Shown: positions 1 to 64,000 of the stretch, in pieces
Numbering within the stretch: the stretch's first letter is position 1
How the letters are laid out: each line of letters starts with the position of its first letter
Position numbers and translations under genes: made by a program
Source of the DNA: Candidatus Bathyarchaeia archaeon
GTDB lineage: Archaea > Thermoproteota > Bathyarchaeia > Hecatellales > Hecatellaceae
DNA: 64,000 nucleotides
Reading direction: 5' to 3'
Assembly: GCA_038883335.1 (NCBI GenBank)
Contig: JAVZMI010000003.1
Location: 1-64,000 of the forward strand
Notes under the pieces: generated by a model
The model's database searches: none
Seen by the model: only the letters and a program-made list of their open reading frames with translations
Told to the model about the DNA's origin: nothing

Positions 1-1410
1 AGCTTTCAATTCCCTTTGTTGGGATTTTCGTTCTGCATCCTGATCTTGAGCAATATTTCAAACCGACGGAAACAATACTTTCAATTCCCTTTGTTGGGAT
101 TTTCGTTCTGCATCGCAACTATACTGTTCGACACGATGGTTAATATTGTTCCGTCGGCTTTCAATTCCCTTTGTTGGGATTTTCGTTCTGCATCTCTTAT
201 ATGTTGTGCCTTTCGGCTCAGAGAAAACAACTTTCTTTCAATTCCCTTTGTTGGGATTTTCGTTCTGCATCAAAAATGCTTATCTAGACGGGGTTATTAC
301 TGGCAAAGAGCTCTTTCAATTCCCTTTGTTGGGATTTTCGTTCTGCATCATTTTAACATCCGCGAAATACATAGTTGCCCGCTCCTCGTCTTTCAATTCC
401 CTTTGTTGGGATTTTCGTTCTGCATCCTATTTATTACCGCACAAAACAAAAGGTGACTGAAAACGAGCTTTCAATTCCCTTTGTTGGGATTTTCGTTCTG
501 CATCTTTCGCAATGTACGTTTGAACCTCTTCGCTTAAACGGTCGCTTTCAATTCCCTTTGTTGGGATTTTCGTTCTGCATCGGAGATAAAAATGGATTTG
601 GATGAAGCCAGAAGTTATATACTTTCAATTCCCTTTGTTGGGATTTTCGTTCTGCATCCTCCATGCCTGCCTTTTCAAAAAGTTCCGCGATTTTTGCTTT
701 CAATTCCCTTTGTTGGGATTTTCGTTCTGCATCGCTTTTCGACCGTCTTCTGAGGGAGAATCTTGTTGTCTTTCAATTCCCTTTGTTGGGATTTTCGTTC
801 TGCATCGAAACGCACATATTCGCCCGCACGAGAAGGAACACCGATACTTTCAATTCCCTTTGTTGGGATTTTCGTTCTGCATCTATATGGGCCAGCGAAA
901 ACATGTTCAACAATGCTATAAGCTTTCAATTCCCTTTGTTGGGATTTTCGTTCTGCATCAGATGGAGTGGCGGCAGGAAATTTTAGGCGAATTTGTCTTT
1001 CAATTCCCTTTGTTGGGATTTTCGTTCTGCATCTCCCCCTGACTTTTCTGCGGCGGCAGTTCTAGGCTCACTTTCAATTCCCTTTGTTGGGATTTTCGTT
1101 CTGCATCTCTGTGGCAAACGGGGCGCTGACATATATGGTTCGCCCCCTTTCAATTCCCTTTGTTGGGATTTTCGTTCTGCATCCAGGTTTGTAATCAGTC
1201 CTGAAACTAATATGTGGGCGTCCTTTCAATTCCCTTTGTTGGGATTTTCGTTCTGCATCGCCTGTCAGCTTAATTCCTGTTTTGATTAAATCTTTGGACT
1301 TTCAATTCCCTTTGTTGGGATTTTCGTTCTGCATCATAAAGTCAGGATTGTTAGCTGTTGCTAGCAATCTTGTCTTTCAATTCCCTTTGTTGGGATTTTC
1401 GTTCTGCATC
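1..1410 (-). CRISPR. CRISPR array 1 (19 repeats, truncated by the window edge)
   Basis: There are nineteen identical 37-nt repeats, the first at 3-39 and the last at 1374-1410, separated by 18 unique spacers of about 36-43 nt. Read on the minus strand each repeat starts GATGCAGAACG and ends GGGAATTGAAAG. The terminal ATTGAAAG is the usual 8-nt 5' handle of many archaeal type I and type III crRNAs, so transcription is assigned to the minus strand and the leader to the right. Two bases of another spacer precede the first repeat, so the array probably continues to the left. No repeat shows a mismatch, which suggests an active or recently copied array. No cas gene flanks it here. The open frames that cross it are only translated repeats. 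Confidence 0.97.
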
Positions 1411-1587
1411 CAAACCCAAACGCGGCTTATCTCGCCCAGAGAGCCCTATATAAGGGCAGCCGCGAAAGGTACAACCGATTATTATGTAACCGCAAACCCC
1501 CTTATAAAGATAATCGAAAAAAACAGATACTCAGCCTTAAGAAGTAAAGATAAGTGTAAGTGTTGTCAATATTTTACTGTGATTAAC
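1411..1587 (-). promoter_or_regulatory. Leader and promoter of CRISPR array 1, shared with the sod upstream region
   Basis: This segment lies between the leader-proximal repeat (ending 1410) and the sod start codon. A strong, nearly palindromic TATA-like box (CCCTATATAAGGG, 1444-1456) sits about 40 bp from the first transcribed repeat. That is the right place for a minus-strand transcript starting just before the array. A second TATA-like element (CTTATAAAG, about 1501-1509) could serve sod on the plus strand. The assignment rests on position and composition only. Confidence 0.6.
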
Positions 1588-2190
1588 ATGGAACCTACAA
1601 AATATTATATTCTGCCACAACTACCCTACGGCTACGGAGATCTGGAACCCTACATCTCGGAAGAACAGTTAAGAATCCATCACGAGAAACACCATCAAGC
1701 ATATGTCAAAGGCGCAAACGCGATACTCGAGCGACTTGAAAGGGCGAGGAGAGAGAACACCGAGATAGATGTGAAGTCTGCATTGAAGGAACTCTCGTTC
1801 AATATCGGAGGGCACCTCCTTCACTCACTATTCTGGAAAAACCTTAAACGAGCTAGTGAGGGCAGCGGGAAACCTGGAGGCACTCTAGGCACTCTCCTAG
1901 AAAAAGAGTTCGTCAGCTTCGAGAGGTTCAAGAGAGAGTTCACTCAGGCAGCTATAAGCGTTGAAGGCTCTGGCTGGGCTGCATTGGCCATATGTACACA
2001 AACCGGTAGGCCAGTGATCATGCAGGTGGAGAAACATAACACCAACATATACCCAACATTCAAAATCCTCATGATCATCGACGTATTCGAACATGCGTAC
2101 TACATCGACTATAAGAACGACAGGGCAAAATTTGTGGAGGCATTCTGGAACATAGCAAACTGGGAAGAGGCAAATAGAAGACTAGAATAG
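1588..2190 (+). CDS. sod: Superoxide dismutase (Fe/Mn family)
   Basis: This cytosolic enzyme converts superoxide to peroxide and oxygen. The 200-residue product has the full family pattern: an N-terminal helix with HHEKHH near residues 31-36, the GHLLHSLFW segment, GSGWAAL, and the C-terminal metal motif DVFEHAYY with the Asp and His ligands near 165 and 169. Metal choice (Fe, Mn or either) cannot be decided by eye. The start is the first ATG after the CRISPR leader; the frame stays open upstream only because it enters the array. It is the first gene right of array 1 and stands alone. An oxygen-defence gene is common in anaerobic archaea and does not by itself imply aerobic life. Confidence 0.95.
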
Positions 2191-2348
2191 ACAGAGATCA
2201 GATGACTTTAGACAGCAGCTCACTTAAAGATTAGGCACGAGCAACACAGAGAAGCCAAAGGGTTTAAATCTGGGACTTAGACATTCTAAGCCCTAACCTA
2301 GGGAGACCTTACAGAAAACCAAGTTCTAATGGACGGATAGTATACTAA

Positions 2349-3455
2349 ATGGCAAACGATAACAATCCTTATGCAACACCGCAACCCCTCACATTCAGAG
2401 AACTTTACGAGATCATAGACTCAGAGTTCCATGTCGAGGGCTTCATGCTCGAATTTGACATACCTATATTTAGCGTCAAAACCAGAGGCCCTTCAAAGGA
2501 AACCTTCATAAGGCTCGTTCAGAAACTGAACCCATACAACCTGCTCCCACTTCTACGCCGTAGATATGGAGGGCTAGTAATCCAAGTTCTCCACAAGCCC
2601 ACCGAGAGACCTGAGAGAGGAAGAAACATACCCCTAATCCTATTCCTAGCCTCCGTATGCACCGTCTCTTTAAGCGGCTACTTCAACTCACATCTTTGGT
2701 CTGAGATCTTCGGCGAGAACATCATCCTCCACTCCCTCTACTTCACCATAGCCTTATTAGGCATAGTGGGACTCCACGAGATGGGCCACAAGTTAACAGT
2801 GGCAAAAAGAGGATTAAGAGCCACATCACCCTACTTCATCCCAGGCCCCCCTTACCCAATGGGCTTCGGGACCTTCGGAGCTCTTATCATGCAAAAGGAT
2901 CCGCCAGCAAACCGCGACCAACTCTTCGACATAGGATTCAGCGGCCCAGTAACAGGCTTCATAATAGCCCTCATAGTTTCCTCAATAGCCCTCTTAGGTG
3001 TGAGATTTGTAGACCAAACTTTGGTAAGCCAGCTTGAAACTCAAGGCGTTGAGGTGTTCGAGTTACCGTCCTCGCTTGGCTTAATCATCCTCAACCACCT
3101 AATAGGCGTCAACGCATCTCCTGGCTATGTCGCTGTAATCCCACCAATAGGCATAGCTGGATGGATAGGTTTCGTCGTAACCTTTCTCAACCTCCTACCA
3201 GCATGGCAGCTGGATGGCGGCCACATCGCCCGAGCCATGTTCGGCGAGAGAGGACACCGCTACGCCTCCCTCATTGGGCTGGCAATAGCGGTGGCAACAG
3301 GTTTCTGGTTCTTCGCCCTCCTCATCTTATTTTTTATGGGCTCGAGGAGGAGCATAGAACTACTAGACGACGTCTCTCCCCTCTCAACCAGTAGAAAAAT
3401 GCTGGGCGTCTTAGCCTATATAATCCTAGTTCTAAGCGCAGTGATCTTCTGGTGA
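2349..3455 (+). CDS. Site-2-protease-type membrane metallopeptidase
   Basis: The 368-residue product is an intramembrane zinc metalloprotease of the S2P (M50) superfamily. The zinc-binding HEMGH sits at about residues 143-147 in a hydrophobic segment, and the third ligand is in QLDGGH near residue 289. At least five hydrophobic segments surround these motifs, and the first 90 residues form a soluble domain. The PYFIPGPPYPMGFGTFGA stretch after the HExxH helix is typical of archaeal and plant-like S2P proteins that lack a PDZ domain. No partner or substrate gene lies nearby. A TTTAAAT element about 85 bp upstream may be its promoter. Confidence 0.9.
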   Translation: MANDNNPYATPQPLTFRELYEIIDSEFHVEGFMLEFDIPIFSVKTRGPSKETFIRLVQKLNPYNLLPLLRRRYGGLVIQVLHKPTERPERGRNIPLILFLASVCTVSLSGYFNSHLWSEIFGENIILHSLYFTIALLGIVGLHEMGHKLTVAKRGLRATSPYFIPGPPYPMGFGTFGALIMQKDPPANRDQLFDIGFSGPVTGFIIALIVSSIALLGVRFVDQTLVSQLETQGVEVFELPSSLGLIILNHLIGVNASPGYVAVIPPIGIAGWIGFVVTFLNLLPAWQLDGGHIARAMFGERGHRYASLIGLAIAVATGFWFFALLILFFMGSRRSIELLDDVSPLSTSRKMLGVLAYIILVLSAVIFW

Positions 3456-3635
3456 AAATGTAGAGCAGACGCAAACTAGGCGAATAACTTAGTTATCCAC
3501 CCTCAGCAGCATTCATCCAGCCGCAGTTACACCTAGGGGGTGAAGAGACTACCTATGGCTAATTTATGTAACCTACTGGCGCAGAGTTGAGCGACCAAAT
3601 CTTCACAAATTGAAGACAGCTCTCATCTGCCGTAA

Positions 3636-3896
3636 CTAGGCGTAAACCATACCGATTAACTCTAATTTCTCTCTCCTAGTCTTCCTTTTCAGCTGACGTT
3701 CTTTACACACAGCTTCCTTTCTGCTTCTGCACTCTTCACTGTAAACAAGCTTTACTGGTATTCTAGATCTCGTGAACCTCGAGCCTCTACCTCTATTATG
3801 TTCTTCAACTCTCTTCTCAAGGTTACCTGTGCATCCAACATAAAGTTCTCCAGTTGAACATCGAAGAATGTATACGTTGAAGACCTCCTTCCTCAC
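3636..3896 (-). CDS. GIY-YIG domain protein, small UPF0213/YhbQ-like
   Basis: This 86-residue protein is little more than one GIY-YIG nuclease fold. It shows the paired strand motif (VYILRC followed by ELYVGCTGNLEKRVEEHN), the conserved Arg on the following helix and a Glu in the YSEECRSRKEA segment. The family is usually 80-100 residues; members of the YhbQ group act on nucleic acids, but their cellular role is poorly known. It is a single gene on the minus strand, with intergenic DNA on both sides. Confidence 0.85.
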   Translation of the reverse strand: MRKEVFNVYILRCSTGELYVGCTGNLEKRVEEHNRGRGSRFTRSRIPVKLVYSEECRSRKEAVCKERQLKRKTRREKLELIGMVYA

Positions 3897-4140
3897 CCGA
3901 GTAATTTAACTCATCACACATATAAGCACAGCTACTAGATTCCAAACTTTGCCCACGTTACACTCAGCTGAAGCACGCAGTTGCCATCGCAGCAATATTC
4001 TGTAAGAATAAAAAAGAGACGAACCACGCGATGGCTATTTGCACGTAGAGAGCCGAGTGACGAGAAAAAAAGTTTCAAAAAATTACTGATTGTTGAATAC
4101 ACCATTAATCGCTATTCATAATCGAGGATAACGGTGTGAT

Positions 4141-4293
4141 TCAATATTTTCGATGCTTCTGGTAGCATTCCCTACAGTACACAGGTCTTCCTTCGGTGGG
4201 CTTGAATGGGACTTGGGTTTCTTTGCCACAGTCTGAACATGTAGCATTATGCATAGTCCTTTCTCCACCGAACCTGCGTTCTCCATAAACCAT
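4141..4293 (-). CDS. 50-aa zinc-ribbon protein (CxxC-x17-CxxC type)
   Basis: This short gene encodes 50 residues. Two CxxC pairs (Cys19/22 and Cys40/43) are separated by exactly 17 residues, with VPFKPTEGRPVYC between and before the second pair. That pattern matches the small CxxC-x17-CxxC zinc-ribbon family found across archaea and bacteria. Start is ATG at 4293, preceded by a purine-rich GGGTGAAAGG, and a TTATAAA element lies about 30 bp further upstream. The role is unknown; a nucleic-acid or regulatory function is plausible from the fold only. Confidence 0.8.
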   Translation of the reverse strand: MVYGERRFGGERTMHNATCSDCGKETQVPFKPTEGRPVYCRECYQKHRKY

Positions 4294-4519
4294 TCCTTTC
4301 ACCCTTCCATTGGTTTATAACTACTAATGGTCCCACTGGTAGTATTTAAACTGTTCACCAGACCCACAGCCCCTACAAAGCCTTAAAAAACTAGCATAGC
4401 CGAGAACAATAACTAGGCTGAGCTAATTTAACTATCGAACTGCAAAATTGAGTCCCAAATAAACGAGGTATGCCTCTCCTCGCCACCTCAAAAAAAGGTC
4501 CCACGTAATTAGCTCAGAA

Positions 4520-4540
4520 TGGCGCGGCCACCGGGATTTG
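4520..4540 (-). repeat. Copy of the tRNA-Gly 3' end (putative att site)
   Basis: Twenty of 21 bases match 13316-13336, the 3' end of the tRNA-Gly gene from the T loop through the acceptor strand to the encoded CCA. The single difference is the discriminator base. Orientation is the same as in the tRNA, so the two copies form a direct repeat 8.8 kb apart. No full tRNA can be folded around this copy. Such 3'-end fragments are the usual distal scar of integrase-mediated insertion into a tRNA gene. Confidence 0.65.
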
Positions 4541-5155
4541 GGCTTCAGGTTTGATTCTCCACTATTTCCTGCACCTTTAGAGGTTTGAAGCATTTCACTT
4601 AACCTCATCTATTATTTGCAGCATCTTCATATTTTAAAGTAATTGTTGAGCTGGCAACAGATGCGGCGATTTATGGAACCGTGGGATACCGCCCTCGATC
4701 GGTAACTTGAAGCTCTGATCATGGCGGGCCGAGGTACGCTAAAGTTCGATTAAACTGGAATAATGAGAACAGAGGCCAAAACTTCATTTTTTATAGTTAA
4801 AGGGCTACCTTAGAAACGATAGTATAAGCTACTTTTAAGCCCCCTTGGCAGTCTACCTGCGTATACGGAAATATATAACCGCCAAACGTTGGAGGGCTGA
4901 CCCCCCCTTAACGGCCGCCTATACGGAGGGGCTAAGGGATAAAGTCTGTGACAAAACGTTAAAAGGGAAAATCTAAAAGCTAGGGGAGGAGTTGAGGTAA
5001 GAGAGGATCCTTATTATCTATTCATGCCAAAAATTCAAAATTTTCAATGACGACACCCCCTAGTCCATAACATCGAGGGCAGTACAGGTTGCCTACAAGT
5101 ATGACAATGTTAGATCGAGAAGCCTAGTACAAGGAGAGACCCTACGGGGGTAACA

Positions 5156-5163
5156 GTTATAAC
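5156..5163 (+). promoter_or_regulatory. Candidate TATA box of the cas operon
   Basis: GTTATAAC lies 36-43 bp upstream of the cas10 GTG codon, leaving room for a short leader with an AGAGG ribosome-binding site (about 5186-5190). It is the only TATA-like element close to the operon start. Confidence 0.35.
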
Positions 5164-5198
5164 GCTAACCTCTAGGATAAGTATCAGAGGGCCGAGAA

Positions 5199-7088
5199 GT
5201 GCAAGAGATCTTGCAAGTTAGGCTAGCAGCCCTCCTTCACGACATCGGCAAACCCGAATGCTGGGCAAACCAGAAACCATGGTCACACCACATCTACTAC
5301 ACGGAGAAACTCCTCAACGAGACGGTCGGCGCTGAGGTTGCCTCTATCGCGATGAGACACCACAGTGGCTCCTCATATAATCTTGAAGATCGCCCTAAGA
5401 CGGATATTGAGAGAATTATCTGCCTCGCGGACAACATTGCCTCCGGAGCAGATAGGCCTGAGGAGACGATGGGCGCCGGAGGGAGACCTTCACTCCCAGT
5501 AAGATTGACCCATATTCTATCAGACGGTAGCAAGATCGTTAAGGAAACCACAGCACGGGACCTTTACCTCTTCCAAGAGCAGTTCAAACAGAGATTCAAA
5601 GGTTGCCTTCCAACAGATAAACTCTATGACTCTCTTTACGATTTCCTTTCCAAGTCACTATTAAGGGAGATTCCAGCCGACACCAGAAGCCCTGTGAACG
5701 ATGCCTCACTGTGGGATCACCTTAAATTGACGGCGGCTATAGCCAACTGCGCATGGAAGAGCGGAGGGTACCAGGGAGACGAACCTTCGAAGTATAAATT
5801 TGTCCTGATCTCAGCAGACGCAGACAGGGTCTCAGATTACATTAACGCATCGTCACGCCTACCCGACCTTGAGGCGGGTAGCCGCAAAGTCAAAGAAGCC
5901 ACGGAGGAGGCCGCCAAAACAGTCAAGGAGATCTTAGGCCCAGAGTGCCTTCTATTCCACGGTGGCGGTAGCCTCCTAGTGATCTCGCCCCCCAACGAAA
6001 GTCAGAGGGTCCTCCGAGAAGTGAAAAACAGGTTCGAGACGTCAACAAGAGGCATGCTCACGATGACGGTCTGCTCAACAGAGACAGATGGGGGCAAAAT
6101 TAAGCAGTATTTCGGAAGTGTGTGGGAGGAGGCCGTGAATAACCTCAGAGCTGAAAAGGGAGAGAGGGCTATGCCTATTCCTCCAGTTATCGAGGAGAAT
6201 ATTCCCTTATGCGATGTATGTAGAAAGATGCCAGCCGAGCACTTTGATGATAAGAAGGTGATACCTATAGATGCGTCGCCGAGACCTGAAGCCCTATGCT
6301 CCTTGTGCTGGGAGAAACGAATGACGGGTAAGGGAGTGAGCTTAGACGACATGAAGGATGGAAGGAATTTTGTCGCTGTGATAAAGGCTGACGGCGATGG
6401 TCTGGGCGAGGTTTTGAGCGGGAGGAGAGTGAAGCTATACCGTAAGGCTATGACGCCGTCGAGGCTATCGACGATAAGCGGTCTCCTCCACCAGACTTGC
6501 GAGATAACTCTTGTTAAGGAGATTAACTCCCTTGGCGGCGAGGCCATATTTGCAGGCGGAGATGATATACTTGCAGTAACACCTGGTATGAAAAGTCTCC
6601 ATGCGGCTAGAGCTATTGCGTCGAAGTTCGAAGAGGCGTTGGGGGGTGAAGCAACTCTATCTGCAGGTGTCGCGATCTTCCACTACAGGCTTCCAATATA
6701 TGTTGCCCTCGAGTCGGCAACTATACTCCTCAGAAAGGCCAAGCAAGTTGCTGGCAAGGCATCTATAGCCTTCCACTTTATCACTGAAGCAGGGGTTCTC
6801 GAAGCTGAGCTGGAGAAGTGCCGGGCGTATTCTTGGGTCGAAATCGGTAAGCTTCTCAGAGTTGTGGATTATCTGAGAAGGTGTAAACTTACATCAAGCC
6901 AAGTCAGACTTATAGCTGCCGCCTGTAAGAGGAACCGCGAGAATGCACAAACTGTAACTAAATACTTTATGGGTCGTGGACAGATCGAGTGGCATGAAGG
7001 GGAGCGGCTTCTAGCTTATATCAAGTCCGGCCTGTTTCATGATGCATTTCAGGTCTATAATGCTTTCCGAGGAGGTGAAGAGGTTTGA
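5199..7088 (+). CDS. cas10: Cas10 (Csm1-type large subunit of type III effector)
   Basis: Cas10 is the signalling subunit of type III CRISPR complexes; it makes cyclic oligoadenylates and, in many cases, cuts ssDNA. At 629 residues it has an N-terminal HD domain (LLHDIGKP, His14-Asp15; a further MRHHSG), two Palm-type halves, a Cys4 zinc site (CDVC near 338-341 and CSLC near 367-370) and an intact GGDD cyclase motif near 453-456 preceded by IKADGDGLG. Both HD and GGDD look functional. Start is GTG with AGAGG upstream. The stop overlaps the next gene by 4 nt, so the four effector genes form one operon. The length is below many Csm1 proteins (about 700-800). Confidence 0.94.
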   Translation: MQEILQVRLAALLHDIGKPECWANQKPWSHHIYYTEKLLNETVGAEVASIAMRHHSGSSYNLEDRPKTDIERIICLADNIASGADRPEETMGAGGRPSLPVRLTHILSDGSKIVKETTARDLYLFQEQFKQRFKGCLPTDKLYDSLYDFLSKSLLREIPADTRSPVNDASLWDHLKLTAAIANCAWKSGGYQGDEPSKYKFVLISADADRVSDYINASSRLPDLEAGSRKVKEATEEAAKTVKEILGPECLLFHGGGSLLVISPPNESQRVLREVKNRFETSTRGMLTMTVCSTETDGGKIKQYFGSVWEEAVNNLRAEKGERAMPIPPVIEENIPLCDVCRKMPAEHFDDKKVIPIDASPRPEALCSLCWEKRMTGKGVSLDDMKDGRNFVAVIKADGDGLGEVLSGRRVKLYRKAMTPSRLSTISGLLHQTCEITLVKEINSLGGEAIFAGGDDILAVTPGMKSLHAARAIASKFEEALGGEATLSAGVAIFHYRLPIYVALESATILLRKAKQVAGKASIAFHFITEAGVLEAELEKCRAYSWVEIGKLLRVVDYLRRCKLTSSQVRLIAAACKRNRENAQTVTKYFMGRGQIEWHEGERLLAYIKSGLFHDAFQVYNAFRGGEEV

Positions 7089-7609
7089 GCGGAGAAGTGG
7101 GTTTGAAGCGTGAGGGGGAGGATCTGGCTAAGCTAGCTGTGAGTTGTAACATTGGGGCTAAGCAGTTACGAACCCTCTATGATACGGCGAGAACCCGTGA
7201 CAAGCCTATGCTAGAAGCCTATGTCCAGTATCAGATACCGCGGATATCGGGCTACCTAGAGTTTGGAGAAAAGATGCTACAGCTTATCGGCAGATACGAG
7301 AAGATGCAGGTAGTCACTATACTGCAGTATGCAAACATGCTCTATGACTATTATAGGTTGAAAAGATGGAAAGCCCTTGAACCAATAATTGGGGAGACAA
7401 TAAAACGTACCACTCAACAGTATGGGTACATAGGTGTTGAGATTCGGATGGAGCGAGACACCCCTGAAGTGTTTGTGATGCTCCGCGACTTCCGTGGAAA
7501 CCCGCGACAACTCGCGGAAGAGTTGAGCGCTAGGATAAAGCAGAATATCACTGAAATACGGAATATACCTGTCAAGATATGGATTAGAACCCAAGTTGAA
7601 AGGAGGTGA
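7085..7609 (+). CDS. csm2: Csm2-like small subunit (Cas11)
   Basis: This 174-residue, helix-rich protein sits where the small subunit belongs, directly after cas10. Its middle (LRTLYDTARTRDKPMLEAY and the following YLEFGEKMLQLIGRYEK) has the amphipathic helical pattern of Csm2. Csm2 proteins are usually 120-150 residues, and here a C-terminal extension of about 50 residues (VEIRMERDTPEVF onward) follows. The start is TTG at 7085 inside the cas10 stop, supported by a strong GGAGGTGA 6 nt upstream. It would line the crRNA-target duplex as repeated copies. Family membership is by position and fold pattern rather than a diagnostic motif. Confidence 0.72.
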   Translation: MSGEVGLKREGEDLAKLAVSCNIGAKQLRTLYDTARTRDKPMLEAYVQYQIPRISGYLEFGEKMLQLIGRYEKMQVVTILQYANMLYDYYRLKRWKALEPIIGETIKRTTQQYGYIGVEIRMERDTPEVFVMLRDFRGNPRQLAEELSARIKQNITEIRNIPVKIWIRTQVERR

Positions 7610-7614
7610 GAAAT

Positions 7615-8325
7615 ATGGTTTTTGAGAAGCTCGAGAAGAGAACCATTTTCAGTGGGGTGATAGAGACTTTGACACCTCTGCATATAGGTTCAGGGAAGCC
7701 TGAGGTTGATATAGGCGCCGCTGATATGCCGATCTTGGTGGATACGGAAGGGCAGCCCTACATTCCCGGTTCATCTCTCAAAGGCCGCATTAGGGCCGAG
7801 GCCGAGAAGATAGCTCGGAAAGAGGGGAAAGAGGTCTGTAATCCGCCTGATGTCAAGAATATGTGTGGCACACTAAAAAAAGAACCTAAAGATTTCTGTA
7901 TCGCCTGTAGGATATTCGGCACCGCGGGGGAAGTCTCAGTAGCAAGCAAGGTAAAGTTTAGAGATGCATACCCTACCAAGAAGATAGAAAAATTCCTGAC
8001 ACGGACAGGGACGGCTATAGACAGAGAGAAAGGTAGCGTAGCTCGAAGTGCTCTATACTCTATCGAGGCGGTTCCCGCAGGATCGACTTTCAATCTTGAG
8101 ATAGTGGCCGAGAATCTAACCGATGAGGAGCTGAAGCTACTGTTGGCAGCTATGAAGTCGATGGAGGACTCAGCCTTAGGCGGCTCTTCCACACGAGGGT
8201 TCGGCAAGGTTAGACTGAACTTTGACAAAGTCTATACCCGGACTGCCAAATACTACTTAGGCGAGGAAGAGGAGGATGTTCTTGAAGGAGCAGATCTGGA
8301 ACGCTGGCTGAAGGAGAAGAGGTAG
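7615..8325 (+). CDS. csm3: Csm3-like Cas7 RAMP (backbone subunit)
   Basis: The 236-residue RAMP protein carries the features of Csm3: LTPLHIGSGKPEVDIG at the N terminus, YIPGSSLKGRIRAEAE, a Cys-rich insertion (CGTLKKEPKDFCIACRIFG) and a C-terminal glycine-rich loop LGGSSTRGFGKV near 188-199. In type III complexes Csm3 binds the crRNA as a filament and cuts target RNA with a conserved Asp; candidates are the Asp residues in VDIGAAD. The start is ATG 7615, because GGAGGTGA at 7602-7609 is its Shine-Dalgarno; the upstream GTG at 7606 lies inside that site. Only one Csm3-type gene is present. Confidence 0.9.
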   Translation: MVFEKLEKRTIFSGVIETLTPLHIGSGKPEVDIGAADMPILVDTEGQPYIPGSSLKGRIRAEAEKIARKEGKEVCNPPDVKNMCGTLKKEPKDFCIACRIFGTAGEVSVASKVKFRDAYPTKKIEKFLTRTGTAIDREKGSVARSALYSIEAVPAGSTFNLEIVAENLTDEELKLLLAAMKSMEDSALGGSSTRGFGKVRLNFDKVYTRTAKYYLGEEEEDVLEGADLERWLKEKR

Positions 8326-9480
8326 TTGGGTTCAGTGATCTGCTATCGAGTTTGTGGAACATTGGTAGCTAAGACGCCCCTCCATATCGGCTCGGGGAAG
8401 AGGGCGGGGGTGATAAAGCATACTACCCCATATATACCTGGCTCCTTCCTTAGAGGTGCCTTCGGTATCTCTCTCCTCAAAGTTGCATGTAAACTAGATG
8501 AACCCTTGGTAAACCATGAGAAGTGCAAGTATCTCGACGACTGCCTCTATACTTACTTATATGGTGATGACTTCAGCAAATCTGCAAACATCCTCTTCCG
8601 CTATGCCTACCCTCTCCATATCAAGTGTGGTGGTGTCTACCTACCAGCTAAGAGGACAGTTTTCAGATGTGAAAACCGACAATGTGGCATGACCTATGAC
8701 ACTTTCAAGCCGCCTCTTGAGTGCGTGAAGTGTGGGAAGAAGGTAAAGCCTTACACGGGTTATGTTTGCTCCGGCTGTGGTGAGATGGAGCCACATCCTA
8801 CACCTGTTACAAGGATTATATCAACTGCCATCGATCGGGGCCGCTTCTCTGCGGCTACTGTGGGTGGTAGGGAGGAGAAAGGTACGCTTAGGACACTGGA
8901 GGTCATTGATCGAGGTGCCGAGTTCCGGTTGGAAGTGATTCTCTTTGAGGAGTGTCGAGAGTATCTTGAGAAGATAAAGAGCCTCTTGGCGAGGGGGCTG
9001 ACTGACGAGGGGGTGGGGGGCGAGAAATCTAGCGGTCTGGGAAAAGTCACCGTGGAGAATCTGACGATTACAGAGGTCACTTCAGAGGATATACGTCGGC
9101 GAGCGAGGGAGATAGATCCAGCTGACTTCACAGTCTGGCTTGTCTCTCCGATGGTTCTGCGGGAAGGTGAGAGCACTATTGATGCCTCGGCGCTATTGGA
9201 GAATGCTCGAAGGGCTTATACCCGATGTTTCAAGGATGGAAAGCCAAGTCTACCTGAAGTCACAATAGCTGAGCAGCAGCTGGTTTATGGCACCTTTAGT
9301 GGGTGGTCTCTTAGGGATGAGAGACGTCGTCGAGTTGAGCCAATGCTGGCTGCTGGGTCAACCTTAAGGTTCCAGTCTGATAGCCGAGATGAGAAGCTCG
9401 CTCTGGGTCTTGCGGCCCTAGAGGTGAATGCTGTAGGAGCCTATAAGCCCCATGGATGTGGCCAGATAAAGATAGGTTGA
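8326..9480 (+). CDS. Csx10-like RAMP protein with zinc-ribbon insertion
   Basis: This 384-residue protein has an N-terminal RAMP domain (AKTPLHIGSGKR, YIPGSFLRGAFG), a central Cys-rich insertion with Cys pairs between residues about 115 and 151, a TRIISTAIDRGRFSAAT segment, a glycine-rich loop (GGEKSSGLGKV) and a second C-terminal domain ending GAYKPHGCGQI. That order resembles Csx10, the Cas5-type subunit of type III-D complexes, more than Csm4 or Csm5. It starts with TTG immediately after the csm3 stop, with GGAGAAGAGG upstream; GTG at 8338 is an alternative. As the last gene of the operon it would cap the crRNA 5' handle. No separate Csm5 follows. Confidence 0.75.
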   Translation: MGSVICYRVCGTLVAKTPLHIGSGKRAGVIKHTTPYIPGSFLRGAFGISLLKVACKLDEPLVNHEKCKYLDDCLYTYLYGDDFSKSANILFRYAYPLHIKCGGVYLPAKRTVFRCENRQCGMTYDTFKPPLECVKCGKKVKPYTGYVCSGCGEMEPHPTPVTRIISTAIDRGRFSAATVGGREEKGTLRTLEVIDRGAEFRLEVILFEECREYLEKIKSLLARGLTDEGVGGEKSSGLGKVTVENLTITEVTSEDIRRRAREIDPADFTVWLVSPMVLREGESTIDASALLENARRAYTRCFKDGKPSLPEVTIAEQQLVYGTFSGWSLRDERRRRVEPMLAAGSTLRFQSDSRDEKLALGLAALEVNAVGAYKPHGCGQIKIG

Positions 9481-9765
9481 TATAATAATTACAAACTGTT
9501 AGGGGGTGTTTAAGGGGCTGTGCAACGGGTCCAGTAGTGATCCATCGGACATGCAGATCGGCGATCTATGCGCTAAGTGGATTTCGGATCTTCATATAGC
9601 CGTGTAAAAGCGCCAAGCTAGAGGCATGGCACCATATGGGTTAGATTATGGTGGGCTTCGATTTTCTTTATAAAGCTTGATGCGACAAGCAGACAATCGG
9701 AGGCTGTGTCTAGATAAACCCTAAAATGGGGCTAGAAACCCGGATTAAACCTAAAAGATACTCTG
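9481..9765. other. Spacer region between the cas operon and array 2
   Basis: These 285 bp are leader-distal for array 2 when the array is read on the minus strand. No gene was recognised. A GGGGGTGTTTAAGGGG block occurs near 9501-9516 and a TTTATAAAG element near 9668. I see no degenerate repeat, so the array ends abruptly here. Confidence 0.4.
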
Positions 9766-11106
9766 GTTTCAATGACTCCAATGAGGATGAGAAGACAGAA
9801 ACCCATTGGGCTAGAGACGAAATCGATGAGACTTTTCTAAAAGTTTCAATGACTCCAATGAGGATGAGAAGACAGAAACCTGTGGGCGTCGGACAGCCAG
9901 GCCAGATATTCGCCGTTAAAGTTTCAATGACTCCAATGAGGATGAGAAGACAGAAACTTTAATATTTGTTTAGCCTTGAATACGTGTTGGTCCGCGAGTT
10001 TCAATGACTCCAATGAGGATGAGAAGACAGAAACTCCGGCAACATTTCGCTCAGCCGCAAATCGCAAAAAATAAGTTTCAATGACTCCAATGAGGATGAG
10101 AAGACAGAAACGTCCCGAGGCGAACATGTGGGCCAGCGAAGCCATGTTGTTTCAATGACTCCAATGAGGATGAGAAGACAGAAACTATGTTGCACATGTT
10201 TAAAATTTCTCCAAGATAATGTTTTTAGTTTCAATGACTCCAATGAGGATGAGAAGACAGAAACGCTAAAACGCGGTCTCCGTCAGTCTTAATTCGCCTA
10301 ACAGTTTCAATGACTCCAATGAGGATGAGAAGACAGAAACTTTAATTTTTGGTTTAATATTTCTTTCGCCTTGGCCACGTGTGTTTCAATGACTCCAATG
10401 AGGATGAGAAGACAGAAACACTTCCATGCGGGTTAGTTTTCGCGAAAGCTCGTTTTCACAGTTTCAATGACTCCAATGAGGATGAGAAGACAGAAACTGG
10501 GCGTAGAGCACTTCGCCCTGTGTTTTTTGCGGTGGGTTTCAATGACTCCAATGAGGATGAGAAGACAGAAACTCATCCATCCACTGCCCCCACTGCACCA
10601 CGCCAGCAGGGCAGTTTCAATGACTCCAATGAGGATGAGAAGACAGAAACTTTAATATTTGTTTCGCCTTGGCCACATAGTCATCCGTTTCAATGACTCC
10701 AATGAGGATGAGAAGACAGAAACGCAGAAAATATTACAACATCACCCAACCAAATTCTAAGGTTTCAATGACTCCAATGAGGATGAGAAGACAGAAACTC
10801 GCAATAGCGTTCGTCTGGTTCAGAGGCTAAAAGGAGACAAGTTTCAATGACTCCAATGAGGATGAGAAGACAGAAACCACTCCACCTCTCAACGTTCGCA
10901 GAACGTTGAGCTAAAGTTTCAATGACTCCAATGAGGATGAGAAGACAGAAACGTTTTTATTTTCAGCATTATTTCCATTTTTTTTTTCTTTCGTTTCAAT
11001 GACTCCAATGAGGATGAGAAGACAGAAACGCGAAATATCTCCTCCGTATCGGCGCCCCGCACTTTGAAAGTTTCAATGACTCCAATGAGGATGAGAAGAC
11101 AGAAAC
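9766..11106 (-). CRISPR. CRISPR array 2 (18 repeats)
   Basis: Eighteen identical 37-nt repeats run from 9766-9802 to 11070-11106, with 17 spacers of about 36-43 nt. On the minus strand the repeat begins GTTTCTGTCTTCTC and ends GTCATTGAAAC, so it has short inverted ends (GTTTC/GAAAC) and the ATTGAAAC crRNA handle. The repeat shares almost nothing with array 1 outside the ATTGAAA handle. Transcription is assigned to the minus strand, towards the convergent cas operon. Several spacers are related to each other (see findings). One spacer (10878-10915) contains a perfect 10-bp hairpin. Confidence 0.97.
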
Positions 11107-11261
11107 CTTGAAGCTGTGAGCAGCATCTCGAAATGTCGCTGACCGCGAGGAGAGACCCCATGTCAATAGTAAAACCGATCTCATAGCTTACCCGTTAATA
11201 AAAAGAAAAGATACGGAAGCCATAGTTCAACGGCGTTTCGAGCCAAGTATTCTCACAACCC
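11107..11261 (-). promoter_or_regulatory. Leader of CRISPR array 2
   Basis: This segment lies next to the leader-proximal repeat. An A/T-rich element (TAATAAAAAG on the plus strand near 11196-11205, TTTTTATTA on the minus strand) about 90 bp from the array is a candidate promoter. The 40 bp nearest the array are not A/T-rich and could be an old spacer without a flanking repeat. The assignment is positional. Confidence 0.45.
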
Positions 11262-11609
11262 TCATTTCTTATTCAACGACCCTTCCAGCTTCTCTATTTC
11301 ACCCTTCAATTTGCCAATCATCTTCTCGGCATATTTCACATTCACAGCCATATCTTTATATGGGAACCACCTTAACCGTTCACCAAAAATCACCGACGCA
11401 AAAGCCTCACTAACAACATCCGCACATTCGTGGTTCGAGTAAAACCCTATGCTTCGACCAAAATTGTCATGATCCAAACCCAACGTGTGCAAAAACTCGT
11501 GAACCAACGTGAGCTTCGTATGCCTCTGGTTTAGGCGTTTACTAATGTATATCTCGTTCTCTGTTGTTTGTTCACCGAAAGTGTCATCCTCAAAATCTTT
11601 TAGTTTCAC
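11262..11609 (-). CDS. Metzincin-like zinc peptidase, possibly N-terminally frameshifted
   Basis: The 115-residue product carries the full metzincin signature HExxHxxGxxH as HEFLHTLGLDH, followed by a helix with YSNHECADVVSEAFASVIFGE and a charged C-terminal helix. Small peptidases of this sort occur in mobile elements, sometimes as ImmA-type regulators. The GTG start has no clear ribosome site. Upstream, an ATG at 11656-11658 begins MKDFF in a different frame, and the two frames meet in a run of eight T. A one-base slip there would give a longer protein with residues RCLSKLEKLEVK before the present start. The gene lies between array 2 and the broken integrase. Confidence 0.65.
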   Translation of the reverse strand: MKLKDFEDDTFGEQTTENEIYISKRLNQRHTKLTLVHEFLHTLGLDHDNFGRSIGFYSNHECADVVSEAFASVIFGERLRWFPYKDMAVNVKYAEKMIGKLKGEIEKLEGSLNKK

Positions 11610-12035
11610 TTCTAACTTTTCGAGTTTACTTAAACATCGCGTAAAAAAAATCTTTCATTTCTGAAAGTAGGAGACTTGTATCTTTTTCTCTCATATTCAC
11701 AACTCCAAATTACGGAGATTGGAGGATTCGATAACCCATTTCGAGCCTTATAGGTATTCTCACAACAATTCTGTTAGCCCTGTTTGCCGTACATGTTGCA
11801 ATGCCTTCAAAAAATTAAATCTGAACTATTACGCATGCAATAAACAAAATTTAATAACTAAACCAGCCAAGTCGAGGAGAGCCATGCCAATTTTTTGGTT
11901 GCAGCAGAAGTCGAAACCACTAGTTCAAATGATCTTCATTTTGTCTTCCCACTTGACCGCGGAGGTGGCAGTTGGTGTCTCATCAGCCATCTGAAGTGGG
12001 AGTAGAGGAGGCTCGACGGCTTCTACCCTACTGGG
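11610..12035. other. Region without a recognised gene, within the putative element
   Basis: It contains the possible frameshifted start of the peptidase gene (11656-11658) and a second copy, at about 11741-11765, of the string TTTCGAGCC followed by GTATTCTCACAAC that also occurs at 11236-11259. An open frame at 11719-11994 on the plus strand has no recognisable features. The left part is A/T-rich, and composition changes to G/C-rich near 12000 where the integrase relic begins. Confidence 0.4.
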
Positions 12036-13281
12036 CTAGGGAGCTACTTCGGATGTGGGAGGAGGCTGAGAGGAGGAAGAAAGCTCGGAAACCTTCCGCG
12101 CAAGAAACCTTCTAACCTCCACATCCCCCATCAGCAAGTCAATTATCCTATCCGCTCTGGCTCTATCCTCCTCCAGCCTCACCGCCACGCTCACATCCAA
12201 GACCATGCTGCAGGCTGAGCAGAACTGCGCCTCAGGACCGCCCCCTGCCTACACCGCGGACACACAGTCGATACGAGTGCTGCCTTCACTCTATCCTCTT
12301 GACCCTTTACTATTCCATGAGCCCTCAGCAGCGCACCATCAACGTCCCTCCCTGAGAGGCGAACATAGACTGAGGGCATATCTGAGCCATGAACCCAGCC
12401 CAGCAGCTCCTTCATCTGAGCCTCCGTGAGCATGGCTGCCAGCCCAGTCGCCCTCGTATGCCTCAAAAGGTGCGAGTACACTCGCTTATTCAGACCAGCC
12501 CTCCTAGCGAGCCTGCGGAGCAGAGCCCTAATCCCACTATAGCTCAAAGGCTCATACCTGCCCACAGAGCCTAAACCAACCCATAAAGGCGCATTCGGGT
12601 CTCCTCTCAGGGTGTGGATGCTGAGCCACGACGCCAACGCGGGCACAGCCGCTATCACCCTAACCCTTCTGGGCCAGTCTTACCGTCCACGATGAGCACA
12701 GCCCCATACTGGTCGAACCACACATTGAGTACGAGAAGTGATAGGGTCTCACCTATCCTGCAACCCGACTAGTAATGTGTGAGAATAAGGGCTCTATCCC
12801 GCGGGTTCTCAGCAGCCTCCACCAGCCCCCTCAACCCCTCCGCCGTGAGCAACGCCTCAGGCAGCAGCCGCCTCCTCCTAAGCGTAGCCCTTATCCACTT
12901 GACCTCCTCCGGATACTCGTACTCCTCCTCGTCGCAGCCCCTCAGCCACTGGTAGAACTTTTTGAGGATTATCTTATAGTCGTGCTTCGTATGCTCCGTA
13001 TAACCTCCAGAGTTCCCCCGGCTCACCAGCCTTTCCACACCCGCCCTCCCAAGCTGCTTGAAGGGCACCCCAACCATCCTAGCCAGCACGGTGAGGTGGT
13101 TGATGTATTTGGTTGCTCTGGGCTTGCTGACTCCTCTGGACAGCAGGTGCTCAACCAGCCCCATAATCTCAGCCTTATTCTCCTGGCAGATGTCCGCCGC
13201 CGACTGGAGACGCTTTAAGGCGCTGTTAAAGGCTTGGTCATGTGGGTAGATCCCCAGCCGGCTCATATGCTTGGCACCCAT
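12036..13281 (-). pseudogene. Tyrosine recombinase (integrase) relic with zinc ribbon
   Basis: The relic encodes an archaeal XerC/phage-type integrase in pieces. The N-terminal 170 residues (MGAKHMSRLGIYPHDQAF onward) contain a SAM-like core-binding domain and stop at TAG (12769-12771), just before SGCRIGETLSL, which holds the first catalytic Arg. A frameshift after DGKTG (about 12670) leads to the next piece with HLLRHTRATGLA, LLGWVHGSDMPSVYVRLSG (catalytic His/Arg and Tyr) and the first zinc-ribbon pair CPRC. A second frameshift in a G run (12235-12248) separates the second pair CSAC and the tail. All catalytic motifs survive across frames, so decay or sequencing error is recent. The start lies 34 bp from the tRNA-Gly CCA end. 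Confidence 0.88.
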
Positions 13282-13315
13282 AATAAAAAAGAGCGATGGA
13301 ATCGAGCCTGAAGGT

Positions 13316-13393
13316 TGGTGCGGCCACCGGGATTTGAACCCGGGTTAGAGGCTTGGGGGGCCTCCGTCTTAGACCAGGCTGGACCATGGCCGC
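13316..13393 (-). tRNA. tRNA-Gly (CCC), CCA encoded
   Basis: The cloverleaf reads GCGGCCA acceptor, D arm with AGCCTGGTCTAA, anticodon stem GAGGC/GCCTC with loop CCCCCAA (anticodon CCC), T arm CCGGGTTCAAATCCCGG, acceptor TGGCCGC, discriminator A and an encoded CCA. Stems pair well. Position 33 is C instead of the near-universal U, taking the seven-base loop as drawn. The 3' end is duplicated at 4520-4540, and an integrase relic starts beside the CCA end. Confidence 0.9.
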
Positions 13394-13440
13394 CCTCCGC
13401 TAAATTTTCACACTCAGAATTAAAGCTTTTTACGTTATTC

Positions 13441-14490
13441 TCAAAATCTCCTCTCGACAAGGAAGTGAGAGAACTTAACCAAAGCCCTTTTGGCCGCGTT
13501 CTCTGTGAACATCTCCAACTCGCTAAGTGCTTTAGCGAGATATTCTCTAGCTTTGGTGGAGGCATATTGGATAGCGCCGGTGGAGTCAATCAGGTTCCTG
13601 ACCCAGATTATCTCTTCAGGCCTAGGTGAGCCACTCAGTAAACCTTGAATTTTAGCTCGCTCCTCCGCAGTCAAGTGGCTGATGGCGTAGATGAGGGGCA
13701 GAATCTTCTTACCTCCTTTCAAGTCACTTCCCACAGGCTTGCCAAGCTCTTGTAGGGTGGAGGTTAAACCTAGCACATCATCAGTGATCTGGAACGCCAA
13801 CCCTGCCGCATAGGCAAATCTGCCTAGGCTAGCTATCTCCTCCTCAGACCCACCGCCAATGATGCCGCCAATCTCAGCTGCCGCCTTGAAGAGGTATGAT
13901 GTTTTCTTTCCAATCATCGTTACATAATCATCCTCAGAAACTCCCTCTATACTTGGAAAGATCATATCTAGAACTTGCCCCTCGCATATGTTGACTGTGG
14001 CATTGTTCAAGGTGGCTAGAACCCTTAAGATCTGTTGAGGCGAGACACGGGTATGGTTGGTGTGCCCGGTGATAGTGTCGCCAACCTTGGCGAAGAGTAG
14101 ATCTCCCGCGACTATGGCGAGCGGGATGCCCCATAGTGAGTGAACCGTCGGAACACCACGCCTGACCTCATCGTGGTCGATTATGTCGTCGTGAATTAAG
14201 GTAAAAGTATGCAGTAATTCCACAGCCGCAGCTGAAGGAAGCACAGCTTCGACATCCCCACCCAGCAACTCACAACTTTTGAAGGTAAGGTATGGTCTAA
14301 GCATTTTTCCTCCAGCTTTGATGAGGTGCCTCGAAGCCATATACAAGACCTCAGGGCTACCTCGACTCAGCACTTTATCCAGAACTGAGTTTACTCTATT
14401 AGAAACAAGTTTCATCTCTTCCAATATGTCGGTTTGGGTTTCAGGTGTGTCGGCTGAACTGGATCGGCCTAAGCCTGCATCTATCCTCAA
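13441..14490 (-). CDS. Geranylgeranyl diphosphate synthase (polyprenyl synthase)
   Basis: This enzyme condenses isopentenyl diphosphate with allylic diphosphates to make the C20 (or longer) chains of archaeal lipids. The 349-residue protein has the first aspartate-rich motif in LIHDDIIDHDEVRRG and the second in FQITDDVLGL, plus GGKMLRPYL at the N-terminal side. Start is TTG with GGGGAAGG six bases upstream; ATG at 14415 is an alternative. It is the last protein gene of a five-gene minus-strand lipid block and lies just upstream of the tRNA-Gly gene. Chain length cannot be read with confidence from sequence alone. Confidence 0.93.
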   Translation of the reverse strand: MRIDAGLGRSSSADTPETQTDILEEMKLVSNRVNSVLDKVLSRGSPEVLYMASRHLIKAGGKMLRPYLTFKSCELLGGDVEAVLPSAAAVELLHTFTLIHDDIIDHDEVRRGVPTVHSLWGIPLAIVAGDLLFAKVGDTITGHTNHTRVSPQQILRVLATLNNATVNICEGQVLDMIFPSIEGVSEDDYVTMIGKKTSYLFKAAAEIGGIIGGGSEEEIASLGRFAYAAGLAFQITDDVLGLTSTLQELGKPVGSDLKGGKKILPLIYAISHLTAEERAKIQGLLSGSPRPEEIIWVRNLIDSTGAIQYASTKAREYLAKALSELEMFTENAAKRALVKFSHFLVERRF

Positions 14491-14589
14491 CAGTTCCTTC
14501 CCCTGTATCCTAACCCCACGGGAGAGTTTCGGCGAACTTCTATAAAAACATAGAAAGCCTGGTATAGAGGAGTAGGATGTTAGTTTATC

Positions 14590-16257
14590 TTAAACGCCGG
14601 CTTTTATGTTTGTTGAAGCTGCAGGCGCACCCATTACCGCCCTATAGACTATACCGTAGCGCACCTGACCTTCATCCCCCTCTTCATCGATCTTCCTGAC
14701 GATGGCTTCTAACTCGACACCCTCAACCAAATAGGGCGGATATGTGTCTGTGATGATAGCCTTACTCTCCGCATATATCTTATAAGTCTTGACTCTGCAC
14801 CGCTTCTTGAATGACTTGAGGATGGCCCTCGACGGATACATTTTTGTCTCTAGTATTGCTGTGTCATTGAAGCCGGGACATTTCTCGTCTATGCATAAGT
14901 CTTTGGCTGGGAAGTAGACTCGTTTGCACCCGTGGCAGATCTGTATCTTTATCTTCTTGCCTTCGAGGGGCTGTATCTCTCCTATGACTCTCTTGGGGGG
15001 TCTATTCATACGCAGATACTCTCTTATGCGACGTATCTTGATCAGGTAATAGTCTTTCCAGTTCAACATTTTCCTCCTCTCTAGGAGACTCTTTACGCTT
15101 GGCGCTAGTCCCTTCTTCTTATCGAGCCCAGGCAGCGTCCTAACCCAAGTGGCTAAGCTTGCCGCCCAAGAACCGTATGAGATAGCTAAGATGTCTTGCC
15201 CAGGTTCAGCCATGTCTAAAACATGTGCAAGGTTGAGGGGTGTATTCCCAGCATAAGAGTTCCCAACCCATCTCGAGAGAAGTGTTGGGTGGATCTTCTC
15301 CTTCCTCTCAGCTTCGCTAAGGGTGAGTATCTTCAATGAGTTCAAGACGAACTTCTTGTAGTATTTATTCAGGTAGCTAAACTCCTCAGCTCTCTTAACA
15401 ACAACCTCAGGATTCTCTTTCATCTCCTTCCGAAGCTCCTCGGTTATCTCGTTTGGGTGAAGGAACGTCTGGATGACGGAGACTGGCCTAAAAGTCTGCT
15501 CAACGAGCTTCGCGTAGGGTGAGTGGCAAGTTATCCACCTAAAATGGTTCAGTGTAATCCCATGTTTCTCCAACATTTTACGGGTGGAAGTGAGTACGCG
15601 GTGCATATATGCCCTCTTCGTGGTTTCCCCGAAATGAGCAGGGTTAGGTTGTCCTTCACGCCTCCAGAAGTCCTGCTCCAGCCCCGCGTTACCCACCACA
15701 TCCACAATTAGAGCCGCAACATCTCTTTTGCTGCCATTCTTACCAATGACGAAGGAGCCGCTACCGCAGCCTACAAGTATCTCTAAAGGATCTCCCTCCG
15801 CTCCACCGGAGATGTCAGCCCCGACGGCTAGACCGCAATTGATCTCCCCGCTCTCAACATAACTCCTGCATATATTCACGGCCTCCATCCCCGAGTTGCA
15901 AGCCAGCTCAAGGTCGGCGACATGTTTTAGGTGCTCACATGACTCAAAGAAAGCCGCCACTTGGAGACCTGAAGACCCTACCGCGTAGGGCCCAGATTCC
16001 CTTCCGAAGAATGATGCTTCGATCTTTCTGCCATCTATCTCAGCCCTCCTGACGGCGTTCCTTGCGGCTTCCCACCCGATCGTTATTGTGTCCTCATCAA
16101 GCCCGGGGATTGCTTTCTCCTCCGCCCATAAACCATGCCGGTAGTAGTCTATCTTATCCTTCTCTCTTCTTCGAACTAGCTCTGTTATGTCAAACCTTCT
16201 TAGAGGGATGTATCCTCCCCAGCCGAGGATACAGGCTCCCCGACCGTTATCTCCCAA
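14590..16257 (-). CDS. HMG-CoA synthase-like thiolase-fold protein fused to a DUF35 OB-fold domain
   Basis: HMG-CoA synthase makes the precursor of mevalonate from acetyl-CoA and acetoacetyl-CoA. The first ~400 residues have the thiolase-superfamily pattern: catalytic Cys in LELACNSGMEAV (about 120), His in ITCHSPYAKL, NSYAGNTPLNLAHVL and ISYGSWAASLATWV. The last ~150 residues are a DUF35-type module with a zinc ribbon (CHGC and CIDEKC) and an OB-fold. In archaea these two parts are usually separate, neighbouring genes. TTG at 16257 is chosen because GGGGGGAG lies five bases upstream; an upstream TTG at 16272 overlaps that site. Sequence is divergent, so a related thiolase-fold activity is possible. 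Confidence 0.75.
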   Translation of the reverse strand: MGDNGRGACILGWGGYIPLRRFDITELVRRREKDKIDYYRHGLWAEEKAIPGLDEDTITIGWEAARNAVRRAEIDGRKIEASFFGRESGPYAVGSSGLQVAAFFESCEHLKHVADLELACNSGMEAVNICRSYVESGEINCGLAVGADISGGAEGDPLEILVGCGSGSFVIGKNGSKRDVAALIVDVVGNAGLEQDFWRREGQPNPAHFGETTKRAYMHRVLTSTRKMLEKHGITLNHFRWITCHSPYAKLVEQTFRPVSVIQTFLHPNEITEELRKEMKENPEVVVKRAEEFSYLNKYYKKFVLNSLKILTLSEAERKEKIHPTLLSRWVGNSYAGNTPLNLAHVLDMAEPGQDILAISYGSWAASLATWVRTLPGLDKKKGLAPSVKSLLERRKMLNWKDYYLIKIRRIREYLRMNRPPKRVIGEIQPLEGKKIKIQICHGCKRVYFPAKDLCIDEKCPGFNDTAILETKMYPSRAILKSFKKRCRVKTYKIYAESKAIITDTYPPYLVEGVELEAIVRKIDEEGDEGQVRYGIVYRAVMGAPAASTNIKAGV

Positions 16258-16438
16258 AGTTACTCCCCCCAATTACCAGCCTTGAAGAAGAGACTGGTGT
16301 AGAGCCATTTAAGTATGGTTGGTCTTTAAAAAAGCATCGATTAGGTTTGTAATTGTTTACTCTTAAAACGGCGGCTGGGCACCTAAAAATTACTACAGCC
16401 CAGTCACACCTTGTTTCGGCACTAGGTCCACAGCCCTA

Positions 16439-17476
16439 CTAGCCGATTACACCCGTACTTCGCGCAAGTTTGAGAGCTGTCTCTCGGCTCAGACCTCTTT
16501 CTCCCAAGATAGTGTAACGCTCCGGCCTTATAGTATGTGCCAAGGTTAATGCCTCTACAACATGGTCAGGCTCAACTCCCAGCTCATTCGCGGTGGTGGG
16601 GGCCCCAATTCTCTTCAAGACATCTCGTATCCTCTTCCAGTTTATCCTATGGAGGTATGCCATCATTATTGTTCCGACACCGCACTGTTCTCCATGTAGA
16701 GCCGGTTTTGGAGCTACCCTATCCAAGGCGTGGCTGAAGAGATGTTCAGACCCACTGCATGGTCGCGAGCTACCAGCGATACTCATAGCCACTCCGCAAC
16801 TGATCAATGCCTCGACAACTATGCCGATTCCCTCATCAGAGCCTGCGCGTATAGTGTCAGACCTCCGAGAGGCAATTCTGGCGCTCATCAACGCCAGGTT
16901 TGCGGCATAATCTCCATAATACTCGTTTCTTAGGTGGTGAGCCAGCCACCAGTCACGGACGGCTGTAAACTTTGAGATTATGTCTCCGCACCCGCTGGCA
17001 GTCAACCTGTAGGGAGACCTTGATATTACTTCGATGTCGGCAAGGATGGCTAAGGGAGCTGTTAGCCTGACGCTGAAAGGTTTCCCTAAACATTTGATAG
17101 ACGCCTGCGGGCTGGCGATACCATCATGGGATGCTGCGGTGGGGACGCTCAAGTAAGGAATAGCCCTCTTACCTGCAACAATTTTTGCAGCATCGATAAC
17201 TCTACCACCACCTACACCTAAGACTGCGGTAGGCTTCAAATTCTCAACCTTGGCTTCAGCTTGCTCAAGAACTTCCAACCTAGGCTCTCCAATCTTGAGA
17301 TATTCGGTGTCGAAACCTGCATCCTCCAACGAGTCTATAACTGCCCTAGCGGCTAGCTCATATGTTTCAGGACCAGTCAGGACGAGGGCAACCCCAGAGA
17401 GCCCTAGACTTTCACAAGTCTTCCCAACGATTCCGATGACGCCGCGGCCGACTATTACCCTTCGGGGTAGTTCCAT
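16439..17476 (-). CDS. egsA: sn-Glycerol-1-phosphate dehydrogenase
   Basis: The enzyme reduces dihydroxyacetone phosphate to sn-glycerol-1-phosphate, the stereospecific backbone of archaeal lipids. The 345-residue protein has an NAD(P)-binding half (GVGGGRVIDAAK, SVPTAASHDG) and the zinc-binding half with Asp in SGCGDIISK, His in GSEHLFSHAL and His in ALHGEQCGVG. All expected metal ligands are present, and the length is normal. It is 24 bp downstream of GGGP synthase on the same strand and probably cotranscribed with it. Confidence 0.96.
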   Translation of the reverse strand: MELPRRVIVGRGVIGIVGKTCESLGLSGVALVLTGPETYELAARAVIDSLEDAGFDTEYLKIGEPRLEVLEQAEAKVENLKPTAVLGVGGGRVIDAAKIVAGKRAIPYLSVPTAASHDGIASPQASIKCLGKPFSVRLTAPLAILADIEVISRSPYRLTASGCGDIISKFTAVRDWWLAHHLRNEYYGDYAANLALMSARIASRRSDTIRAGSDEGIGIVVEALISCGVAMSIAGSSRPCSGSEHLFSHALDRVAPKPALHGEQCGVGTIMMAYLHRINWKRIRDVLKRIGAPTTANELGVEPDHVVEALTLAHTIRPERYTILGERGLSRETALKLARSTGVIG

Positions 17477-17500
17477 TGAGTGAATGTTTGCCGTAGTCTA

Positions 17501-18262
17501 TCACCGGCCTTTGGGATGGACACTTCTAATCCCCTCTATGATTTCTTGGAGGCTCTCCCTCACAAGTGGTGTCTGCTCCACGATGGTTCCTGTTACTATG
17601 ATGTCAGCTCCAGCTTCAACTGCCATTTTTGCGTCAGCTCCAGTCCTTATTCCTCCCCCCACAATTAAGGGCACATCTATAACATTTTTGATGTGTGAGA
17701 TGGCTTCCGGTGGTATAGGTTCAGTAGCCCCAGAGCCTGCTTCCAAGTAGATTAGGCGCATTCCAAAGTATTGAGCGGCGAGAGCGTGCATCGCGGCGAT
17801 TTCTGGCCGGTTGTAAGGTATTGGGCGAGCGTAGCCCACTACCCCAGCCGCACCACCAGAACCCATAATTATGTAGCCTAGAGGTATCGCCTCAAGCTTG
17901 TACTTTTTCACTAGCGGTGCTCCCAGTGCTTGGGCGCCGACTATGAAGTAGGGGTTGGTAGAGTTTAGGAGCGACATGAAGAATATTGCGTCAGCATATC
18001 GGCTTATCCCGCTGATGTTCCCTGGGAAGAGTATCACGGGTATCTTCACTGAGCGTTTAATCGCCTTGGTGGCAAGGTCTACCTCATGGGGGGCGGAGAT
18101 TGTAGAGCCGCCGATTAAGATTGCTGCTGAACCTGCTCTCTCGCTCTCATGGCATATTTTAGTATAGGTTTTAGGGCTGAATCGCTCTGGGTCTATCAAT
18201 ACGAGGTGGATTGCCCCCTCTTCTTTAATGCGTTTAAGAAGATATTCTTCCGTAGGCCCCAT
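17501..18262 (-). CDS. Geranylgeranylglyceryl phosphate synthase
   Basis: This TIM-barrel prenyltransferase joins geranylgeranyl diphosphate to glycerol-1-phosphate, the first ether bond of archaeal lipids. Diagnostic segments in the 253-residue protein are HLVLIDPERFSP, ILIGGSTIS, LFPGNISGIS, YIIMGSGGAAG, YLEAGSGA and the phosphate-binding IVGGGIRTG followed by ADIIVTGTIVE. Start is ATG, 11 bp after the reductase gene stop, and the next gene supplies its glycerol-1-phosphate substrate. Confidence 0.96.
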   Translation of the reverse strand: MGPTEEYLLKRIKEEGAIHLVLIDPERFSPKTYTKICHESERAGSAAILIGGSTISAPHEVDLATKAIKRSVKIPVILFPGNISGISRYADAIFFMSLLNSTNPYFIVGAQALGAPLVKKYKLEAIPLGYIIMGSGGAAGVVGYARPIPYNRPEIAAMHALAAQYFGMRLIYLEAGSGATEPIPPEAISHIKNVIDVPLIVGGGIRTGADAKMAVEAGADIIVTGTIVEQTPLVRESLQEIIEGIRSVHPKGR

Positions 18263-18273
18263 ATGCCCGCCCT

Positions 18274-19458
18274 CTATTCGCCTATGAGGGCGTCGGCTAG
18301 CCTCCTCGCGAAGGCAGGATGCCCCATCAGTTTCCTACCAACTCTCTCTATATTCAAACCGTTAGCCAGATCAACTATGTCCTTCCCATCCAGGAGCGCA
18401 GCCAACTGGTTGAGGTCCTCATCACTGAGCCTCTCCACAACACGTAGAGCCAGAAGACTTTTGTATATACGATCACCCCAATAGTCATTATAGATTCTCT
18501 GATATTCGTATGGGTCTATACCTCCAACTGTGGAGGCGCGACCCGCTACTTCCCCAGCGACTTTTCCAGCGGCGATAGAGGTGTGAATACCACCGCCCGT
18601 CAATGGTATAACCTGCCCCGCTGCGTCGCCACAAATCATAACGTGCCCATTAACAAGATTCTTTATCTGTCCGCTTATCGGGACAGGGGCGCCAAGGAAC
18701 TCAATTATTTCTGCTCTCCTGAAGAGGTCTGGATGGCTGGCTATAAACTTATCAAGATAGGGTTTCGCTTGATGCCCTCTCGTTCCGATTCCCACGTTAG
18801 CAACCCCGTCCCCCTTCGGGAAGACCCAGATGTAGCCTCCTGGAGCAACCTTACTGCCGACATAGACACTTATAGTGTTAATGTCAGAGATCACACAGTT
18901 TACCATTTTATACTGTATGCAAGAGATTACTTCATAGCCTTTCCTGTCGAAGAAGTTTTTCGCCACTATGGAGTTTATTCCGTCGCACCCTATGAGGTAT
19001 CTGGCCTTGACATGCAGTCCTCCACCTACACTGGTTGCTTGAATCTCAACGCCTGCATCGCCGCACATGGTGAGAGTGGTAGCCTCACAGCCGACTTGAA
19101 TCTCTGCGCCAGCAGCCACAGCCGCCTTAGCCATCTCCCTCAGAAAGATCGGCTTCTCTAATATGTAACCCTCCTCGAACCCCAACTCCTTTGGATGAAT
19201 CTCTACCCGCCATTCCTCGTTAGGTGCATACACATTGATCCCGCTCACCTCTGTGCAGATGAACTTGGGCGAGGGTGGAATCTCGGCTTCGGCTAAACCC
19301 TGCTTAGAAAGAGCTTCTCCACAAACCTTAACACCCAATGTTCGATTCTTCTCGAGGAGGAGAGTTTTAGCGCCTTGCTCCGCAGCTTTCCTAGCCGCCA
19401 TGAGACCGGCTGGACCTGCCCCAATCACCACAATATCATACGTTTCCAACTTTACCAC
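18274..19458 (-). CDS. Geranylgeranyl reductase family FAD protein
   Basis: This flavoprotein saturates the isoprenoid chains of archaeal lipids. The 394-residue product has an N-terminal Rossmann motif (VVIGAGPAGLMAARKAAEQG), the conserved Cys in KVCGEALSK, the GGYIWVFPKGDGVANVGIG segment and the FAD-binding GDAAGQVIPLTGGGIHTSI. Start is GTG at 19458. It is the first gene of the minus-strand lipid block and faces the divergent UbiA gene across a 145-bp intergenic region that could regulate both sides. Confidence 0.94.
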   Translation of the reverse strand: MVKLETYDIVVIGAGPAGLMAARKAAEQGAKTLLLEKNRTLGVKVCGEALSKQGLAEAEIPPSPKFICTEVSGINVYAPNEEWRVEIHPKELGFEEGYILEKPIFLREMAKAAVAAGAEIQVGCEATTLTMCGDAGVEIQATSVGGGLHVKARYLIGCDGINSIVAKNFFDRKGYEVISCIQYKMVNCVISDINTISVYVGSKVAPGGYIWVFPKGDGVANVGIGTRGHQAKPYLDKFIASHPDLFRRAEIIEFLGAPVPISGQIKNLVNGHVMICGDAAGQVIPLTGGGIHTSIAAGKVAGEVAGRASTVGGIDPYEYQRIYNDYWGDRIYKSLLALRVVERLSDEDLNQLAALLDGKDIVDLANGLNIERVGRKLMGHPAFARRLADALIGE

Positions 19459-19603
19459 TTGTAAAGTGTTCCGCTATCAATGTTATTAATGCATCGCAGC
19501 TTGTTGGATAAAAACCTGACTGAATCCACATTAACCTATTACTAGCGGGTTGTAATGTTTTAAGGCGGAGACCCTATAATTTCTGCCAACTACGTGACTA
19601 CCC

Positions 19604-20500
19604 ATGAAAGAAACTTGCGTCAAGCAAAATTTCAGACAATGCCAGAAGTTTTTAGGGGTAGTCCGACTGCTTCGACCTGTGAATGGTATGATGATGGGTC
19701 TCGCTGTGATCGTCGGCGCAACTATAACGTTGCACGGGCAGCCTCCCCTTTTGCCGAGCTTGCTGGGGTTCATGACAGCCTTCTGCCTTACATCCTCATC
19801 CATGGCTATGAACGACTACTACGACCGCGAGGTGGATGCTCTCAACGAGCCGGGAAGACCCGTTCCACAAGGCATAGTCAAGCCGAAGGAGGCATTAAGT
19901 TATATGGCCATCTTAGCTGGGGTTGGATTGACTACTGCTGCACTCTTGAACCTGTTAAGCCTCCTAGTCGCAGGACTATCTCTCACGTTGTCCTCATACT
20001 ATAGCATGGAGGGCAAGAAGCTTGGGTTATTTGGAAACTTTATGGTTAGCGGGTGTGTCGCTGTGCCTTTCCTCTACGGAGCATTCATTGTGGGCTCGGC
20101 TCCAGGTAGTCTCCTAACAGTCTTCGCACTCCTCGCCTTCGTTTCAAATACGGGGCGAGAAGTAATTAAGGGCATCGTGGATGTGGAAGGCGACAAGTTG
20201 AGGTGTGTGAGAACTTTGGCGTTGAGATCTGGCTGTAGACACGCTGCACGTGTTGCTGCGGCTCTGTACGGTGCAGCTGTAGCTGTGAGCGCCCTCCCTC
20301 TGTTGGGAGGGATGGTTTCAGCTCTTTACCTACCATTCGTCTTAGCTGCCGATGCGGGTTTCCTTTACTCCGCTATATCCATTGCGAGGAGACCGAGCAG
20401 AGAGAATGCGAAGCGAACCAAGAAGATGTCTCTACTCTGGATGCTCCTAGGACTTGTAGCATTCCTAGCAGGAGGGACAACTAGCCCCATAAAGATTTAG
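19604..20500 (+). CDS. UbiA-family prenyltransferase, probable DGGGP synthase
   Basis: This integral membrane enzyme attaches the second geranylgeranyl chain to make digeranylgeranylglyceryl phosphate. The 298-residue protein has the two Asp-rich motifs of UbiA enzymes (NDYYDREVDALNEPGRPVPQ and GREVIKGIVDVEGDK) and about eight to nine hydrophobic segments. It is divergent from the geranylgeranyl reductase gene and completes the ether-lipid core pathway in this cluster. Other UbiA substrates are possible, but the context strongly favours DGGGP. Confidence 0.92.
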   Translation: MKETCVKQNFRQCQKFLGVVRLLRPVNGMMMGLAVIVGATITLHGQPPLLPSLLGFMTAFCLTSSSMAMNDYYDREVDALNEPGRPVPQGIVKPKEALSYMAILAGVGLTTAALLNLLSLLVAGLSLTLSSYYSMEGKKLGLFGNFMVSGCVAVPFLYGAFIVGSAPGSLLTVFALLAFVSNTGREVIKGIVDVEGDKLRCVRTLALRSGCRHAARVAAALYGAAVAVSALPLLGGMVSALYLPFVLAADAGFLYSAISIARRPSRENAKRTKKMSLLWMLLGLVAFLAGGTTSPIKI

Positions 20501-20560
20501 GGTACAGATTTCATCACTGTTTAAAAACCGGGGCATCTTGGAGAGCCGCCGATTTTATTT

Positions 20561-22468
20561 CTATGTTTGAGAGTTCACGTTACTTTGATGCATTGAAGGG
20601 AAGAGTTCAGGCTTCCCGGGCAGTGTGAGGGCTGCATTGAACTCCTCCATAAAGTCTGGATCTGCACTCAAGTCGAAGTAAGTCATCATCTTGGCTATCT
20701 CCGCGGCTTCCCTACGCTTATCGACTGAAAGGAGCGTGAGATAAGCACCCGCAATGGCTCCGTTCCCCAGCTGGACGACCTCTGCCCTCGGGAACTCTGG
20801 AAAGACTCCGGCCGCAACTGCGCTCCTCGGGTCGACATAGTTTCCGAACGCCCCAGCCAGATATAGGTGGCGAACATCCTCTATGGTAATCCTCAATTTA
20901 TTCAATAGTATCGAAACAGCAGCGCAGACAGCCGCCTTGGATTGAAGAAGATTCTCAACATCTCTCTGTGTGATAACGATATCTCTTCCATGTGCTGTCT
21001 CGCTGGCAGGCGCTATAAGATACTCTGGACCCTCTGCACCCATCCTCACGAAGTTCGACTTGCGAGGTCTAAACCGACCCAAATGGTTCAATATTCCTGA
21101 TAGGAACATCTCAGCCACAGCGTCTATAAGCCCTGAGCCGCAGATTCCCAAAGGCTTCACCTCTCCGCCACCGATCACGGTATACCGAGCCTTCAGGGAT
21201 TCACGGTCGATTTTAAGGTGGTCTATAGCCCCAGCCACAGCTCTCATACCGAATTTGATCTCCCAACCTTCAAAAGCTGGCCCTGAAGCGCAGGAGCTAC
21301 AGAACCCCCACCCCTTACTCCCCACTACTACTTCACCGTTAGTTCCCATGTCTATTAGGACAGAAATTTCTGGGGCGTTAAATAGGCCTGAGGCAAGGAT
21401 GTCGCCTATTACATCACCGCCAACATACCTACTCACCGAAGGCAGACAGAATACGTTAGTTCGGGGACTCACCTTAAGGCCTAGGCTTTGAGCATTGAGT
21501 ATGAGGGGATCTAGGCTTACTTTAGCGTCAGCGTCTAGTAGGGGGGCAGGGTTCTGACCTGCGAGGAGATATACCATAATGGTGTTACCAGCCAAGCAGA
21601 CATCCACCACCTCCTCAGACTTGACGCCGCTCTTAGCAGCTAGATTTGATATCAAGCTATTCAGAGTCTCCACCGCTGCCTTCTTCAAAACCTCCCTGTT
21701 GCGGATGCTCCTCGCAGCGAAGTTAACTCTTGAGAGCAGATCCTCCCCGTAGGCTATCTGCCCGTTATAACTTGCAGCACTAGCTAAAACACCCCCAGTG
21801 TTAATATCTACCATATAGGCGACTATTGTTGTCGTCCCTAAATCTACTGCCAACCCGAAACTCCGCGCCGTAGTATCCCCAAGCTCAACGCCTAAGACCC
21901 CCGGACAAGCCCCGCTCACATTTATCGTAAATGTGACCTCCCCCCCTCCCGCGGACAATAGACTTCTCAGGCAATCCCGTAAATCCTCACCCAAACACAA
22001 ATCCGGTAAGCATAACTTAGTAGCTGCCTCCTGCAGTATTCGACTTTCAACCTGTGGTTCACTTCCTCCAATAGCTTGCACATGTAGAGCCAACTTTAAG
22101 ATCGCAGGGTTAAGTTTCTCCAATGCGAGGTTCGACCTGGACAGTATCTGCTCACCTATGAGGCGACTCTCAGGCGGGACTATAACTTCCATGTCGTCCT
22201 CTACATGTGTCTGGCAGGCTAGGCGATAGCCTAGCTCGAGCTCACGCTCGGACAGGAACTTGTGTGTGACCCCGCGCTCTGTAGCCTCCGATTTCTTGAG
22301 CAGAATCTTACACTTCCCACAAGTGCCTTTTCCCCCGCAAACGCTCCAAATGACAACTCCAGCCGCCTGAGCCGCCTCCAGGATAGAAGCGCCCTCCCTA
22401 ACAGCCACCCGCCTACCCATCGGCTGGAAGGTTACAGCAAATTTCTCTAGATCCGGAGACATACCCAA
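20561..22468 (-). CDS. RACo-like ASKHA protein with 2Fe-2S domain (corrinoid activation)
   Basis: The 635-residue protein matches reductive activators of corrinoid proteins. A 2Fe-2S ferredoxin domain comes first (Cys44, Cys50 and Cys53 in CGGKGTCGKC, Cys85 in LACQTH). A linker follows, then an actin-like ASKHA domain (FGLAVDLGTTTIVAYMVD, VLIDMGTNGEVV, LYLAGAFGNYVDPRSA). Such proteins use ATP and low-potential electrons to return inactive Co(II) corrinoid to Co(I) in methyl transfer. No corrinoid protein or methyltransferase is adjacent, so its partner is unknown. TTG at 22468 or ATG at 22462 can serve as start. It points to corrinoid-dependent C1 metabolism. Confidence 0.86.
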   Translation of the reverse strand: MGMSPDLEKFAVTFQPMGRRVAVREGASILEAAQAAGVVIWSVCGGKGTCGKCKILLKKSEATERGVTHKFLSERELELGYRLACQTHVEDDMEVIVPPESRLIGEQILSRSNLALEKLNPAILKLALHVQAIGGSEPQVESRILQEAATKLCLPDLCLGEDLRDCLRSLLSAGGGEVTFTINVSGACPGVLGVELGDTTARSFGLAVDLGTTTIVAYMVDINTGGVLASAASYNGQIAYGEDLLSRVNFAARSIRNREVLKKAAVETLNSLISNLAAKSGVKSEEVVDVCLAGNTIMVYLLAGQNPAPLLDADAKVSLDPLILNAQSLGLKVSPRTNVFCLPSVSRYVGGDVIGDILASGLFNAPEISVLIDMGTNGEVVVGSKGWGFCSSCASGPAFEGWEIKFGMRAVAGAIDHLKIDRESLKARYTVIGGGEVKPLGICGSGLIDAVAEMFLSGILNHLGRFRPRKSNFVRMGAEGPEYLIAPASETAHGRDIVITQRDVENLLQSKAAVCAAVSILLNKLRITIEDVRHLYLAGAFGNYVDPRSAVAAGVFPEFPRAEVVQLGNGAIAGAYLTLLSVDKRREAAEIAKMMTYFDLSADPDFMEEFNAALTLPGKPELFPSMHQSNVNSQT

Positions 22469-22660
22469 CGCCGATTAGTTATACAGAGTATACGTCTGCA
22501 CGAATAGACGGGCAAGTTTAGATAAATATTTTGGAGAATGACCCACGAGTCAACGAAGGTGAAGAATGGTGAAGACTGGCTCTCCTGCTAAGACGCTGGT
22601 GGGATCTATCTCTCCGCTGCGGGCGCCTAAAAGCTTATAGAGAACGGAAGGAGATAAAAG

Positions 22661-23110
22661 TTGGCTTCTCGAGGATCATTAACTACCATGTCTAGGTGCA
22701 GTGATCAGGTGGGTTATCATAAGGGTGGAGGTTCAGGAGACCTTTCAAGGACTAGGATTCGGATAATTGCTGTGGGGCTAGATGAGGCTGAAGGCGAGCT
22801 GGTGAGGTTCTTGGCGCCTCGGACAGTCGAAGGGATACTGAGAGCCCTGCCTCTGGAAGGTAAGGCTTCTCTCTGGAATGAGGAGATCTACTTTGAGATC
22901 CCAGTAAAGATGGGAATGGAGAAGGCTAAGGCCAAGGTTGAGACTGGAACCTTAGCCTACTGGCCAATAGGCAGCGCATTCTGCATCTTTTATGGGAAAT
23001 CTCAACCTTATAGCCCAGTAAACATTGTGGGGAGGGTTACCAAGAATCTCGAACTATTCGCCTCTATCAGGAGCGGGATGACTCTCAGAGTGGAAAAGGC
23101 GCACGGTTAG
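22661..23110 (+). CDS. Cyclophilin-like fold protein (TM1367/DUF369 type)
   Basis: This 149-residue protein has the pattern of the small cyclophilin-like family: the segment LVRFLAPRTVEGILRALPLEGKASLWNEE begins the barrel, and LAYWPIGSAFCIFYG is a typical late motif. No catalytic role is established for the family. The first 30 residues are poor in structure and may be extra. Start TTG at 22661 is supported by GGAG seven bases upstream; ATG at 22688 is an alternative. It is convergent with S25e. Confidence 0.8.
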   Translation: MASRGSLTTMSRCSDQVGYHKGGGSGDLSRTRIRIIAVGLDEAEGELVRFLAPRTVEGILRALPLEGKASLWNEEIYFEIPVKMGMEKAKAKVETGTLAYWPIGSAFCIFYGKSQPYSPVNIVGRVTKNLELFASIRSGMTLRVEKAHG

Positions 23111-23115
23111 AAACT

Positions 23116-23433
23116 CTACATAGGAGGAGCGGCCTTATAGATCTTCAGGCGTGACGAGCTGCTCACCAACTCTACAATGCCCTGCTGTACCAACCCTTCT
23201 AGGATATCCTTCGCTTGGCTCACCTTCACACCCAGTTGCATAGCTACCGCGGACGGAGTTAACACTTTCATCTTCATGATCTCGCGGGTGATACTCTCAC
23301 TGTCAACCTTCCCAACCTTACTCGTATAGGACTTAGTTTGAGGAGACTTGCCTCCCTTAGGTTGCGGTTGTTCCGCTTTCTGTGTCTGAGCGCGTTCCAT
23401 TTGTGCGAGACTTTTCTTCTTCTCTCCACCCAT
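23116..23433 (-). CDS. rps25e: Small ribosomal subunit protein S25e
   Basis: The 105-residue protein has a basic, unstructured N-terminal tail rich in Lys and Gln, then the winged-helix core (ITREIMKMKVLTPSAVAMQLGVK, AKDILEGLVQQGIVELV) and ends in KIYKAAPP. S25e is present in eukaryotes and many TACK-type archaea but absent from bacteria and most Euryarchaeota, so it supports the placement of the organism. Start is ATG with GGTGAGC upstream. Confidence 0.95.
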   Translation of the reverse strand: MGGEKKKSLAQMERAQTQKAEQPQPKGGKSPQTKSYTSKVGKVDSESITREIMKMKVLTPSAVAMQLGVKVSQAKDILEGLVQQGIVELVSSSSRLKIYKAAPPM

Positions 23434-23543
23434 CTTTGCTCACCTTTCAATTAATATCTCGAGGTTTTTAAAAAAGATTCGCGGCAGCAAAGTGGGTAAA
23501 GTTTAAGTTTGGTAAGTCGATTTAATTACGGGTGGTGGTTGTA

Positions 23544-23711
23544 ATGCCTGTAGTGATGAAGCTGATCACGGTAAAGCTGCCAGAGGCACTGGTTGAGGGG
23601 ATGGACGAACTTGTGAGAACACATATGTATAATAGCCGGAGCGCCCTAATCCGCGCTGCGGTCAGGGATCTCCTCAAGAATGAACTCTGGCTGCGACAAC
23701 CACAACGCTAA
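23544..23711 (+). CDS. 55-aa ribbon-helix-helix protein (CopG type)
   Basis: This short gene is divergent from S25e. It encodes KLITVKLPEALVEGMDELV followed by SRSALIRAAVRDLL, the strand-helix-helix pattern of CopG/Arc DNA-binding proteins, with the SRSALIR turn typical of the family. GGTGGT lies about eight bases before the ATG. Such proteins dimerise and bind operators; the target is unknown. No toxin-like partner is adjacent, so a plain regulator is more likely than an antitoxin. Confidence 0.82.
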   Translation: MPVVMKLITVKLPEALVEGMDELVRTHMYNSRSALIRAAVRDLLKNELWLRQPQR

Positions 23712-23939
23712 GGGCACGCACCCGAGAAGAGCCGCCCGAACCTACCTCAGAGACCGTGTCCAGCCGTCTGTTAGAGCTGCAGTAGCTAGAATTTTTTTAC
23801 CCCAGATAAGGCAACCGGTCTGACCATACCGCAATGTATTGCAAGCCATTCTTTTTAGAGGAGCGGATTGGGCTGGAACGGAAGTGGATGCTGTGCAAAA
23901 TGTCAGGAAATACCGCGAAAAAAGACCTATAGACATGCC

Positions 23940-24638
23940 TTATCCTTTGAAGAGGGGCATGTCCTCTACGTCGATGATCTTGGCGTAGAAGAATTTTGTA
24001 TCGCCAGTGGATCTGGCGTATTCAAGGGTCTCGCCCTTGGTCTTAGCTGTCATATATCGGAGGAAAGGCCCGCGAGGCTCGCTCTTTAATCTCAGGTAGA
24101 AGAATACCGGTAGCGCGTTAGCCTCATAAAAGTGTTCGAAGGGTATGCAAACACCTAGTAAGAGATCTCCGCCTCTCTTGAAGTGCCAGATTGGAAATGA
24201 GGTGTACTCTTTGGTGGAGACTAGGAATAGAAGGCGCATCATGGAGTAAAGGTTGTCAAGCTCCACTGTGAGCGGCTTCTGGAGGGTGGGGCGCTTTCCC
24301 ATGAGAGACTCTCTGAAGATGTCTGGGGCATCCTTTAGGGTTATTACTGGAGCGTAAACATATCGCGTATCCTCGAAACTGTCTGTGAATAGGCACTCCT
24401 CGCCCCCATCACTCCTATAGGCAAGAAAAGCCCCTGGGTTATCCTTCAAGGGTATATAGGCGAAGAGGGGGATGTCACCCTTCCAGAACATATATACGGA
24501 GAAGACCCCCAGGTAGTGTTCATTCTCATACTTGAAATGCCAGAGTAGGGGGGGAGAATCTACTATTGCGAGAGAGAGTCGTGCAAAGCTTTCAAGGCTC
24601 TTGACTTTCACCCCCACTGGCGGCTTAACGTTCCTCAA
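23940..24638 (-). CDS. Unknown protein made of two tandem repeats of one domain
   Basis: I do not recognise this 232-residue family. Its two halves are clearly related: LLWHFKYENEHYLGVFSVY aligns with PIWHFKRGGDLLLGVCIPF, PLFAYIPLKDNPGAFLAYR aligns with PVFFYLRLKSEPRGPFLRY, and each half ends with an acidic VITLKDAPDIF or IIDVEDMPLF. No signal peptide or membrane segment is evident. The aromatic WHFK and conserved Gly suggest a small beta-rich ligand-binding fold, but that is inference. It is single, between intergenic regions, and convergent with the small RHH gene. Confidence 0.8.
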   Translation of the reverse strand: MRNVKPPVGVKVKSLESFARLSLAIVDSPPLLWHFKYENEHYLGVFSVYMFWKGDIPLFAYIPLKDNPGAFLAYRSDGGEECLFTDSFEDTRYVYAPVITLKDAPDIFRESLMGKRPTLQKPLTVELDNLYSMMRLLFLVSTKEYTSFPIWHFKRGGDLLLGVCIPFEHFYEANALPVFFYLRLKSEPRGPFLRYMTAKTKGETLEYARSTGDTKFFYAKIIDVEDMPLFKG

Positions 24639-24753
24639 ACTTTTTCAACTCTAGCTTAAGCCTCTTTTTATTACAGGGGCAACCTTATTAATCCACCGCA
24701 GCAAGAATTAACGAGCTACGCTCGGGGGCTTTTAGGGGCTGAGGGGTCTAGCC

Positions 24754-25659
24754 GTCAAAGTTGGCTGCTGTGGTTTTCCAGTTGCTAAGTCCAGATACTA
24801 TCAGTCGCTAGATCTAGTCGAGGTCAACTCGACTTTCTACACGATTCCCAAAATTCAACTTCCTGAGAGGTGGAGAAAGGAGGCACCTGAGAGTTTTGAG
24901 TTTACGGTAAAAGCCCATAAGAGCATAAGCCACATCTACAAACTTGAACCAACCCCAGAGTGCCTCGAATCCTACAGGCGGATGGCGGAGATATGTAAAA
25001 CTCTGAGATCGAGGCTACTCCTCATCCAGACGCCGGCTTCAGTGAAGCCGCTAGATAGAACTTTCCTAGCGGCGGAATGTTTCTTCAAGGCTGTGGGGGG
25101 CGAGTTAACCCTCCTCTGGGAGACACGCGGCCCAGAGTGGTTAGAAGGCCATGCCTGTAAGAGACTTGGGCAACTCTTGAGAGATTACGGTGTAGTTCAC
25201 GTTACAGACCCCCTTATCAGAGAACCGGTATACGCTGGGCGAATGGTCTATGTAAGGCTCCACGGCTTAGGGAGTAGACTATATTACTATCAATACTCTG
25301 ATGAGGAGTTGAAGCTACTTAGGAGAAAGATAGCAAAGTTTGCGAGGCGTGGGGACGTATACGTCCTATTCAACAACTTATCTATGTTCGACGACGCCAT
25401 AAGGTTCCGTACATACTTGGAGAGAGATGAATTACCCCCGCTAACTGGCACCTATGGGGTTGAGTCCTTTCGTAAGGTATTCGAGAAGACCAGGTTCCCT
25501 ACAACCCTAGCAAAGTTGCAGAGGTACCTTGGTTGGAGACTCTTCGACCTAGAACCTGACAAACAGTTACCAGTGTACACGATCTTGGAGAGGATAACAG
25601 CTAGAAGTTTCCAGAACTTGGAAGAGTTAGTTAGGGCTGCGGAAAAAATTATCGGGTAG
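24754..25659 (+). CDS. DUF72 family protein, start codon unusual
   Basis: DUF72 proteins are TIM-barrel-like and of uncertain function. The 301-residue frame begins VKVGCCGFPVAKSRYYQ, the family's normal N terminus (usually M-x-V-G-C-S-G-F), and contains EVNSTFY, FTVKAHKSISH, LLWETRG, YVRLHG and the YVLFNNLS motif. No ATG, GTG or TTG exists between the upstream in-frame stop (24733) and these residues. The best site is GTC at 24754 with GAGGGG seven bases before it, or CTG at 24739. The first canonical ATG (24982) would remove about 76 conserved residues. A GTG-to-GTC change or sequence error is likely. Confidence 0.85.
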   Translation, partial: VKVGCCGFPVAKSRYYQSLDLVEVNSTFYTIPKIQLPERWRKEAPESFEFTVKAHKSISHIYKLEPTPECLESYRRMAEICKTLRSRLLLIQTPASVKPLDRTFLAAECFFKAVGGELTLLWETRGPEWLEGHACKRLGQLLRDYGVVHVTDPLIREPVYAGRMVYVRLHGLGSRLYYYQYSDEELKLLRRKIAKFARRGDVYVLFNNLSMFDDAIRFRTYLERDELPPLTGTYGVESFRKVFEKTRFPTTLAKLQRYLGWRLFDLEPDKQLPVYTILERITARSFQNLEELVRAAEKIIG

Positions 25660-25835
25660 ACCTGATTTGCTGGTTAAGTATGGCAATTATATCTGTGATG
25701 TTCTAAGAGGGTTGGAGACTTTAGATAGCCCAACTATATGCTCAGCCCTCAAAAACTCAAGCTAATCCTTACATCTACCAAAGAAAATAGGAACGAAAAA
25801 TGGTGGTAAAAAGGCTGCCAGGAGCCTTCTAACCA

Positions 25836-26063
25836 TCAAGCCGAAATTAATGTTACGGTTCTGATTATCCCGTCGATCTTCCGCATCTCTGTCACTATAG
25901 CGTCAAGCTCCTTAAGTGAGGGTGTCTCTAGTCTGGCTACCACATCAAACTCGCCGTAGACTGTCCGGGCCTCAGATACACCCTTAATCTTCTCCAGAGC
26001 CTGCCTCACGCTGTACTCTTTACCTATTTTTGTCACCATTAGGACGTAGACAACTACAGCCAA
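25836..26063 (-). CDS. Stand-alone Lrp/AsnC ligand-binding (RAM) domain protein
   Basis: The 75-residue protein is only the effector-binding half of an Lrp/AsnC regulator: KIGKEYSVRQALEKIKGVSEARTVYG followed by FDVVARLETPSLKELDAIV and IRTVTLI. There is no DNA-binding helix-turn-helix. Such single RAM proteins bind amino acids and may associate with full-length regulators. Start is TTG with GGAGGGT upstream. Confidence 0.88.
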   Translation of the reverse strand: MAVVVYVLMVTKIGKEYSVRQALEKIKGVSEARTVYGEFDVVARLETPSLKELDAIVTEMRKIDGIIRTVTLISA

Positions 26064-26239
26064 CCCATACCCTCCAATGATACTTATTTGGAGGTAAACA
26101 TCTTTTAAAGCTTCCCAATCACTTTTTAGAAAGGTTTATCGAAGATGACCCCGCAACCAACCCGAATTTTCGACTTCATTTTTTACAGTAAACAGATCAA
26201 AAACCGAGTTTGCGGACTGATTCAAGGCGGTCTGGGGTG

Positions 26240-26455
26240 TTATTTTAGTCTATTATTTAACTCTTTGAGGTATATGCTCTCAGCTTTTCCTCTCTTTTCT
26301 CTAAAAACCATGTAGGTTAATGTCAGAAGCGACACAAAGCCGCCGAGACTTATCTCTTCCCCCGTGTCAACCTCATATAATTTCTTTGCCTCGATGAGCT
26401 TCTCGTATTCTTCTTCGCTTAGGTAAATAGGTTTCTCCCCATGCAACTTAACCAC
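26240..26455 (-). CDS. Small hypothetical protein downstream of an APC permease
   Basis: This 71-residue acidic protein reads LSEEEYEKLIEAKKLYEVDTGEEISLGGFVSLLTLTYMVFREK, with the look of a short helical regulator related to ribbon-helix-helix proteins, but no diagnostic motif is visible. Its ATG is 20 bp after the permease stop on the same strand, so the two are probably cotranscribed. Confidence 0.6.
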   Translation of the reverse strand: MVKLHGEKPIYLSEEEYEKLIEAKKLYEVDTGEEISLGGFVSLLTLTYMVFREKRGKAESIYLKELNNRLK

Positions 26456-26475
26456 CTATTGTAACTTTAGTTATT

Positions 26476-27846
26476 CTACCTCACGGATGACCTAAATATG
26501 CCAGTCTTTGTGGCGCGTCGTATAACATAGTAAACGCAACCAACCGCAACCCAACCCAATGTAAGGTAGTAAACAGCGCTTTCATACTGGGTCATAACCA
26601 CTGCCACAATAACAACCGCCACTATTGGCAGAGCAACTCCACCGGGAGCCCTGAACGAAGGTTTAACATCTTTCCTATATCTCCGTAGGAAGATTACTGA
26701 CAGACTGCATATAGAACATATGATTCCAAAGTTGCCGCCACCCATTTGAATTAGAAAGTAGATTAGATGTGGGTAGGCAGTTAATATAATTGAAAGCACA
26801 AGTAGAACAGTTAGTGAAACTATAGGCGTCTTGAATCGCCTATGAACATATGCAAATTGGCTGGGGAATATACCCGTCCTACCCATTGCCAAGAGGACCC
26901 TGCTGCTGTCTAGGAACAATACGATCATGGTGGTTATAATAGCTATTATCGTGGCTAAAGAGATCGTGGGAGCAAGCCAAGGAGCGAACTTTGTGGAAGC
27001 ATAGGATAGAGGTGCGTGGTAAGCGAAGCTGTTTTCAGGGGTGAAGTCAGACCATGGTGCAACTCCAAAAGTAATCAGCAATGTTAGAAAATAGAAAACG
27101 GTGGTGATGAGGAAGGCGATGGAAATAGCTTTAGGTATGGTCTCTTGGGGCTTCCTAACCTCTTCTGCGACAGAGGTTAGAGCTATCCAAGCCGTGTAGC
27201 CAAGCCAAGCGATAGTTATCCCTATTAAGCTACCTCTGAAACCCATGTAACCAGCCACGATAGGAGTGTAGTAATTAAGGTTCACGTTGAAAATCCCGAC
27301 CACTATATAAAAGAGCATCAAGAGGAGGAGTAGAACTGTGAGCGCCGTATTTACTAAACCTGTAAGCCTTATTCCTAAACAGTTTATCGCCCAAACGACT
27401 ACTATGGATAAAACAGACACCAACATTGTATACTTTTCAAATCCCGGAATTAGAGTTGATATGAGTTGAGCTAGATATGTTGCCCCTACGGTTTGAGCTA
27501 TTACACCAAATGTGAACCAGTAAAGCCAACCAGTTAGGAAACTGGAGAAGATTCTGATGCCTTTGCTCTTCCCAAAGGTTTCATATGGGTAAACATATAT
27601 GCCTCCAGCCTTAGGGAAAGCGGTTGCCAGCTCCACGAAATTTAAAGATATGATATACATGAGTAAGCCTGCCAGAGCCCAAACCAGCACTGCAACTGGT
27701 CCAGCTAGCGTAACTGTAAGTGAAGGTAAAACGAATACAGCTATCCCAATCATGCCACCTATACAAATAGCTGCGCACTCTCGAACCCCTAGAGTCCCTG
27801 TCTTCAATTCAGATTTAGATATACTCATTTTTTGGTAATCACCCAT
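26476..27846 (-). CDS. APC-family amino acid permease
   Basis: The 456-residue membrane protein has about twelve hydrophobic segments and the signature of the amino acid-polyamine-organocation family: CIGGMIGIAVFVLP in the first segment, FPKAGGIYVYPYE in the loop after the second, and VAEEVRKPQETIPKAI in the middle. Substrate is not predictable. It is divergent from the TrpD-like gene and followed by a small protein gene. Confidence 0.92.
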   Translation of the reverse strand: MGDYQKMSISKSELKTGTLGVRECAAICIGGMIGIAVFVLPSLTVTLAGPVAVLVWALAGLLMYIISLNFVELATAFPKAGGIYVYPYETFGKSKGIRIFSSFLTGWLYWFTFGVIAQTVGATYLAQLISTLIPGFEKYTMLVSVLSIVVVWAINCLGIRLTGLVNTALTVLLLLLMLFYIVVGIFNVNLNYYTPIVAGYMGFRGSLIGITIAWLGYTAWIALTSVAEEVRKPQETIPKAISIAFLITTVFYFLTLLITFGVAPWSDFTPENSFAYHAPLSYASTKFAPWLAPTISLATIIAIITTMIVLFLDSSRVLLAMGRTGIFPSQFAYVHRRFKTPIVSLTVLLVLSIILTAYPHLIYFLIQMGGGNFGIICSICSLSVIFLRRYRKDVKPSFRAPGGVALPIVAVVIVAVVMTQYESAVYYLTLGWVAVGCVYYVIRRATKTGIFRSSVR

Positions 27847-27885
27847 AAATGAGATGTGAAGACAGAGAGCTTGAATCTATTTCAA

Positions 27886-27895
27886 TATTTATAAG
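27886..27895 (+). promoter_or_regulatory. TATA box for the TrpD-like gene
   Basis: TATTTATAAG lies 38-47 bp upstream of the ATG at 27933. A transcript starting about 25 bp downstream would begin near 27915-27920. This excludes the ATG at 27849 as a start and favours 27933. Confidence 0.55.
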
Positions 27896-27932
27896 TTTCT
27901 ACTCATTTTTAAGTAAAACATCTCGTGTAGAG

Positions 27933-29123
27933 ATGGTGCGTCTGAATGGAGGCTCCAATTTGGGGCGGAGTGACGTATCATTAGAGTCCCCTAGGTACCC
28001 GGATGAGATGTTATGGTGGACACCGATCCTAGTAAAGATAATGCGCAAAGAAGACTTGACCCTAAACGAAGCGAAAGAAGCTGCGAACAGACTCTTTTGC
28101 CTTCTTAAAGAGGAGAGAGCTGAAGCCCAAGTCTTGGTAGCCAGTTTCTTCGGCGGATTGACTGTGAAAGGGGTTACAGTCGACGAATTAGCTGGTATGG
28201 CTTCGGCGGTGGATGAATCGAAACTGTTCAAATTCCAATTCGACGTGAATGAGCCGGTGATTACTGGAGGAGGCACTGGAGGAGATACACTGAAGACTAT
28301 CAATGTAACAACGCCTGCGTTAATTGTTGCATCTGCTGCTGGCGCCCTAACAATTAAAAGTGCAGCCAAAGCCTTCTCATCTAAGACTGGAGCTGCAGAC
28401 CTAGCTGTAACGTTAGGCGTGAAGGTCGACGCTTCACCCGATGTAGTTAAAAAGTGTTTAAAGGAAGTGGGAACGGCGGTATGGGCTTCGGCAGGTATAT
28501 ACCCCTGGATGGAACCTATTCTGAAGTTCAGAAACCTCCCAATCGCACCTGTCATATTACCTTTGATTAGTTCTCTGAGGTTGATGATAGCAACCTCTTT
28601 GAATCCCTTCTCTGTTAAGAGACAGATTAGAGGAATCTCCATCCCTGACACAGAAATGGTCGCCAGGGTTCTCTCAATTGTTGGGCAAGAGCGAGCGCTC
28701 GTGACCATAGGATACGGGAGAAGTGAAAAAATAATAATCGACGAGCTTTCAAATCTTGGGGATAGCGTTGTCTCCGAACTCAAGCATAATGGCGAGATCG
28801 AAACCTACAAAATTCACCCGGAAGACTTGGGAGTGAAGCTAGGCGACCCAGACGAAGTCAGAGCAAAGGATACACATGAAGAGAACGCGAAAGTTGTCTT
28901 GAAAATTTTAGCCGGAAAAGATCGGGGAGCGAGACGTGACCTAGTGCTCATAAATGCGGGGGCCGTGCTCTATCTGGCTGAGAAGGTGAAAGATTTGAAA
29001 GACGGGTATGAGTTAGCATGCCAAGTTTTGGACTCGACTGATGTGACCAGGAAAGTTGAAGACTTAGTTGCTATGAGTGGTGGTGATGTACGGAGGTATA
29101 GATCTCTGCTTTCAACCATCTAG
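27933..29123 (+). CDS. Anthranilate phosphoribosyltransferase-like protein (TrpD homolog)
   Basis: The protein (396 residues from ATG 27933) belongs to the TrpD/thymidine-phosphorylase fold group. The phosphoribosyl-diphosphate loop reads GTGGDTLKTINVTTP, where true TrpD has GTGGDGxxTFNIST. The helical N-terminal domain (LTLNEAKEAANRLFCLLKEE) and NPFSVKRQIRGI are also family-like. No other tryptophan genes are nearby, and it has an unusual C-terminal part of about 70 residues, so it may act on another aromatic amine or base. It is convergent with the riboflavin reductase gene, overlapping by 4 bp. Confidence 0.8.
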   Translation: MVRLNGGSNLGRSDVSLESPRYPDEMLWWTPILVKIMRKEDLTLNEAKEAANRLFCLLKEERAEAQVLVASFFGGLTVKGVTVDELAGMASAVDESKLFKFQFDVNEPVITGGGTGGDTLKTINVTTPALIVASAAGALTIKSAAKAFSSKTGAADLAVTLGVKVDASPDVVKKCLKEVGTAVWASAGIYPWMEPILKFRNLPIAPVILPLISSLRLMIATSLNPFSVKRQIRGISIPDTEMVARVLSIVGQERALVTIGYGRSEKIIIDELSNLGDSVVSELKHNGEIETYKIHPEDLGVKLGDPDEVRAKDTHEENAKVVLKILAGKDRGARRDLVLINAGAVLYLAEKVKDLKDGYELACQVLDSTDVTRKVEDLVAMSGGDVRRYRSLLSTI

Positions 29124-29794
29124 GTTTTCTTAACAAGAAAATTCATTGTAATGATATTCTCTACTACTTCCAACTGTTTAAGTTCAAGCATAATAGCCTC
29201 TCGAGGCGAAGTAAAACCTTCACCGTCTACTATGGTGGGAGCATCTTTTCCCCCCCATATCATGGGCATAACCCAGACGAATAACTCGTCCACCACCCCC
29301 TCCGACAGGAAACTCCATCTCACCTCGCTACCCCCTTCTACTAGCAGTCTCCTAACCCCTCTCTCGTAGAGTTTCTCTAGAAGATTTCTGATGTCAACCT
29401 TAGTGTCGCCGCACTCAACAACCTCAGCACCAGCACCCCTTAACCCTTCGACAGCACACGGAGGTGCTGAACGCGAGACAGCTATCAGGGTGGGTGCTTC
29501 CTTGACATTTAACACCGCCGAGTTCAGGGGAGTTCTGGCTTTACTATCCAAAACAACGCGAAGAGGACTTTTACCATCAACCAACCTAACAGTTAACCTA
29601 GGGTTATCGGTGAGCACAGTCTTTACACCAACCAATATACAATCAACTTCAGACCTCAGACGATGCAACCTTTCCTGCAGACGGCGCCCCATCAAAGGCA
29701 TGAACACACGCCCTTGAAGGTTTTTAGGAGCAGTCTTACCATCTACGCTCATAAAACCTCCGACAACCACGTAAGGTCTTCCCAAACAGGACAC
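29120..29794 (-). CDS. 2,5-diamino-6-ribosylamino-pyrimidinone 5'-phosphate reductase (RibD C-terminal type)
   Basis: This NADPH enzyme catalyses an early reduction step of riboflavin (and so F420 and FAD) biosynthesis in archaea. The 224-residue protein shows PYVVVGGFMSVDGKTA, DCILVGVKTVLTDNPRLTVR, the cofactor segment LLVEGGSEVRWSFL and DELFVWVMPMIWGGKDAPT. It is a single-domain reductase without the deaminase part, as usual in archaea. Other riboflavin genes are not in the window. Confidence 0.92.
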   Translation of the reverse strand: MSCLGRPYVVVGGFMSVDGKTAPKNLQGRVFMPLMGRRLQERLHRLRSEVDCILVGVKTVLTDNPRLTVRLVDGKSPLRVVLDSKARTPLNSAVLNVKEAPTLIAVSRSAPPCAVEGLRGAGAEVVECGDTKVDIRNLLEKLYERGVRRLLVEGGSEVRWSFLSEGVVDELFVWVMPMIWGGKDAPTIVDGEGFTSPREAIMLELKQLEVVENIITMNFLVKKT

Positions 29795-30015
29795 CGACGC
29801 GCATATTGTATGATGGTTATTTAAAGATGATTAAGACAAGAGAAGCATACAGCCCACCTTTAATTCGGCTGACTACCGTTTCAACATAAGTTTACCTGAG
29901 AGGCACCACACTGAGAGGATGACGAACTACCGCAAAGTAACAGCTTTAAACTTTTCACCTTGAACAAAGGGCCGCCAGTTCCTAGTTGAACTCTAGATTT
30001 GCAGCTCTACAAGTC

Positions 30016-30657
30016 TTAGGATAGGAGAGGCGACCGCAGAATTTTCTTTATTAGATATTGGTGAAGGCGAGTGTCATCTGCGAGTTCTGGGTGGAATGCT
30101 GTAGCGATCATATTGCCCTCTTGAACAGCCACAACCTTACCATTATATCGTGCTAAAACCTCTGCAGCACCCCAAACCTTCTCTACCACAGGAGCCCTGA
30201 TAAAGACCCCTGGAAATAGGGACCCCCCAAGCGCTGGGATTTCCAGTTCGGCTTCAAACGACTCCCTCTGCCTCCCAAAGGCGTTACGAACAACTCGGAT
30301 ATCCATCAAGCCCAGAGTAGGTTGACCAATATCGCCAAGCCGCGCGTCAGAAACTTCCTTCGCCATTAGAACCATACCCGCACAGGTTCCTAAGATTGCC
30401 ATTCCATCTGCCGCCGCCTGGGCTAATCTATCCTGAAGCTTCAGAATTTGAGACAACCGCCCTATAGTAGTACTTTCTCCGCCGGGAATGATAAGGCCGT
30501 GAACCTCCTCCAGCTTTGCTGGTTCCTTTACCAAAAGGATTTGCCCTCTATGTCCAGTTTGCTCTAACGCTGTCCGCAACGCTTCGACATGCTCAGAGAC
30601 GGCACCTTGGAGAGCTAGGATGCCGATCTTTAACTCAGGCTCAGAGGGCACTCTCAC
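30016..30657 (-). CDS. pdxT: Pyridoxal 5'-phosphate synthase glutaminase subunit
   Basis: PdxT hydrolyses glutamine and passes ammonia to PdxS. The 213-residue protein has [12 protein letters not shown], the oxyanion strand [14 protein letters not shown], the nucleophile Cys in [12 protein letters not shown], and the His-Glu pair in [14 protein letters not shown] at 30657 overlaps the pdxS stop by four bases, so the pair is translationally coupled. Confidence 0.95.
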
Positions 30658-31577
30658 CAGCCCCGAGTTTGCATTAACTCTTCAGGCTTTAAGGTTTTGA
30701 CAGCCAGACCAGGCATAGACTTCTTCTCGGTTATCATTCTCGATGCCTCGACGAGCACATCTGGCTTATCCCAGTGAGTGACAGCCAAGACTATTGCTTT
30801 AGCCCGCTCGAGAGGGTCATCGGACTTGAAGATGCCTGAACCCACAAAAACTCCGTCGGCGCCGAGCCACATCATCAACGCGGCATCAGCGGGGGTAGCT
30901 ATGCCTCCTGCCGCAAAGTTTACCACGGGGAGCCTCCCAAGGTTTGCTGTCTCTTTGACAAGTTCGAGAGGTACTTTGTATTCTCTGGATACATCGAGCA
31001 ACTGCTCTTCAGTAGTGCTCTTAAGCTCCCTAATCTTTCCCATGACTAGCTTCATATGTTTCACCGCTTCAGCCACATCCCCAGTCCCAGCCTCCCCTTT
31101 AGTCCTTATCATCGCTGCACCCTCAGCTATCCTCCGCAAAGCCTCCCCCAGATCCCGGGCTCCATTTACGAAAGGAACTGTGAACCCCCACTTATCAATG
31201 TGGTGTTGCTCGTCTGCCGGAGTTAGAACTTCACTCTCATCAATCATGTCTACACCTATCGCCTCGAGAATCTTAGCCTCCATATAGTGGCCTATCCTGC
31301 ACTTCGCCATGACAGGTATCGTCACATGATCTATAACATCCTCTATAACCTTCACATCGCACATCCTAGCGACACCTCCAGCCTTCCTGACATCTACGGG
31401 GAGCTTATCTAGAACCATGACAGCTACTGCCCCAGCCTCCTCGGCGATCTGTGCTTGCTCCACATTTGTGACATCCATTATTACGCCGCCTTTCTGCATC
31501 TTCGCGAAACCTCTCTTGACGCGTACCGTGCCGTAAAGTGGTTTCTTCTCTACAGCCGCGTCTAGAATATTCTCCAT
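30654..31577 (-). CDS. pdxS: Pyridoxal 5'-phosphate synthase PLP-forming subunit
   Basis: PdxS builds pyridoxal phosphate from ribose 5-phosphate, glyceraldehyde 3-phosphate and ammonia. The 307-residue TIM barrel shows [25 protein letters not shown], the catalytic Lys region [30 protein letters not shown], the [11 protein letters not shown] motif and [19 protein letters not shown]. It is upstream of pdxT in the same operon. Length is normal for the family. Confidence 0.97.
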
Positions 31578-31816
31578 CGGTGATCTCCTATACCAATTTG
31601 GATGGGATTCTCATAAGCTTTATTACAGCGGAAGCGCCACACCTGGTTGAGGCTGTTACCGTCAAGCTTGACAAGATAAACTTAATTAAGATTAAGCACT
31701 CTTCTCTGGGGCAACCTAAATAGTTTACTCAGCCTAGTCTAGTTTATTTCACAGCCAGTTCCTTTAATCGCTAACTCTGGCAATGTAAAATCAATTCTTT
31801 GGAAGTTAAAAAAACT

Positions 31817-32134
31817 TTAACGGAGAGAAGAGACTTTGAGCAGTCTCGGTGTAAGTTTCGCGGCTCTTTTACTTGAATTGAATCCTGACAGCTGAATTGA
31901 ACGGTAACTCTTCTTACCAACCCAGCTGGAAAGGAGGACCCTAGTGTTTATGCGGTCTCTGAGAGAATTATATTTTAGAATTAGGGCTATGTGGCCGTGC
32001 TCAGGTTTACATGAGAGCACCTTGGCGTGCCGCTTTACACGGCACATTAGTCGGTAGAGGTCTGAAACCCCCAGTGACGGAAGTAACTCTTTCCAAATCT
32101 CTAATCTTCTCCTCAAACAGCGATGCTTCTGCAT
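31817..32134 (-). CDS. Basic hypothetical protein
   Basis: This 105-residue frame is rich in Arg and Lys (CLRRRLEIWKELLP, LMCRVKRHAKVLSC). A TTTATAAAG box on the minus strand (plus-strand 32162-32170) lies about 30 bp upstream of its ATG, the spacing of a leaderless archaeal transcript, which is the main support for a real gene. I recognise no family. Confidence 0.42.
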   Translation of the reverse strand: MQKHRCLRRRLEIWKELLPSLGVSDLYRLMCRVKRHAKVLSCKPEHGHIALILKYNSLRDRINTRVLLSSWVGKKSYRSIQLSGFNSSKRAAKLTPRLLKVSSLR

Positions 32135-32364
32135 GGCTATCGAACTCTAATAGTTGCTACTCTTTATAAATCAATGTTTAACAGCTATAAAACTCGTAGA
32201 AGAGATTTCTTGCCACCCAAGGTTTCATGTATATAATTTACGGAGGCAGCTGTGGGCTATGTGCGCCAATCGGCAGGGTATGGCGAAGGGTCAAGATTGG
32301 TGTATTATACCATGGCATTTAGCCATATTTGGGCAAGCCGATGGTGAAACTGGGCAGCCGTTTG

Positions 32365-32610
32365 CTACAGTAGCTCCTTCCTAAATTTCTGGATGAGGTA
32401 TTGGATCTCTTCAAGATACTTCTTGCCCTTAAGCTTGTACCCATAGTTGTCTAGGTCTGTGACCAGATCCAAGCAGATGGTTAATATTTCCTCAAGGTCA
32501 TCAACTGTCTCCTTCAAGTCCCTTTTGAGTCGTTCCACCTCACGTTCATCTAACATTCGGAGTCTCTGCTCTACCTCGTCTCTGACTGGATGTTCTCCCC
32601 TCGGAGGCAT
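32365..32610 (-). CDS. Small helical protein of unknown function
   Basis: The 81-residue product is highly charged and almost wholly helical: RLRMLDEREVERLKRDLKE continues into TVDDLEEILTICLDLVTDL, a coiled-coil-like pattern. ATG at 32610 lies about 20-25 bp from an ATTTAAAT element (plus-strand near 32630), consistent with leaderless transcription. It is divergent from the glycosyltransferase gene. No function can be assigned. Confidence 0.62.
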   Translation of the reverse strand: MPPRGEHPVRDEVEQRLRMLDEREVERLKRDLKETVDDLEEILTICLDLVTDLDNYGYKLKGKKYLEEIQYLIQKFRKELL

Positions 32611-32702
32611 ATTACCATCTCTGTTTTAACATTTAAATAACATCTACGAAGTGTGGTTGATAGAGCGACAGCTTTCACTGAAAGGCTTTAGGTAGGAGAG
32701 GA

Positions 32703-33902
32703 TTGGAACCCCCCTGGCCGAATCTCTTACAGAACCTTACTCTTCTCGACATCTTCGTAATATTGGCCCTAAGCTTTGTCGTAGACCTAGTCTGGGGGTT
32801 GATCTTCAGAGCTTCTGTAGTAGCCTGCAGCAGAGCTAGGCCACAAAAGTCGGAAGGTGAACATGATGGGCCACCGATCTCGGTGATCATACCCTGCCAC
32901 AACAGTGAAGATGTAATTGACCGCACCCTGAAGTCGATTATGAGTTCAGGTTACCCTAATTTAGAGCTTATCGTAGTTGATGACGCCTCCACAAACGGAA
33001 CTTACAATAAGGTCGCCTCTTACAGGCAGAGGGTAACCTTACTTCACAAGTCCAAGAGTGGGAGGAGGAAGACTGAAGCTGTGAACTTTGGAATTCCGTA
33101 TGCTAGTAGTGAGATCATAGTGGTCATTGACGATGACACAGAAGTTGCCCCAGGAGCCTTCCAAGAGCTGTTAAGGCCTCTGAGGGACGAGAGAGTAGCC
33201 GCTGCGGGGGGGAACGTCAAGGTTAGAACTTACAAAGGTAACCTCCTAACTAAACTTCAAGACGTAGAGTACATGGTTAGCATGGAGTTGGGCAGGTCTT
33301 TCCAGACTGCCTTCTACGGGGGAGCCATAGTGATCTCAGGCTGCTTCGGCGCCTTTAGACGGGGTATCCTGAAGAAGATCGGTCAATACGACCCTGACAC
33401 TATCACGGAAGATCTGGATCTAACTTGGAAGATTTACAGGCTCCTCGGGAAGGTAGCATACAGCCCAAATGCAGTCTGTTATACGGAGACACCTAGAACC
33501 CTGAGAGCGCTTTTAAGACAGAGGACACGTTGGGACAGAGGACTGCTCGAGACCTTGGCGAAGCATAGGGGCATTATATTCGATCCAAAGATTGGACGTG
33601 TAAAGATGCTCATCTTGGACACCCTAATCTTTGAGTTCGCCTTACTCTTCGCTAGGCCTCTCTGGGTGGTGGGAGCGGCCTCACTGCTATATCCGCCTTT
33701 GGCGGTTGTTGCCTTAGTTGTTGGGTTCTATATTGGGCTCGAGGCATTCACAGTGATGGTGGCCGGGCTACTTTCGAGTGATAAGCGAAACGCGCTGAAG
33801 ATGACGTATGCTCCCTTAATGTTCATATACCGGCAACTTCTAGGGTTGATCAGAATAAGAGCGACTATCCTATACCTCTTAGGAAGTAAGAGTGTATGGT
33901 AA
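32703..33902 (+). CDS. Membrane glycosyltransferase family 2
   Basis: The 399-residue protein has one N-terminal membrane segment, a cytosolic GT-A domain and two or three C-terminal membrane segments, like processive or dolichyl-linked GT2 enzymes. Motifs are VIIPCHNSEDVID, LELIVVDDAST, IIVVIDDDTEVAPGA, the acceptor-site TEDLDLTWKI and RQRTRWDRG, equivalent to the Q/RxxRW motif of synthase-type members. TTG start with AGGAGAGG close upstream. It may make a surface polysaccharide; donor and product are not predictable. Confidence 0.9.
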   Translation: MEPPWPNLLQNLTLLDIFVILALSFVVDLVWGLIFRASVVACSRARPQKSEGEHDGPPISVIIPCHNSEDVIDRTLKSIMSSGYPNLELIVVDDASTNGTYNKVASYRQRVTLLHKSKSGRRKTEAVNFGIPYASSEIIVVIDDDTEVAPGAFQELLRPLRDERVAAAGGNVKVRTYKGNLLTKLQDVEYMVSMELGRSFQTAFYGGAIVISGCFGAFRRGILKKIGQYDPDTITEDLDLTWKIYRLLGKVAYSPNAVCYTETPRTLRALLRQRTRWDRGLLETLAKHRGIIFDPKIGRVKMLILDTLIFEFALLFARPLWVVGAASLLYPPLAVVALVVGFYIGLEAFTVMVAGLLSSDKRNALKMTYAPLMFIYRQLLGLIRIRATILYLLGSKSVW

Positions 33903-34231
33903 CGAAGGTGTGAATAGTCGACCCCAAATTCTCATTGCACCGAGCGGACCTCGCAACATAACACTTGGTAGCCTAATGTTGCAGGAGGCTGAAACCGTTT
34001 GGCGTTTGCCAAAAATTCTTGGCTACTCAAATCTTGGTGAGGCACAAACGCCGCCGGCCCTACATTTTAGCAACGTGAGAGTAGGCATAGAAAATAGAGT
34101 GCCAAGCAGGGTTACTCTGCTAAATAATTATTGGGTGGGGTGCTGGGGTAACGTTCGACTATTACTATTTAATTAAACTTGAGTAGATTTGTTTCCAAGT
34201 TATACGCTATAATGCAGTTAGGTGGTTCGCG
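33903..34231. other. Intergenic region before the methanofuran genes
   Basis: No convincing gene is present. A perfect six-base-pair hairpin with a four-base loop (TTTGGC/GCCAAA, 33998-34013) and an A/T-rich stretch near 34155-34180 that may hold the mfnF promoter are the only structures noticed. A 94-aa open frame starting inside the glycosyltransferase end lacks coding features. Confidence 0.4.
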
Positions 34232-35323
34232 GTGGGGCATACAATAAAAGTTCTGGGACTAGATATCGGCGGCGCTAACACCAAGTCGGTGGCGATAAAG
34301 GTCGAAGACGAAACTCCAAAGCTGATATGGAATACCTCCACTTACATTCCTGTGTGGAAGGTTGGAAGGTTGCAGCTAGCCTCTCTCCTAAAGAGTCTGA
34401 GAGATCAATTATCAGTGTCCAACCATCTCGACGCAATAGGAGCCACTATGACGGCCGAGCTTTCAGATGTCTACTCGACGAAGAGGGAGGGAGTAAACCA
34501 CATCCTCAGCCTCTTAGAGGAGACCTTCAAGGGATCAGCGGTATACGTCTTAACCACTGATTCACGGCTTGTATCGTTAGCCGAAGCTCGTGAAGCCCCC
34601 CTAAAAGTAGCCTCAGCCAACTGGGCTGCTACAGGTTGGCTGGCCTGCCAATTATTTAAAGACTGCGTCGCGATAGATGTCGGGAGTACCACTACAAGCA
34701 TAATACCTGTATCTGGAGGCAAGGTTGCTGCGAAGGGTGCCACTGACTTTGAGAAGCTTATTTACGGGGAGCTCGTATACACTGGCGCACTACGAACTAA
34801 TCCTGCGGCGATCGTGAATGCCGTCCCATTCAGGGGCGAGATGGTTAGGGTCTCGTCGGAGTTATTCACTTCTACCGGTGATATTCATCTCGTCTTGGGT
34901 AACATTCAACCAGAGGACTACACAGCCGAGACGGCTGACGGCAGGGGCAAGTCTAGAAGCGAGGCTATAGCAAGGATTGCGCGACTCGTCTGTGCCGATA
35001 AAGAGATGTTGAACGAGAGCGATATTTTACATATTGCACGATACGTGGAAGAGAAGCAGATCCTCCAGATTGCGGATGGGCTTGGAGACGTATTAAAGCG
35101 GACAGGGCTCTACCGCAACGCTGGCTTGAGGGTTTTGGTAACTGGGCTCGGCAGGAATTTTTTAGCTAGGAAAGCGGCGGAGAAGCTAGGCTTAACTCGC
35201 ATAATAGATTTAGGTAGCTTAGTGGGTGGCGAGGTTGCCGTGGTCTCCACAGCCTTCGCCTTAGCCCTCATGACTGCCTCGATGCTTGTTGGAGGTAGGC
35301 TGGAGTGGTTGAGGCGGTTCTGA
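34232..35323 (+). CDS. mfnF: Methanofuran biosynthesis protein MfnF-like (ASKHA/hydantoinase-A fold)
   Basis: MfnF joins the aminomethylfuran and tyramine-glutamate parts of methanofuran. The 363-residue protein has an ASKHA-type N terminus (VLGLDIGGANTKSVAIK), a second phosphate motif in CVAIDVGSTTTSIIPV and GLRVLVTGLGRNFLARKAA near the end. The GATMTAELSDVYSTKREGV segment is characteristic of this H4MPT/methanofuran-linked group. GTG start with AGGTGG six bases before. It overlaps the mfnE-like gene by 19 bp, strengthening the assignment. Confidence 0.88.
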   Translation: MGHTIKVLGLDIGGANTKSVAIKVEDETPKLIWNTSTYIPVWKVGRLQLASLLKSLRDQLSVSNHLDAIGATMTAELSDVYSTKREGVNHILSLLEETFKGSAVYVLTTDSRLVSLAEAREAPLKVASANWAATGWLACQLFKDCVAIDVGSTTTSIIPVSGGKVAAKGATDFEKLIYGELVYTGALRTNPAAIVNAVPFRGEMVRVSSELFTSTGDIHLVLGNIQPEDYTAETADGRGKSRSEAIARIARLVCADKEMLNESDILHIARYVEEKQILQIADGLGDVLKRTGLYRNAGLRVLVTGLGRNFLARKAAEKLGLTRIIDLGSLVGGEVAVVSTAFALALMTASMLVGGRLEWLRRF

Positions 35324-35976
35324 AGTTTGGTGGAAGTCTGGGTGAGGAGACAAATGTTCTACTGAAGCTAGCTGAAAAGCTCTCAGACCTCTCTACCCGT
35401 CATAGGCTTCTCGTGATTCCTGGGGGTGGAAGGTTTGCTGACGCGGCTCGGTGGTATTCTGAGAGGCTCCACCTTTCAGATGCAACTTCGCATCGAATAG
35501 CTGTAGTGGCTATGGATCAGTACGGCCTCCTACTCTCAGAGAAAATCAGGAATTCACGCATGGTTCTTACCCTCAAAGAGGCAGTACACGTTGCGGACAG
35601 CGGTAAACTCCCAATCCTTTTGCCTTCTCGGTTAATGCGGCGAGTGACTTCTTTACCTCCATCTTGGGATGTAACCTCCGACTCTATCGCCGCTTATATT
35701 GCGCGCACTATCAAAACTGAGAGGCTAGTGTTAATCACAGATGTAGATGGGGTATTCACAGTCGAGCCCAAGCTTCACCGAGATGCACGGCTACTGGAGA
35801 GGGTGACACTCGACCTTCTCTCAAACTTCAGGCCTCGAACCTGTGTAGACTCATACCTTCCTAAAGTGTTGAAGGGTTCTAAGCTGAGGTGCCACATAGT
35901 TAACGGGAGATACCCAGACCGAGTGTGCGACATCCTTGAGGGCCGTCCTACTGTTTCTACCGAGATATTGATCTAA
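35305..35976 (+). CDS. mfnE: Amino acid kinase family protein, MfnE-like
   Basis: MfnE phosphorylates (5-aminomethyl-furan-3-yl)methyl phosphate to the diphosphate used by MfnF. The 223-residue protein shows the amino-acid-kinase pattern: AVLKFGGSLG, LLVIPGGGRFADAARWY, DVTSDSIAAYIART and LVLITDVDGVFT. The short length and the overlap with the mfnF-like gene fit MfnE rather than a biosynthetic amino acid kinase. Confidence 0.85.
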   Translation: MVEAVLKFGGSLGEETNVLLKLAEKLSDLSTRHRLLVIPGGGRFADAARWYSERLHLSDATSHRIAVVAMDQYGLLLSEKIRNSRMVLTLKEAVHVADSGKLPILLPSRLMRRVTSLPPSWDVTSDSIAAYIARTIKTERLVLITDVDGVFTVEPKLHRDARLLERVTLDLLSNFRPRTCVDSYLPKVLKGSKLRCHIVNGRYPDRVCDILEGRPTVSTEILI

Positions 35977-36017
35977 AGGTAAATTATGCTGACCGCGCTT
36001 GGAGGCGTAATGAGGGT

Positions 36018-36860
36018 GTGAGGGTTAAAGTACGCCGGGTTAGAACTCGATACTGGAGACCTGGGACAGACTATATAAAGGAGATTCTGACGGCTGTCAG
36101 CAGTTTGGTTAGGGATGGTGACATTATCTCCATCTCGGAGAAGGCTATCTCAGTCGCTCAAGGTAACATCATAGACGAGGGTAAGGTTAACCCAGGCCCC
36201 CTAGCCCAAGCCTTAGCGCGATTTTGGATGAGAGTATTCTGGGGACATTTCCTCGGGTTTCTCTGTAGATTGAGAAGACGAACGATAGAGACATTGAAAC
36301 GTTACCCGTTGGAGGAGGGAGCGCGACACAAGCAAGTTGCACTTGATTTTGCGGGTATGCTTCAAGCCCTTCGCTTCGGCTCAGAAGGGGGAATTGACTC
36401 ATCAAATCTGCCCTACTCCTACTCTTGCCTCCCACTACGAGACCCAGCTTCGACAGCGGCCGAGATAGGCAATGCCATCAGAAACGCGACTGGGAGAGAT
36501 GTTATAGTCCTCATCACAGACTCGGATAAGACCTACTCGTTGAGAGGATTCCACCTCTCGCCCACGTATGTCAACTTTGAAGGCATCTTTTCAGGGGGAG
36601 GTTTCTTAACCTACCTAATGGGCAGGTTTTTCAAGATGAAACCTAGGTCGACACCTAAAGCCGTCTACCCTCTTGGCCGGCTGCATGCTGATGAAGCTCT
36701 TGATTTAGCGGAATATTCACACCAAATCAGGGGCCACGGTTCTGGGCGGACAGTCTGGGAGATGGCTGAGAGGTTCGGGGTGGGTCTGACTGGTGTGACA
36801 TGGGAGATGCTGGAGGCCGTCGACCATTACCCCATAGTCCTAATTCGGAGGGTAGATTAA
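36018..36860 (+). CDS. F420-0:gamma-glutamyl ligase-like protein (CofE paralog)
   Basis: This 280-residue protein is related to CofE: DGDIISISEKAISVAQGNIID at the N terminus, DVIVLITDSDKTY in place of the CofE metal motif, and PLGRLHADEALDLAE. The central part (FWMRVFWGHFLGFLCRLRRRTIETLKRYP) differs strongly from true CofE. Placed 40 bp after the mfnE-like gene, it may add glutamate to methanofuran or a related C1 cofactor instead of F420-0. GTG start. The specific substrate is an inference from context. Confidence 0.75.
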   Translation: MRVKVRRVRTRYWRPGTDYIKEILTAVSSLVRDGDIISISEKAISVAQGNIIDEGKVNPGPLAQALARFWMRVFWGHFLGFLCRLRRRTIETLKRYPLEEGARHKQVALDFAGMLQALRFGSEGGIDSSNLPYSYSCLPLRDPASTAAEIGNAIRNATGRDVIVLITDSDKTYSLRGFHLSPTYVNFEGIFSGGGFLTYLMGRFFKMKPRSTPKAVYPLGRLHADEALDLAEYSHQIRGHGSGRTVWEMAERFGVGLTGVTWEMLEAVDHYPIVLIRRVD

Positions 36861-36900
36861 AAAGGCTGGATGAGATAGGTTATTACTGGAGGGTAAGTAA

Positions 36901-37920
36901 TTGGTTGTTAAGGTAGGGGTTAATGGTTTTGGCACCATTGGCAAGAGAGTTGCCGACGCTGTTCATGCGCAGCCAGATATGAAACTTATGGGGGTAGTTA
37001 AAACTAAGCCTGACTATAAGGCTCGGGTGGCACTCAAGAAAGGATACAAGGTCTATGCGGCGACTGAGCAGTCGCTCAAAGAATTTGAGAAATCCGGAGT
37101 TGATTCGGCTGGCACTATTCTCGACCTGATGAAGGATGTAGACATAATTGTAGATGCAACCCCAGGGGGGCTTGGTGAGCAGAATAAGGCTGAACTTTAT
37201 GAAAGACAGAACATAAGGGCGATCTTTGAAGGAGGCGAGGAGGAGAAAGTAGCCGAGGTCTCATTCGTGGCACAATGCAACTTCGCTAAGGCGTTAGGTG
37301 CAAAGTATATCCGGTGTGTATCCTGCAATACCACCGGCTTTTGCAGAACTCTGCATGCCGTAGATCAAGCATTCGGCATAAAGAAGGCGTCCGCCACAGT
37401 GGTCAGGCGAGGAGCTGACCCCGAGGACACAAAGCGGGGGCCCATCGACGCAATAGTTCCCGACCCCACAAAGATTCCATCCCACCACGCGCCAGATGTC
37501 AACACGGTCCTTCCCCACCTGCCCTTCGTAACCATCGCTGTGAAGGTACCTACAACATACATGCATGTTCACGCTGTCATGGCTTCTCTTAAGACCACTG
37601 CAACTGCGGAGGATGTGGTTAAAGTTTTAGAGGATACAACAAGAATCATTCTCGTTAGTAAGAGTGACGGTTTAGGTTCGACGGCTGACCTTTTCGACTA
37701 TGCGAGGGATCTAGGGAGACCTAGAGAAGACCTTTATGAGATCTGCGTATGGCGTGAATCTGTCACCGTGATTGATGGCGACCTTTACTATCTCCAAGCA
37801 GTCCATCAAGAGGCAGACGTGATCCCTGAGAATGTGGATGCCATCCGAGCCTCAATGAATCTCTCGGATGCAGATAGGTCGATAAAGATGACTAACGCCA
37901 CGCTCGGGATTATCAAGTAA
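36901..37920 (+). CDS. gap: Glyceraldehyde-3-phosphate dehydrogenase (archaeal type II)
   Basis: The enzyme interconverts glyceraldehyde 3-phosphate and 1,3-bisphosphoglycerate in the archaeal central pathway. The 339-residue protein begins VKVGVNGFGTIGKRVADAV, has the catalytic Cys in CVSCNTTGFCRT and the RRGADPEDTKRGPIDAIVPDP and PSHHAPDVNTV segments found only in archaeal type GAPDH. TTG start at 36901. Confidence 0.96.
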   Translation: MVVKVGVNGFGTIGKRVADAVHAQPDMKLMGVVKTKPDYKARVALKKGYKVYAATEQSLKEFEKSGVDSAGTILDLMKDVDIIVDATPGGLGEQNKAELYERQNIRAIFEGGEEEKVAEVSFVAQCNFAKALGAKYIRCVSCNTTGFCRTLHAVDQAFGIKKASATVVRRGADPEDTKRGPIDAIVPDPTKIPSHHAPDVNTVLPHLPFVTIAVKVPTTYMHVHAVMASLKTTATAEDVVKVLEDTTRIILVSKSDGLGSTADLFDYARDLGRPREDLYEICVWRESVTVIDGDLYYLQAVHQEADVIPENVDAIRASMNLSDADRSIKMTNATLGIIK

Positions 37921-37966
37921 GTGTGATGCCGGCAGGTAAGCTGACAGCGCAGTAGCTTGGTTTAAC

Positions 37967-38350
37967 CTAGGCTATAATCAGTTTAACATATTCTATTTTT
38001 CCACTTCTTTGGAGTGAATTTGTAAGCTCTCTTATCCTATCCGCTTCTCCATCTAATATGAATAGTTCTAAGCATCTATCCTCCCTGAAACGGTTGTGAA
38101 GTTGGGTGTAGATCACGTCCAGAAAGTTGTGCTTTAACTTTGTGACAAAGTCCTCAGCCACATGATCGTGAATGAGTAGAAGCACCCCCTTAACTCTGCC
38201 AGTCAATGCTTTCTTCTCTCTAACGTCCGCCAGGAGCATCCTGACTCCTGCCCTGATCGCTTCGGATCTCCCAGAGAAGCCCATCTCTCTTTCAATGTCA
38301 TTCAGCTCTTCAAGCATCTTGCCGCTTATCGATATACTGATGTTCGCCAC
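37967..38350 (-). CDS. NikR-like metal-responsive regulator
   Basis: The 127-residue protein has an N-terminal ribbon-helix-helix (ISISGKMLEELNDIEREMGFSGRSEAIRAGV) and a C-terminal ACT-type metal domain as in NikR. The NikR ligand region is only partly kept: His in LLIHDHVAED, a single His in TQLHNR where NikR has HxH, and Cys in REDRCLEL. It is divergent from a ZIP transporter across a 98-bp A/T-rich region with the palindrome TTATTAATAA (38398-38407), and so probably controls it. The metal is uncertain. Confidence 0.85.
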   Translation of the reverse strand: MANISISISGKMLEELNDIEREMGFSGRSEAIRAGVRMLLADVREKKALTGRVKGVLLLIHDHVAEDFVTKLKHNFLDVIYTQLHNRFREDRCLELFILDGEADRIRELTNSLQRSGKIEYVKLIIA

Positions 38351-38448
38351 TCTAGCTCACCAAATTAATAGCAAAATTATAAGTTTATATATAAAAATTA
38401 TTAATAAAACGTCATAAACATAATAATTCTGGCGTTAGGGGAATCCAT
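38351..38448. promoter_or_regulatory. Shared regulatory region of the NikR-like gene and the ZIP transporter
   Basis: This 98-bp divergent region is very A/T-rich, with several TATA-like elements (TTTATATATAAA) and the 10-bp palindrome TTATTAATAA (38398-38407) that could be an operator. No copy of the bacterial NikR operator was seen. Confidence 0.45.
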
Positions 38449-39303
38449 TTGGGTAGAGCGGGAAGTCCAGTCATGGTATTGCTTTTGATGGGCTTAACCC
38501 CGCTTGAACACCTCGATTCCTATCCTCACAACACTCCTCCTCTCGGGTACTTGATAGACCCTTACACCTGGCTTTACAGCCTCCTAGGCGTGTTAGCTGT
38601 GAGCCTCATTTCGCTTATTGGCATCTTCACTGTCTCCTTAAGCCAGAGGCACCTTAGTGAAGTTCTCCTTTACTTGGTCGCCCTTTCTGTAGGAGGACTC
38701 TTTGGGGGTGCCTTGATTCACTTGGTGCCGGAGGTCATCGAGCAGGCGGGATTTAGACTTGAGATGTCACTCTACATCTTGGTTGGGATAGTGACCTTCT
38801 TCGTAGTTGAGAAACTGATTCGTTGGAGACATTGCCACATACCAACTTCAGAGGCACATCCACACCCTTTAGGAGTTATGAATTTGGTCGGGGACGGCGT
38901 TCATAACTTCATCGACGGCTTAATCATCGGCTCGAGTTATATGGCGGGTGTACATGTAGGGGGCGCAACAACTCTCGCAGTCATATTACATGAGATACCT
39001 CAAGAGATAGGTGACTTCGGCGTTCTGGTGCACGCCGGGTTGAGCAAGTCAAAGGCGCTGGCATTAAACTTTTTAACTGCTATAACAGCGATGTTCGGCG
39101 CTGTTACTGCATTACTCTTAACTACCTATATTGAGGGGTTAATAGTCGTCATGACGCTCTTCGCTGCGGGAGGCTTCATCTATGTGGCAGGCTCTGATCT
39201 TGTGCCTGAACTACATAAGGAGGTACACCCGAAGAAGTCCATACTGCAGCTCCTCACGTTAATTTTAGGAGTCCTCATCATGCTTGCCTTAAAATATTCG
39301 TAG
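38449..39303 (+). CDS. ZIP-family divalent metal transporter
   Basis: The 284-residue membrane protein carries metals such as zinc, iron or manganese into the cytosol. About eight membrane segments are visible, with the family metal motifs HNFIDGLIIG in segment four and HEIPQEIGDFG in segment five, plus a His-rich loop (RWRHCHIPTSEAHPHP) before them. TTG start with AGGGGA six bases upstream; ATG 38473 is an alternative. It is divergent from a NikR-like regulator gene. Confidence 0.92.
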   Translation: MGRAGSPVMVLLLMGLTPLEHLDSYPHNTPPLGYLIDPYTWLYSLLGVLAVSLISLIGIFTVSLSQRHLSEVLLYLVALSVGGLFGGALIHLVPEVIEQAGFRLEMSLYILVGIVTFFVVEKLIRWRHCHIPTSEAHPHPLGVMNLVGDGVHNFIDGLIIGSSYMAGVHVGGATTLAVILHEIPQEIGDFGVLVHAGLSKSKALALNFLTAITAMFGAVTALLLTTYIEGLIVVMTLFAAGGFIYVAGSDLVPELHKEVHPKKSILQLLTLILGVLIMLALKYS

Positions 39304-39500
39304 GTTCAGGGCCCATTCCAAACCCAGTCCTACTATGTTTTTACTCAAACGAATCTGCCATACCCCCAATTTAACATCTATGGTTGCAAAGATAATAGAA
39401 AAATTGAACTGTAACGCAGCCAAGTAGTGAAACCTTTACCTAACAGTAACGCTATAGTGTGTACAAGGCTCAAACATAGCTGACTGCGTGAGGTGTGAAT

Positions 39501-40829
39501 ATGTCAAAGTTACACTTTACGGTTCCCCGGGGGATGAGAGACATCGAAGCCGAGGAGATGGCTGTGAGGCTTTGGGTTTCGAAACGGATACTTGAAACTC
39601 TCAGGCTGTATGGCTTTAGGTTGGTAGAACCTTCTCCAATCGAGAACCTCGAGACACTGGAAGCAAAGTGCGGCCCCAGCATAAGGGATGAGATCTACTG
39701 GTTTGAGGATAAAGCTGGGCGAAAACAAGGGCTACGCTTCGACCTCACAGTGGGGCTAGCGAGGATGGTAGCAAACCACCCTGACTGGCATTTACCCCTG
39801 AAGCTTTGCGCCTTTTCAAACATGTGGCGTTACGATGAACCACAGTTCGGCCGCTACAGGTGCTTCTATCAGTGGGATGCAGAAATATTTGGGAGCCCCT
39901 TGGCGGAGGCTGACGCTGAAGTTATTGCTTTAAGCCTCGACATCTTGGAGGCACTAGGACTGAAGAATGTTGAGGCGAGAATCAGTAGCCGTAAGGTTGC
40001 AGAAGGCTTACTCACTGAACTTGGAATACACACACCTGGACGACTGGAAAATGTGCTACGAATTGTCGACAAATTTAGGAAACAATCGAGGACCGAGGTA
40101 GAATCTGAGCTTGTTGGAATAGGACTCTCAAAGCAGCAGATTGAGGCAGTTCTGAAATTTGCGTCGATAAATGGAGGGGTAGAGGAGGTCTCAAAAGAGC
40201 TGCTTCAGCTCGTTACTAAGAGCCCGAGACTTGAGGAAGGCATAGAAAACTTGGCGGTAATTGAAGATTCCATTGAGGCACTAGGGAAGATTGACCGTTG
40301 CACATTCGATATGAGTATAGTCCGAGGGATAGGCTACTATGACGGCATGGTCTTTGAGGTATTCGACAAGAACTGCGAGGAGGTAGGTGCTCTTGTAGGC
40401 GGCGGCAGGTTCGACGCCCTATGCACCACCTACGGCAGGGAAGTCCACGCTACAGGAGCAGCTGGGGGCATTGAGCGGTTGATGCTCTCCCTTGAAAAGA
40501 CGGGACTCATATCAAATGTATCCAGAGTGCCTCAAGTCTACATAGTTACCCCTCTGTCCTCAGTGCGCAGTGCAGCTTTGAGACTGGCTCAACGGTTAAG
40601 AGCTGAAGGTATCTCCACAGATTATGACTTGAAAGGACGATCTTTAACAAAACAACTAGAGCACGCCGATAGCTTGAAAGTACCTTTTGTGTTAATAACA
40701 GGAACTAAAGAGGAGGAGCGAGGAGTGGTTAAGGTTAGGGATATGCGTGAGAGACATGAGTTAGAGGTTAAACTTACGGATGTCACAAACTACCTGAGGA
40801 AAAAGCTAAGTGAAACAGGGGAGACCTGA
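39501..40829 (+). CDS. hisS: Histidyl-tRNA synthetase
   Basis: This class II synthetase charges tRNA-His. The 442-residue protein has motif 1 (RGMRDIEAEEM onward), motif 2 with MWRYDEPQFGRYRCFYQWDAE, the histidine-binding GIGYYDGMVFEVF (usually LxYYTGxVFE), motif 3 GAAGGIERLML and a C-terminal anticodon domain. ATG 39501 has a strong GAGGTG five bases before it; the GTG at 39495 lies in that spacer. Followed two bases later by a zinc-ribbon gene. Confidence 0.96.
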   Translation: MSKLHFTVPRGMRDIEAEEMAVRLWVSKRILETLRLYGFRLVEPSPIENLETLEAKCGPSIRDEIYWFEDKAGRKQGLRFDLTVGLARMVANHPDWHLPLKLCAFSNMWRYDEPQFGRYRCFYQWDAEIFGSPLAEADAEVIALSLDILEALGLKNVEARISSRKVAEGLLTELGIHTPGRLENVLRIVDKFRKQSRTEVESELVGIGLSKQQIEAVLKFASINGGVEEVSKELLQLVTKSPRLEEGIENLAVIEDSIEALGKIDRCTFDMSIVRGIGYYDGMVFEVFDKNCEEVGALVGGGRFDALCTTYGREVHATGAAGGIERLMLSLEKTGLISNVSRVPQVYIVTPLSSVRSAALRLAQRLRAEGISTDYDLKGRSLTKQLEHADSLKVPFVLITGTKEEERGVVKVRDMRERHELEVKLTDVTNYLRKKLSETGET

Positions 40830-40831
40830 AG

Positions 40832-41116
40832 TTGCCAAAAAGAATCGCCCCCTCAAAGTGTCCAAGCTGTGGTTCTAGTAGGATATTCAGACAGCAAGTA
40901 GAGATGCTGGGCTCTGGAACGAAGGGTCACCGCTTCGACGCCTATATCTGTGAAGTGTGTAAATACGCCCAGCTATACTATAAAGGCTCAAGCAGCCCAG
41001 TAAGCCGAGAGGTTGAAGGGACTATCGGTGTAGAGATAAAGAAAGATTCAGCCACGCTACCCTCAAGCTGCACGGACGAGCACCACAAGGCAAGTCTGCT
41101 TAGTAAACGTGATTGA
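40832..41116 (+). CDS. Small zinc-ribbon protein
   Basis: This 94-residue protein contains a single zinc ribbon: CPSCGSSRIF and, 30 residues on, YICEVCKYAQLYY. The C-terminal 40 residues are probably disordered. TTG at 40832 follows the hisS stop directly, so it is cotranscribed with hisS. The function is unknown, and it resembles generic nucleic-acid-associated ribbons. Confidence 0.75.
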   Translation: MPKRIAPSKCPSCGSSRIFRQQVEMLGSGTKGHRFDAYICEVCKYAQLYYKGSSSPVSREVEGTIGVEIKKDSATLPSSCTDEHHKASLLSKRD

Positions 41117-41485
41117 TCGGCAACCATGTGCTTAGATTAAATATGAAAAATGGAGCTTTTATATTGAAAAAAGCGGTAATTTTATTTTTTAATAATAAAT
41201 ATGTCTCAAAAACCAGGTATTTCCAAGTTTAAGTGCCAAATTTTCTCTTTTTAAGATAACTTGGATGGCTTCTAGTGAGCCTTTTTAAGTTTTAAGACAT
41301 TTCTATTTAAAAAATAGAGAGAGAAGACGGCTCATTATACAACTTCCCCTACCTCGCGGGGGTATTCCACGTCTAGTAGCTCAATCTTGTTAGTTACTTT
41401 TAGATACTTAATGCTTAAATAAAGTCGCTGAAAATGAAAACCCATATCGCCAAGAGACCTAGCGTTTCAGAGCCAGGTTTCTAAG
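41117..41485. other. A/T-rich intergenic region upstream of the JAMM gene
   Basis: There is no supported gene. Oligo-T and oligo-A runs at 41180-41330 could include terminators. A TTAAATA element near 41413 is a candidate promoter for the JAMM gene. A 36-codon frame on the minus strand around 41340-41450 was noticed but has no ribosome site or similarity. Confidence 0.4.
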
Positions 41486-42022
41486 GTGGAAGGCGTGGGA
41501 CGCAAGTCTCATAAGATGGTCAGAATTCATAAAGATGCACTCGCCACAATGATCTTCTCAACCGTTGAGGCCTATCCCAGAGAGGTCGCAGGCATCCTCT
41601 TTGGTAAGAATGGCTGTGGCGACAGTTACGGCTGCCTCCTAGCTTTCCCACTTCAAGTGGTAAAAAGGAGGGGGGACTCTGGGTTAGTCTGGCAACCTCG
41701 TCTTTTGAGTAGAGTGGAACGACTTCAATCTCAACTGATGGGTCTAGAGTTTTTGGGTATGTTCCACTCTCACACTCGTATAGGCAAGTATCCCTACCAT
41801 GACCTTTACCCCAGCGATGTAGATGTTGAGAGTTGGAAAGATAACAACTACCCGTTAGAGTTGATAATAGGCTCAAGTCTGCGTAGGAAGAAGAAAAATA
41901 TGAAGCTTCACAATCTCAGGGATGGAACGTTATCGATGAGTCTGGGGCGATTCGATTTTAAAGTTCGAGGATTCATCAACCCTGAAGACCCAGCCCCGAC
42001 CTTCCTCGCAATCCCACAATAG
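41486..42022 (+). CDS. JAMM/MPN+ metalloprotease-like protein
   Basis: JAMM peptidases remove ubiquitin-like modifiers or act in cofactor maturation. The 178-residue protein has the conserved Glu in YPREVAGILFG and the metal motif starting MFHSH and ending YPSDVD. The loop between the second His and the Ser is 13 residues instead of the usual 7 (HSHTRIGKYPYHDLYPSD). The rest fits a single JAB1/MPN domain. No ubiquitin-like gene is nearby. GTG at 41486 is used; GTG 41495 or ATG 41516 are alternatives. Confidence 0.82.
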   Translation: MEGVGRKSHKMVRIHKDALATMIFSTVEAYPREVAGILFGKNGCGDSYGCLLAFPLQVVKRRGDSGLVWQPRLLSRVERLQSQLMGLEFLGMFHSHTRIGKYPYHDLYPSDVDVESWKDNNYPLELIIGSSLRRKKKNMKLHNLRDGTLSMSLGRFDFKVRGFINPEDPAPTFLAIPQ

Positions 42023-42133
42023 AAAAGTGAGGCCGCCATCAACTAAACTGGGGAGGTGATTTGTGAGAGATTAAAATGTGGGGATAAATGAGTTGCGTGG
42101 TAATTAGGAAAAAAGGGAAGAACTTAACTCGAT

Positions 42134-42172
42134 TTACTTTTTACTTTTTGCTGCTTTCTTCTTCTTCGCCAT
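42134..42172 (-). CDS. Possible 12-aa lysine-rich peptide
   Basis: The frame ATG to TAA encodes MAKKKKAAKSKK, with GAGGAG about nine bases before the ATG and A/T-rich promoter-like DNA beyond. It is too short to be secure. It is recorded because another tiny Lys-rich frame with good signals occurs at 50616-50705. Confidence 0.2.
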   Translation of the reverse strand: MAKKKKAAKSKK

Positions 42173-42267
42173 TAACTTTCTCTCCTCTAAGAAGAATCTT
42201 CATCTATAAATTTATTGTTCGAAGTTTATAAGTTTTTTCGAACAGTTTGGTATCTTACCTGTATGAG

Positions 42268-42795
42268 TTATGGGTTGAATTGGGAGAGAGAGTAGTAAAC
42301 TATCTCGCCCCTCCTCTCAATAACCCCCAGTATCATCTCTTTCTTCAGGTTGCTTGAGTAGTTCAGAGCTTTCGCCATGTCACCTACTAAAATGGGCTCG
42401 CCTTCGAATACACCGTAAACGATGTACTGTGCAGCCTCTTTACCGTAGGTGCCTCTCTCGTAGACTCTAAAGTCCACGCCTAAACCGAAACCCGACTTTA
42501 CAACATATCCCCTCTCACGTAGGTCTCTATAGATGAGGTATCTTGCCCAAATTCTTCTATCCTTGCTACGGTAAAGATCGAGCAACTCCTTGAAGGCAAC
42601 TTTCTCACCAGTCTCCTCATCTAACACATCAAGCCAACCCTCAGCGAGGAGGTATAACGCCTCATACGGAGCTAATTCTATACTATTTCCAATTTTATCT
42701 CCATAACCTCGTTCGAGGAGAATTTGGCCAGAGGCCAGATCTTGCACACAGACCTTTCTGCCTGAGAGTACGGCTGTAACTTTGCGCTGCTCCAT
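42268..42795 (-). CDS. endA: tRNA-splicing endonuclease subunit, catalytic His not visible
   Basis: The enzyme cuts introns from pre-tRNA. The 175-residue protein has both halves of the archaeal EndA monomer: an N-terminal domain (APYEALYLLAEGWLDVLDE) and a C-terminal nuclease domain with YVVKSGFGLGVDFRVYERG (catalytic Tyr) and SSNLKKEMILGVI (Lys). Where most EndA have a catalytic His before the YLV strand, this sequence reads KEAAQYIVYGV. It may be the structural partner of a heteromeric enzyme. ATG 42795 is used because the upstream GTG lies within its GAGGTG ribosome site. Confidence 0.88.
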   Translation of the reverse strand: MEQRKVTAVLSGRKVCVQDLASGQILLERGYGDKIGNSIELAPYEALYLLAEGWLDVLDEETGEKVAFKELLDLYRSKDRRIWARYLIYRDLRERGYVVKSGFGLGVDFRVYERGTYGKEAAQYIVYGVFEGEPILVGDMAKALNYSSNLKKEMILGVIERRGEIVYYSLSQFNP

Positions 42796-42827
42796 CAGCA
42801 CCTCGCCATCACAAGTAAAAGGCTGGT

Positions 42828-44006
42828 CTATCTCATATAAATCTCGACTATGTCACCATCCCTCAGCTCTGTATCAGCGCCAACCCTCTCACCGGGAAAC
42901 TTTGCTGACGGCCCCCAGATCCTCGCAAACCTAAACCGTCTCTCGAAGTCGCTATGTATCCCTGCGGCAAGGTCAATTATCTTCGAGCCCCTTCTGAGGA
43001 TGAAGGGTTTATCACATCCAGGCTGACCTGGTCGGCGGGTGTACACTCGTAGTATACCCAGAAAGCTGAAGATCTTATGCTTCAGCAGCTCAATATTCAT
43101 CCCGGTCTTCGCTGACACCCCTACAGTCTCGAATCTATCACCCACCTCCCTGACGAAGTCGTCCATCAATGCAGCTGGAGGCGTATGGTCCAGTTTATTC
43201 ACAACCACCATAAACGGTTTAAAAACAGCATGTTGCAGGATGGCTTTCTTCAGGTCTTCCTCGTCAACTTCGCCCCAGATTTTGACCAGTGCGTTGTTTA
43301 TCCCTGAGTTCCTTAGGATCTCAGGGATCTTATGGACGCCACCAACGAACCTGCCACTGGTTGAGAAGACCTTAATCCCCCCACCCCCAGTCCGCTCTAT
43401 CTCTACCCCAAAGGTCCTCTCACTCTCTGGATAGATTGCCGCGGCCTCAAGCTCACCTAATATGAGATTCAATTGCTCCGAGAGATCTTTGCTTCCATCT
43501 ATGAGGAGTATGATGCCGTCAGAGTTTCGTGCAAGCCCCAAAACTGAGAGCCCCCAAGCTCTGCCTTCAGCGGCACCCTCCATTAACGCCGGCGCCTCAA
43601 CGATCTGTATCTGGATGTCCTCAAAATCCATCATCCCGGCCACTGGCACAGAGGTGGTGTAAGGGTGACTGCCAACCTCAACATCGACATTGGTCAGAGC
43701 CTTTAATAGCTCGCTCTTGCCGCTCTGGGTTAGACCCAGAAGTACAACGCGAGCGGCGCCCTCCCTATCAATGTCGTAGGGGGTTCTACCGCCGCCTAGA
43801 GCCTTGCGGCGCTTACGGGCCTCCTCTTGTTCATCCCTCAGTTTTGCAAGCCTAGTTTTGAGGTGGGCCCTGAGCTTCATGGTTCCCTTATGCTCTGGGA
43901 TAGAGTTGATGTACTCCTCCAGCGCCTTTATCTTCTCAGGTAAGGAGCGGGCTGCCCTATACTTTTTCTCAAGCTCCGCACAGATGGGAGGTAGGTTGGT
44001 TGGCAT
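42828..44006 (-). CDS. DRG/OBG-type GTPase with TGS domain
   Basis: The 392-residue protein belongs to the DRG group of translation-linked GTPases. A helical N terminus leads into the G domain: Walker A GLTQSGKS, VEAPALMEG in place of the usual DxPG, NKLD for guanine specificity, and SAKTGMN. A C-terminal TGS domain ends with RVGADTELRDGDIVEIYMR. Unlike canonical DRG (GxPSVGKS, DLPG), switch and P-loop residues are altered, so it is a divergent member. It lies upstream of endA on the same strand, 32 bp away. Confidence 0.9.
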   Translation of the reverse strand: MPTNLPPICAELEKKYRAARSLPEKIKALEEYINSIPEHKGTMKLRAHLKTRLAKLRDEQEEARKRRKALGGGRTPYDIDREGAARVVLLGLTQSGKSELLKALTNVDVEVGSHPYTTSVPVAGMMDFEDIQIQIVEAPALMEGAAEGRAWGLSVLGLARNSDGIILLIDGSKDLSEQLNLILGELEAAAIYPESERTFGVEIERTGGGGIKVFSTSGRFVGGVHKIPEILRNSGINNALVKIWGEVDEEDLKKAILQHAVFKPFMVVVNKLDHTPPAALMDDFVREVGDRFETVGVSAKTGMNIELLKHKIFSFLGILRVYTRRPGQPGCDKPFILRRGSKIIDLAAGIHSDFERRFRFARIWGPSAKFPGERVGADTELRDGDIVEIYMR

Positions 44007-44523
44007 AGCTGTTACTGAGTAGTTTCGAGTTTCTAATGAATTTAACCCCGCCTATGGGCGACAAAGACGAAGCCGAGTTTTGATCGCCAGAAGCATCTAA
44101 AGCTTGACCAAGCTAATTGGTCGGCTAAGTGTGATATGTTTACACCTATTGAAGATAGGCAGGGGATCTTACTGAGAAAAGTCTTAATAGCGAATGGTGG
44201 TTTGAAGATGGAAATCCGAGCGCGCCTGAGGGGTTACTTCTCTCCTTTTTCAGTGAACTGTTTCTCCACCCTGATCCTGCCCTTCACACTCTTCATAACC
44301 AGTTTACAATTATCTTATGGTTCGCTCCTAAACAACCTGCTTCTTCAAAGCATAACTCCACCAGACCGAACAGTCTAAGTTTATATTAATTCTTTTCACC
44401 GAAATTCAAATGCCGCCCACTAGGGTGCTAAGCTGAGCACCTGAGAAGCTTTCACCGCCTGTTAAAGGTTATAAGATGAATAGTTTAACGTATTCTGGAT
44501 TCGAAAGGGTTGAGTGATCTCAG
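44007..44523. other. Intergenic region between the divergent DRG and aminotransferase genes
   Basis: There is no supported gene in 517 bp. An inverted repeat GACCAA-5-TTGGTC (44106-44122) could be a regulator site. An 80-codon frame on the plus strand (44136-44378) shows one hydrophobic stretch but no homology or ribosome site. Confidence 0.4.
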
Positions 44524-45708
44524 GTGAAAGAGCTGGCTGAAAGGGTTAAGAGCATAGATAGACCGCTCTATCGTGCGATCAGAGACTATGCAGCGCAACT
44601 TGGATACAGTGATCTCATTTACTTGAACGTTGGAGAACCTGACTTCCCCACAGCGCCACATATAGTTAAGGTGGCTGAGGAGGCGGCTAGGGAAGGCTTT
44701 ACCCATTACACCGAGGAGAGAGGCATCTTGGAACTTAGAGAAGCTATCGCCGAAGACTTGCGCGCCAGAAAGGGCTTAGAGGTAAACCCGGAGGAGGGAG
44801 TCCTAGTGACCTCGGGAGGCGCGGAAGCGGATGCTGCAGCTCTTCTGACCCTAGTCAACCCGGGCGAAGAAGTCATAGTACCTGACCCCTGCTACACACC
44901 ATACATCTCAGCCATAAAGATTGCTGGAGGACGGCCTGTCTTCGTACCTGTCGACAAGGAGACCCTCGACTGGGACTTCCAAGCGATAGAGAGCAGGGTT
45001 GGAGAGAATACCAAAGCGATCATAGTTAACAGCCCCAGCAACCCTACTGGCGGTGTATATAGCAGGGAGGTGTTGAAAGGGATCGCCGACCTAGCCGCAG
45101 ACAAGGGGATATACATCCTCTCAGATGAGGTCTACGACGCCTTCACCTACGAAGGCGCCGAGGCTATGAGTGTCGCCCAGTTCGACCAATGTCTTGAGAG
45201 AACATTGATAGTCAACAGCTTCTCTAAAACCTACGCGATGACAGGCTGGAGGGTAGGCTACCTAGCCGCCGACCCAAAGGTTATCTCCCAGGTACTGAAG
45301 ATTCGAGGTGCCATAAACGTATGCGCCAGCTCCATATCCCAGAAGGCAGCCTTGGCCGCCCTACGGGGGCCGAGAAAGACCGTCGAAGAGATGCTGAGGG
45401 AATACCGGGATAGAAGACGATTAGTCCTCGAAGCTTTGGAAGATATGCCTAACGTGACTTGCCCAACCCCGAAGGGTGCCTTCTACGTCTTCCCGGATGT
45501 CTCAGCCCTGACGAATGACTCGTTACAGTTCACAAAGTATCTCATACAAGAGGCACACATTGTTGTGAGCCCCGGCGTGGCATTCGGAAAGGCTGGCGAA
45601 GGCCATACTAGAATCTCTTACGCCTGCGCCAGAGACAAACTGGAGACCGCCATGGAGAGGATGAAGAGGGCTGTGGAGAAATATGCCGCGAAACAGCTGA
45701 AAAATTAG
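44524..45708 (+). CDS. PLP-dependent aminotransferase (class I/II, aspartate type)
   Basis: The 394-residue enzyme transfers amino groups using pyridoxal phosphate. Motifs are IYLNVGEPDFPTAPH, VTSGGAEADAAAL, NSPSNPTGGVYSREVL, ILSDEVYDAF, the PLP Lys in NSFSKTYAMTGWRVGYL and the substrate Arg in HTRISYA. Substrate could be aspartate, aromatic or branched amino acids. GTG start without a clear Shine-Dalgarno site. Confidence 0.94.
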   Translation: MKELAERVKSIDRPLYRAIRDYAAQLGYSDLIYLNVGEPDFPTAPHIVKVAEEAAREGFTHYTEERGILELREAIAEDLRARKGLEVNPEEGVLVTSGGAEADAAALLTLVNPGEEVIVPDPCYTPYISAIKIAGGRPVFVPVDKETLDWDFQAIESRVGENTKAIIVNSPSNPTGGVYSREVLKGIADLAADKGIYILSDEVYDAFTYEGAEAMSVAQFDQCLERTLIVNSFSKTYAMTGWRVGYLAADPKVISQVLKIRGAINVCASSISQKAALAALRGPRKTVEEMLREYRDRRRLVLEALEDMPNVTCPTPKGAFYVFPDVSALTNDSLQFTKYLIQEAHIVVSPGVAFGKAGEGHTRISYACARDKLETAMERMKRAVEKYAAKQLKN

Positions 45709-45721
45709 ATGGCTGATCTGG

Positions 45722-46291
45722 TTGGAAATTCTACTTCTAGATAACAAGAGCCAGTATTCGGGCGAACTTACCGCGTGCCTCGAAGATTTAGGAGTTGAAC
45801 TAGATATTCAAAGTCTGCCTGGGGCGGCAAGTGAATGGGAACATTCTGGGGTCATCATCTCAGGTGGAGCCATACCTCATAGAGACCTCTCGGAGACTTT
45901 GAACCAGTATCAACATCTTCTCAACAACTTAACTAAACCGCTGTTGGCTATCTGCCTAGGGCTCAAGATCATGGCATACTGCTATGGAGCTAGGATCAGG
46001 AAGATGGAAACACCGGAAGTAGGACTAACCTCGATACAATTCCATAAAAGCTATCCTCTCGCACCTTCACGATCCAAGCTGATCGTCTACGAAGACCACA
46101 TATTCGAACTGTTCAGTTTACCTAACATCCTAGAGAATTATGGAAGCTCGGAACAATGCAAAATACAAGCGGTTAAACATAAGTGGAAACCGCAATTCGG
46201 GGTCCAGTTCCACCCAGAGAAGAATGGCAACAATGATGGACACCTAATCATCGAGAACTTTGTGAGGTTGTGCTATAGTGGGGGCTACTAG
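45722..46291 (+). CDS. Class I glutamine amidotransferase-like protein (GuaA-type)
   Basis: The 189-residue protein resembles the separate amidotransferase subunit of archaeal GMP synthase: ILLLDNKSQYSGEL, SGVIISGGAIP, the nucleophile in LAICLGLKIMA and the His-Glu pair in GVQFHPEKNG. The usual GHQ after the nucleophile is GLK, and the SHMD motif is replaced, so it is divergent and may supply another synthase. TTG start. It overlaps the next gene by 14 bp. Confidence 0.78.
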   Translation: MEILLLDNKSQYSGELTACLEDLGVELDIQSLPGAASEWEHSGVIISGGAIPHRDLSETLNQYQHLLNNLTKPLLAICLGLKIMAYCYGARIRKMETPEVGLTSIQFHKSYPLAPSRSKLIVYEDHIFELFSLPNILENYGSSEQCKIQAVKHKWKPQFGVQFHPEKNGNNDGHLIIENFVRLCYSGGY

Positions 46292-47072
46292 GTTGAGGGG
46301 GGGAAACCTCGTCGAGGAAGGAGACTATGTCCTACTATACCTCGACAGGAAGAGAACCTACCTAGTGAAGGCGAAGAGGGGTGAAGTCTTCCACACCCAC
46401 CGGGGATTTATTCAGTTCGACGCGTTGATAGGACAGAGCTTCGGCACACGGGTAAAGAGTAGCGCCGATGTGGAGTTCATGGTGTTGAAGCCCACTATGA
46501 ACGACTATGTTCAGAAGATTGCGCGGAGAACCCAGATAATGTACCCTAAGGATATGGCCATAATCTTGGTCAACGCCGATATTAAACCAGGCTCTCTGGT
46601 TGTAGAGGCCGGGGCTGGGAGCGGCGCGCTCACAAGCTTCTTGGCCAACCACGTAAGACCTACAGGTCGAGTGTACAGTTACGAGGTTAGAGAGGAGTTT
46701 CTAGAAGTGGCTAGGAGGAATATAGAACGCCTCGGCCTCACCGATTATGTAGAGTTAAAGTTTAAGGATATAACCCAAGGCATAGATGAGAGCGAGGTGG
46801 ATGCGGTGGTTCTCGATATGGCCACCCCTTGGTTGGCTGTGGCCCCCGCGTACAGAGCTCTGAGGGGAAGTGGACTACTCGCCTCCTTCAGCCCCACCAT
46901 AGATCAGTCGATCAAGACTGTTGAGACTATGGAGACCAGCGGTTTCACAGCCATCGAGACAGTTGAGACCTTGATGAGAAGATATCAGGTCAAGAGGGGG
47001 CAGACTCGCCCTGAGACACTTATGATCGCGCATACCGGTTACTTAACATTCGGCAGGAAGATCCTACTCTAG
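46278..47072 (+). CDS. trmI: tRNA (adenine-N1)-methyltransferase
   Basis: TrmI methylates adenosines of the T loop (m1A57/58) in archaeal tRNA. The 264-residue protein has an N-terminal beta domain, RRTQIMYPKDMAIILVNADI, the SAM motif VVEAGAGSGALTSFLA, VYSYEVREEF and AVVLDMATPW. The C terminus ETLMRRYQVKRGQTRPE is typical. GTG start inside the previous gene implies coupling. Confidence 0.94.
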   Translation: MGATRLRGGNLVEEGDYVLLYLDRKRTYLVKAKRGEVFHTHRGFIQFDALIGQSFGTRVKSSADVEFMVLKPTMNDYVQKIARRTQIMYPKDMAIILVNADIKPGSLVVEAGAGSGALTSFLANHVRPTGRVYSYEVREEFLEVARRNIERLGLTDYVELKFKDITQGIDESEVDAVVLDMATPWLAVAPAYRALRGSGLLASFSPTIDQSIKTVETMETSGFTAIETVETLMRRYQVKRGQTRPETLMIAHTGYLTFGRKILL

Positions 47073-47140
47073 AATTTAAGTCGACATTTACCTTGGAGGA
47101 GCTCCAACCCGTAGGAGTATGTAAGACCGCTCTCTCGAAA

Positions 47141-47752
47141 CTAGGTTACCTGCCCGAAGAGTATCGCGGCGACCTCTTTCCTTAAACTTCGTGAGACGGA
47201 CTCAAGCCTTGTCTCGAAGGTGTTGTCGATCTTAATTTGGCCATCTGCCGTGGATATAATGAACCCCCCGCTGGAAGGTAGTGGATCCTTTTCTAAAGTT
47301 ATTGTCACGCCCCTCGGAGTGTTCAGGCTTTTGATGACGTTCTCGTAGACTTTACGCTCCTTGCTGCTCACCTGAAGTTTTAGGTCTCCGGATCCGAAAC
47401 TTTTAATCGCCTCCTCAAGGAGGTATTTGGCACTCTTCTCAACATCTTCAGTTTTAAGATCTCTGACCCGTTTTAAGGCTTCTTTAAATACCTTATCGAT
47501 CAGCGTATTCTTCTCCTCGAGAACTGCGAGGGCTGCTTTACGCCTCGCTTCGCTCAGTTTCTTACGTTCAAGGATCTTTATCTGCTCCTGAACTCTTGCC
47601 TTTATCTCCTCGACTTTCCTTTGCGCTTCAGCCTTTGCCTTCTCGATTATGGCTGCGGCTTCTTTTTCAGCCTCTTGGATTCTCCGATTTGCCTCCTCTT
47701 GAGCGTCGGCTAGGATCTCCTCTTCAATTTTGGATAGAGCAAGTGTAGACAT
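47141..47752 (-). CDS. atpE: V/A-type ATP synthase subunit E
   Basis: Subunit E is part of the peripheral stalk of the archaeal ATP synthase. The 203-residue protein has a long N-terminal charged helix (ILADAQEEANRRIQEAEKEA) and a C-terminal globular part with SSGGFIISTADGQIKIDNTFETRLE. It starts one base into the atpH stop and forms a pair with it. The other A/V subunits are not in the window. Confidence 0.93.
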   Translation of the reverse strand: MSTLALSKIEEEILADAQEEANRRIQEAEKEAAAIIEKAKAEAQRKVEEIKARVQEQIKILERKKLSEARRKAALAVLEEKNTLIDKVFKEALKRVRDLKTEDVEKSAKYLLEEAIKSFGSGDLKLQVSSKERKVYENVIKSLNTPRGVTITLEKDPLPSSGGFIISTADGQIKIDNTFETRLESVSRSLRKEVAAILFGQVT

Positions 47753-48072
47753 TAAAGTGCGACCCCCAGTACTTCGCTCATAACCATCTTAACAGCCTTG
47801 CCCATATTTTTAGAAGACTTTTCTGAGAAGTCTGCGATAGTCTTCCTTGCCTCCTCTAATAACGCTTTTACTTTAAGATCGATATCCGCTTCTGCCTTCT
47901 TGAGAGCTGCCTCGCTTTGACGCTGTGCCTCTTCGATCAACCCTCTCTTAACAATATCAGCATCAACCTCGCCACGCTTCCTGATCTCTGCAGCCTTCAT
48001 ATCAGCTTCCTCGATTATCTTTCGAGCCTTCTCCTCAATAATCCGAATATTTTTGATAACCTCTAGAGCCAA
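47752..48072 (-). CDS. atpH: V/A-type ATP synthase subunit H (stalk)
   Basis: This 106-residue, all-helical, Ala/Lys/Glu-rich protein (IIEEADMKAAEIRKRGEV) with the heptad pattern of subunit H/G pairs with subunit E in the peripheral stalk. It is directly upstream of atpE on the same strand with a one-base overlap. In many archaea this pair begins a long operon (H-I-K-E-C-F-A-B-D); here the genes after atpE are missing. Confidence 0.86.
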   Translation of the reverse strand: MALEVIKNIRIIEEKARKIIEEADMKAAEIRKRGEVDADIVKRGLIEEAQRQSEAALKKAEADIDLKVKALLEEARKTIADFSEKSSKNMGKAVKMVMSEVLGVAL

Positions 48073-48289
48073 GTCAAGCCACCCTCTAACTACTCACCGA
48101 CCGGTTTAAGATTCTCCATGCCGCCTAAATATAAAAATTTAGGTGACCCCCAGCTTTGAAAGGGGCTTTTAGGTAACCAAACCTCACCTGCCAGCTCCGA
48201 ACATTGTAATCTTTATTGAAAGATGGTTGGCAAACAGTGATAGATGACAACTCCACTCCACATTTAATGCGCTCCAATTATGGAGAGGG

Positions 48290-49582
48290 CTAAAGGAAGT
48301 CACTAAGCAACGTTCTGCCGCCTTTAGTCTTCCTTTTTGGCGCTTTAATGAAGCCGTTTCCAAGTTCAAGCCGCCCATATACACCATCATACCCGGGGAT
48401 GACCTTTAGCTTACCTTCCCTCATCCTACTTAACAAGTCTGCAACCTTGGGGCCTACTATTCGACTTAGCTCTTCTGTGGTGGCATCTAGAAGCACGTTG
48501 TATTCGTTACCGAACTTCTCGATTAAGAGGTTATACTGATCCCAGACCCTCTGGCTTGCCGGGCTCTCAGCCCCTATGGCCGCTCCGATTATCTCGGAGA
48601 GGGGTAGGAGGTGAACATAGCCGGGTGCGCCTTTTGGTCTATAGTCAGGAGGCCTATCGGCAAGCTCCTCTACCCTTTGCTGAACACCTTTAGTCATCCG
48701 CCCCCCACAGACAGGACATCTGCCACCTTGCCGTATAGCATCCTCCGGGGGCATCGAGACATTACAGTTTCTATGACCCGTCCAGTGATATTTACCATAA
48801 GCCGGGTCTGTCTCTATTGTGAAGAGTAGCCGCTTAGGATCCTTCGATTTAATTGCTTCTACTATTTTTAGATAACTTAACTCCTCCAGCTCGAGGACTG
48901 TTGCCTCTCGACCTAGACGCCAGGGCCAAGCGCTATGGCAGTCAGAATTGGATATTATGGCTAGACGGTCGAGGGAGCTAACCCGCCAGTTCATCGGAGG
49001 ATCTGATGAGAGCCCAGTTTCTAAGGCGTGTATCCTTGAACTTTTATCTTGATAACACGCCTCGACGTTGTCGAAGCCGCTGAAGGCTCCGAAGATGCTG
49101 AACCAGGGTGTCCAAGCGTGGGCTGGAAAGATAAAATTACCGCCGGAGATGTTTAAGACTTCCTCCACTAGTTGGGGTGCCGATATGGTTAGGGTTGGTC
49201 TTCCATCATCCGTGAGGGAACCATAGTTGGAGAGAGAGTCGTTGATCTGCTCAGCAATCTCAATATTAGGGCACCAGATAACATGGTGAACCTTTCTGCC
49301 CCTTCCCTCAAACTCGAAGACTGTGGAGACTTCAGCTGTCAGTATAAAATAAACCCCTGCTTCCTCACTCTTTTTTAGTTTGTAGAGCCCGCTGTGAGGA
49401 GGGTTCTCTTCCAATGCTTCCTTTATCTCCTCCAGCCATTTTGGGTGAGTGAAATCTCCAGTACCAACCACTGTGAGACCTTTGATCTGGGCGAAGCGGG
49501 CTATAGAGCGAATGTCCATATTTTGGCTTGTAGCACGACTATACTTTGAATGTATATGTGCGTCAATAATTACTCGCATCAA
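48290..49582 (-). CDS. Endonuclease Q-like PHP-domain nuclease
   Basis: EndoQ cuts DNA 5' to deaminated bases such as uracil and hypoxanthine. The 430-residue protein has a PHP-type N terminus (IDAHIHSKYSRAT, GTGDFTHP, FILTAEVST, FIFPAHAWTPWF, ISNSDCHSAW), a Cys4 zinc site (HRNCNVSMPP and CPVCGGR) and a tail with two helix-hairpin-like segments. The last residues RTLLSDFL resemble a PCNA-interacting peptide (Q-x-x-L-x-x-F-F type), as expected for a repair nuclease. Confidence 0.9.
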   Translation of the reverse strand: MMRVIIDAHIHSKYSRATSQNMDIRSIARFAQIKGLTVVGTGDFTHPKWLEEIKEALEENPPHSGLYKLKKSEEAGVYFILTAEVSTVFEFEGRGRKVHHVIWCPNIEIAEQINDSLSNYGSLTDDGRPTLTISAPQLVEEVLNISGGNFIFPAHAWTPWFSIFGAFSGFDNVEACYQDKSSRIHALETGLSSDPPMNWRVSSLDRLAIISNSDCHSAWPWRLGREATVLELEELSYLKIVEAIKSKDPKRLLFTIETDPAYGKYHWTGHRNCNVSMPPEDAIRQGGRCPVCGGRMTKGVQQRVEELADRPPDYRPKGAPGYVHLLPLSEIIGAAIGAESPASQRVWDQYNLLIEKFGNEYNVLLDATTEELSRIVGPKVADLLSRMREGKLKVIPGYDGVYGRLELGNGFIKAPKRKTKGGRTLLSDFL

Positions 49583-49804
49583 CTACACCACTTGCGATAT
49601 AAGGGTAGGCTGAGTTTCTCCAGCTTTATTACCTCGTTGAAGCTCAAAGCATTTACATGGATATTTTTGAAACCTCTTTCTTTAACTTAAAGTTGGGCAT
49701 ATTACCTTAGAGTAGACTGCCGATTATTCTTATATGTAACCCCACCCAAAATATGGACTGGTCCTTTTATCCCTTGAGCCTACAACTCACCCGGATCTGA
49801 GAAT

Positions 49805-50638
49805 ATGCCAACACGACACTATAGGTTACCTAAGGGTATGAGATACTCTAGCATAGAGGAGCGGAGACGATTCTACCAAGAAGAATTCGCTCTAAGGCTT
49901 TTAGAAGAGAGGTTCAAGAATAGGCGAAATACAGTGTTCGCCTTGGTGATAGGGAGACACACTGGGATCTACCCGCCCAACTATGAGAAACTGAAAAACC
50001 ATACGATCATTATCGACGAGTATCAAGACCTAAGCGAAGTGAAGAATTATATACTCCAATATCTCCCCGAAAGCGTCTACTACGACCGAAACCTCTACGG
50101 CGGCGAACTAGAGAACTGCCGCAGATGCCCGAAGAGCTACCGAGACTGTTGGAAGTGTAAGGAATTCAAGGGTCAAGAGCTAGCCTTCGACCTAGATCCA
50201 GAGAACATCCACTGCCCCTACCACGGCAACATCGAAGATAGGATGAGGAAACACCAAGGCCTAAGCTTTTGCATGTACGAGTTCAAAGTTATCAGGGGCC
50301 GAACTCGCCAACTATACGAAAAGTTAGAGAGGAGGTACGGTCTAGTTGAAGTAACCTACTCAGGCAGAGGATTCCACTTAACGGTGCAAAACGAGGACGC
50401 CACGAATATGGGTTGGGCAGAGAGGAAGAGGCTTGCTAAAGAGTTCTCTGCGGAGTACCCAATTGATGAGTGGGTTACCAGCGGTGAGATGCGCCTACTC
50501 AGACTACCGTACTCGCTTCATGGGGTTGTCTCGAGGATCTGTATCCCATTAAAGGTTGACGACTTAGAAGATTTCGATCCTAGAGTGGATGGAAGATGCC
50601 TCCCCCGATTCCTTCTTAAGCAGTCTTCCCAGCCTTGA
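49805..50638 (+). CDS. Archaeo-eukaryotic primase small-subunit-like protein
   Basis: The 277-residue protein has primase hallmarks: the DxD metal motif in LAFDLDPENIHCP, SGRGFHLTV (SxH nucleotide motif) and a later RLLRLPYSLHG. A zinc-type CRRCPKSYRDCWKC cluster precedes the DxD motif, as in PriS. It could be PriS itself or a short paralog; the length is below typical PriS (about 330-350). No primase large subunit is adjacent. The last 23 bases overlap a tiny gene on the other strand. Confidence 0.82.
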   Translation: MPTRHYRLPKGMRYSSIEERRRFYQEEFALRLLEERFKNRRNTVFALVIGRHTGIYPPNYEKLKNHTIIIDEYQDLSEVKNYILQYLPESVYYDRNLYGGELENCRRCPKSYRDCWKCKEFKGQELAFDLDPENIHCPYHGNIEDRMRKHQGLSFCMYEFKVIRGRTRQLYEKLERRYGLVEVTYSGRGFHLTVQNEDATNMGWAERKRLAKEFSAEYPIDEWVTSGEMRLLRLPYSLHGVVSRICIPLKVDDLEDFDPRVDGRCLPRFLLKQSSQP

Positions 50639-50705
50639 CCTCTTTGCCCTGGTAGTAGCCTTTTTTCTTTGCTTTTTTCTTCTCTTCTGGAGTTTTACAA
50701 CACAT
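50616..50705 (-). CDS. 29-aa Cys/Lys-rich small protein
   Basis: The frame encodes 29 residues starting MCCKTPEEKKKAKKKGYYQG. GGGGGT lies seven bases before the ATG and a TTTTATATC TATA-like box about 45 bp upstream, good signals for so short a frame. It overlaps the 3' end of the primase-like gene in antisense by 23 bp. No family is recognised. Confidence 0.5.
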   Translation of the reverse strand: MCCKTPEEKKKAKKKGYYQGKEVKAGKTA

Positions 50706-50772
50706 GTAGTTACCCCCGAATTATTATTAATAATAGATGCTGCCCCCAGATATAAAACTACGCGGAGTACTT

Positions 50773-51300
50773 ATGAAGGTCAATCACTCGAGTAGTCTCC
50801 TAAAGGGTAAGGGGTCATATATTTTGGTAATCTACCTCAGACCCCCTACAAATTACGGGTTGTGCGCCTCGGCGAAAACTGTTTCCCAAAAGGTTACTAT
50901 GTCTACGTCAGCCCCGCCCTCCGTGGGGTTAAAGGCAGGGCAGCAAGATGCCTTAATCGTGTTAAGAGACTGCACTGGCATATCGACTATCTCCTAGCCT
51001 CTGAGAGGTCACGTATAGTAAGCGTCGCCATTAGAGGCGGATAGTAGGGTAGAGTGTCGAATCTCCAAGGTGGTCAGCGCAATCCTTGGTGTGAGGGTAA
51101 TCCTAAAGGGTTTCGGTTCAAGCGACTGCAACAGCTGGGTAAGTCACCTTTACTATTTCGCCTCAAAAACATCACGTAGGCTAGTAGAGGAAGTGGCAGA
51201 TTCCTGTAGAGCAGTAGGTCGAGAACCTCGCTTTCTGATTAATGCCCCAAATGTGTTATCTACCTGCGGAACTACTCTAATCTCTAAACTAGTTGCATAA
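50773..51300 (+). pseudogene. DUF123 family nuclease-like gene, two frameshifts
   Basis: Three frames each carry consecutive parts of a DUF123 (GIY-YIG-like) protein. LLKGKGSYILVIYLRPP starts the first (from ATG 50773). VVRLGENCFPKGYYVYVSPALRG and LHWHIDYLLASE lie in the second (after a slip near 50850). GFGSSDCNSWVSHLYYF lies in the third (after a slip near 51035). The catalytic-strand motif YVGSA reads YVSPA. Together they cover a full-length domain, so the gene was recently intact or the sequence has indel errors. Confidence 0.82.
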
Positions 51301-51321
51301 ACTAGGAGAGACGTTTATAAG

Positions 51322-52482
51322 TTGAAGACTTGTGACGTGACTAGGCGGAACGCCCTTTTGGTTATTATCCTGATGGGCGTAGTTAGCCTCTTTGCCGACG
51401 TCACATATGAGGGAGCCAGAGGAATCATACCGGTATATTTAACAGCAATATTGGGGGCACCAGTAGCCGTTCTAGGCATAGTGATAGGGCTCGGCGATTT
51501 TGTCGGTTATGGTTTCAGGCTTGTGTCTGGTAGACTGGCAGATGTAACCAGGGGGTATTGGGCTCTCACAATCATAGGTTATCTCTTAAACCTACTTGCA
51601 GTACCTTTGTTAGCCTTCAGTGGGAGCTGGCAGTTGGCGGCGCTACTCATTATTGTTGAGAGGCTTGGGAAGGCTGTCAGAACTCCTTCGAGAGATTTCA
51701 TAATCTCCGTAGTCTCAAAGGATTTTGGAAGAGGAAAAGCCTTCGGTATACATGAAGCTTTGGATCAAATTGGAGCGGTCGCAGGTCCGACGATCGCCTC
51801 GTTGGTGCTCTTTACCTACAACCAGTACAGTATGGCGTTCCTCTTATTCAGCATACCTGCTGCACTCGCCATATTGACGCTTTCTGCAGCATACAGCTTC
51901 TACAAGAGACAAGAAATCCCGTCGAGAAGAGGGGATGAAGCGAGGCGCACTGGTCTGTATAGAGCATACTGGGTCTATACAGCCTCAATAACGCTGAGTA
52001 CCGCTGGCTTCATGAGTATAGCTTTCATCTTATATAGATCGCATGGGGTATTTCCAGACTGGTTCATCCCCATCATATTCCTCTTGGCTCAGGCGGTAGA
52101 CGCGCTAAGCGGATTATTATTTGGGGTTCTCTATGACAGGTATGGGTTGAAGATTGTAAGCTTAGCCTTTCCCACAGCAGCCTTAGTTCCAATAGTGGCT
52201 CTAAATGTAACACCACAAACGCTATTGATCTCGGCTTCGCTCTTCGGTATAGTATTAGGCGCTCAAGAAACAGTACAAAGGGCAGCTGTAGCCGATCTGG
52301 TAGATGCCGAGATGAGAGGGACGGCTTATGGAATCTTTAATGCACTATTCGGTCTAGCTTGGTTCATTGGCGGGGTTGTTGTCGGGATACTTTATGAGGT
52401 GGATTTCAAGCTCATAATCGCTTACTCAACCTTTCTTCAGGTCGGAGCTACAATTTTGATGAGCAAGCTAATCTGGAAGTAG
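51322..52482 (+). CDS. Major facilitator superfamily transporter
   Basis: The 386-residue protein has twelve hydrophobic segments in two halves and the MFS loop GRLADVTRG between segments two and three, plus LGKAVRTPSRDFIIS in the central part. The second copy of the loop is DRYGLKI. Substrate unknown. A TTTATAAG box ends only two bases before the TTG start, so the true start may be GTG 51337 or ATG 51373 on a leaderless transcript. Confidence 0.92.
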   Translation: MKTCDVTRRNALLVIILMGVVSLFADVTYEGARGIIPVYLTAILGAPVAVLGIVIGLGDFVGYGFRLVSGRLADVTRGYWALTIIGYLLNLLAVPLLAFSGSWQLAALLIIVERLGKAVRTPSRDFIISVVSKDFGRGKAFGIHEALDQIGAVAGPTIASLVLFTYNQYSMAFLLFSIPAALAILTLSAAYSFYKRQEIPSRRGDEARRTGLYRAYWVYTASITLSTAGFMSIAFILYRSHGVFPDWFIPIIFLLAQAVDALSGLLFGVLYDRYGLKIVSLAFPTAALVPIVALNVTPQTLLISASLFGIVLGAQETVQRAAVADLVDAEMRGTAYGIFNALFGLAWFIGGVVVGILYEVDFKLIIAYSTFLQVGATILMSKLIWK

Positions 52483-52608
52483 AGCGAACACAGCCACCGA
52501 GAACTTTAATTGGAACTCTCTTTGTGTAATGTGAACTTTTTGTATCTGAACATTAATGGCGAAAAGTCTGGTCGCTTCAAAAGTCGAAAATGCTGAGTTC
52601 AGGTTGGG

Positions 52609-52785
52609 TTATATGATCTCGTATGTGAGGACGAACTTTATATCCCCACCACTGTGGAAGATTTTTCCGCAGAATGGGCATGTGAGGGGGAAGTTAAGGG
52701 GCACAGGGGCTATGCCTCGCTTACCTGAGCAGTAGATAAAACCTTCCCTGTCGACGTAACTCGCTACTTTTAATACGTGCCTCAA
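52609..52785 (-). CDS. 58-aa Cys-rich small protein
   Basis: This small frame reads RHVLKVASYVDREGFIYC, then GIAPVPLNFPLTCPFCGKIF, an incomplete zinc-ribbon pattern with Cys19, Cys36 and Cys39. TTG start; no canonical ATG is available before the upstream stop. Conserved-looking composition suggests a real gene, though no family is recognised. Confidence 0.5.
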   Translation of the reverse strand: MRHVLKVASYVDREGFIYCSGKRGIAPVPLNFPLTCPFCGKIFHSGGDIKFVLTYEII

Positions 52786-52946
52786 ATCTATCCCTCTACT
52801 AACATATTTTGATGCCTTGAATTATCCTCGAGTGAACCAGTAGGGCAGTTACCGATAGATTAAATAACATGGATGTGTATCTAAATTTTCACTACCATCC
52901 CCAAACAAGCACTTTAACTTTTATATACACTGATGGAGGCTCCGAT

Positions 52947-53231
52947 TTGGAACCTAAAAAATGTTCTCCGAGGTGTGAATCTTTTAGATGTAGCCAAAAA
53001 GCTATGCAGTGGAAAGGTAGGGAAGTTTACTGTAAATATGCGGATGACCTCTGTGATGGAGCTACCTGCAAGTATGCAATTTGTGTCAGAAATCGGCTGC
53101 TAACTAACGGTCTCTGCGGTTTGACTGTCAAGAAGGTCACTAGAATAGAGGAGACCCCGCCGGAGGAGGGGTTGAGCTTAAAGATTAGAGGGAAACTTCA
53201 GCAGAGGCTTGAAGAGAGAGAACTCTACTGA
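52947..53231 (+). CDS. Cys-rich small protein of unknown function
   Basis: The 94-residue product has seven Cys in its first half (KKCSPRCESFRC, YCKYADDLCDGATCKYAICV), suggesting a zinc or iron-sulfur site. TTG 52947 is supported by GGAGG seven bases upstream; the longer frame from ATG 52869 overlaps the TTTATATAC promoter element at 52919-52927. No family is recognised. It precedes a ribosome-biogenesis cluster and may belong to it. Confidence 0.65.
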   Translation: MEPKKCSPRCESFRCSQKAMQWKGREVYCKYADDLCDGATCKYAICVRNRLLTNGLCGLTVKKVTRIEETPPEEGLSLKIRGKLQQRLEERELY

Positions 53232-53300
53232 AGCTTTAGTAGTTCGCAGAGATAGACTTATTGCAAGGGCTGTTGACGTCCAACAGATACCTGAAGGACT

Positions 53301-53864
53301 ATGGTTCTGGGCTGTAACCTAATCATAACAAGCTCAAGGGACCCCGCTCCCCCAGCTAGGACAATGATGCGAGATTTGCACGCCGTCATACCTGGCTCTA
53401 TCAGAGTCACCCGTGGAAAGCTCAACATGAAAGGGTTGGCGGAGTACGCTAACAGACTCGAGGCTAGCAATGTTATTGTAATTGAAAGTTGGAGGGGCGG
53501 AGTTGGATGCATAAGGTTTTACCGGGTAGGAGACGCCAAGTTGACGGCAGTCCCACCGATATTGTATGTAAAAGGTTATCGTCTACGCCGCGACTATCGA
53601 AAGGTTGCTCAGATGCCTAGGCGTAGACCCACTATGCTGGTTATTTTAAAACCTCAGAAGCCTTGGCTTAAGAGGTTGGCGCAAGTTTTGAGCCAAATAT
53701 TTAACGCGAAACTGGTCTCAGAAGAGTTTATTTCAACTTCCGAGGTCTTTCTCCAGATAATGGAGGATTCAGGGGTGCCGCGACTTGCCTTCTTCTCCTC
53801 AAGGAGTAAAGAGGAGGTAGGTCCATCGATAACTCTGAGAGCTATTGGTTGGGATGTGAAGTGA
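53301..53864 (+). CDS. Brix domain protein (Imp4-like), rRNA processing
   Basis: Archaeal Brix proteins help assemble ribosomal subunits. The 187-residue protein matches the family: NLIITSSRDPAPPARTMMRDL, RVTRGKLNMKGL, VIVIESWRGGVGCIRFYR and AFFSSRSKEEVGPSITLRAIGW at the end. It overlaps the following Pcc1 frame region and is followed by prefoldin, a usual archaeal neighbourhood. Confidence 0.92.
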   Translation: MVLGCNLIITSSRDPAPPARTMMRDLHAVIPGSIRVTRGKLNMKGLAEYANRLEASNVIVIESWRGGVGCIRFYRVGDAKLTAVPPILYVKGYRLRRDYRKVAQMPRRRPTMLVILKPQKPWLKRLAQVLSQIFNAKLVSEEFISTSEVFLQIMEDSGVPRLAFFSSRSKEEVGPSITLRAIGWDVK

Positions 53865-53875
53865 AGGGCGGTGCG

Positions 53876-54136
53876 ATGGCTGAGATCAACTTGAGCCTTA
53901 GTTCCGAGGCTTTGGCAAGGATAATCCTTGAGGCTCTGATGCCTGAGATCCAACGCCTTCCCACTAAAAGGTCTAAAGTAGCCTTAAAGGTTGAAGATGA
54001 TGTGTTAAGTTTACTTGTGGAAGCAGCTGATGTCTCCGCGTTAAGGGCCTCACTAAACTCCTACTGCTGGTGGATCTTATGCTTGATACGGGTCTTGGAG
54101 GAGATTGAAGGGGGAAGACATAAATCCTCTGTTTAG
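53876..54136 (+). CDS. pcc1: KEOPS complex subunit Pcc1
   Basis: Pcc1 is the dimerising subunit of KEOPS, which makes the t6A modification in tRNA. The 86-residue protein has the alpha-beta pattern with LSSEALARIILEALMPEIQ and LKVEDDVLSLLVEAADVSALRASLNSY, including the conserved ALRASLNSY helix. ATG 53876 is used, with GGCGGTG upstream, instead of an earlier GTG. Confidence 0.9.
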   Translation: MAEINLSLSSEALARIILEALMPEIQRLPTKRSKVALKVEDDVLSLLVEAADVSALRASLNSYCWWILCLIRVLEEIEGGRHKSSV

Positions 54137-54186
54137 GGGAATTATATACCTTATATAAGTATTAGGAGACTATGCGTGGGAGTAGC

Positions 54187-54549
54187 ATGAGTGAGCCTGT
54201 TGAGGTGCCTCCATACCTTCAGGAGCAACTTGCAAAGTTGCAGCAGCTACAGCAGACGCTCCAAATTATAGTCAACCAGAAGCAGCAAGTCGAGTTCGAG
54301 CTGACAGACACCACCCATGCCTTGGATGAACTCCAGAAACTCGCAGATGACGCTGTTGTCTTCAAGTCTATAGGAGCACTCCTCATTAAGAAGGATAGAC
54401 CCTCGCTTGTGAAGGAACTATCAGAGAGGAAGGAACTTCTCAATGTACGGTTGAGCGTTCTCGTGAAACAGGAAGAGAAAACTAGGGAGAAACTCCGCGA
54501 GTTAGAGCAGGAGATTCAGACAAGGTTGAGACCTGCTCAAGCCTCGTAA
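54187..54549 (+). CDS. pfdB: Prefoldin beta subunit
   Basis: Prefoldin is a jawfish-shaped chaperone. The 120-residue protein is two long coiled-coil helices with a central strand segment (TDTTHALDELQKLADDAVVFKSIGALLIKKD), typical of the beta subunit. ATG 54187 is chosen (GGGAG before it; promoter element TTATATAAG at about 54148-54157 upstream); an in-frame ATG at 54172 is less likely. Confidence 0.93.
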   Translation: MSEPVEVPPYLQEQLAKLQQLQQTLQIIVNQKQQVEFELTDTTHALDELQKLADDAVVFKSIGALLIKKDRPSLVKELSERKELLNVRLSVLVKQEEKTREKLRELEQEIQTRLRPAQAS

Positions 54550-54588
54550 GTGCCCTGAGGTTCGAACAGTCCTTGGGGCGAATCTAGA

Positions 54589-55599
54589 TTGCAGGTTAAG
54601 GCTTTAGGCAGGTTTATAGAAAAATCCAAGCCGAGGTATGGGGCTTTAATTTGTCATCGTAACTCTGATCCAGACGCTATCTTCTCGGCATATGTGCTTT
54701 CCAAACTCTTTAAGAGATTGCACTCAAGTCTCAAATGTGACATTGTTGCGGTGGATGGACCCAGTCAGGTCTCGAAGCTTCTGATGAGTGTTACACCAGT
54801 CAAGTGGGTAGATAAGTTGCGGTTAGATAAAGTTGATTTCGTCACCCTCGTAGATACTAGCACCCTAGACCAATTGGGGGAGATAGGTAAAGAGGTGGAG
54901 AGGTCTGGAAAAACCCTCATAATTGTTGACCACCATACCCCCAAAGACAAGACGCTAACGCTCTCTAAGGTAAGGATAATAGATAAGGAGGCAAAGTCTA
55001 CTTGCGAGTTGGTCTATGAACTTTGCACGCAGCTAGGCTATCGGCTCAGTAGAAGAGAGGCTTTGGCGCTCTTCTTTGGGATTGCATATGAGACTAGACA
55101 TTTCCATATAGCCAACGCTAAAACCTTTCGTATAGTAGCTGACCTGGCTGCCTCAGGTTTTGACGTAACTGAAGCTTTGGATCTAATGACGCAGCCTATG
55201 TCGCTCTCTGAAAGAGTCGCTAGACTCAAGGCGGCGAGCCGCGTAGAACTTCACAATATCCATGGATGGATCTTAGCTTTCTCTCATGTCAATTCTCATG
55301 AGGCTTCGGCAGCTAGGGGGTTGATCACGTTAGGAGCTGATGTTTCAGTTGTGGTAGGCGAGAAGGAGGGAGAGGTTAGAGTTAGCCTCAGGTCGACTGA
55401 ATCTTTCTACAAGAAGACGAGGCTACATCTTGGCCGCGATGTCGCAACCCCTATAGGGGAAGCGATTGCTGGGATTGGCGGAGGTCATGCAACAGCGGCA
55501 GGAGTGAATGGTAGGGGCGATATTTCGACAGCTAAATCTGAAGCTTTGAAAATATTAAGAGCCAAGATCCCCAAAACTGCTGAAACCACGCATACTTGA
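54589..55599 (+). CDS. DHH-family phosphoesterase (RecJ/NrnA-like)
   Basis: The 336-residue protein has a DHH domain (ICHRNSDPDAIFSAYVLSKL, LVDTSTLDQLGEI, IIVDHHTPKD) and a C-terminal DHHA1 domain with the GGHATAAG-type motif (GIGGGHATAAGVN). Such proteins hydrolyse short oligonucleotides or ssDNA. The DHH motif itself is intact. TTG start, downstream of prefoldin. Confidence 0.92.
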   Translation: MQVKALGRFIEKSKPRYGALICHRNSDPDAIFSAYVLSKLFKRLHSSLKCDIVAVDGPSQVSKLLMSVTPVKWVDKLRLDKVDFVTLVDTSTLDQLGEIGKEVERSGKTLIIVDHHTPKDKTLTLSKVRIIDKEAKSTCELVYELCTQLGYRLSRREALALFFGIAYETRHFHIANAKTFRIVADLAASGFDVTEALDLMTQPMSLSERVARLKAASRVELHNIHGWILAFSHVNSHEASAARGLITLGADVSVVVGEKEGEVRVSLRSTESFYKKTRLHLGRDVATPIGEAIAGIGGGHATAAGVNGRGDISTAKSEALKILRAKIPKTAETTHT

Positions 55600-55663
55600 G
55601 TCCAGCTTTTTCGATAGAAACTATTTTAAACCAAGCTGTTCTAGTTTTCAAACGGGGAGACAT

Positions 55664-56338
55664 GTGTACCAGCGGTCTCAAAGTAATACGCAAACTCAAT
55701 CTCTCCTCAAACCACAGGCGGGTGAACTGCCCCTGAGATACTTCGACGGAACAGTTGAAGAGATATTAGAGAGGACTAGAAGCTCTCTGGAGAGAATCGA
55801 CCGAAGCCAGATAGCGAAACTCATTGATATCTTACTGGAGGCTAAGGATAATGAGAGGAAGGTGATGGTGCTTGGTGCCGGTCGGAGCGGCTTAGTAGCG
55901 CGATCCTTCGCAATGAGGCTTATGCACCTCACCTTCCGCGTTCACGTTATCGGCGAGACCATCACACCAGCTATGGAGAAGAACGATCTTTTATTTGCTA
56001 TCTCGGGGTCTGGGTCGACGACTGTGATTGTTGCAGCGGCGAAGATTGCAAAGCAAGTTGGCGCGAAAATTTTGGCATTAACATCTTATCCGAATTCCCC
56101 TTTGGGCAGGATGGCTGATCACTCAGTGGTTATACGTGGGCGTACAAAGCTGGCTGAGAAGAAAGATTACTTCTCTAGGCAGATCCTGGGCGTTCATGAA
56201 CCCCTCGCCCCACTAGGCACAATATTTGAGACAGCTGCTCAGATCTTCCTAGACGCTTTGGTTGTTGCATTGATGCATAGGCTTGGTAAGACTGAAGAAG
56301 ATTTGAAGAGACTCCACGCCACAATAGAGCCACCATAA
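55664..56338 (+). CDS. hxlB: 6-phospho-3-hexuloisomerase
   Basis: This SIS-domain enzyme interconverts hexulose 6-phosphate and fructose 6-phosphate and, in archaea, works with HxlA in pentose supply and formaldehyde handling. The 224-residue protein has VLGAGRSGLVARSFAMRLMHL, VIGETITPAMEKNDLLFAISGSG and EPLAPLGTIFET. No hxlA gene is adjacent. GTG start with GGGGAGA upstream. Confidence 0.92.
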   Translation: MYQRSQSNTQTQSLLKPQAGELPLRYFDGTVEEILERTRSSLERIDRSQIAKLIDILLEAKDNERKVMVLGAGRSGLVARSFAMRLMHLTFRVHVIGETITPAMEKNDLLFAISGSGSTTVIVAAAKIAKQVGAKILALTSYPNSPLGRMADHSVVIRGRTKLAEKKDYFSRQILGVHEPLAPLGTIFETAAQIFLDALVVALMHRLGKTEEDLKRLHATIEPP

Positions 56339-56569
56339 GCCGTAGATAGTTAGAGTTGGAATGCTCTTCGCGGTCAGGTCTCGGAATTATAAATCCCACA
56401 AAGGAGGGGGCAGGTTCGTATCTGGGACCTCCTCTCATTGCCTCAAGTTTATTACGCTAAACCGTATTGTAGTATGCTAGGCGGCGAGCCAAGTTAGCTT
56501 ATAGGGCTGGGCGAAGTCAAGCTGATCAGTATAGGCAACATCTACTAACGTTAGGCTGGTATATTGGGA

Positions 56570-57622
56570 ATGGGTGATGTTAAGTTCAGTAAGAGGAGCT
56601 GCTTAGCGAGGTTGCTGAGCCCGCTCTCAAATTTTAGTCTCGAAACTCAACTTGTAGAGTATAGGAGCGACCCTCTAACAGGAAGACGGTGTAGGATAAA
56701 CTTGAAGCGGACAGAGAGGGTTAAGCAGACGGTGGAGGTTGAAAAACATGATAGGGAGCTTACGGAAGTAATAATGAAGACCAGAGAAGGCTGTTTCTTC
56801 TGCCCAGAGAACCTTGAGAGTAAGACGCCGAAATTCCCTCCAGACTTGATACAGGAGGGTAAGTTGAGAGTTGGCTCAGCATGCCTTTTCCCAAACTTGT
56901 ACCCGTTTGGAGAACATCACGCGGTCGGGGTGTTCTCAGGCGTGCATTATCTGAGGCTAGACCAGTTCCAGCCAAAGCTGATAAGCGACTGCTTTAAGGT
57001 CTGTCTAGAATACTTGATGAGGATTCATGTTAAACAGCCGGATGTACGCTACGGGCTGATAAGCTGGAACCAGATGCACCCAGCTGGGGCTAGCATTATA
57101 CACCCTCACCTTCAGGTTCTAGCTGACCGGTGGCCCACCTCTCAGGTGGAGGAGCTACTTGTAAAGAGCGAGGCTTACTATGAGAAGTATAAGAGCAACT
57201 ACTGGTCTGACTTGGTCTCGGTGGAGAAGGAGAATGCGACTAGGCTAGTTGGAGAGACAGGGGCTGTGACTTGGTTGGCCAGCTATGCACCACAAGGTAA
57301 CACTGAGGTTTTAGGTGTCTTCTCAGGTGTTTCAAATTTATCTGGACTGAAAGATTCTCACCTAGCGGATCTCTGCCTGGGACTGTCGAAGATTTTGAAG
57401 GGATATCATGATAAGGGGGTTAGGAGCTTCAATATGACAGTTTACTCAGGCCCTATTGGCGAAGATCTTGAGTATTATTCTCTAAATTTGAAGCTCATGT
57501 CGAGACCTTCTCCAAGCCCCTTCTACACTTGTGACACGGGTTTTATGGAGCGGCTTCACTATGAGCCTGTTATTGAGCGGAGACCCGAAGAAACGGCTGA
57601 GGAGCTGAAGAAATACTTCTAG
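56570..57622 (+). CDS. GalT-like nucleotidyltransferase (HIT superfamily)
   Basis: The 350-residue protein resembles galactose-1-phosphate uridylyltransferase. It has CFFCPEN (zinc pair), LFPNLYPFGEHHAVGVFS, SWNQMHPAGASIIHPHLQV with the catalytic HPH, and SLNLKLMSRPSPSPFYTCD near the end. Archaeal members often act in sugar-nucleotide metabolism, but the donor is unclear. ATG 56570; the TTG two codons earlier is an alternative. Confidence 0.86.
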   Translation: MGDVKFSKRSCLARLLSPLSNFSLETQLVEYRSDPLTGRRCRINLKRTERVKQTVEVEKHDRELTEVIMKTREGCFFCPENLESKTPKFPPDLIQEGKLRVGSACLFPNLYPFGEHHAVGVFSGVHYLRLDQFQPKLISDCFKVCLEYLMRIHVKQPDVRYGLISWNQMHPAGASIIHPHLQVLADRWPTSQVEELLVKSEAYYEKYKSNYWSDLVSVEKENATRLVGETGAVTWLASYAPQGNTEVLGVFSGVSNLSGLKDSHLADLCLGLSKILKGYHDKGVRSFNMTVYSGPIGEDLEYYSLNLKLMSRPSPSPFYTCDTGFMERLHYEPVIERRPEETAEELKKYF

Positions 57623-57688
57623 CAGGGATAAGTGAATACGCCATTTGCAGCTAAGTTTTAGATGGAAAAGTCAACTTCATTTTACAGT

Positions 57689-57703
57689 ATCCCATATTGG
57701 GAT
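57689..57703. repeat. Palindrome upstream of EF-2
   Basis: ATCCCA-TAT-TGGGAT is a perfect inverted repeat about 60 bp before the EF-2 promoter box. It may be an operator or part of the preceding gene's terminator. Confidence 0.35.
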
Positions 57704-57817
57704 CAGCGGCCACACATCAGGGCTCTAACAGCCTGAACTAGAGGGTTATGACCGCAAGTTTTTTTAAAGGGCCGTGAAATAGATGGTTGCTCCAGTCCCC
57801 ATCTGGGAGGACTATCC

Positions 57818-60007
57818 ATGCCTAAATTCAAGACAGCTGCAGAGATCCATAAGATAGTTCAGAACCTCAAGTATGTTAGAAACGCCGGAATAATTGCCCA
57901 CGTAGACCATGGGAAGACTACCCTTACAGACTCTCTCCTTTCAGCCGCAGGTCTCCTCTCACCCAGCGTAGCTGGGCAGGCTTTAGCCCTAGACTATCTG
58001 GAGGAGGAGCAGAAACGGCAGATGACCATCAAAGCGGCGAACATCAGCTTATACTATGAACGCGGTGGGGCTCCATACGTAATTAACCTGATTGACACGC
58101 CAGGCCACGTGGACTTCACTGGTAGGGTTACTAGATCGCTCCGCGCCATCGACGGCTGCGTGGTGGTGGTCGACGCGGTAGAAGAGGTGATGGTTCAAAC
58201 CGAAACAGTCACACGGCAGGCACTTGAGGAGAGGGTGCGACCGACTCTTTACATTAACAAGATCGACCGTCTAATTAAGGAGCTCAAGTTAACGCCGAAG
58301 CAGGTGGAAGAGAAGCTCCTTAGAATAATCCGCGACTTTAATAATCTTATAGAGCTCTATGGAGAGGCAGATTTCCGTGGGCGGTGGAAGGTCAGCCCCA
58401 CAGGGGGTACTGTTGCCTTTGGTTCTGCGAAGGACCGTTGGGGTATCACGACCGATATTGCCCAGAAGAAAGGGATAAAGTTCTCGGATATTGTAGCCAT
58501 GTACCAGGACGGTGATATTAGGGAGTTAGTTGAGAAGGCGCCACTCCACGAAGCAATCCTGAGCATGATCATAGACCACATGCCAGACCCCCCTACAGCC
58601 CAGAAGTACAGGATACCTAAGATCTGGCAGGGAGACCCCAACAGTGATGTAGGACAAGCCATGATCAATTGTGACAGGCAGGGCCCAGCAGTTATGTGTG
58701 TAACTAACATAGTCGTAGACCCCCAAGCCGGTGTTGTGGCCACAGGTAGACTCTTCTCAGGGGAGATAAATAGCGGAGATACCCTCCATCTAATCGGCGC
58801 GAGAACCGCTCAGAGGGTTCAACAGGTATGTATTTATATGGGACAATTCCGTGAGGTGGTCGGCGGTCTTCCATGTGGGAACATACCTGCTTTGCTTGGG
58901 TTGGAGAGTGCAAAGGCGGGGGAGACTATCTCATCCGTTAAGGGCATAGTCCCATTCGAGCAACTTCAATATGTAAGTGAACCTGTAGTCACTGTGGCTG
59001 TGGAGCCGAAACATAGCAAAGATCTGCCCCGCCTCGTCGATTTTCTCACGAAACTCTCTATAGAGGACCCGAACCTTGTCACTAAGATTAACGAGGAGAC
59101 CGGGGAGTATCTGATCTCGGGGATGGGGCAACTCCACCTAGAGATAGCTACTACTTGGATACAGAAGGCAGGCTTGGAGATAACAACCTCAAAGCCGATA
59201 GTATTATACCGAGAGACAGTACGGAAGAGAGGCCAGGTCTTCGAAGGTAAGTCACCCAATAAACATAACAGAATCTTCGCAGAAGTCTCCCCCCTGGAGC
59301 CTGAAGTTGTAGAAATGATTAGGAAGGGAGAGATCTCCGACTACACCGACCGGAGCAAACTTGCAAAAGCCTTACGGGAGGTAGGCTGGGAGGCTGACGA
59401 GGCGAAGGGGGTCTGGCGGATAGACGAGCGTGCCAACATCCTCGTGGATGTTACTAAAGGAATTCAGAGGCTTGATGTAGTGAAAGACTCTATAGTCTCC
59501 GCTTTCAACTGGAGCATTGAGGAGGGCCCTCTAGCTCACGAGCTGGTCAGAGGTGTAAAGGTTAGGTTACTAGACGCTCAGATCCATGAAGACCCAGTTC
59601 ATACAGGCCCAGCACAGATAATACCTGCGACACGCAGATCCATCTACGCTAGCTTCCTCTCAGCTGACCCAACCCTCATGGAGCCTATTCTAAAGATCAC
59701 CGTAAAAGTTCCAGCCGATCAGGTGGGTAATGTTACTAGGATCATAGTCGGTAAGAGAGGCAAGATAATCTCGATGGAGCAGAAAGAGCACTTGATGTAC
59801 GTGATCGGGGAGCTCCCGACACCGGAGACATTTGATCTATCAGAGGCTATGAGAAGCGCTACAGCAGGGAAAGCCTTCTGGGGGACTGAGTTCTTCAGAT
59901 GGGAGTTCGTACCCACCTCTCTGATAGGTGGGCTAATTCAAGATATAAGGAAACGTAAGGGGTTGTCTCCAGAGCCACCCAAGATAAGTGATTTCGCTGA
60001 AGCCTAA
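57818..60007 (+). CDS. fusA: Translation elongation factor EF-2
   Basis: EF-2 drives translocation on the ribosome. The 729-residue protein has G motifs (AHVDHGKTTL, DTPGHVDFTGRV, NKIDR) and all EF-2 domains. The switch I helix reads EEEQKRQMTIKAA. The diphthamide loop is IHEDPVHTGPAQIIP, with His present but with Thr where HRG is usual. The HEDxxH form is that of TACK archaea. A TTTTTAAAGG promoter box lies near 57761 and GGGAGG precedes the ATG. It is monocistronic. Confidence 0.97.
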   Translation: MPKFKTAAEIHKIVQNLKYVRNAGIIAHVDHGKTTLTDSLLSAAGLLSPSVAGQALALDYLEEEQKRQMTIKAANISLYYERGGAPYVINLIDTPGHVDFTGRVTRSLRAIDGCVVVVDAVEEVMVQTETVTRQALEERVRPTLYINKIDRLIKELKLTPKQVEEKLLRIIRDFNNLIELYGEADFRGRWKVSPTGGTVAFGSAKDRWGITTDIAQKKGIKFSDIVAMYQDGDIRELVEKAPLHEAILSMIIDHMPDPPTAQKYRIPKIWQGDPNSDVGQAMINCDRQGPAVMCVTNIVVDPQAGVVATGRLFSGEINSGDTLHLIGARTAQRVQQVCIYMGQFREVVGGLPCGNIPALLGLESAKAGETISSVKGIVPFEQLQYVSEPVVTVAVEPKHSKDLPRLVDFLTKLSIEDPNLVTKINEETGEYLISGMGQLHLEIATTWIQKAGLEITTSKPIVLYRETVRKRGQVFEGKSPNKHNRIFAEVSPLEPEVVEMIRKGEISDYTDRSKLAKALREVGWEADEAKGVWRIDERANILVDVTKGIQRLDVVKDSIVSAFNWSIEEGPLAHELVRGVKVRLLDAQIHEDPVHTGPAQIIPATRRSIYASFLSADPTLMEPILKITVKVPADQVGNVTRIIVGKRGKIISMEQKEHLMYVIGELPTPETFDLSEAMRSATAGKAFWGTEFFRWEFVPTSLIGGLIQDIRKRKGLSPEPPKISDFAEA

Positions 60008-60200
60008 CTCAGCAGATTCACTCATGGGAACCCCCACCACCTCTCGGCTATCGTTGTCAAGACCCGCGGAGCACAGTAATTGACGCCGTGGTGATGACCC
60101 AACTACCCCTCCAACTCTAGGGTGGCTGGGTTAAGTGGAAACTATTGAAAACTCAAGTATGCCCCTAGCGGTGAAGGGCGCTTATCGATGGGGGAGCTAG

Positions 60201-61085
60201 TTGAGACTTAGCCGCTTCAGTTCCCTAAGAGAAACCTTCTGCACCTGCCCCCCAAAATATAATCTAAACACTTACCTAGGCCGTTGCGGCCACCGTTGCC
60301 TCTACTGCTATGCAGTCAAGTTCCCCAGTTTTAACGGTCCGCCGAGACCTAGGCTGAACCTTCTCCATCTAATAGCGGACGCAGCTGCGTCTACGAGACC
60401 TAAGTTGCCGGTTATGTTAAGCGACTGCACCGACCCATATCAACCACTAGAGGCTCGATATAAGATAACTCGCGTTTGTGTGGATGCTCTGGTGACGCAG
60501 GGCTTCCCACTTCTGATAGTTACGAAATCAGACCTTGTAGTTCGAGATCTGGATCTACTCCGAAAATCGAGGGCTGTTGTGGCATTCACTATTACGACCC
60601 TTCGCAAAGACCTAGCCAGTCTTGTTGAGCCGGGCGCGCCAACACCGTCCAGACGGATCGCCGCCTTAAAAAGCGTCGCGGAATCCGGGGTATACACTGC
60701 CGCAAGGATAGACCCCCTGATCCCCACATTCAATGATGATCTTAAGGAGATTAGAGAGCTTGTTGCCGCCTTGAAGGATGCTGGTGCAAGGCACATCACA
60801 GTCTCGACTCTTAAACCAGTCCGCGGCTTCTTCAATCGCCTAGAGCGTGCAGATCGAGAACTTGCCGATGTTCTGAGGAGGATCTACTCCGCTGGGGAGC
60901 TAAGGTTAGGTTACTTGTATCTCCCCGCCCCCATAAGGCAGAGGATGGTTGAGGAGGTGAGGGGGGTAGTGCTCGGTTACGGTTTGAGCTTCTCCAGTTG
61001 TAGAGAGGGGTTACCACATTTTAACACGTCAACTTGCGACGGCTCATCTTATTGCAGACCTGAGTACCCCTTAATCACACGATAG
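60201..61085 (+). CDS. Radical SAM protein (SplB/Rv2578c-type)
   Basis: The 294-residue protein has a radical SAM cluster motif of the form CxxxCxxC in LGRCGHRCLYCYA, and the KLPVMLSDCTDPYQPLEARY and ARIDPLIPTFNDDLKEIREL segments of the photoproduct-lyase-like DNA-repair group. No substrate can be assigned. TTG start with GGGGGAG five bases upstream. A Cys-rich tail (SCREG, STCDGSSYCRPE) may bind a second cluster. Confidence 0.85.
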   Translation: MRLSRFSSLRETFCTCPPKYNLNTYLGRCGHRCLYCYAVKFPSFNGPPRPRLNLLHLIADAAASTRPKLPVMLSDCTDPYQPLEARYKITRVCVDALVTQGFPLLIVTKSDLVVRDLDLLRKSRAVVAFTITTLRKDLASLVEPGAPTPSRRIAALKSVAESGVYTAARIDPLIPTFNDDLKEIRELVAALKDAGARHITVSTLKPVRGFFNRLERADRELADVLRRIYSAGELRLGYLYLPAPIRQRMVEEVRGVVLGYGLSFSSCREGLPHFNTSTCDGSSYCRPEYPLITR

Positions 61086-61129
61086 GTGGGACGGAAAGGT
61101 TTTAAGGCTCTACTCGCGGTCTTAGTTCT

Positions 61130-61477
61130 ATGGCTTTCAGAGATCTCTTTGAGGATGCCATAGTGAAATTTAACGACCGCGCCAAGACGAACCCTGACTA
61201 CCAAGAAGTTTTGCGAGAGTACAATGGAAGGACTGTTAGCTTTCAGATAGAAGATGACACCACCTATGTGATCTCTATATCCATGGAAGGCTCGAGTTTA
61301 ACGGTCTCCCCTCAAAATTCGAAGGAGGATATGGTCCTCCAGACCTCAAAAAGCATCATGGACAAAATGATTAATGAGAGAAAGGTAGACGCAATGGACC
61401 TATTGATGGGAAGGATCAAAGTTAAAAACATAACTCTCAAAGAAGTCTCTGTAATTAAAAAGTTGCTGAAGATCTAA
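61130..61477 (+). CDS. SCP2 sterol-carrier-like domain protein
   Basis: This 115-residue protein fits a stand-alone SCP2 lipid-binding domain: VSFQIEDDTTYVISISMEGSSLTV, VLQTSKSIMDKMINERKVDAMDLLMGRIKVK and a final helix. It probably binds a hydrophobic ligand; which one is unknown. ATG start. Confidence 0.8.
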   Translation: MAFRDLFEDAIVKFNDRAKTNPDYQEVLREYNGRTVSFQIEDDTTYVISISMEGSSLTVSPQNSKEDMVLQTSKSIMDKMINERKVDAMDLLMGRIKVKNITLKEVSVIKKLLKI

Positions 61478-61522
61478 ATCCACCTAAAAACAAGCCGACT
61501 TCCGCTCAGCCATGCATTTTGT

Positions 61523-62338
61523 CTAGCATCTTATCACAGTTCCAAGCCCTTCCTCACCGAGCAACGCCCTCTTCAGCATTCCAGGGTTAGCTGCGTTTAT
61601 GATCTCAGAAGTGACACCTATCTTGGCTATTTGGAGTAATTTCTTGACTTTGAGCGCCATGCCACCTGTAACATCGATCCCCGAAGAGCCTGCCAAATAT
61701 TTTTCGATCTCATCTATATTGCGGGGAGTTATCTCGGGGATAATCTTCGCGGAAGCACTCGACGGGTCGCCGGCATATACGCCATCAACTACACCGCACA
61801 TAATTATTTTTTTAGGTTTAAATTCTCCTTCATCGGAGAATTTTCTTGTAATATAACTTAAGATCTCTTCGGTAGAGATTATTGAGAAATTCCGTGCCGA
61901 ATCAAATCCAATGTCGCCGTAGGGCACGGGTATCATGTTGTAGTGGAGCGATCTCCTAATCGGTTCAAGATACATGTACTGGATGAGACCAGATTCTGCC
62001 ACACAACAGTTTGATGGGTTTATGGATAAGGCGTTCTCGCCCGCGTCGATTAGGGCACGGACAACCATTCTATTTAACCTAGCGGCAGCATCTTGAACCT
62101 CCGCAACTCCTCTATAACTTCTAGAGCCTATAACACCTTTGTGCAGTTGGTACTCTCTTGCTGGCGTGTGAGGAAATGACCCGCCACCGTGGCTGACGAT
62201 CAACTTGATACTACTGTTCCCTCTCGCGTAATGGATCTCTTCAGCTAGCCTTTTCATTACGTCCAGCCTTGCTGTGAAAGGTTTCGTTTTATCGGTTATT
62301 AAGGAGCCGCCAAGTTTTAATAGAATGAGATCCTCCAT
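61523..62338 (-). CDS. ipk: Isopentenyl phosphate kinase
   Basis: IPK phosphorylates isopentenyl phosphate to the diphosphate, the last step of the archaeal modified mevalonate pathway. The 271-residue amino-acid-kinase-fold protein has ILLKLGGSLITDKTKP, IVSHGGGSFPHTPAREYQLHKG (with the catalytic His) and MCGVVDGVYAGDP, plus SGIDVTGGMALKVK. Located 19 bp downstream of the phosphomevalonate dehydratase genes on the same strand, matching the pathway. Confidence 0.95.
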   Translation of the reverse strand: MEDLILLKLGGSLITDKTKPFTARLDVMKRLAEEIHYARGNSSIKLIVSHGGGSFPHTPAREYQLHKGVIGSRSYRGVAEVQDAAARLNRMVVRALIDAGENALSINPSNCCVAESGLIQYMYLEPIRRSLHYNMIPVPYGDIGFDSARNFSIISTEEILSYITRKFSDEGEFKPKKIIMCGVVDGVYAGDPSSASAKIIPEITPRNIDEIEKYLAGSSGIDVTGGMALKVKKLLQIAKIGVTSEIINAANPGMLKRALLGEEGLGTVIRC

Positions 62339-62357
62339 TCACCCAGCCTTCTAGCCT

Positions 62358-62786
62358 TCATGAATAAGCATACTCAGTGCTACTAGAGTGTGCTTTATAC
62401 AATTCTATTATGCCTTTGTCTGCATCTAAAAATAACCTGTCCCCGTCGCTAATTTTTTCTATGTCGATTTTATCGATGCAAGGTATCTCGGAGATTATCG
62501 CTCCCACGGCCACAACTGTCTCACATTCTTTGTTAACTATGGCGGCTGGTGCCTTTCCATTCTTTTTAAGTCTGTATAATGTGTAAGAACCTACACTCGA
62601 CCCCTTACCTTGAGAGAATACTAAAATTGCCCCGGCTATACATTTACCTTCTAAAGGGTGACCTTTCTCGATGATAACCCCTGTATCTGGGTCTACACCG
62701 CCATAAAAAGAGACACCTTCTCTGCTTACCAGCGCGGTGCCCTCAACCTTTCCTGGGCTGATCTTCCTACCCTTCAACTCGATCAC
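62358..62786 (-). CDS. Phosphomevalonate dehydratase small subunit (aconitase X swivel)
   Basis: This 142-residue swivel domain pairs with the large subunit to dehydrate mevalonate 5-phosphate to trans-anhydromevalonate phosphate. Typical segments are GRKISPGKVEGTALVSREGVSFYGG, IIEKGHPLEGKCIAGAILVFSQGKGSSVGS and EIPCIDKI. GTG at 62786 gives a GTGA overlap with the large-subunit stop and has GGCGGTGGG before it; a longer frame from 62810 is less likely. Confidence 0.92.
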   Translation of the reverse strand: MIELKGRKISPGKVEGTALVSREGVSFYGGVDPDTGVIIEKGHPLEGKCIAGAILVFSQGKGSSVGSYTLYRLKKNGKAPAAIVNKECETVVAVGAIISEIPCIDKIDIEKISDGDRLFLDADKGIIELYKAHSSSTEYAYS

Positions 62787-63964
62787 GTTCCCACCGCCAA
62801 ACTTACACACTCCGCTAGATCTCTGAAGATCGTTCTAAACCTGTTCTGTCCTCTGCCGTAGTAGACTCCTTTGGCGGAGTTAGTTGCGATCGCTTTAAAC
62901 CTCCCTTTCAATGGAGCAATCGCGTGGCATGTATCGCAGGCGAATTTAGCGCCAGACTCTTCAATCACACTTGAGTAGCCCATCTCGTCAGCTAACACCT
63001 TTAACGGTCTCGCGACACCTACCCAGAACTCTTTCTTAACCTTTTTACCTTTCAATAGTTCAGATAGTTCTCTCAACTCCTCAATTGAACAGTGAGGGCA
63101 ACCTATGAAGACAAAATCTGCATCATCAGCATCGTTCATCTCAGCTATCGCCCTATTGATGTCTTCCTGTTGGACGATAAATTTCTCGGAGGGTACGATT
63201 GTCTCATTTGGAGTTATTCCTTCGATATGAAACATCGGGGCGCCACCATAAGTGACGAACGAGGCACTTAAAGCTTTCAGCTCCTCCAACGACGCCTTAC
63301 TTATTCCCCTTATCAAAGGAATCCTACCTCCCGCCGCTTTCCCAAGAACATACCCTAACGCCCCGAAGAGCATAACGCCCTTTACATTTGCCTTCACCTC
63401 AGCGACGAACTGAGCTTGCCTGTTCTCGTCTAGGTGTAACCCATACTCAGCCGTCCTTCCAGTTAAGGCTGAGGCGATCGTGCTTGGGCCGCCTTCTTTA
63501 TTGGTCTTCGCCCCAAGCACTGAGTTGGCGTAGGTGACTGCACTGCTCTCACCCCAAGCAATATGCTCACCAATATTGGGCCTATTACCCACAAGGTAGG
63601 GGGTACAAGTGCAAGTTGCCGCTACACCCATTTTCTCGAACGCTTCGATCACTCTTCTCTGTTTCTCAGCGAATTCACTGTCTATCCCCAAAGCTTGCCA
63701 GTTTTTCGTATCTATTCCCGCCGGGTTTAGAGTTGTCTTGACCTTAACTCTACCGTCTTCAGCCATTTCGACGAGAAACTCTAGACCAGCTTCGCCGAGG
63801 TTGGCGTAGCTGACACCTGAGATCTGGACGCTCGTTACAGGGATAAGTCTCTTGGCGCCGAAAATTTCGCCTAAAGCACACAGAATCTCCATCGACTTCT
63901 TTACAGCGTTGCCTTGTTTCCCATTCAGCATCTCTTCCTCTTCCTTGGTTAGCTCCATCCCCAA
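62783..63964 (-). CDS. Phosphomevalonate dehydratase large subunit (aconitase X)
   Basis: The 393-residue catalytic subunit binds an iron-sulfur cluster. It has the three Cys regions expected for AcnX (TCTCTPYLVGNRPNIGEH, FIGCPHCSIEELREL and FACDTCHAIAPLKGRF), AWGESSAVTYANSVLGAKTN, EGGPSTIASALTGRTAEYGLH and HIEGITPNE. ATG 63958 or TTG 63964 may start it. It is first in a three-gene unit with the small subunit and IPK. Confidence 0.94.
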   Translation of the reverse strand: MGMELTKEEEEMLNGKQGNAVKKSMEILCALGEIFGAKRLIPVTSVQISGVSYANLGEAGLEFLVEMAEDGRVKVKTTLNPAGIDTKNWQALGIDSEFAEKQRRVIEAFEKMGVAATCTCTPYLVGNRPNIGEHIAWGESSAVTYANSVLGAKTNKEGGPSTIASALTGRTAEYGLHLDENRQAQFVAEVKANVKGVMLFGALGYVLGKAAGGRIPLIRGISKASLEELKALSASFVTYGGAPMFHIEGITPNETIVPSEKFIVQQEDINRAIAEMNDADDADFVFIGCPHCSIEELRELSELLKGKKVKKEFWVGVARPLKVLADEMGYSSVIEESGAKFACDTCHAIAPLKGRFKAIATNSAKGVYYGRGQNRFRTIFRDLAECVSLAVGT

Positions 63965-64000
63965 TCAACCTAGATACTTTTGCAAATCAACATCTGGAAA

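Follow-up and report, generated by a model that had tools for sequence, protein, structure and literature searches.

An 8.8-kb probable integrative island with a type III CRISPR-Cas operon and a broken integrase at a tRNA-Gly gene of a Bathyarchaeia archaeon

We consider positions 4520–13336 to be an 8.8-kb integrative island bearing a type III CRISPR-Cas operon and a CRISPR array, with an integrase gene that was later broken, and give this reading a probability of roughly 0.8. The window, that is, the whole stretch of 64,000 nucleotides analysed, comprises positions 1–64,000 of contig JAVZMI010000003.1 (GCA_038883335.1), and all window coordinates count from there. Whole-genome pattern searches covered all contigs of the source genome, a 1.22-Mb assembly (G000).

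Island ends and the integrase relic

The tRNA-Gly(CCC) gene was the sole tRNA identified by ARAGORN in the 64-kb window. The features that define the two ends of the island were as follows.

13316–13393, minus strand: tRNA-Gly(CCC) gene with encoded CCA (ARAGORN), the integration target, its 3' end presumably rebuilt by the island
13316–13336, minus strand: proximal attachment-site copy (core), from the tRNA T-loop to the CCA (direct repeat and whole-genome pattern search)
4520–4540, minus strand: distal attachment-site copy, the putatively displaced tRNA 3' end, 20/21 identical (direct repeat and whole-genome pattern search)
13299–13313, minus strand: inner site CTTCAGGCTCGATTC, candidate integrase-binding site, 2 nt from the proximal core
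4543–4557, plus strand: inverted counterpart CTTCAGGTTTGATTC of that inner site, separated from the distal core by 2 nt

An earlier note on this DNA had reported the 20/21 repeat of the tRNA-Gly 3' end at a distance of 8.8 kb, and the genome-wide search upheld it. The two 21-nt copies lie 8796 bp apart, share one orientation, and differ at a single position; the repeat stops after 21 nt, the remainder of tRNA-Gly(CCC) being without a second copy at 4520. With up to three mismatches allowed, the only other matches to the core in the 1.22-Mb genome were the 3' ends of the tRNA-Gly(GCC) and tRNA-Gly(TCC) genes. As these carry two and three mismatches, tRNA-Gly(CCC) is the closest source of the copy at 4520. 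Dinucleotide shuffles gave an expectation of 0.01 core matches in the window at the same threshold, and the local alignment score of the core pair was 18, compared with 9–12 in shuffled sequence.

The inverted inner sites are absent from the earlier note and are new evidence for the island ends. Directly 3' of the CCA of tRNA-Gly(CCC) lies ACCTTCAGGCTCGATTCC, and the two 15-nt inner sites are identical at 13/15 positions in inverted orientation (consensus CTTCAGGYTYGATTC). Zero-mismatch matches to CTTCAGGYTYGATTC across the whole genome numbered three (both island ends and one behind tRNA-Gly(GCC) on contig C14); the consensus was derived from both island ends, and only the absence of further sites is informative. 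The composite score of distal core plus inverted flank reached 28 for the ends in the window, compared with 8–10 in shuffles. If circularised, the island would have its 21-bp core bracketed by the two inverted sites, an arrangement that an attP should have, and the inner sites may be where the integrase binds. The distal attachment copy is also flanked, in tRNA order, by the tRNA-like motifs TAGCTCAG and GGTTTGATTC (window 4510–4562, plus strand). ARAGORN called no tRNA in this interval, and the second motif (GGTTTGATTC) overlaps the inverted inner site.

The remaining features at the tRNA side of the island are two broken genes.

12090–13281, minus strand: tyrosine integrase relic with an in-frame TAG and two frameshifts (collinear alignment to an intact relative)
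11262–11694, minus strand: metzincin-like (HExxHxxGxxH) peptidase gene, frameshifted at a poly-A/T homopolymer run

The placement of the relic 34 bp from the CCA, also noted previously, was confirmed by alignment: it starts at 13281, its far end lies at about 12090, and the TAG and both frameshifts are evident. Against the intact 407-aa integrase of genome G165, which is likewise found behind a tRNA-Gly, the relic is collinear in three pieces split by the two frameshifts, with 61–67% identity. The attachment site does not interrupt the integrase gene, and the enzyme is accordingly of the classical rather than the SSV suicidal type. SSV-type integrases are also archaeal tyrosine integrases that target tRNA genes, and in these the att core lies inside the gene, which is split on integration (PMC8371274). 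In the window, by contrast, the core lies 34 bp outside a collinear gene that was broken by mutation and not by integration, which rules out an SSV-type reading. A casposon was likewise ruled out, as the island has no cas1. With its integrase broken, the window copy reads as a remnant rather than an active element. The 115-aa peptidase ORF had no match in Pfam or NCBIfam, and its lesion sits in a homopolymer and so could be a sequencing error.

To look for an empty site, we traced both flanks of the island, one with GGPPS and the tRNA and the other with M50, in 60 relatives. None of these 60, all from other genera, showed an empty site, and synteny was lost at the family level. A tRNA-Gly beside GGPPS is kept in several genomes of the same family, but it has the anticodon TCC and unrelated downstream DNA, which accounts for the lack of an empty site in the relatives.

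CRISPR-Cas genes on and off the island

Between the core copies lie four intact cas-operon ORFs, an array of 18 repeats, the frameshifted peptidase ORF, and the integrase relic. The earlier claim that the cas operon, array 2, and a metzincin-like peptidase gene all sit between the repeats was thus borne out, with the peptidase gene itself being frameshifted.

5199–7088, plus strand: cas10, HD and GGDD motifs intact (family profile matches and motif inspection)
7085–7609, plus strand: conserved 174-aa gene in the type III small-subunit position, cas11/csm2-like by position only
7606–8325, plus strand: cas7, Csm3/Csx7-like (family profile match)
8326–9480, plus strand: cas5 group protein, distantly Csx10-like (family profile match)
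9766–11106, plus strand: CRISPR array 2, 18 identical 37-nt repeats

By its sequence matches, the effector system of the island is classed as type III CRISPR-Cas. Matches to Cas10, Cas7, and RAMP families were over their cut-offs and an array is present, the small subunit being assigned by position only. The 174-aa gene itself had no family match. The order cas10-cas7-cas5 is found in five other genomes, and a homologue of the 174-aa gene is detectable in the cas operon of four. The system resembles type III-D and III-A effectors in its Cas10 with HD and GGDD motifs, Csm3-like Cas7, distantly Csx10-like Cas5, and array, as well as in the CARF-HEPN gene that adjoins the related locus in G001. 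It differs from both in having one separate Cas7, no separate Csm4 or Csm5, and a small subunit without a family match. For subtype III-D, which has a Csx10-type Cas5 and several Cas7-like subunits, the Cas5 protein scored 43.7 bits against Csx10, far under the cut-off of 177.3, and the island encodes a single separate Cas7. Subtype III-A was rejected, as Csm1 (172.4 bits vs. 170) and Csm3 were over their cut-offs but no Csm4 or Csm5 match was.

The distribution of CRISPR-Cas in the class is patchy, with cas10 in 18/201 genomes and cas1 in 63/201. The GC content of the cas genes resembles that of the chromosome, and composition is uninformative on a foreign origin. A tree of Cas10, Cas7, and Cas5, built as a transfer test, did not resolve horizontal acquisition. 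Searches with Cas10 returned no match in IMG/VR and only distant bacterial matches among named genomes.

Genes that could assist the effector are found elsewhere in the assembly. An intact CARF-HEPN (Csm6/Csx1-type) gene lies among chromosomal genes on contig C9 (8633–9829), unlinked to the island. Its product is 51.5% identical to the type III-linked one of G001, and its homologues in G001 and G027 adjoin type III loci. The cas1 gene of the source genome is on contig C4, also unlinked to the island, and on visual inspection the ORFs beside it look like cas2 and csa1. Cas1 matches in the genome were confined to contigs C4 and C16, with none within the island. C16, a small contig, bears a further Cas1-like gene (10464–11306) adjoining an ORF with internal repeats; this gene may be a solo cas1, or the contig may be a contaminant.

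Three array-2 spacers (window 9958, 10341, and 10651) are variants of one sequence, and an array-1 spacer at window 884 resembles the array-2 spacer at 10112. These similarities suggest that the spacers of both arrays derive from related viruses, which would fit adaptation in trans. Comparison of the spacers with the fetched loci gave weak matches only, none of which was accepted. Array 1 (window 3–1410 plus the start of contig C17) lies outside the island and is cut by contig ends. Its repeat is 34/37 identical to the array repeat on an att-bounded type I CRISPR island in genome G170.

The integrase family and related islands

The intact integrase of G001 was used as a query against 201 genomes of the class. 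Relatives were found in 65 of the 201, and relics are common. Where the fetched locus included sufficient flanking sequence, the integrase in most cases immediately followed a tRNA gene, and many isoacceptors are represented. This habit, with paired ends like those of the window island in several members, forms with the direct repeat and the inverted inner sites three independent lines that strongly support the proposal of the earlier note that the window holds a tRNA-Gly-integrated element. The same integrase family is also encoded on IMG/VR contigs that bear genes for tail and baseplate proteins, indicating that viruses use it too.

A composite scan, in which a distal tRNA 3'-end core plus inverted flank was scored against shuffles, identified five further islands above shuffles, each repeating the tRNA 3' end at a distance of 4.5–31 kb.

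G170: tRNA-Pro, 19.4 kb, inner flanks inverted (17/20)
G185: tRNA-Ser, 14.0 kb, inner flanks inverted (16/20)
G193: tRNA-His, 30.9 kb, inner flanks not inverted; integrase match without its start
G113: tRNA-Leu, 4.5 kb, inner flanks inverted (15/20)
G051: tRNA-Leu, 7.3 kb, inner-flank inversion not significant

The inversion of the inner flanks was significant in three of the five (G170, G185, and G113). A sixth match, in G086, was discarded because it was another tRNA gene.

The tRNA-Pro island of G170 (L172:309 to L188:5711, contig C10 of that genome) has an intact integrase and is better preserved than the window island. Its cargo is a complete type I CRISPR-Cas system consisting of cas6, cas3, cas5, cas7, cas4, cas1, csa1, and an array of four repeats. 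In G001, which belongs to the same family but another genus, a tRNA gene is followed by an intact integrase and, 3 kb on, by a homologous cas operon, an array, and a Csm6/Csx1-type nuclease gene (order: tRNA-integrase-cas10-cas7-cas5-array-CARF/HEPN). No distal repeat was found within 50 kb in G001. We read its tRNA as tRNA-Asp, from an apparently intron-containing gene that ARAGORN typed ambiguously. Other cargo includes an OLD/GajA-like ATPase-nuclease gene on the G051 island (L204:6149–8071) and DpdA/TGT- and BrxD-like genes on the G193 island (L190:9936–14680). G165 was dropped as a cas-bearing element, as its Cas1 match was a lone broken cas1 and no array was found. Cas loci within 12 kb downstream of such integrases were a few times commoner than chance by a rough, informal hand estimate.

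Counting type III CRISPR, type I CRISPR, OLD/GajA-like, and Dpd-like genes as defence cargo, we tentatively suggest that one integrase family, shared with tailed viruses, may define small tRNA islands whose attP has a core between inverted sites and which recurrently carry whole defence systems as helper-dependent, hitchhiking carriers. We hold this broader generalisation to be somewhat less probable than its opposite.

CRISPR-bearing integrated islands are of a known kind. The thaumarchaeal integrated elements NitVie-E4 and NitEve-E4 carry type I-B CRISPR-Cas (PMC6563490). Like the present island, they belong to a set of archaeal integrated elements, many of them in tRNA genes, with direct-repeat bounds, and they hold an array and cas genes (PMC6563490). 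The window island differs in its type III system, its archaeal group, its small size, its broken integrase, and the inverted sites beside its core. Integrase islands of Vibrio also carry CRISPR-Cas, mostly of type I-F, and share a tyrosine integrase, attL/attR, and CRISPR-Cas cargo with the window island, one of them lying beside a tRNA locus; they are bacterial, and the sections of that paper available to us report no inverted-site att architecture (PMC6360697). The literature searched yielded no description of a type III system carried by an archaeal island of this sort, though this does not prove that none exists. What is added here is the type III system and, possibly, a defence-ferrying integrase family.

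Origin and mobility of the island

The events that would best explain these features begin with a tyrosine integrase that recombined a circular form, with an attP made of the 21-bp tRNA-Gly 3' end and the inverted sites, into tRNA-Gly(CCC). Integration would have restored the tRNA gene and pushed its original 3' end out to 4520, bringing in the four-gene type III effector operon and array 2. The integrase gene probably broke later (a TAG and two frameshifts) while the cas genes stayed intact, and the window copy would then no longer excise itself. Guided by crRNAs from array 2, the effector probably detects viral transcripts, on which Cas10 would activate its own HD nuclease and the synthesis of cyclic oligoadenylates. 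The Csm6/Csx1-type signalling nuclease and the adaptation genes, encoded elsewhere in the chromosome, would act in trans.

The earlier note had taken the defence system to be cargo of the element, and cas entry as island cargo is likely. This reading is favoured by the position of the cas genes between the att copies and by the analogues in G170 and G001, and it falls short of proof. Neighbours of the integrase that differ in every genome, named in the earlier note as evidence against the block, were encountered in part: for most relatives of the integrase, no cas genes lie in the vicinity, whereas G170 and G001 pair the integrase with CRISPR-Cas. The island could also be real while the cas operon and array 2 came later or by host recombination, its first cargo having been the integrase and peptidase region. 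The integrase and peptidase genes are broken and the cas ORFs are all intact, a pattern that this sequence of events would explain and that also fits retention of the useful part of the island. The scarcity of cas genes among family members speaks for later arrival, as does the cas block being inverted relative to the integrase in the window and not in G001, a difference that counts against a simple cargo reading. There is, however, no inner boundary repeat in the region, and with two other loci of the family pairing integrase and CRISPR-Cas we regard a later arrival as improbable. Far less probable again is that the repeat at 4520 is a chance match or a duplicated tRNA fragment, with the cas operon an ordinary chromosomal locus near an integrase relic. 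Fragments of tRNA genes can be duplicated and the class is rich in integrase relics, but the genome search, the shuffles, and the alignment score exclude chance for the core. Duplication, for its part, would leave unexplained both the inverted inner sites lying 2 nt from each core and the same geometry in other genomes.

Whether the island was fixed when its integrase decayed, as previously proposed, is a separate matter. Contig C14 opens with 120 bases that match window 13206–13325 exactly and are joined to tRNA-Gly(GCC) at a contig break (C14:1–188, locus L092), so the integrase end is found at two tRNA-Gly genes in the assembly. Its presence there could stem from a second copy, from variation within the population, or from a recombination event involving tRNA genes. 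The island may accordingly not be fixed at all: a near-identical and possibly intact copy could sit or move at tRNA-Gly(GCC) in the population, the copy in the window being one of two. The exact match of the 120 bases and the recurrence of the exact inner site behind the C14 tRNA gene agree with this, but the second copy is assembled over 120 bp only, and what lies beyond could be just as damaged or belong to another element. Whole-genome searches for the core and the inner site found no second distal end, and the same picture would arise if the two tRNA-Gly genes had recombined. We judge such a mobile twin unlikely, if clearly less so than late arrival of the cas genes. In the preferred reading of a single integrated island with a decayed integrase, fixation is plausible, as the integrase is indeed broken; given the identical integrase start behind a second tRNA-Gly, decay may nonetheless not have ended mobility in the lineage.

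To our knowledge, the vehicles that move whole CRISPR-Cas systems have rarely been delimited to the base pair. Here, both ends are defined for the window island and for its type I-bearing relative in G170. Because the integrase, att core, and inverted sites are defined, it becomes possible to test how CRISPR immunity is transferred, excised, and fixed in uncultivated archaea. That CRISPR systems appear to be carried in the same way by related integrases in two archaea helps to explain how immunity may move between cells.

Follow-up and report, generated by a model that had tools for sequence, protein, structure and literature searches.

Three spacers of a single CRISPR array in a Candidatus Bathyarchaeia archaeon are variants of one another, and the question raised by this locus is how variants of one short sequence came to be stored three times. 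The locus lies in a stretch of 64,000 nucleotides (assembly GCA_038883335.1, contig JAVZMI010000003.1, positions 1 to 64,000), which is referred to here in its entirety as the window. Spacers from all arrays found in the organism's own genome (1.22 Mb, 18 contigs) were collected, giving 59 spacers, 58 of them distinct, and families were found by comparing these spacers at both the DNA and the codon level. The three spacers most likely record the same codons of one foreign gene, captured separately and at different times from diverged relatives of one mobile element, and form part of a wider pattern that extends across the genome.

Arrays and cas genes

Array 2 (9766-11106, minus strand) consists of 18 perfect 37-nt repeats, all identical, which alternate with 17 unique spacers of 36-42 nt. 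Array 1 (3-1410, minus strand) has 19 repeats with the minus-strand end ATTGAAAG and is cut by the contig start; an array on contig C17 (69-949) has this repeat too and may continue array 1. Further arrays with an array 1-type repeat are found on C1 (two), C5 and C10 (two). These five are mini-arrays of 1-4 spacers each (C1:82463-82661, C1:126402-126749, C5:17308-17420, C10:30265-30536 and C10:41020-41212), and their leaders of about 110-120 nt are nearly identical, with unrelated sequence upstream, as though copies of one leader-repeat module had been placed at several sites. The sequence at 1411-1530 (minus strand) resembles the mini-array leaders by eye, which places the newest spacers of array 1 at its right end. 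The array 2 repeat ends in ATTGAAAC on the minus strand, which by analogy with other archaeal repeats we take to indicate a minus-strand crRNA and a leader at the right end. Judging by the repeat end ATTGAAA(C/G), the crRNAs of both arrays are predicted to derive from the minus strand, and the position of the array 1 leader agrees.

Array 2 is adjoined by type III genes (5199-9480, plus strand). These encode a Csm1/Cmr2-like Cas10 with HD (LLHDIGKP) and GGDD motifs (5199-7088), a 174-aa protein at the position of the small subunit with no convincing family match (7085-7609), a Cas7-type RAMP protein of the Csx7/Csm3 kind (7606-8325) and a Csx10/Csm4-like RAMP protein (8326-9480). Beyond the array, two adjacent frames at 12191-13281 each resemble part of a XerA-type tyrosine recombinase and are perhaps one broken gene. 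Elsewhere in the genome, C2 carries a type I locus with cas3 and a cas6 split over two frames, C4 carries cas4-cas1-cas2 and C16 a second cas1 (10461-11306), beside which a 488-aa protein but no cas2 or array was noticed. Both Cas1 proteins (377 and 281 aa) match Cas1 models only, and no reverse transcriptase of the kind found in RT-Cas1 systems was noticed beside cas1 in the open reading frame listings. Because cas4-cas1-cas2 is encoded, the Cas1 proteins look ordinary and related spacers occur in both strand senses, capture from DNA is likely.

Three related spacers in array 2

The first family (F1) comprises spacers a2_3 (9958-9997, 40 nt), a2_8 (10341-10382, 42 nt) and a2_12 (10651-10686, 36 nt). 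On the minus strand these read ADQHVFKAKQIL with the core DQHVFKAKQIL, HVAKAKEILNQKL and DDYVAKAKQIL, respectively. A preliminary description had reported their similarity from the letters of the window, and its coordinates proved exact: 21-30 bases align with 83-96% identity, the best ungapped local matches being 25/26 for a2_8 and a2_12, 25/30 for a2_3 and a2_8, and 20/21 for a2_3 and a2_12. The corresponding scores of 24, 20 and 19 exceed 14, the maximum obtained when the 35 window spacers were mononucleotide-shuffled 60 times. They also exceed the scores in 40 shuffles of all 59 spacers, of which one set reached 17 and the other 39 did not go above 14.

The same description had proposed a single open frame on the minus strand. 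In the common register this frame alone, out of six, is open throughout the three spacers; the remaining five are each interrupted by a stop in at least one of them. The synonymous third-position changes noted earlier (GTA/GTG and GCT/GCG) are genuine, and GAC/GAT can be added to them. Between a2_3 and a2_12 there are three synonymous and three non-synonymous codon differences; in the pair with the highest DNA identity within the family, a2_8 and a2_12, differences are not concentrated at third positions. The statement that the flanks differ holds insofar as they have diverged, but they are not unrelated, since the upstream parts of a2_3 and a2_12 still read DQH and DDY and are thus diverged homologues. 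The boundaries of the homologous spacers are distinct. While a2_3 and a2_12 share an end base on the ATATTAAA side, a2_8 extends 12 nt beyond it.

Duplication of a spacer inside array 2 followed by mutation is a very improbable origin for this family. Exact duplication does occur in the genome, where spacers 2 and 11 of the C17 array (C17:182-220 and 874-912) are identical, a true duplication within one array that is unlike the F1 variants. Against it stand the differing lengths and ends of the F1 spacers and the fact that all 18 repeats of array 2 are identical, yet the spacers between them differ by 4-17% over the aligned core. Alternatively, the three spacers could derive from internal repeats or paralogous genes of one element met in one or a few infections. 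The lysine-rich and possibly helical character of the motif would suit such an origin, as would the end base shared by a2_3 and a2_12 and the common strand sense of all three spacers. Both alternatives also have to be set against the related spacers found elsewhere in the genome.

Further spacer families in the genome

A second triad (F2), which the preliminary description does not mention, spans both arrays. Spacers a1_16 (1184-1222), a1_12 (884-922) and a2_5 (10112-10148) tile one composite, with the frame read on the plus strand in each case; a1_12 reads IWASENMFNNAI, a2_5 reads PEANMWASEAM antisense to the predicted crRNA, and the composite ends in (E)(A/N)MFNNAI. The DNA score of a1_12 against a2_5 is 17. 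In the third family (F3), a1_11 (807-846, minus strand) reads IGVPSRAGEYVRF and is a synonymous variant of the spacer at C10:30460-30498. The two share 37 of 39 aligned bases, and both differences are synonymous in the IGVPSRAGEYVRF frame, which is the best frame. A fourth family (F4, PPQKSQG/PPQKTQG) is probable and pairs a1_14 (1034-1070, minus strand), which reads SLELPPQKSQG, with a2_10 (10498-10535, minus strand), which reads PPQKTQGEVLYA.

Two more pairs are tentative. One (F5, CGL(L/V)F(V/A)KA) joins a2_9 (10420-10460, plus strand), which reads CGLVFAKA, to a spacer of the C1:126402-126749 mini-array. The other (F6, SLSRK(A/S)Q(H/K)I) consists of a1_3 (195-234, minus strand), reading FSLSRKAQHI, and a2_4 (10035-10074, plus strand), reading ISLSRKSQKI, with opposite crRNA sense. 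Overall, at least ten and up to fourteen of the 58 distinct spacers belong to variant families, which extend over arrays 1 and 2, whose repeats differ, and a mini-array located on another contig. Composite peptides assembled from the spacer readings include SLELPPQKSQGEVLYA.

Array duplication cannot explain these families, because variants also occur in arrays whose repeat differs and in a mini-array located on a separate contig. Members of F2, F3 and F4 are likewise found in different arrays or under different repeats. The internal-repeat origin leaves the second and third families unexplained, as these vary at synonymous sites across arrays, and it is improbable. Separate acquisition from homologous genes, which the preliminary description had preferred to duplication, is instead well supported, if indirectly, by the differing boundaries, the shared open frame and the cross-array families.

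The families were also evaluated against shuffled controls by a score that combines codon and DNA similarity, on which the eight top-ranking real pairs each reach at least 47. The best single shuffled pair reaches 45 in 41 mononucleotide sets and 51 in 38 dinucleotide sets, while the fourth-best shuffled pair is at most 40 among the 15 best of the 41 mononucleotide sets and at most 38 among the six best of the 38 dinucleotide sets. A lone pair at 47 is therefore not decisive, while a group of eight is. Third codon positions carry 16 of 22 differences, but pairs picked likewise from shuffled sets already show 56%, and third-position enrichment was dropped as strong, independent evidence after this calibration. 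In three related species, arrays with related repeats supplied 29 spacers for comparison; the best mutual score among these was 10 and no family appeared, so the redundancy is a property of this genome and not of the method. Separately, spacer 10 of the C17 array and the window spacer at 427-467 overlap at their ends by 15 bases, 14 of them identical; this is within chance level and fits adjacent captures at the end of one gene and the start of the next.

Search for protospacers

Pattern and protein searches of viral contigs, one genome collection, phages and plasmids found no protospacer, with queries of 13-21 residues that have little power. None was found in 257 genomes of the class and 398 of the phylum, where tblastn queries of this length hardly reach significance. 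Owing to this low power, the negative results mean only that no close relative is present in the searched collections. A search of the organism's own genome with the window spacers and those of the other arrays returned array sites only, plus weak matches with an E value of 0.68. Joined motifs used as a query found no relative, and no consistent PAM was seen on inspection of the overlapping related spacers. Since no protospacer was found, we infer the coding origin of the spacers from the spacers themselves.

Several candidate matches were rejected. In viral contigs, the F1, F2 and F3 motifs written as degenerate codon patterns had no match or occurred in unrelated contexts only; examples are an unrelated 263-aa frame containing MWASEAMF and an unrelated 147-aa protein containing VAKAKEIL. 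A genome-wide pattern scan gave four matches, all in unrelated bacteria. When the 35 window spacers were compared with phages by BLAST, three marginal matches appeared (E about 7), and a peptide match in the PDB was to a designed repeat protein and is due to chance. A match to a1_11 on C10 was rejected as a protospacer, as it is the spacer within the mini-array. The region of C10 at about 13.4-30.0 kb is likely a head-tail provirus, having terminase-, portal- and tape-measure-like genes by eye; it stops just ahead of the mini-array, beyond which lies a gene similar to that for host ribosomal protein S6e. In this provirus no target of the spacer motifs was found above the reversed-sequence control. 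The target most likely occurs in metagenomes.

Size and nature of the sampled element

The redundancy of the spacers permits an estimate of the size of the sequence from which they were drawn. Assuming that 58 spacers of about 40 nt are drawn uniformly and that an overlap is at least 20 nt, six to nine overlapping pairs put the target space at about 7.5-11 kb (Poisson limits about 4-31 kb), and seven pairs put it at 9.7 kb (4.7-24). The sampled sequence is thus about 5-25 kb if sampling is uniform; hotspots would make the true target larger and undetected diverged pairs would make it smaller. The expected number of same-strand triads on one site is 0.13 at 10 kb and 0.03 at 20 kb. Because two triads are present against the 0.13 expected at 10 kb, some sites also appear to be favoured or retained.

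Preferential capture at a hotspot, or strong selection for a handful of essential sites, acting on a large and diverse set of elements could replace the small target altogether. The two single-site triads exceed the uniform expectation for a genome above about 20 kb and would be accommodated in this way, but the existence of at least four separate families points to a small sampled space too, and a large target of this kind is rather unlikely. A sub-case of separate acquisition is priming, in which an old, mismatched spacer steered capture to an escaping element. The cas3-cas6 type I locus and the cas4-cas1-cas2 module are present, and priming fits repeated sampling of one family. However, priming favours capture near the primed site and not at that site itself, and we regard a primed origin as doubtful.

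Under separate acquisition from diverged relatives, the source would most likely be a virus, and a small virus or plasmid family would have been sampled at few positions. The captures would have been made at different times and into arrays whose repeats differ, and a store of variants would allow the target to be recognized even as its gene drifts. The families suggest that the host came under repeated attack from related, drifting members of a single virus or plasmid family. By strand, the crRNAs of F1, F3 and F4 would be in the sense of the reading frame and those of F2 antisense. Sense crRNAs cannot pair with the mRNA; therefore, if the F1 frame is right, F1 would act via DNA recognition (type I) or not at all, even though its array adjoins type III genes.

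A broader and more speculative reading, possible though short of being favoured, is that most of the memory stored here is a time series against one small, undescribed family of archaeal viruses or plasmids of about 5-25 kb, with certain coding sites recaptured at each drift. If so, the arrays keep ordered allelic variants of viral genes that could be used to reconstruct evolution, and the spacers could serve to fish the virus from metagenomes. Were the target identified, the succession of variants along the arrays would trace viral gene change under CRISPR pressure.

Comparison with known systems

In complete genomes of Sulfolobus islandicus, 14 of 552 spacers (2.5%) are common to different repeat types, allowing two mismatches, and the sharing was attributed to separate uptake from the same loci (PMC6858448; Medvedeva et al., 2019). 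The present genome is similar in that the same viral or plasmid locus appears to have been taken up by arrays with different repeats. The S. islandicus comparison allowed at most two mismatches plus end gaps and the variants described here are more diverged; in addition, and unlike in S. islandicus, a single array here stores three variants of one site.

Strains of S. islandicus also target many contemporary SSV and SIRV viruses with multiple spacers, the older of which are more mismatched (PMC6452263). Multiple spacers per virus are a shared feature, but there the viruses are known, whereas here the target is deduced from the spacers. The three-spacer mini-array on C10, which lies beside the likely head-tail provirus and includes a variant of a spacer from array 1, is reminiscent of virus-borne mini-CRISPR arrays (PMC6858448), including those of Bathyarchaeia viruses (PMC10848311). 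Unlike those, near-identical leaders also occur at four other sites whose surroundings, without a close search, were not found to be viral, and the mini-arrays may therefore be a host feature.

Spacer redundancy is usually seen against known viruses; here redundancy alone, read via codons, reveals the element, and it yields both protein fragments and a size estimate by recapture. Separate uptake of one locus is already known, and what is unusual is its extent in one genome: a single array of 17 spacers carries three diverged variants of the same site, and families account for no fewer than ten of the 58 distinct spacers.
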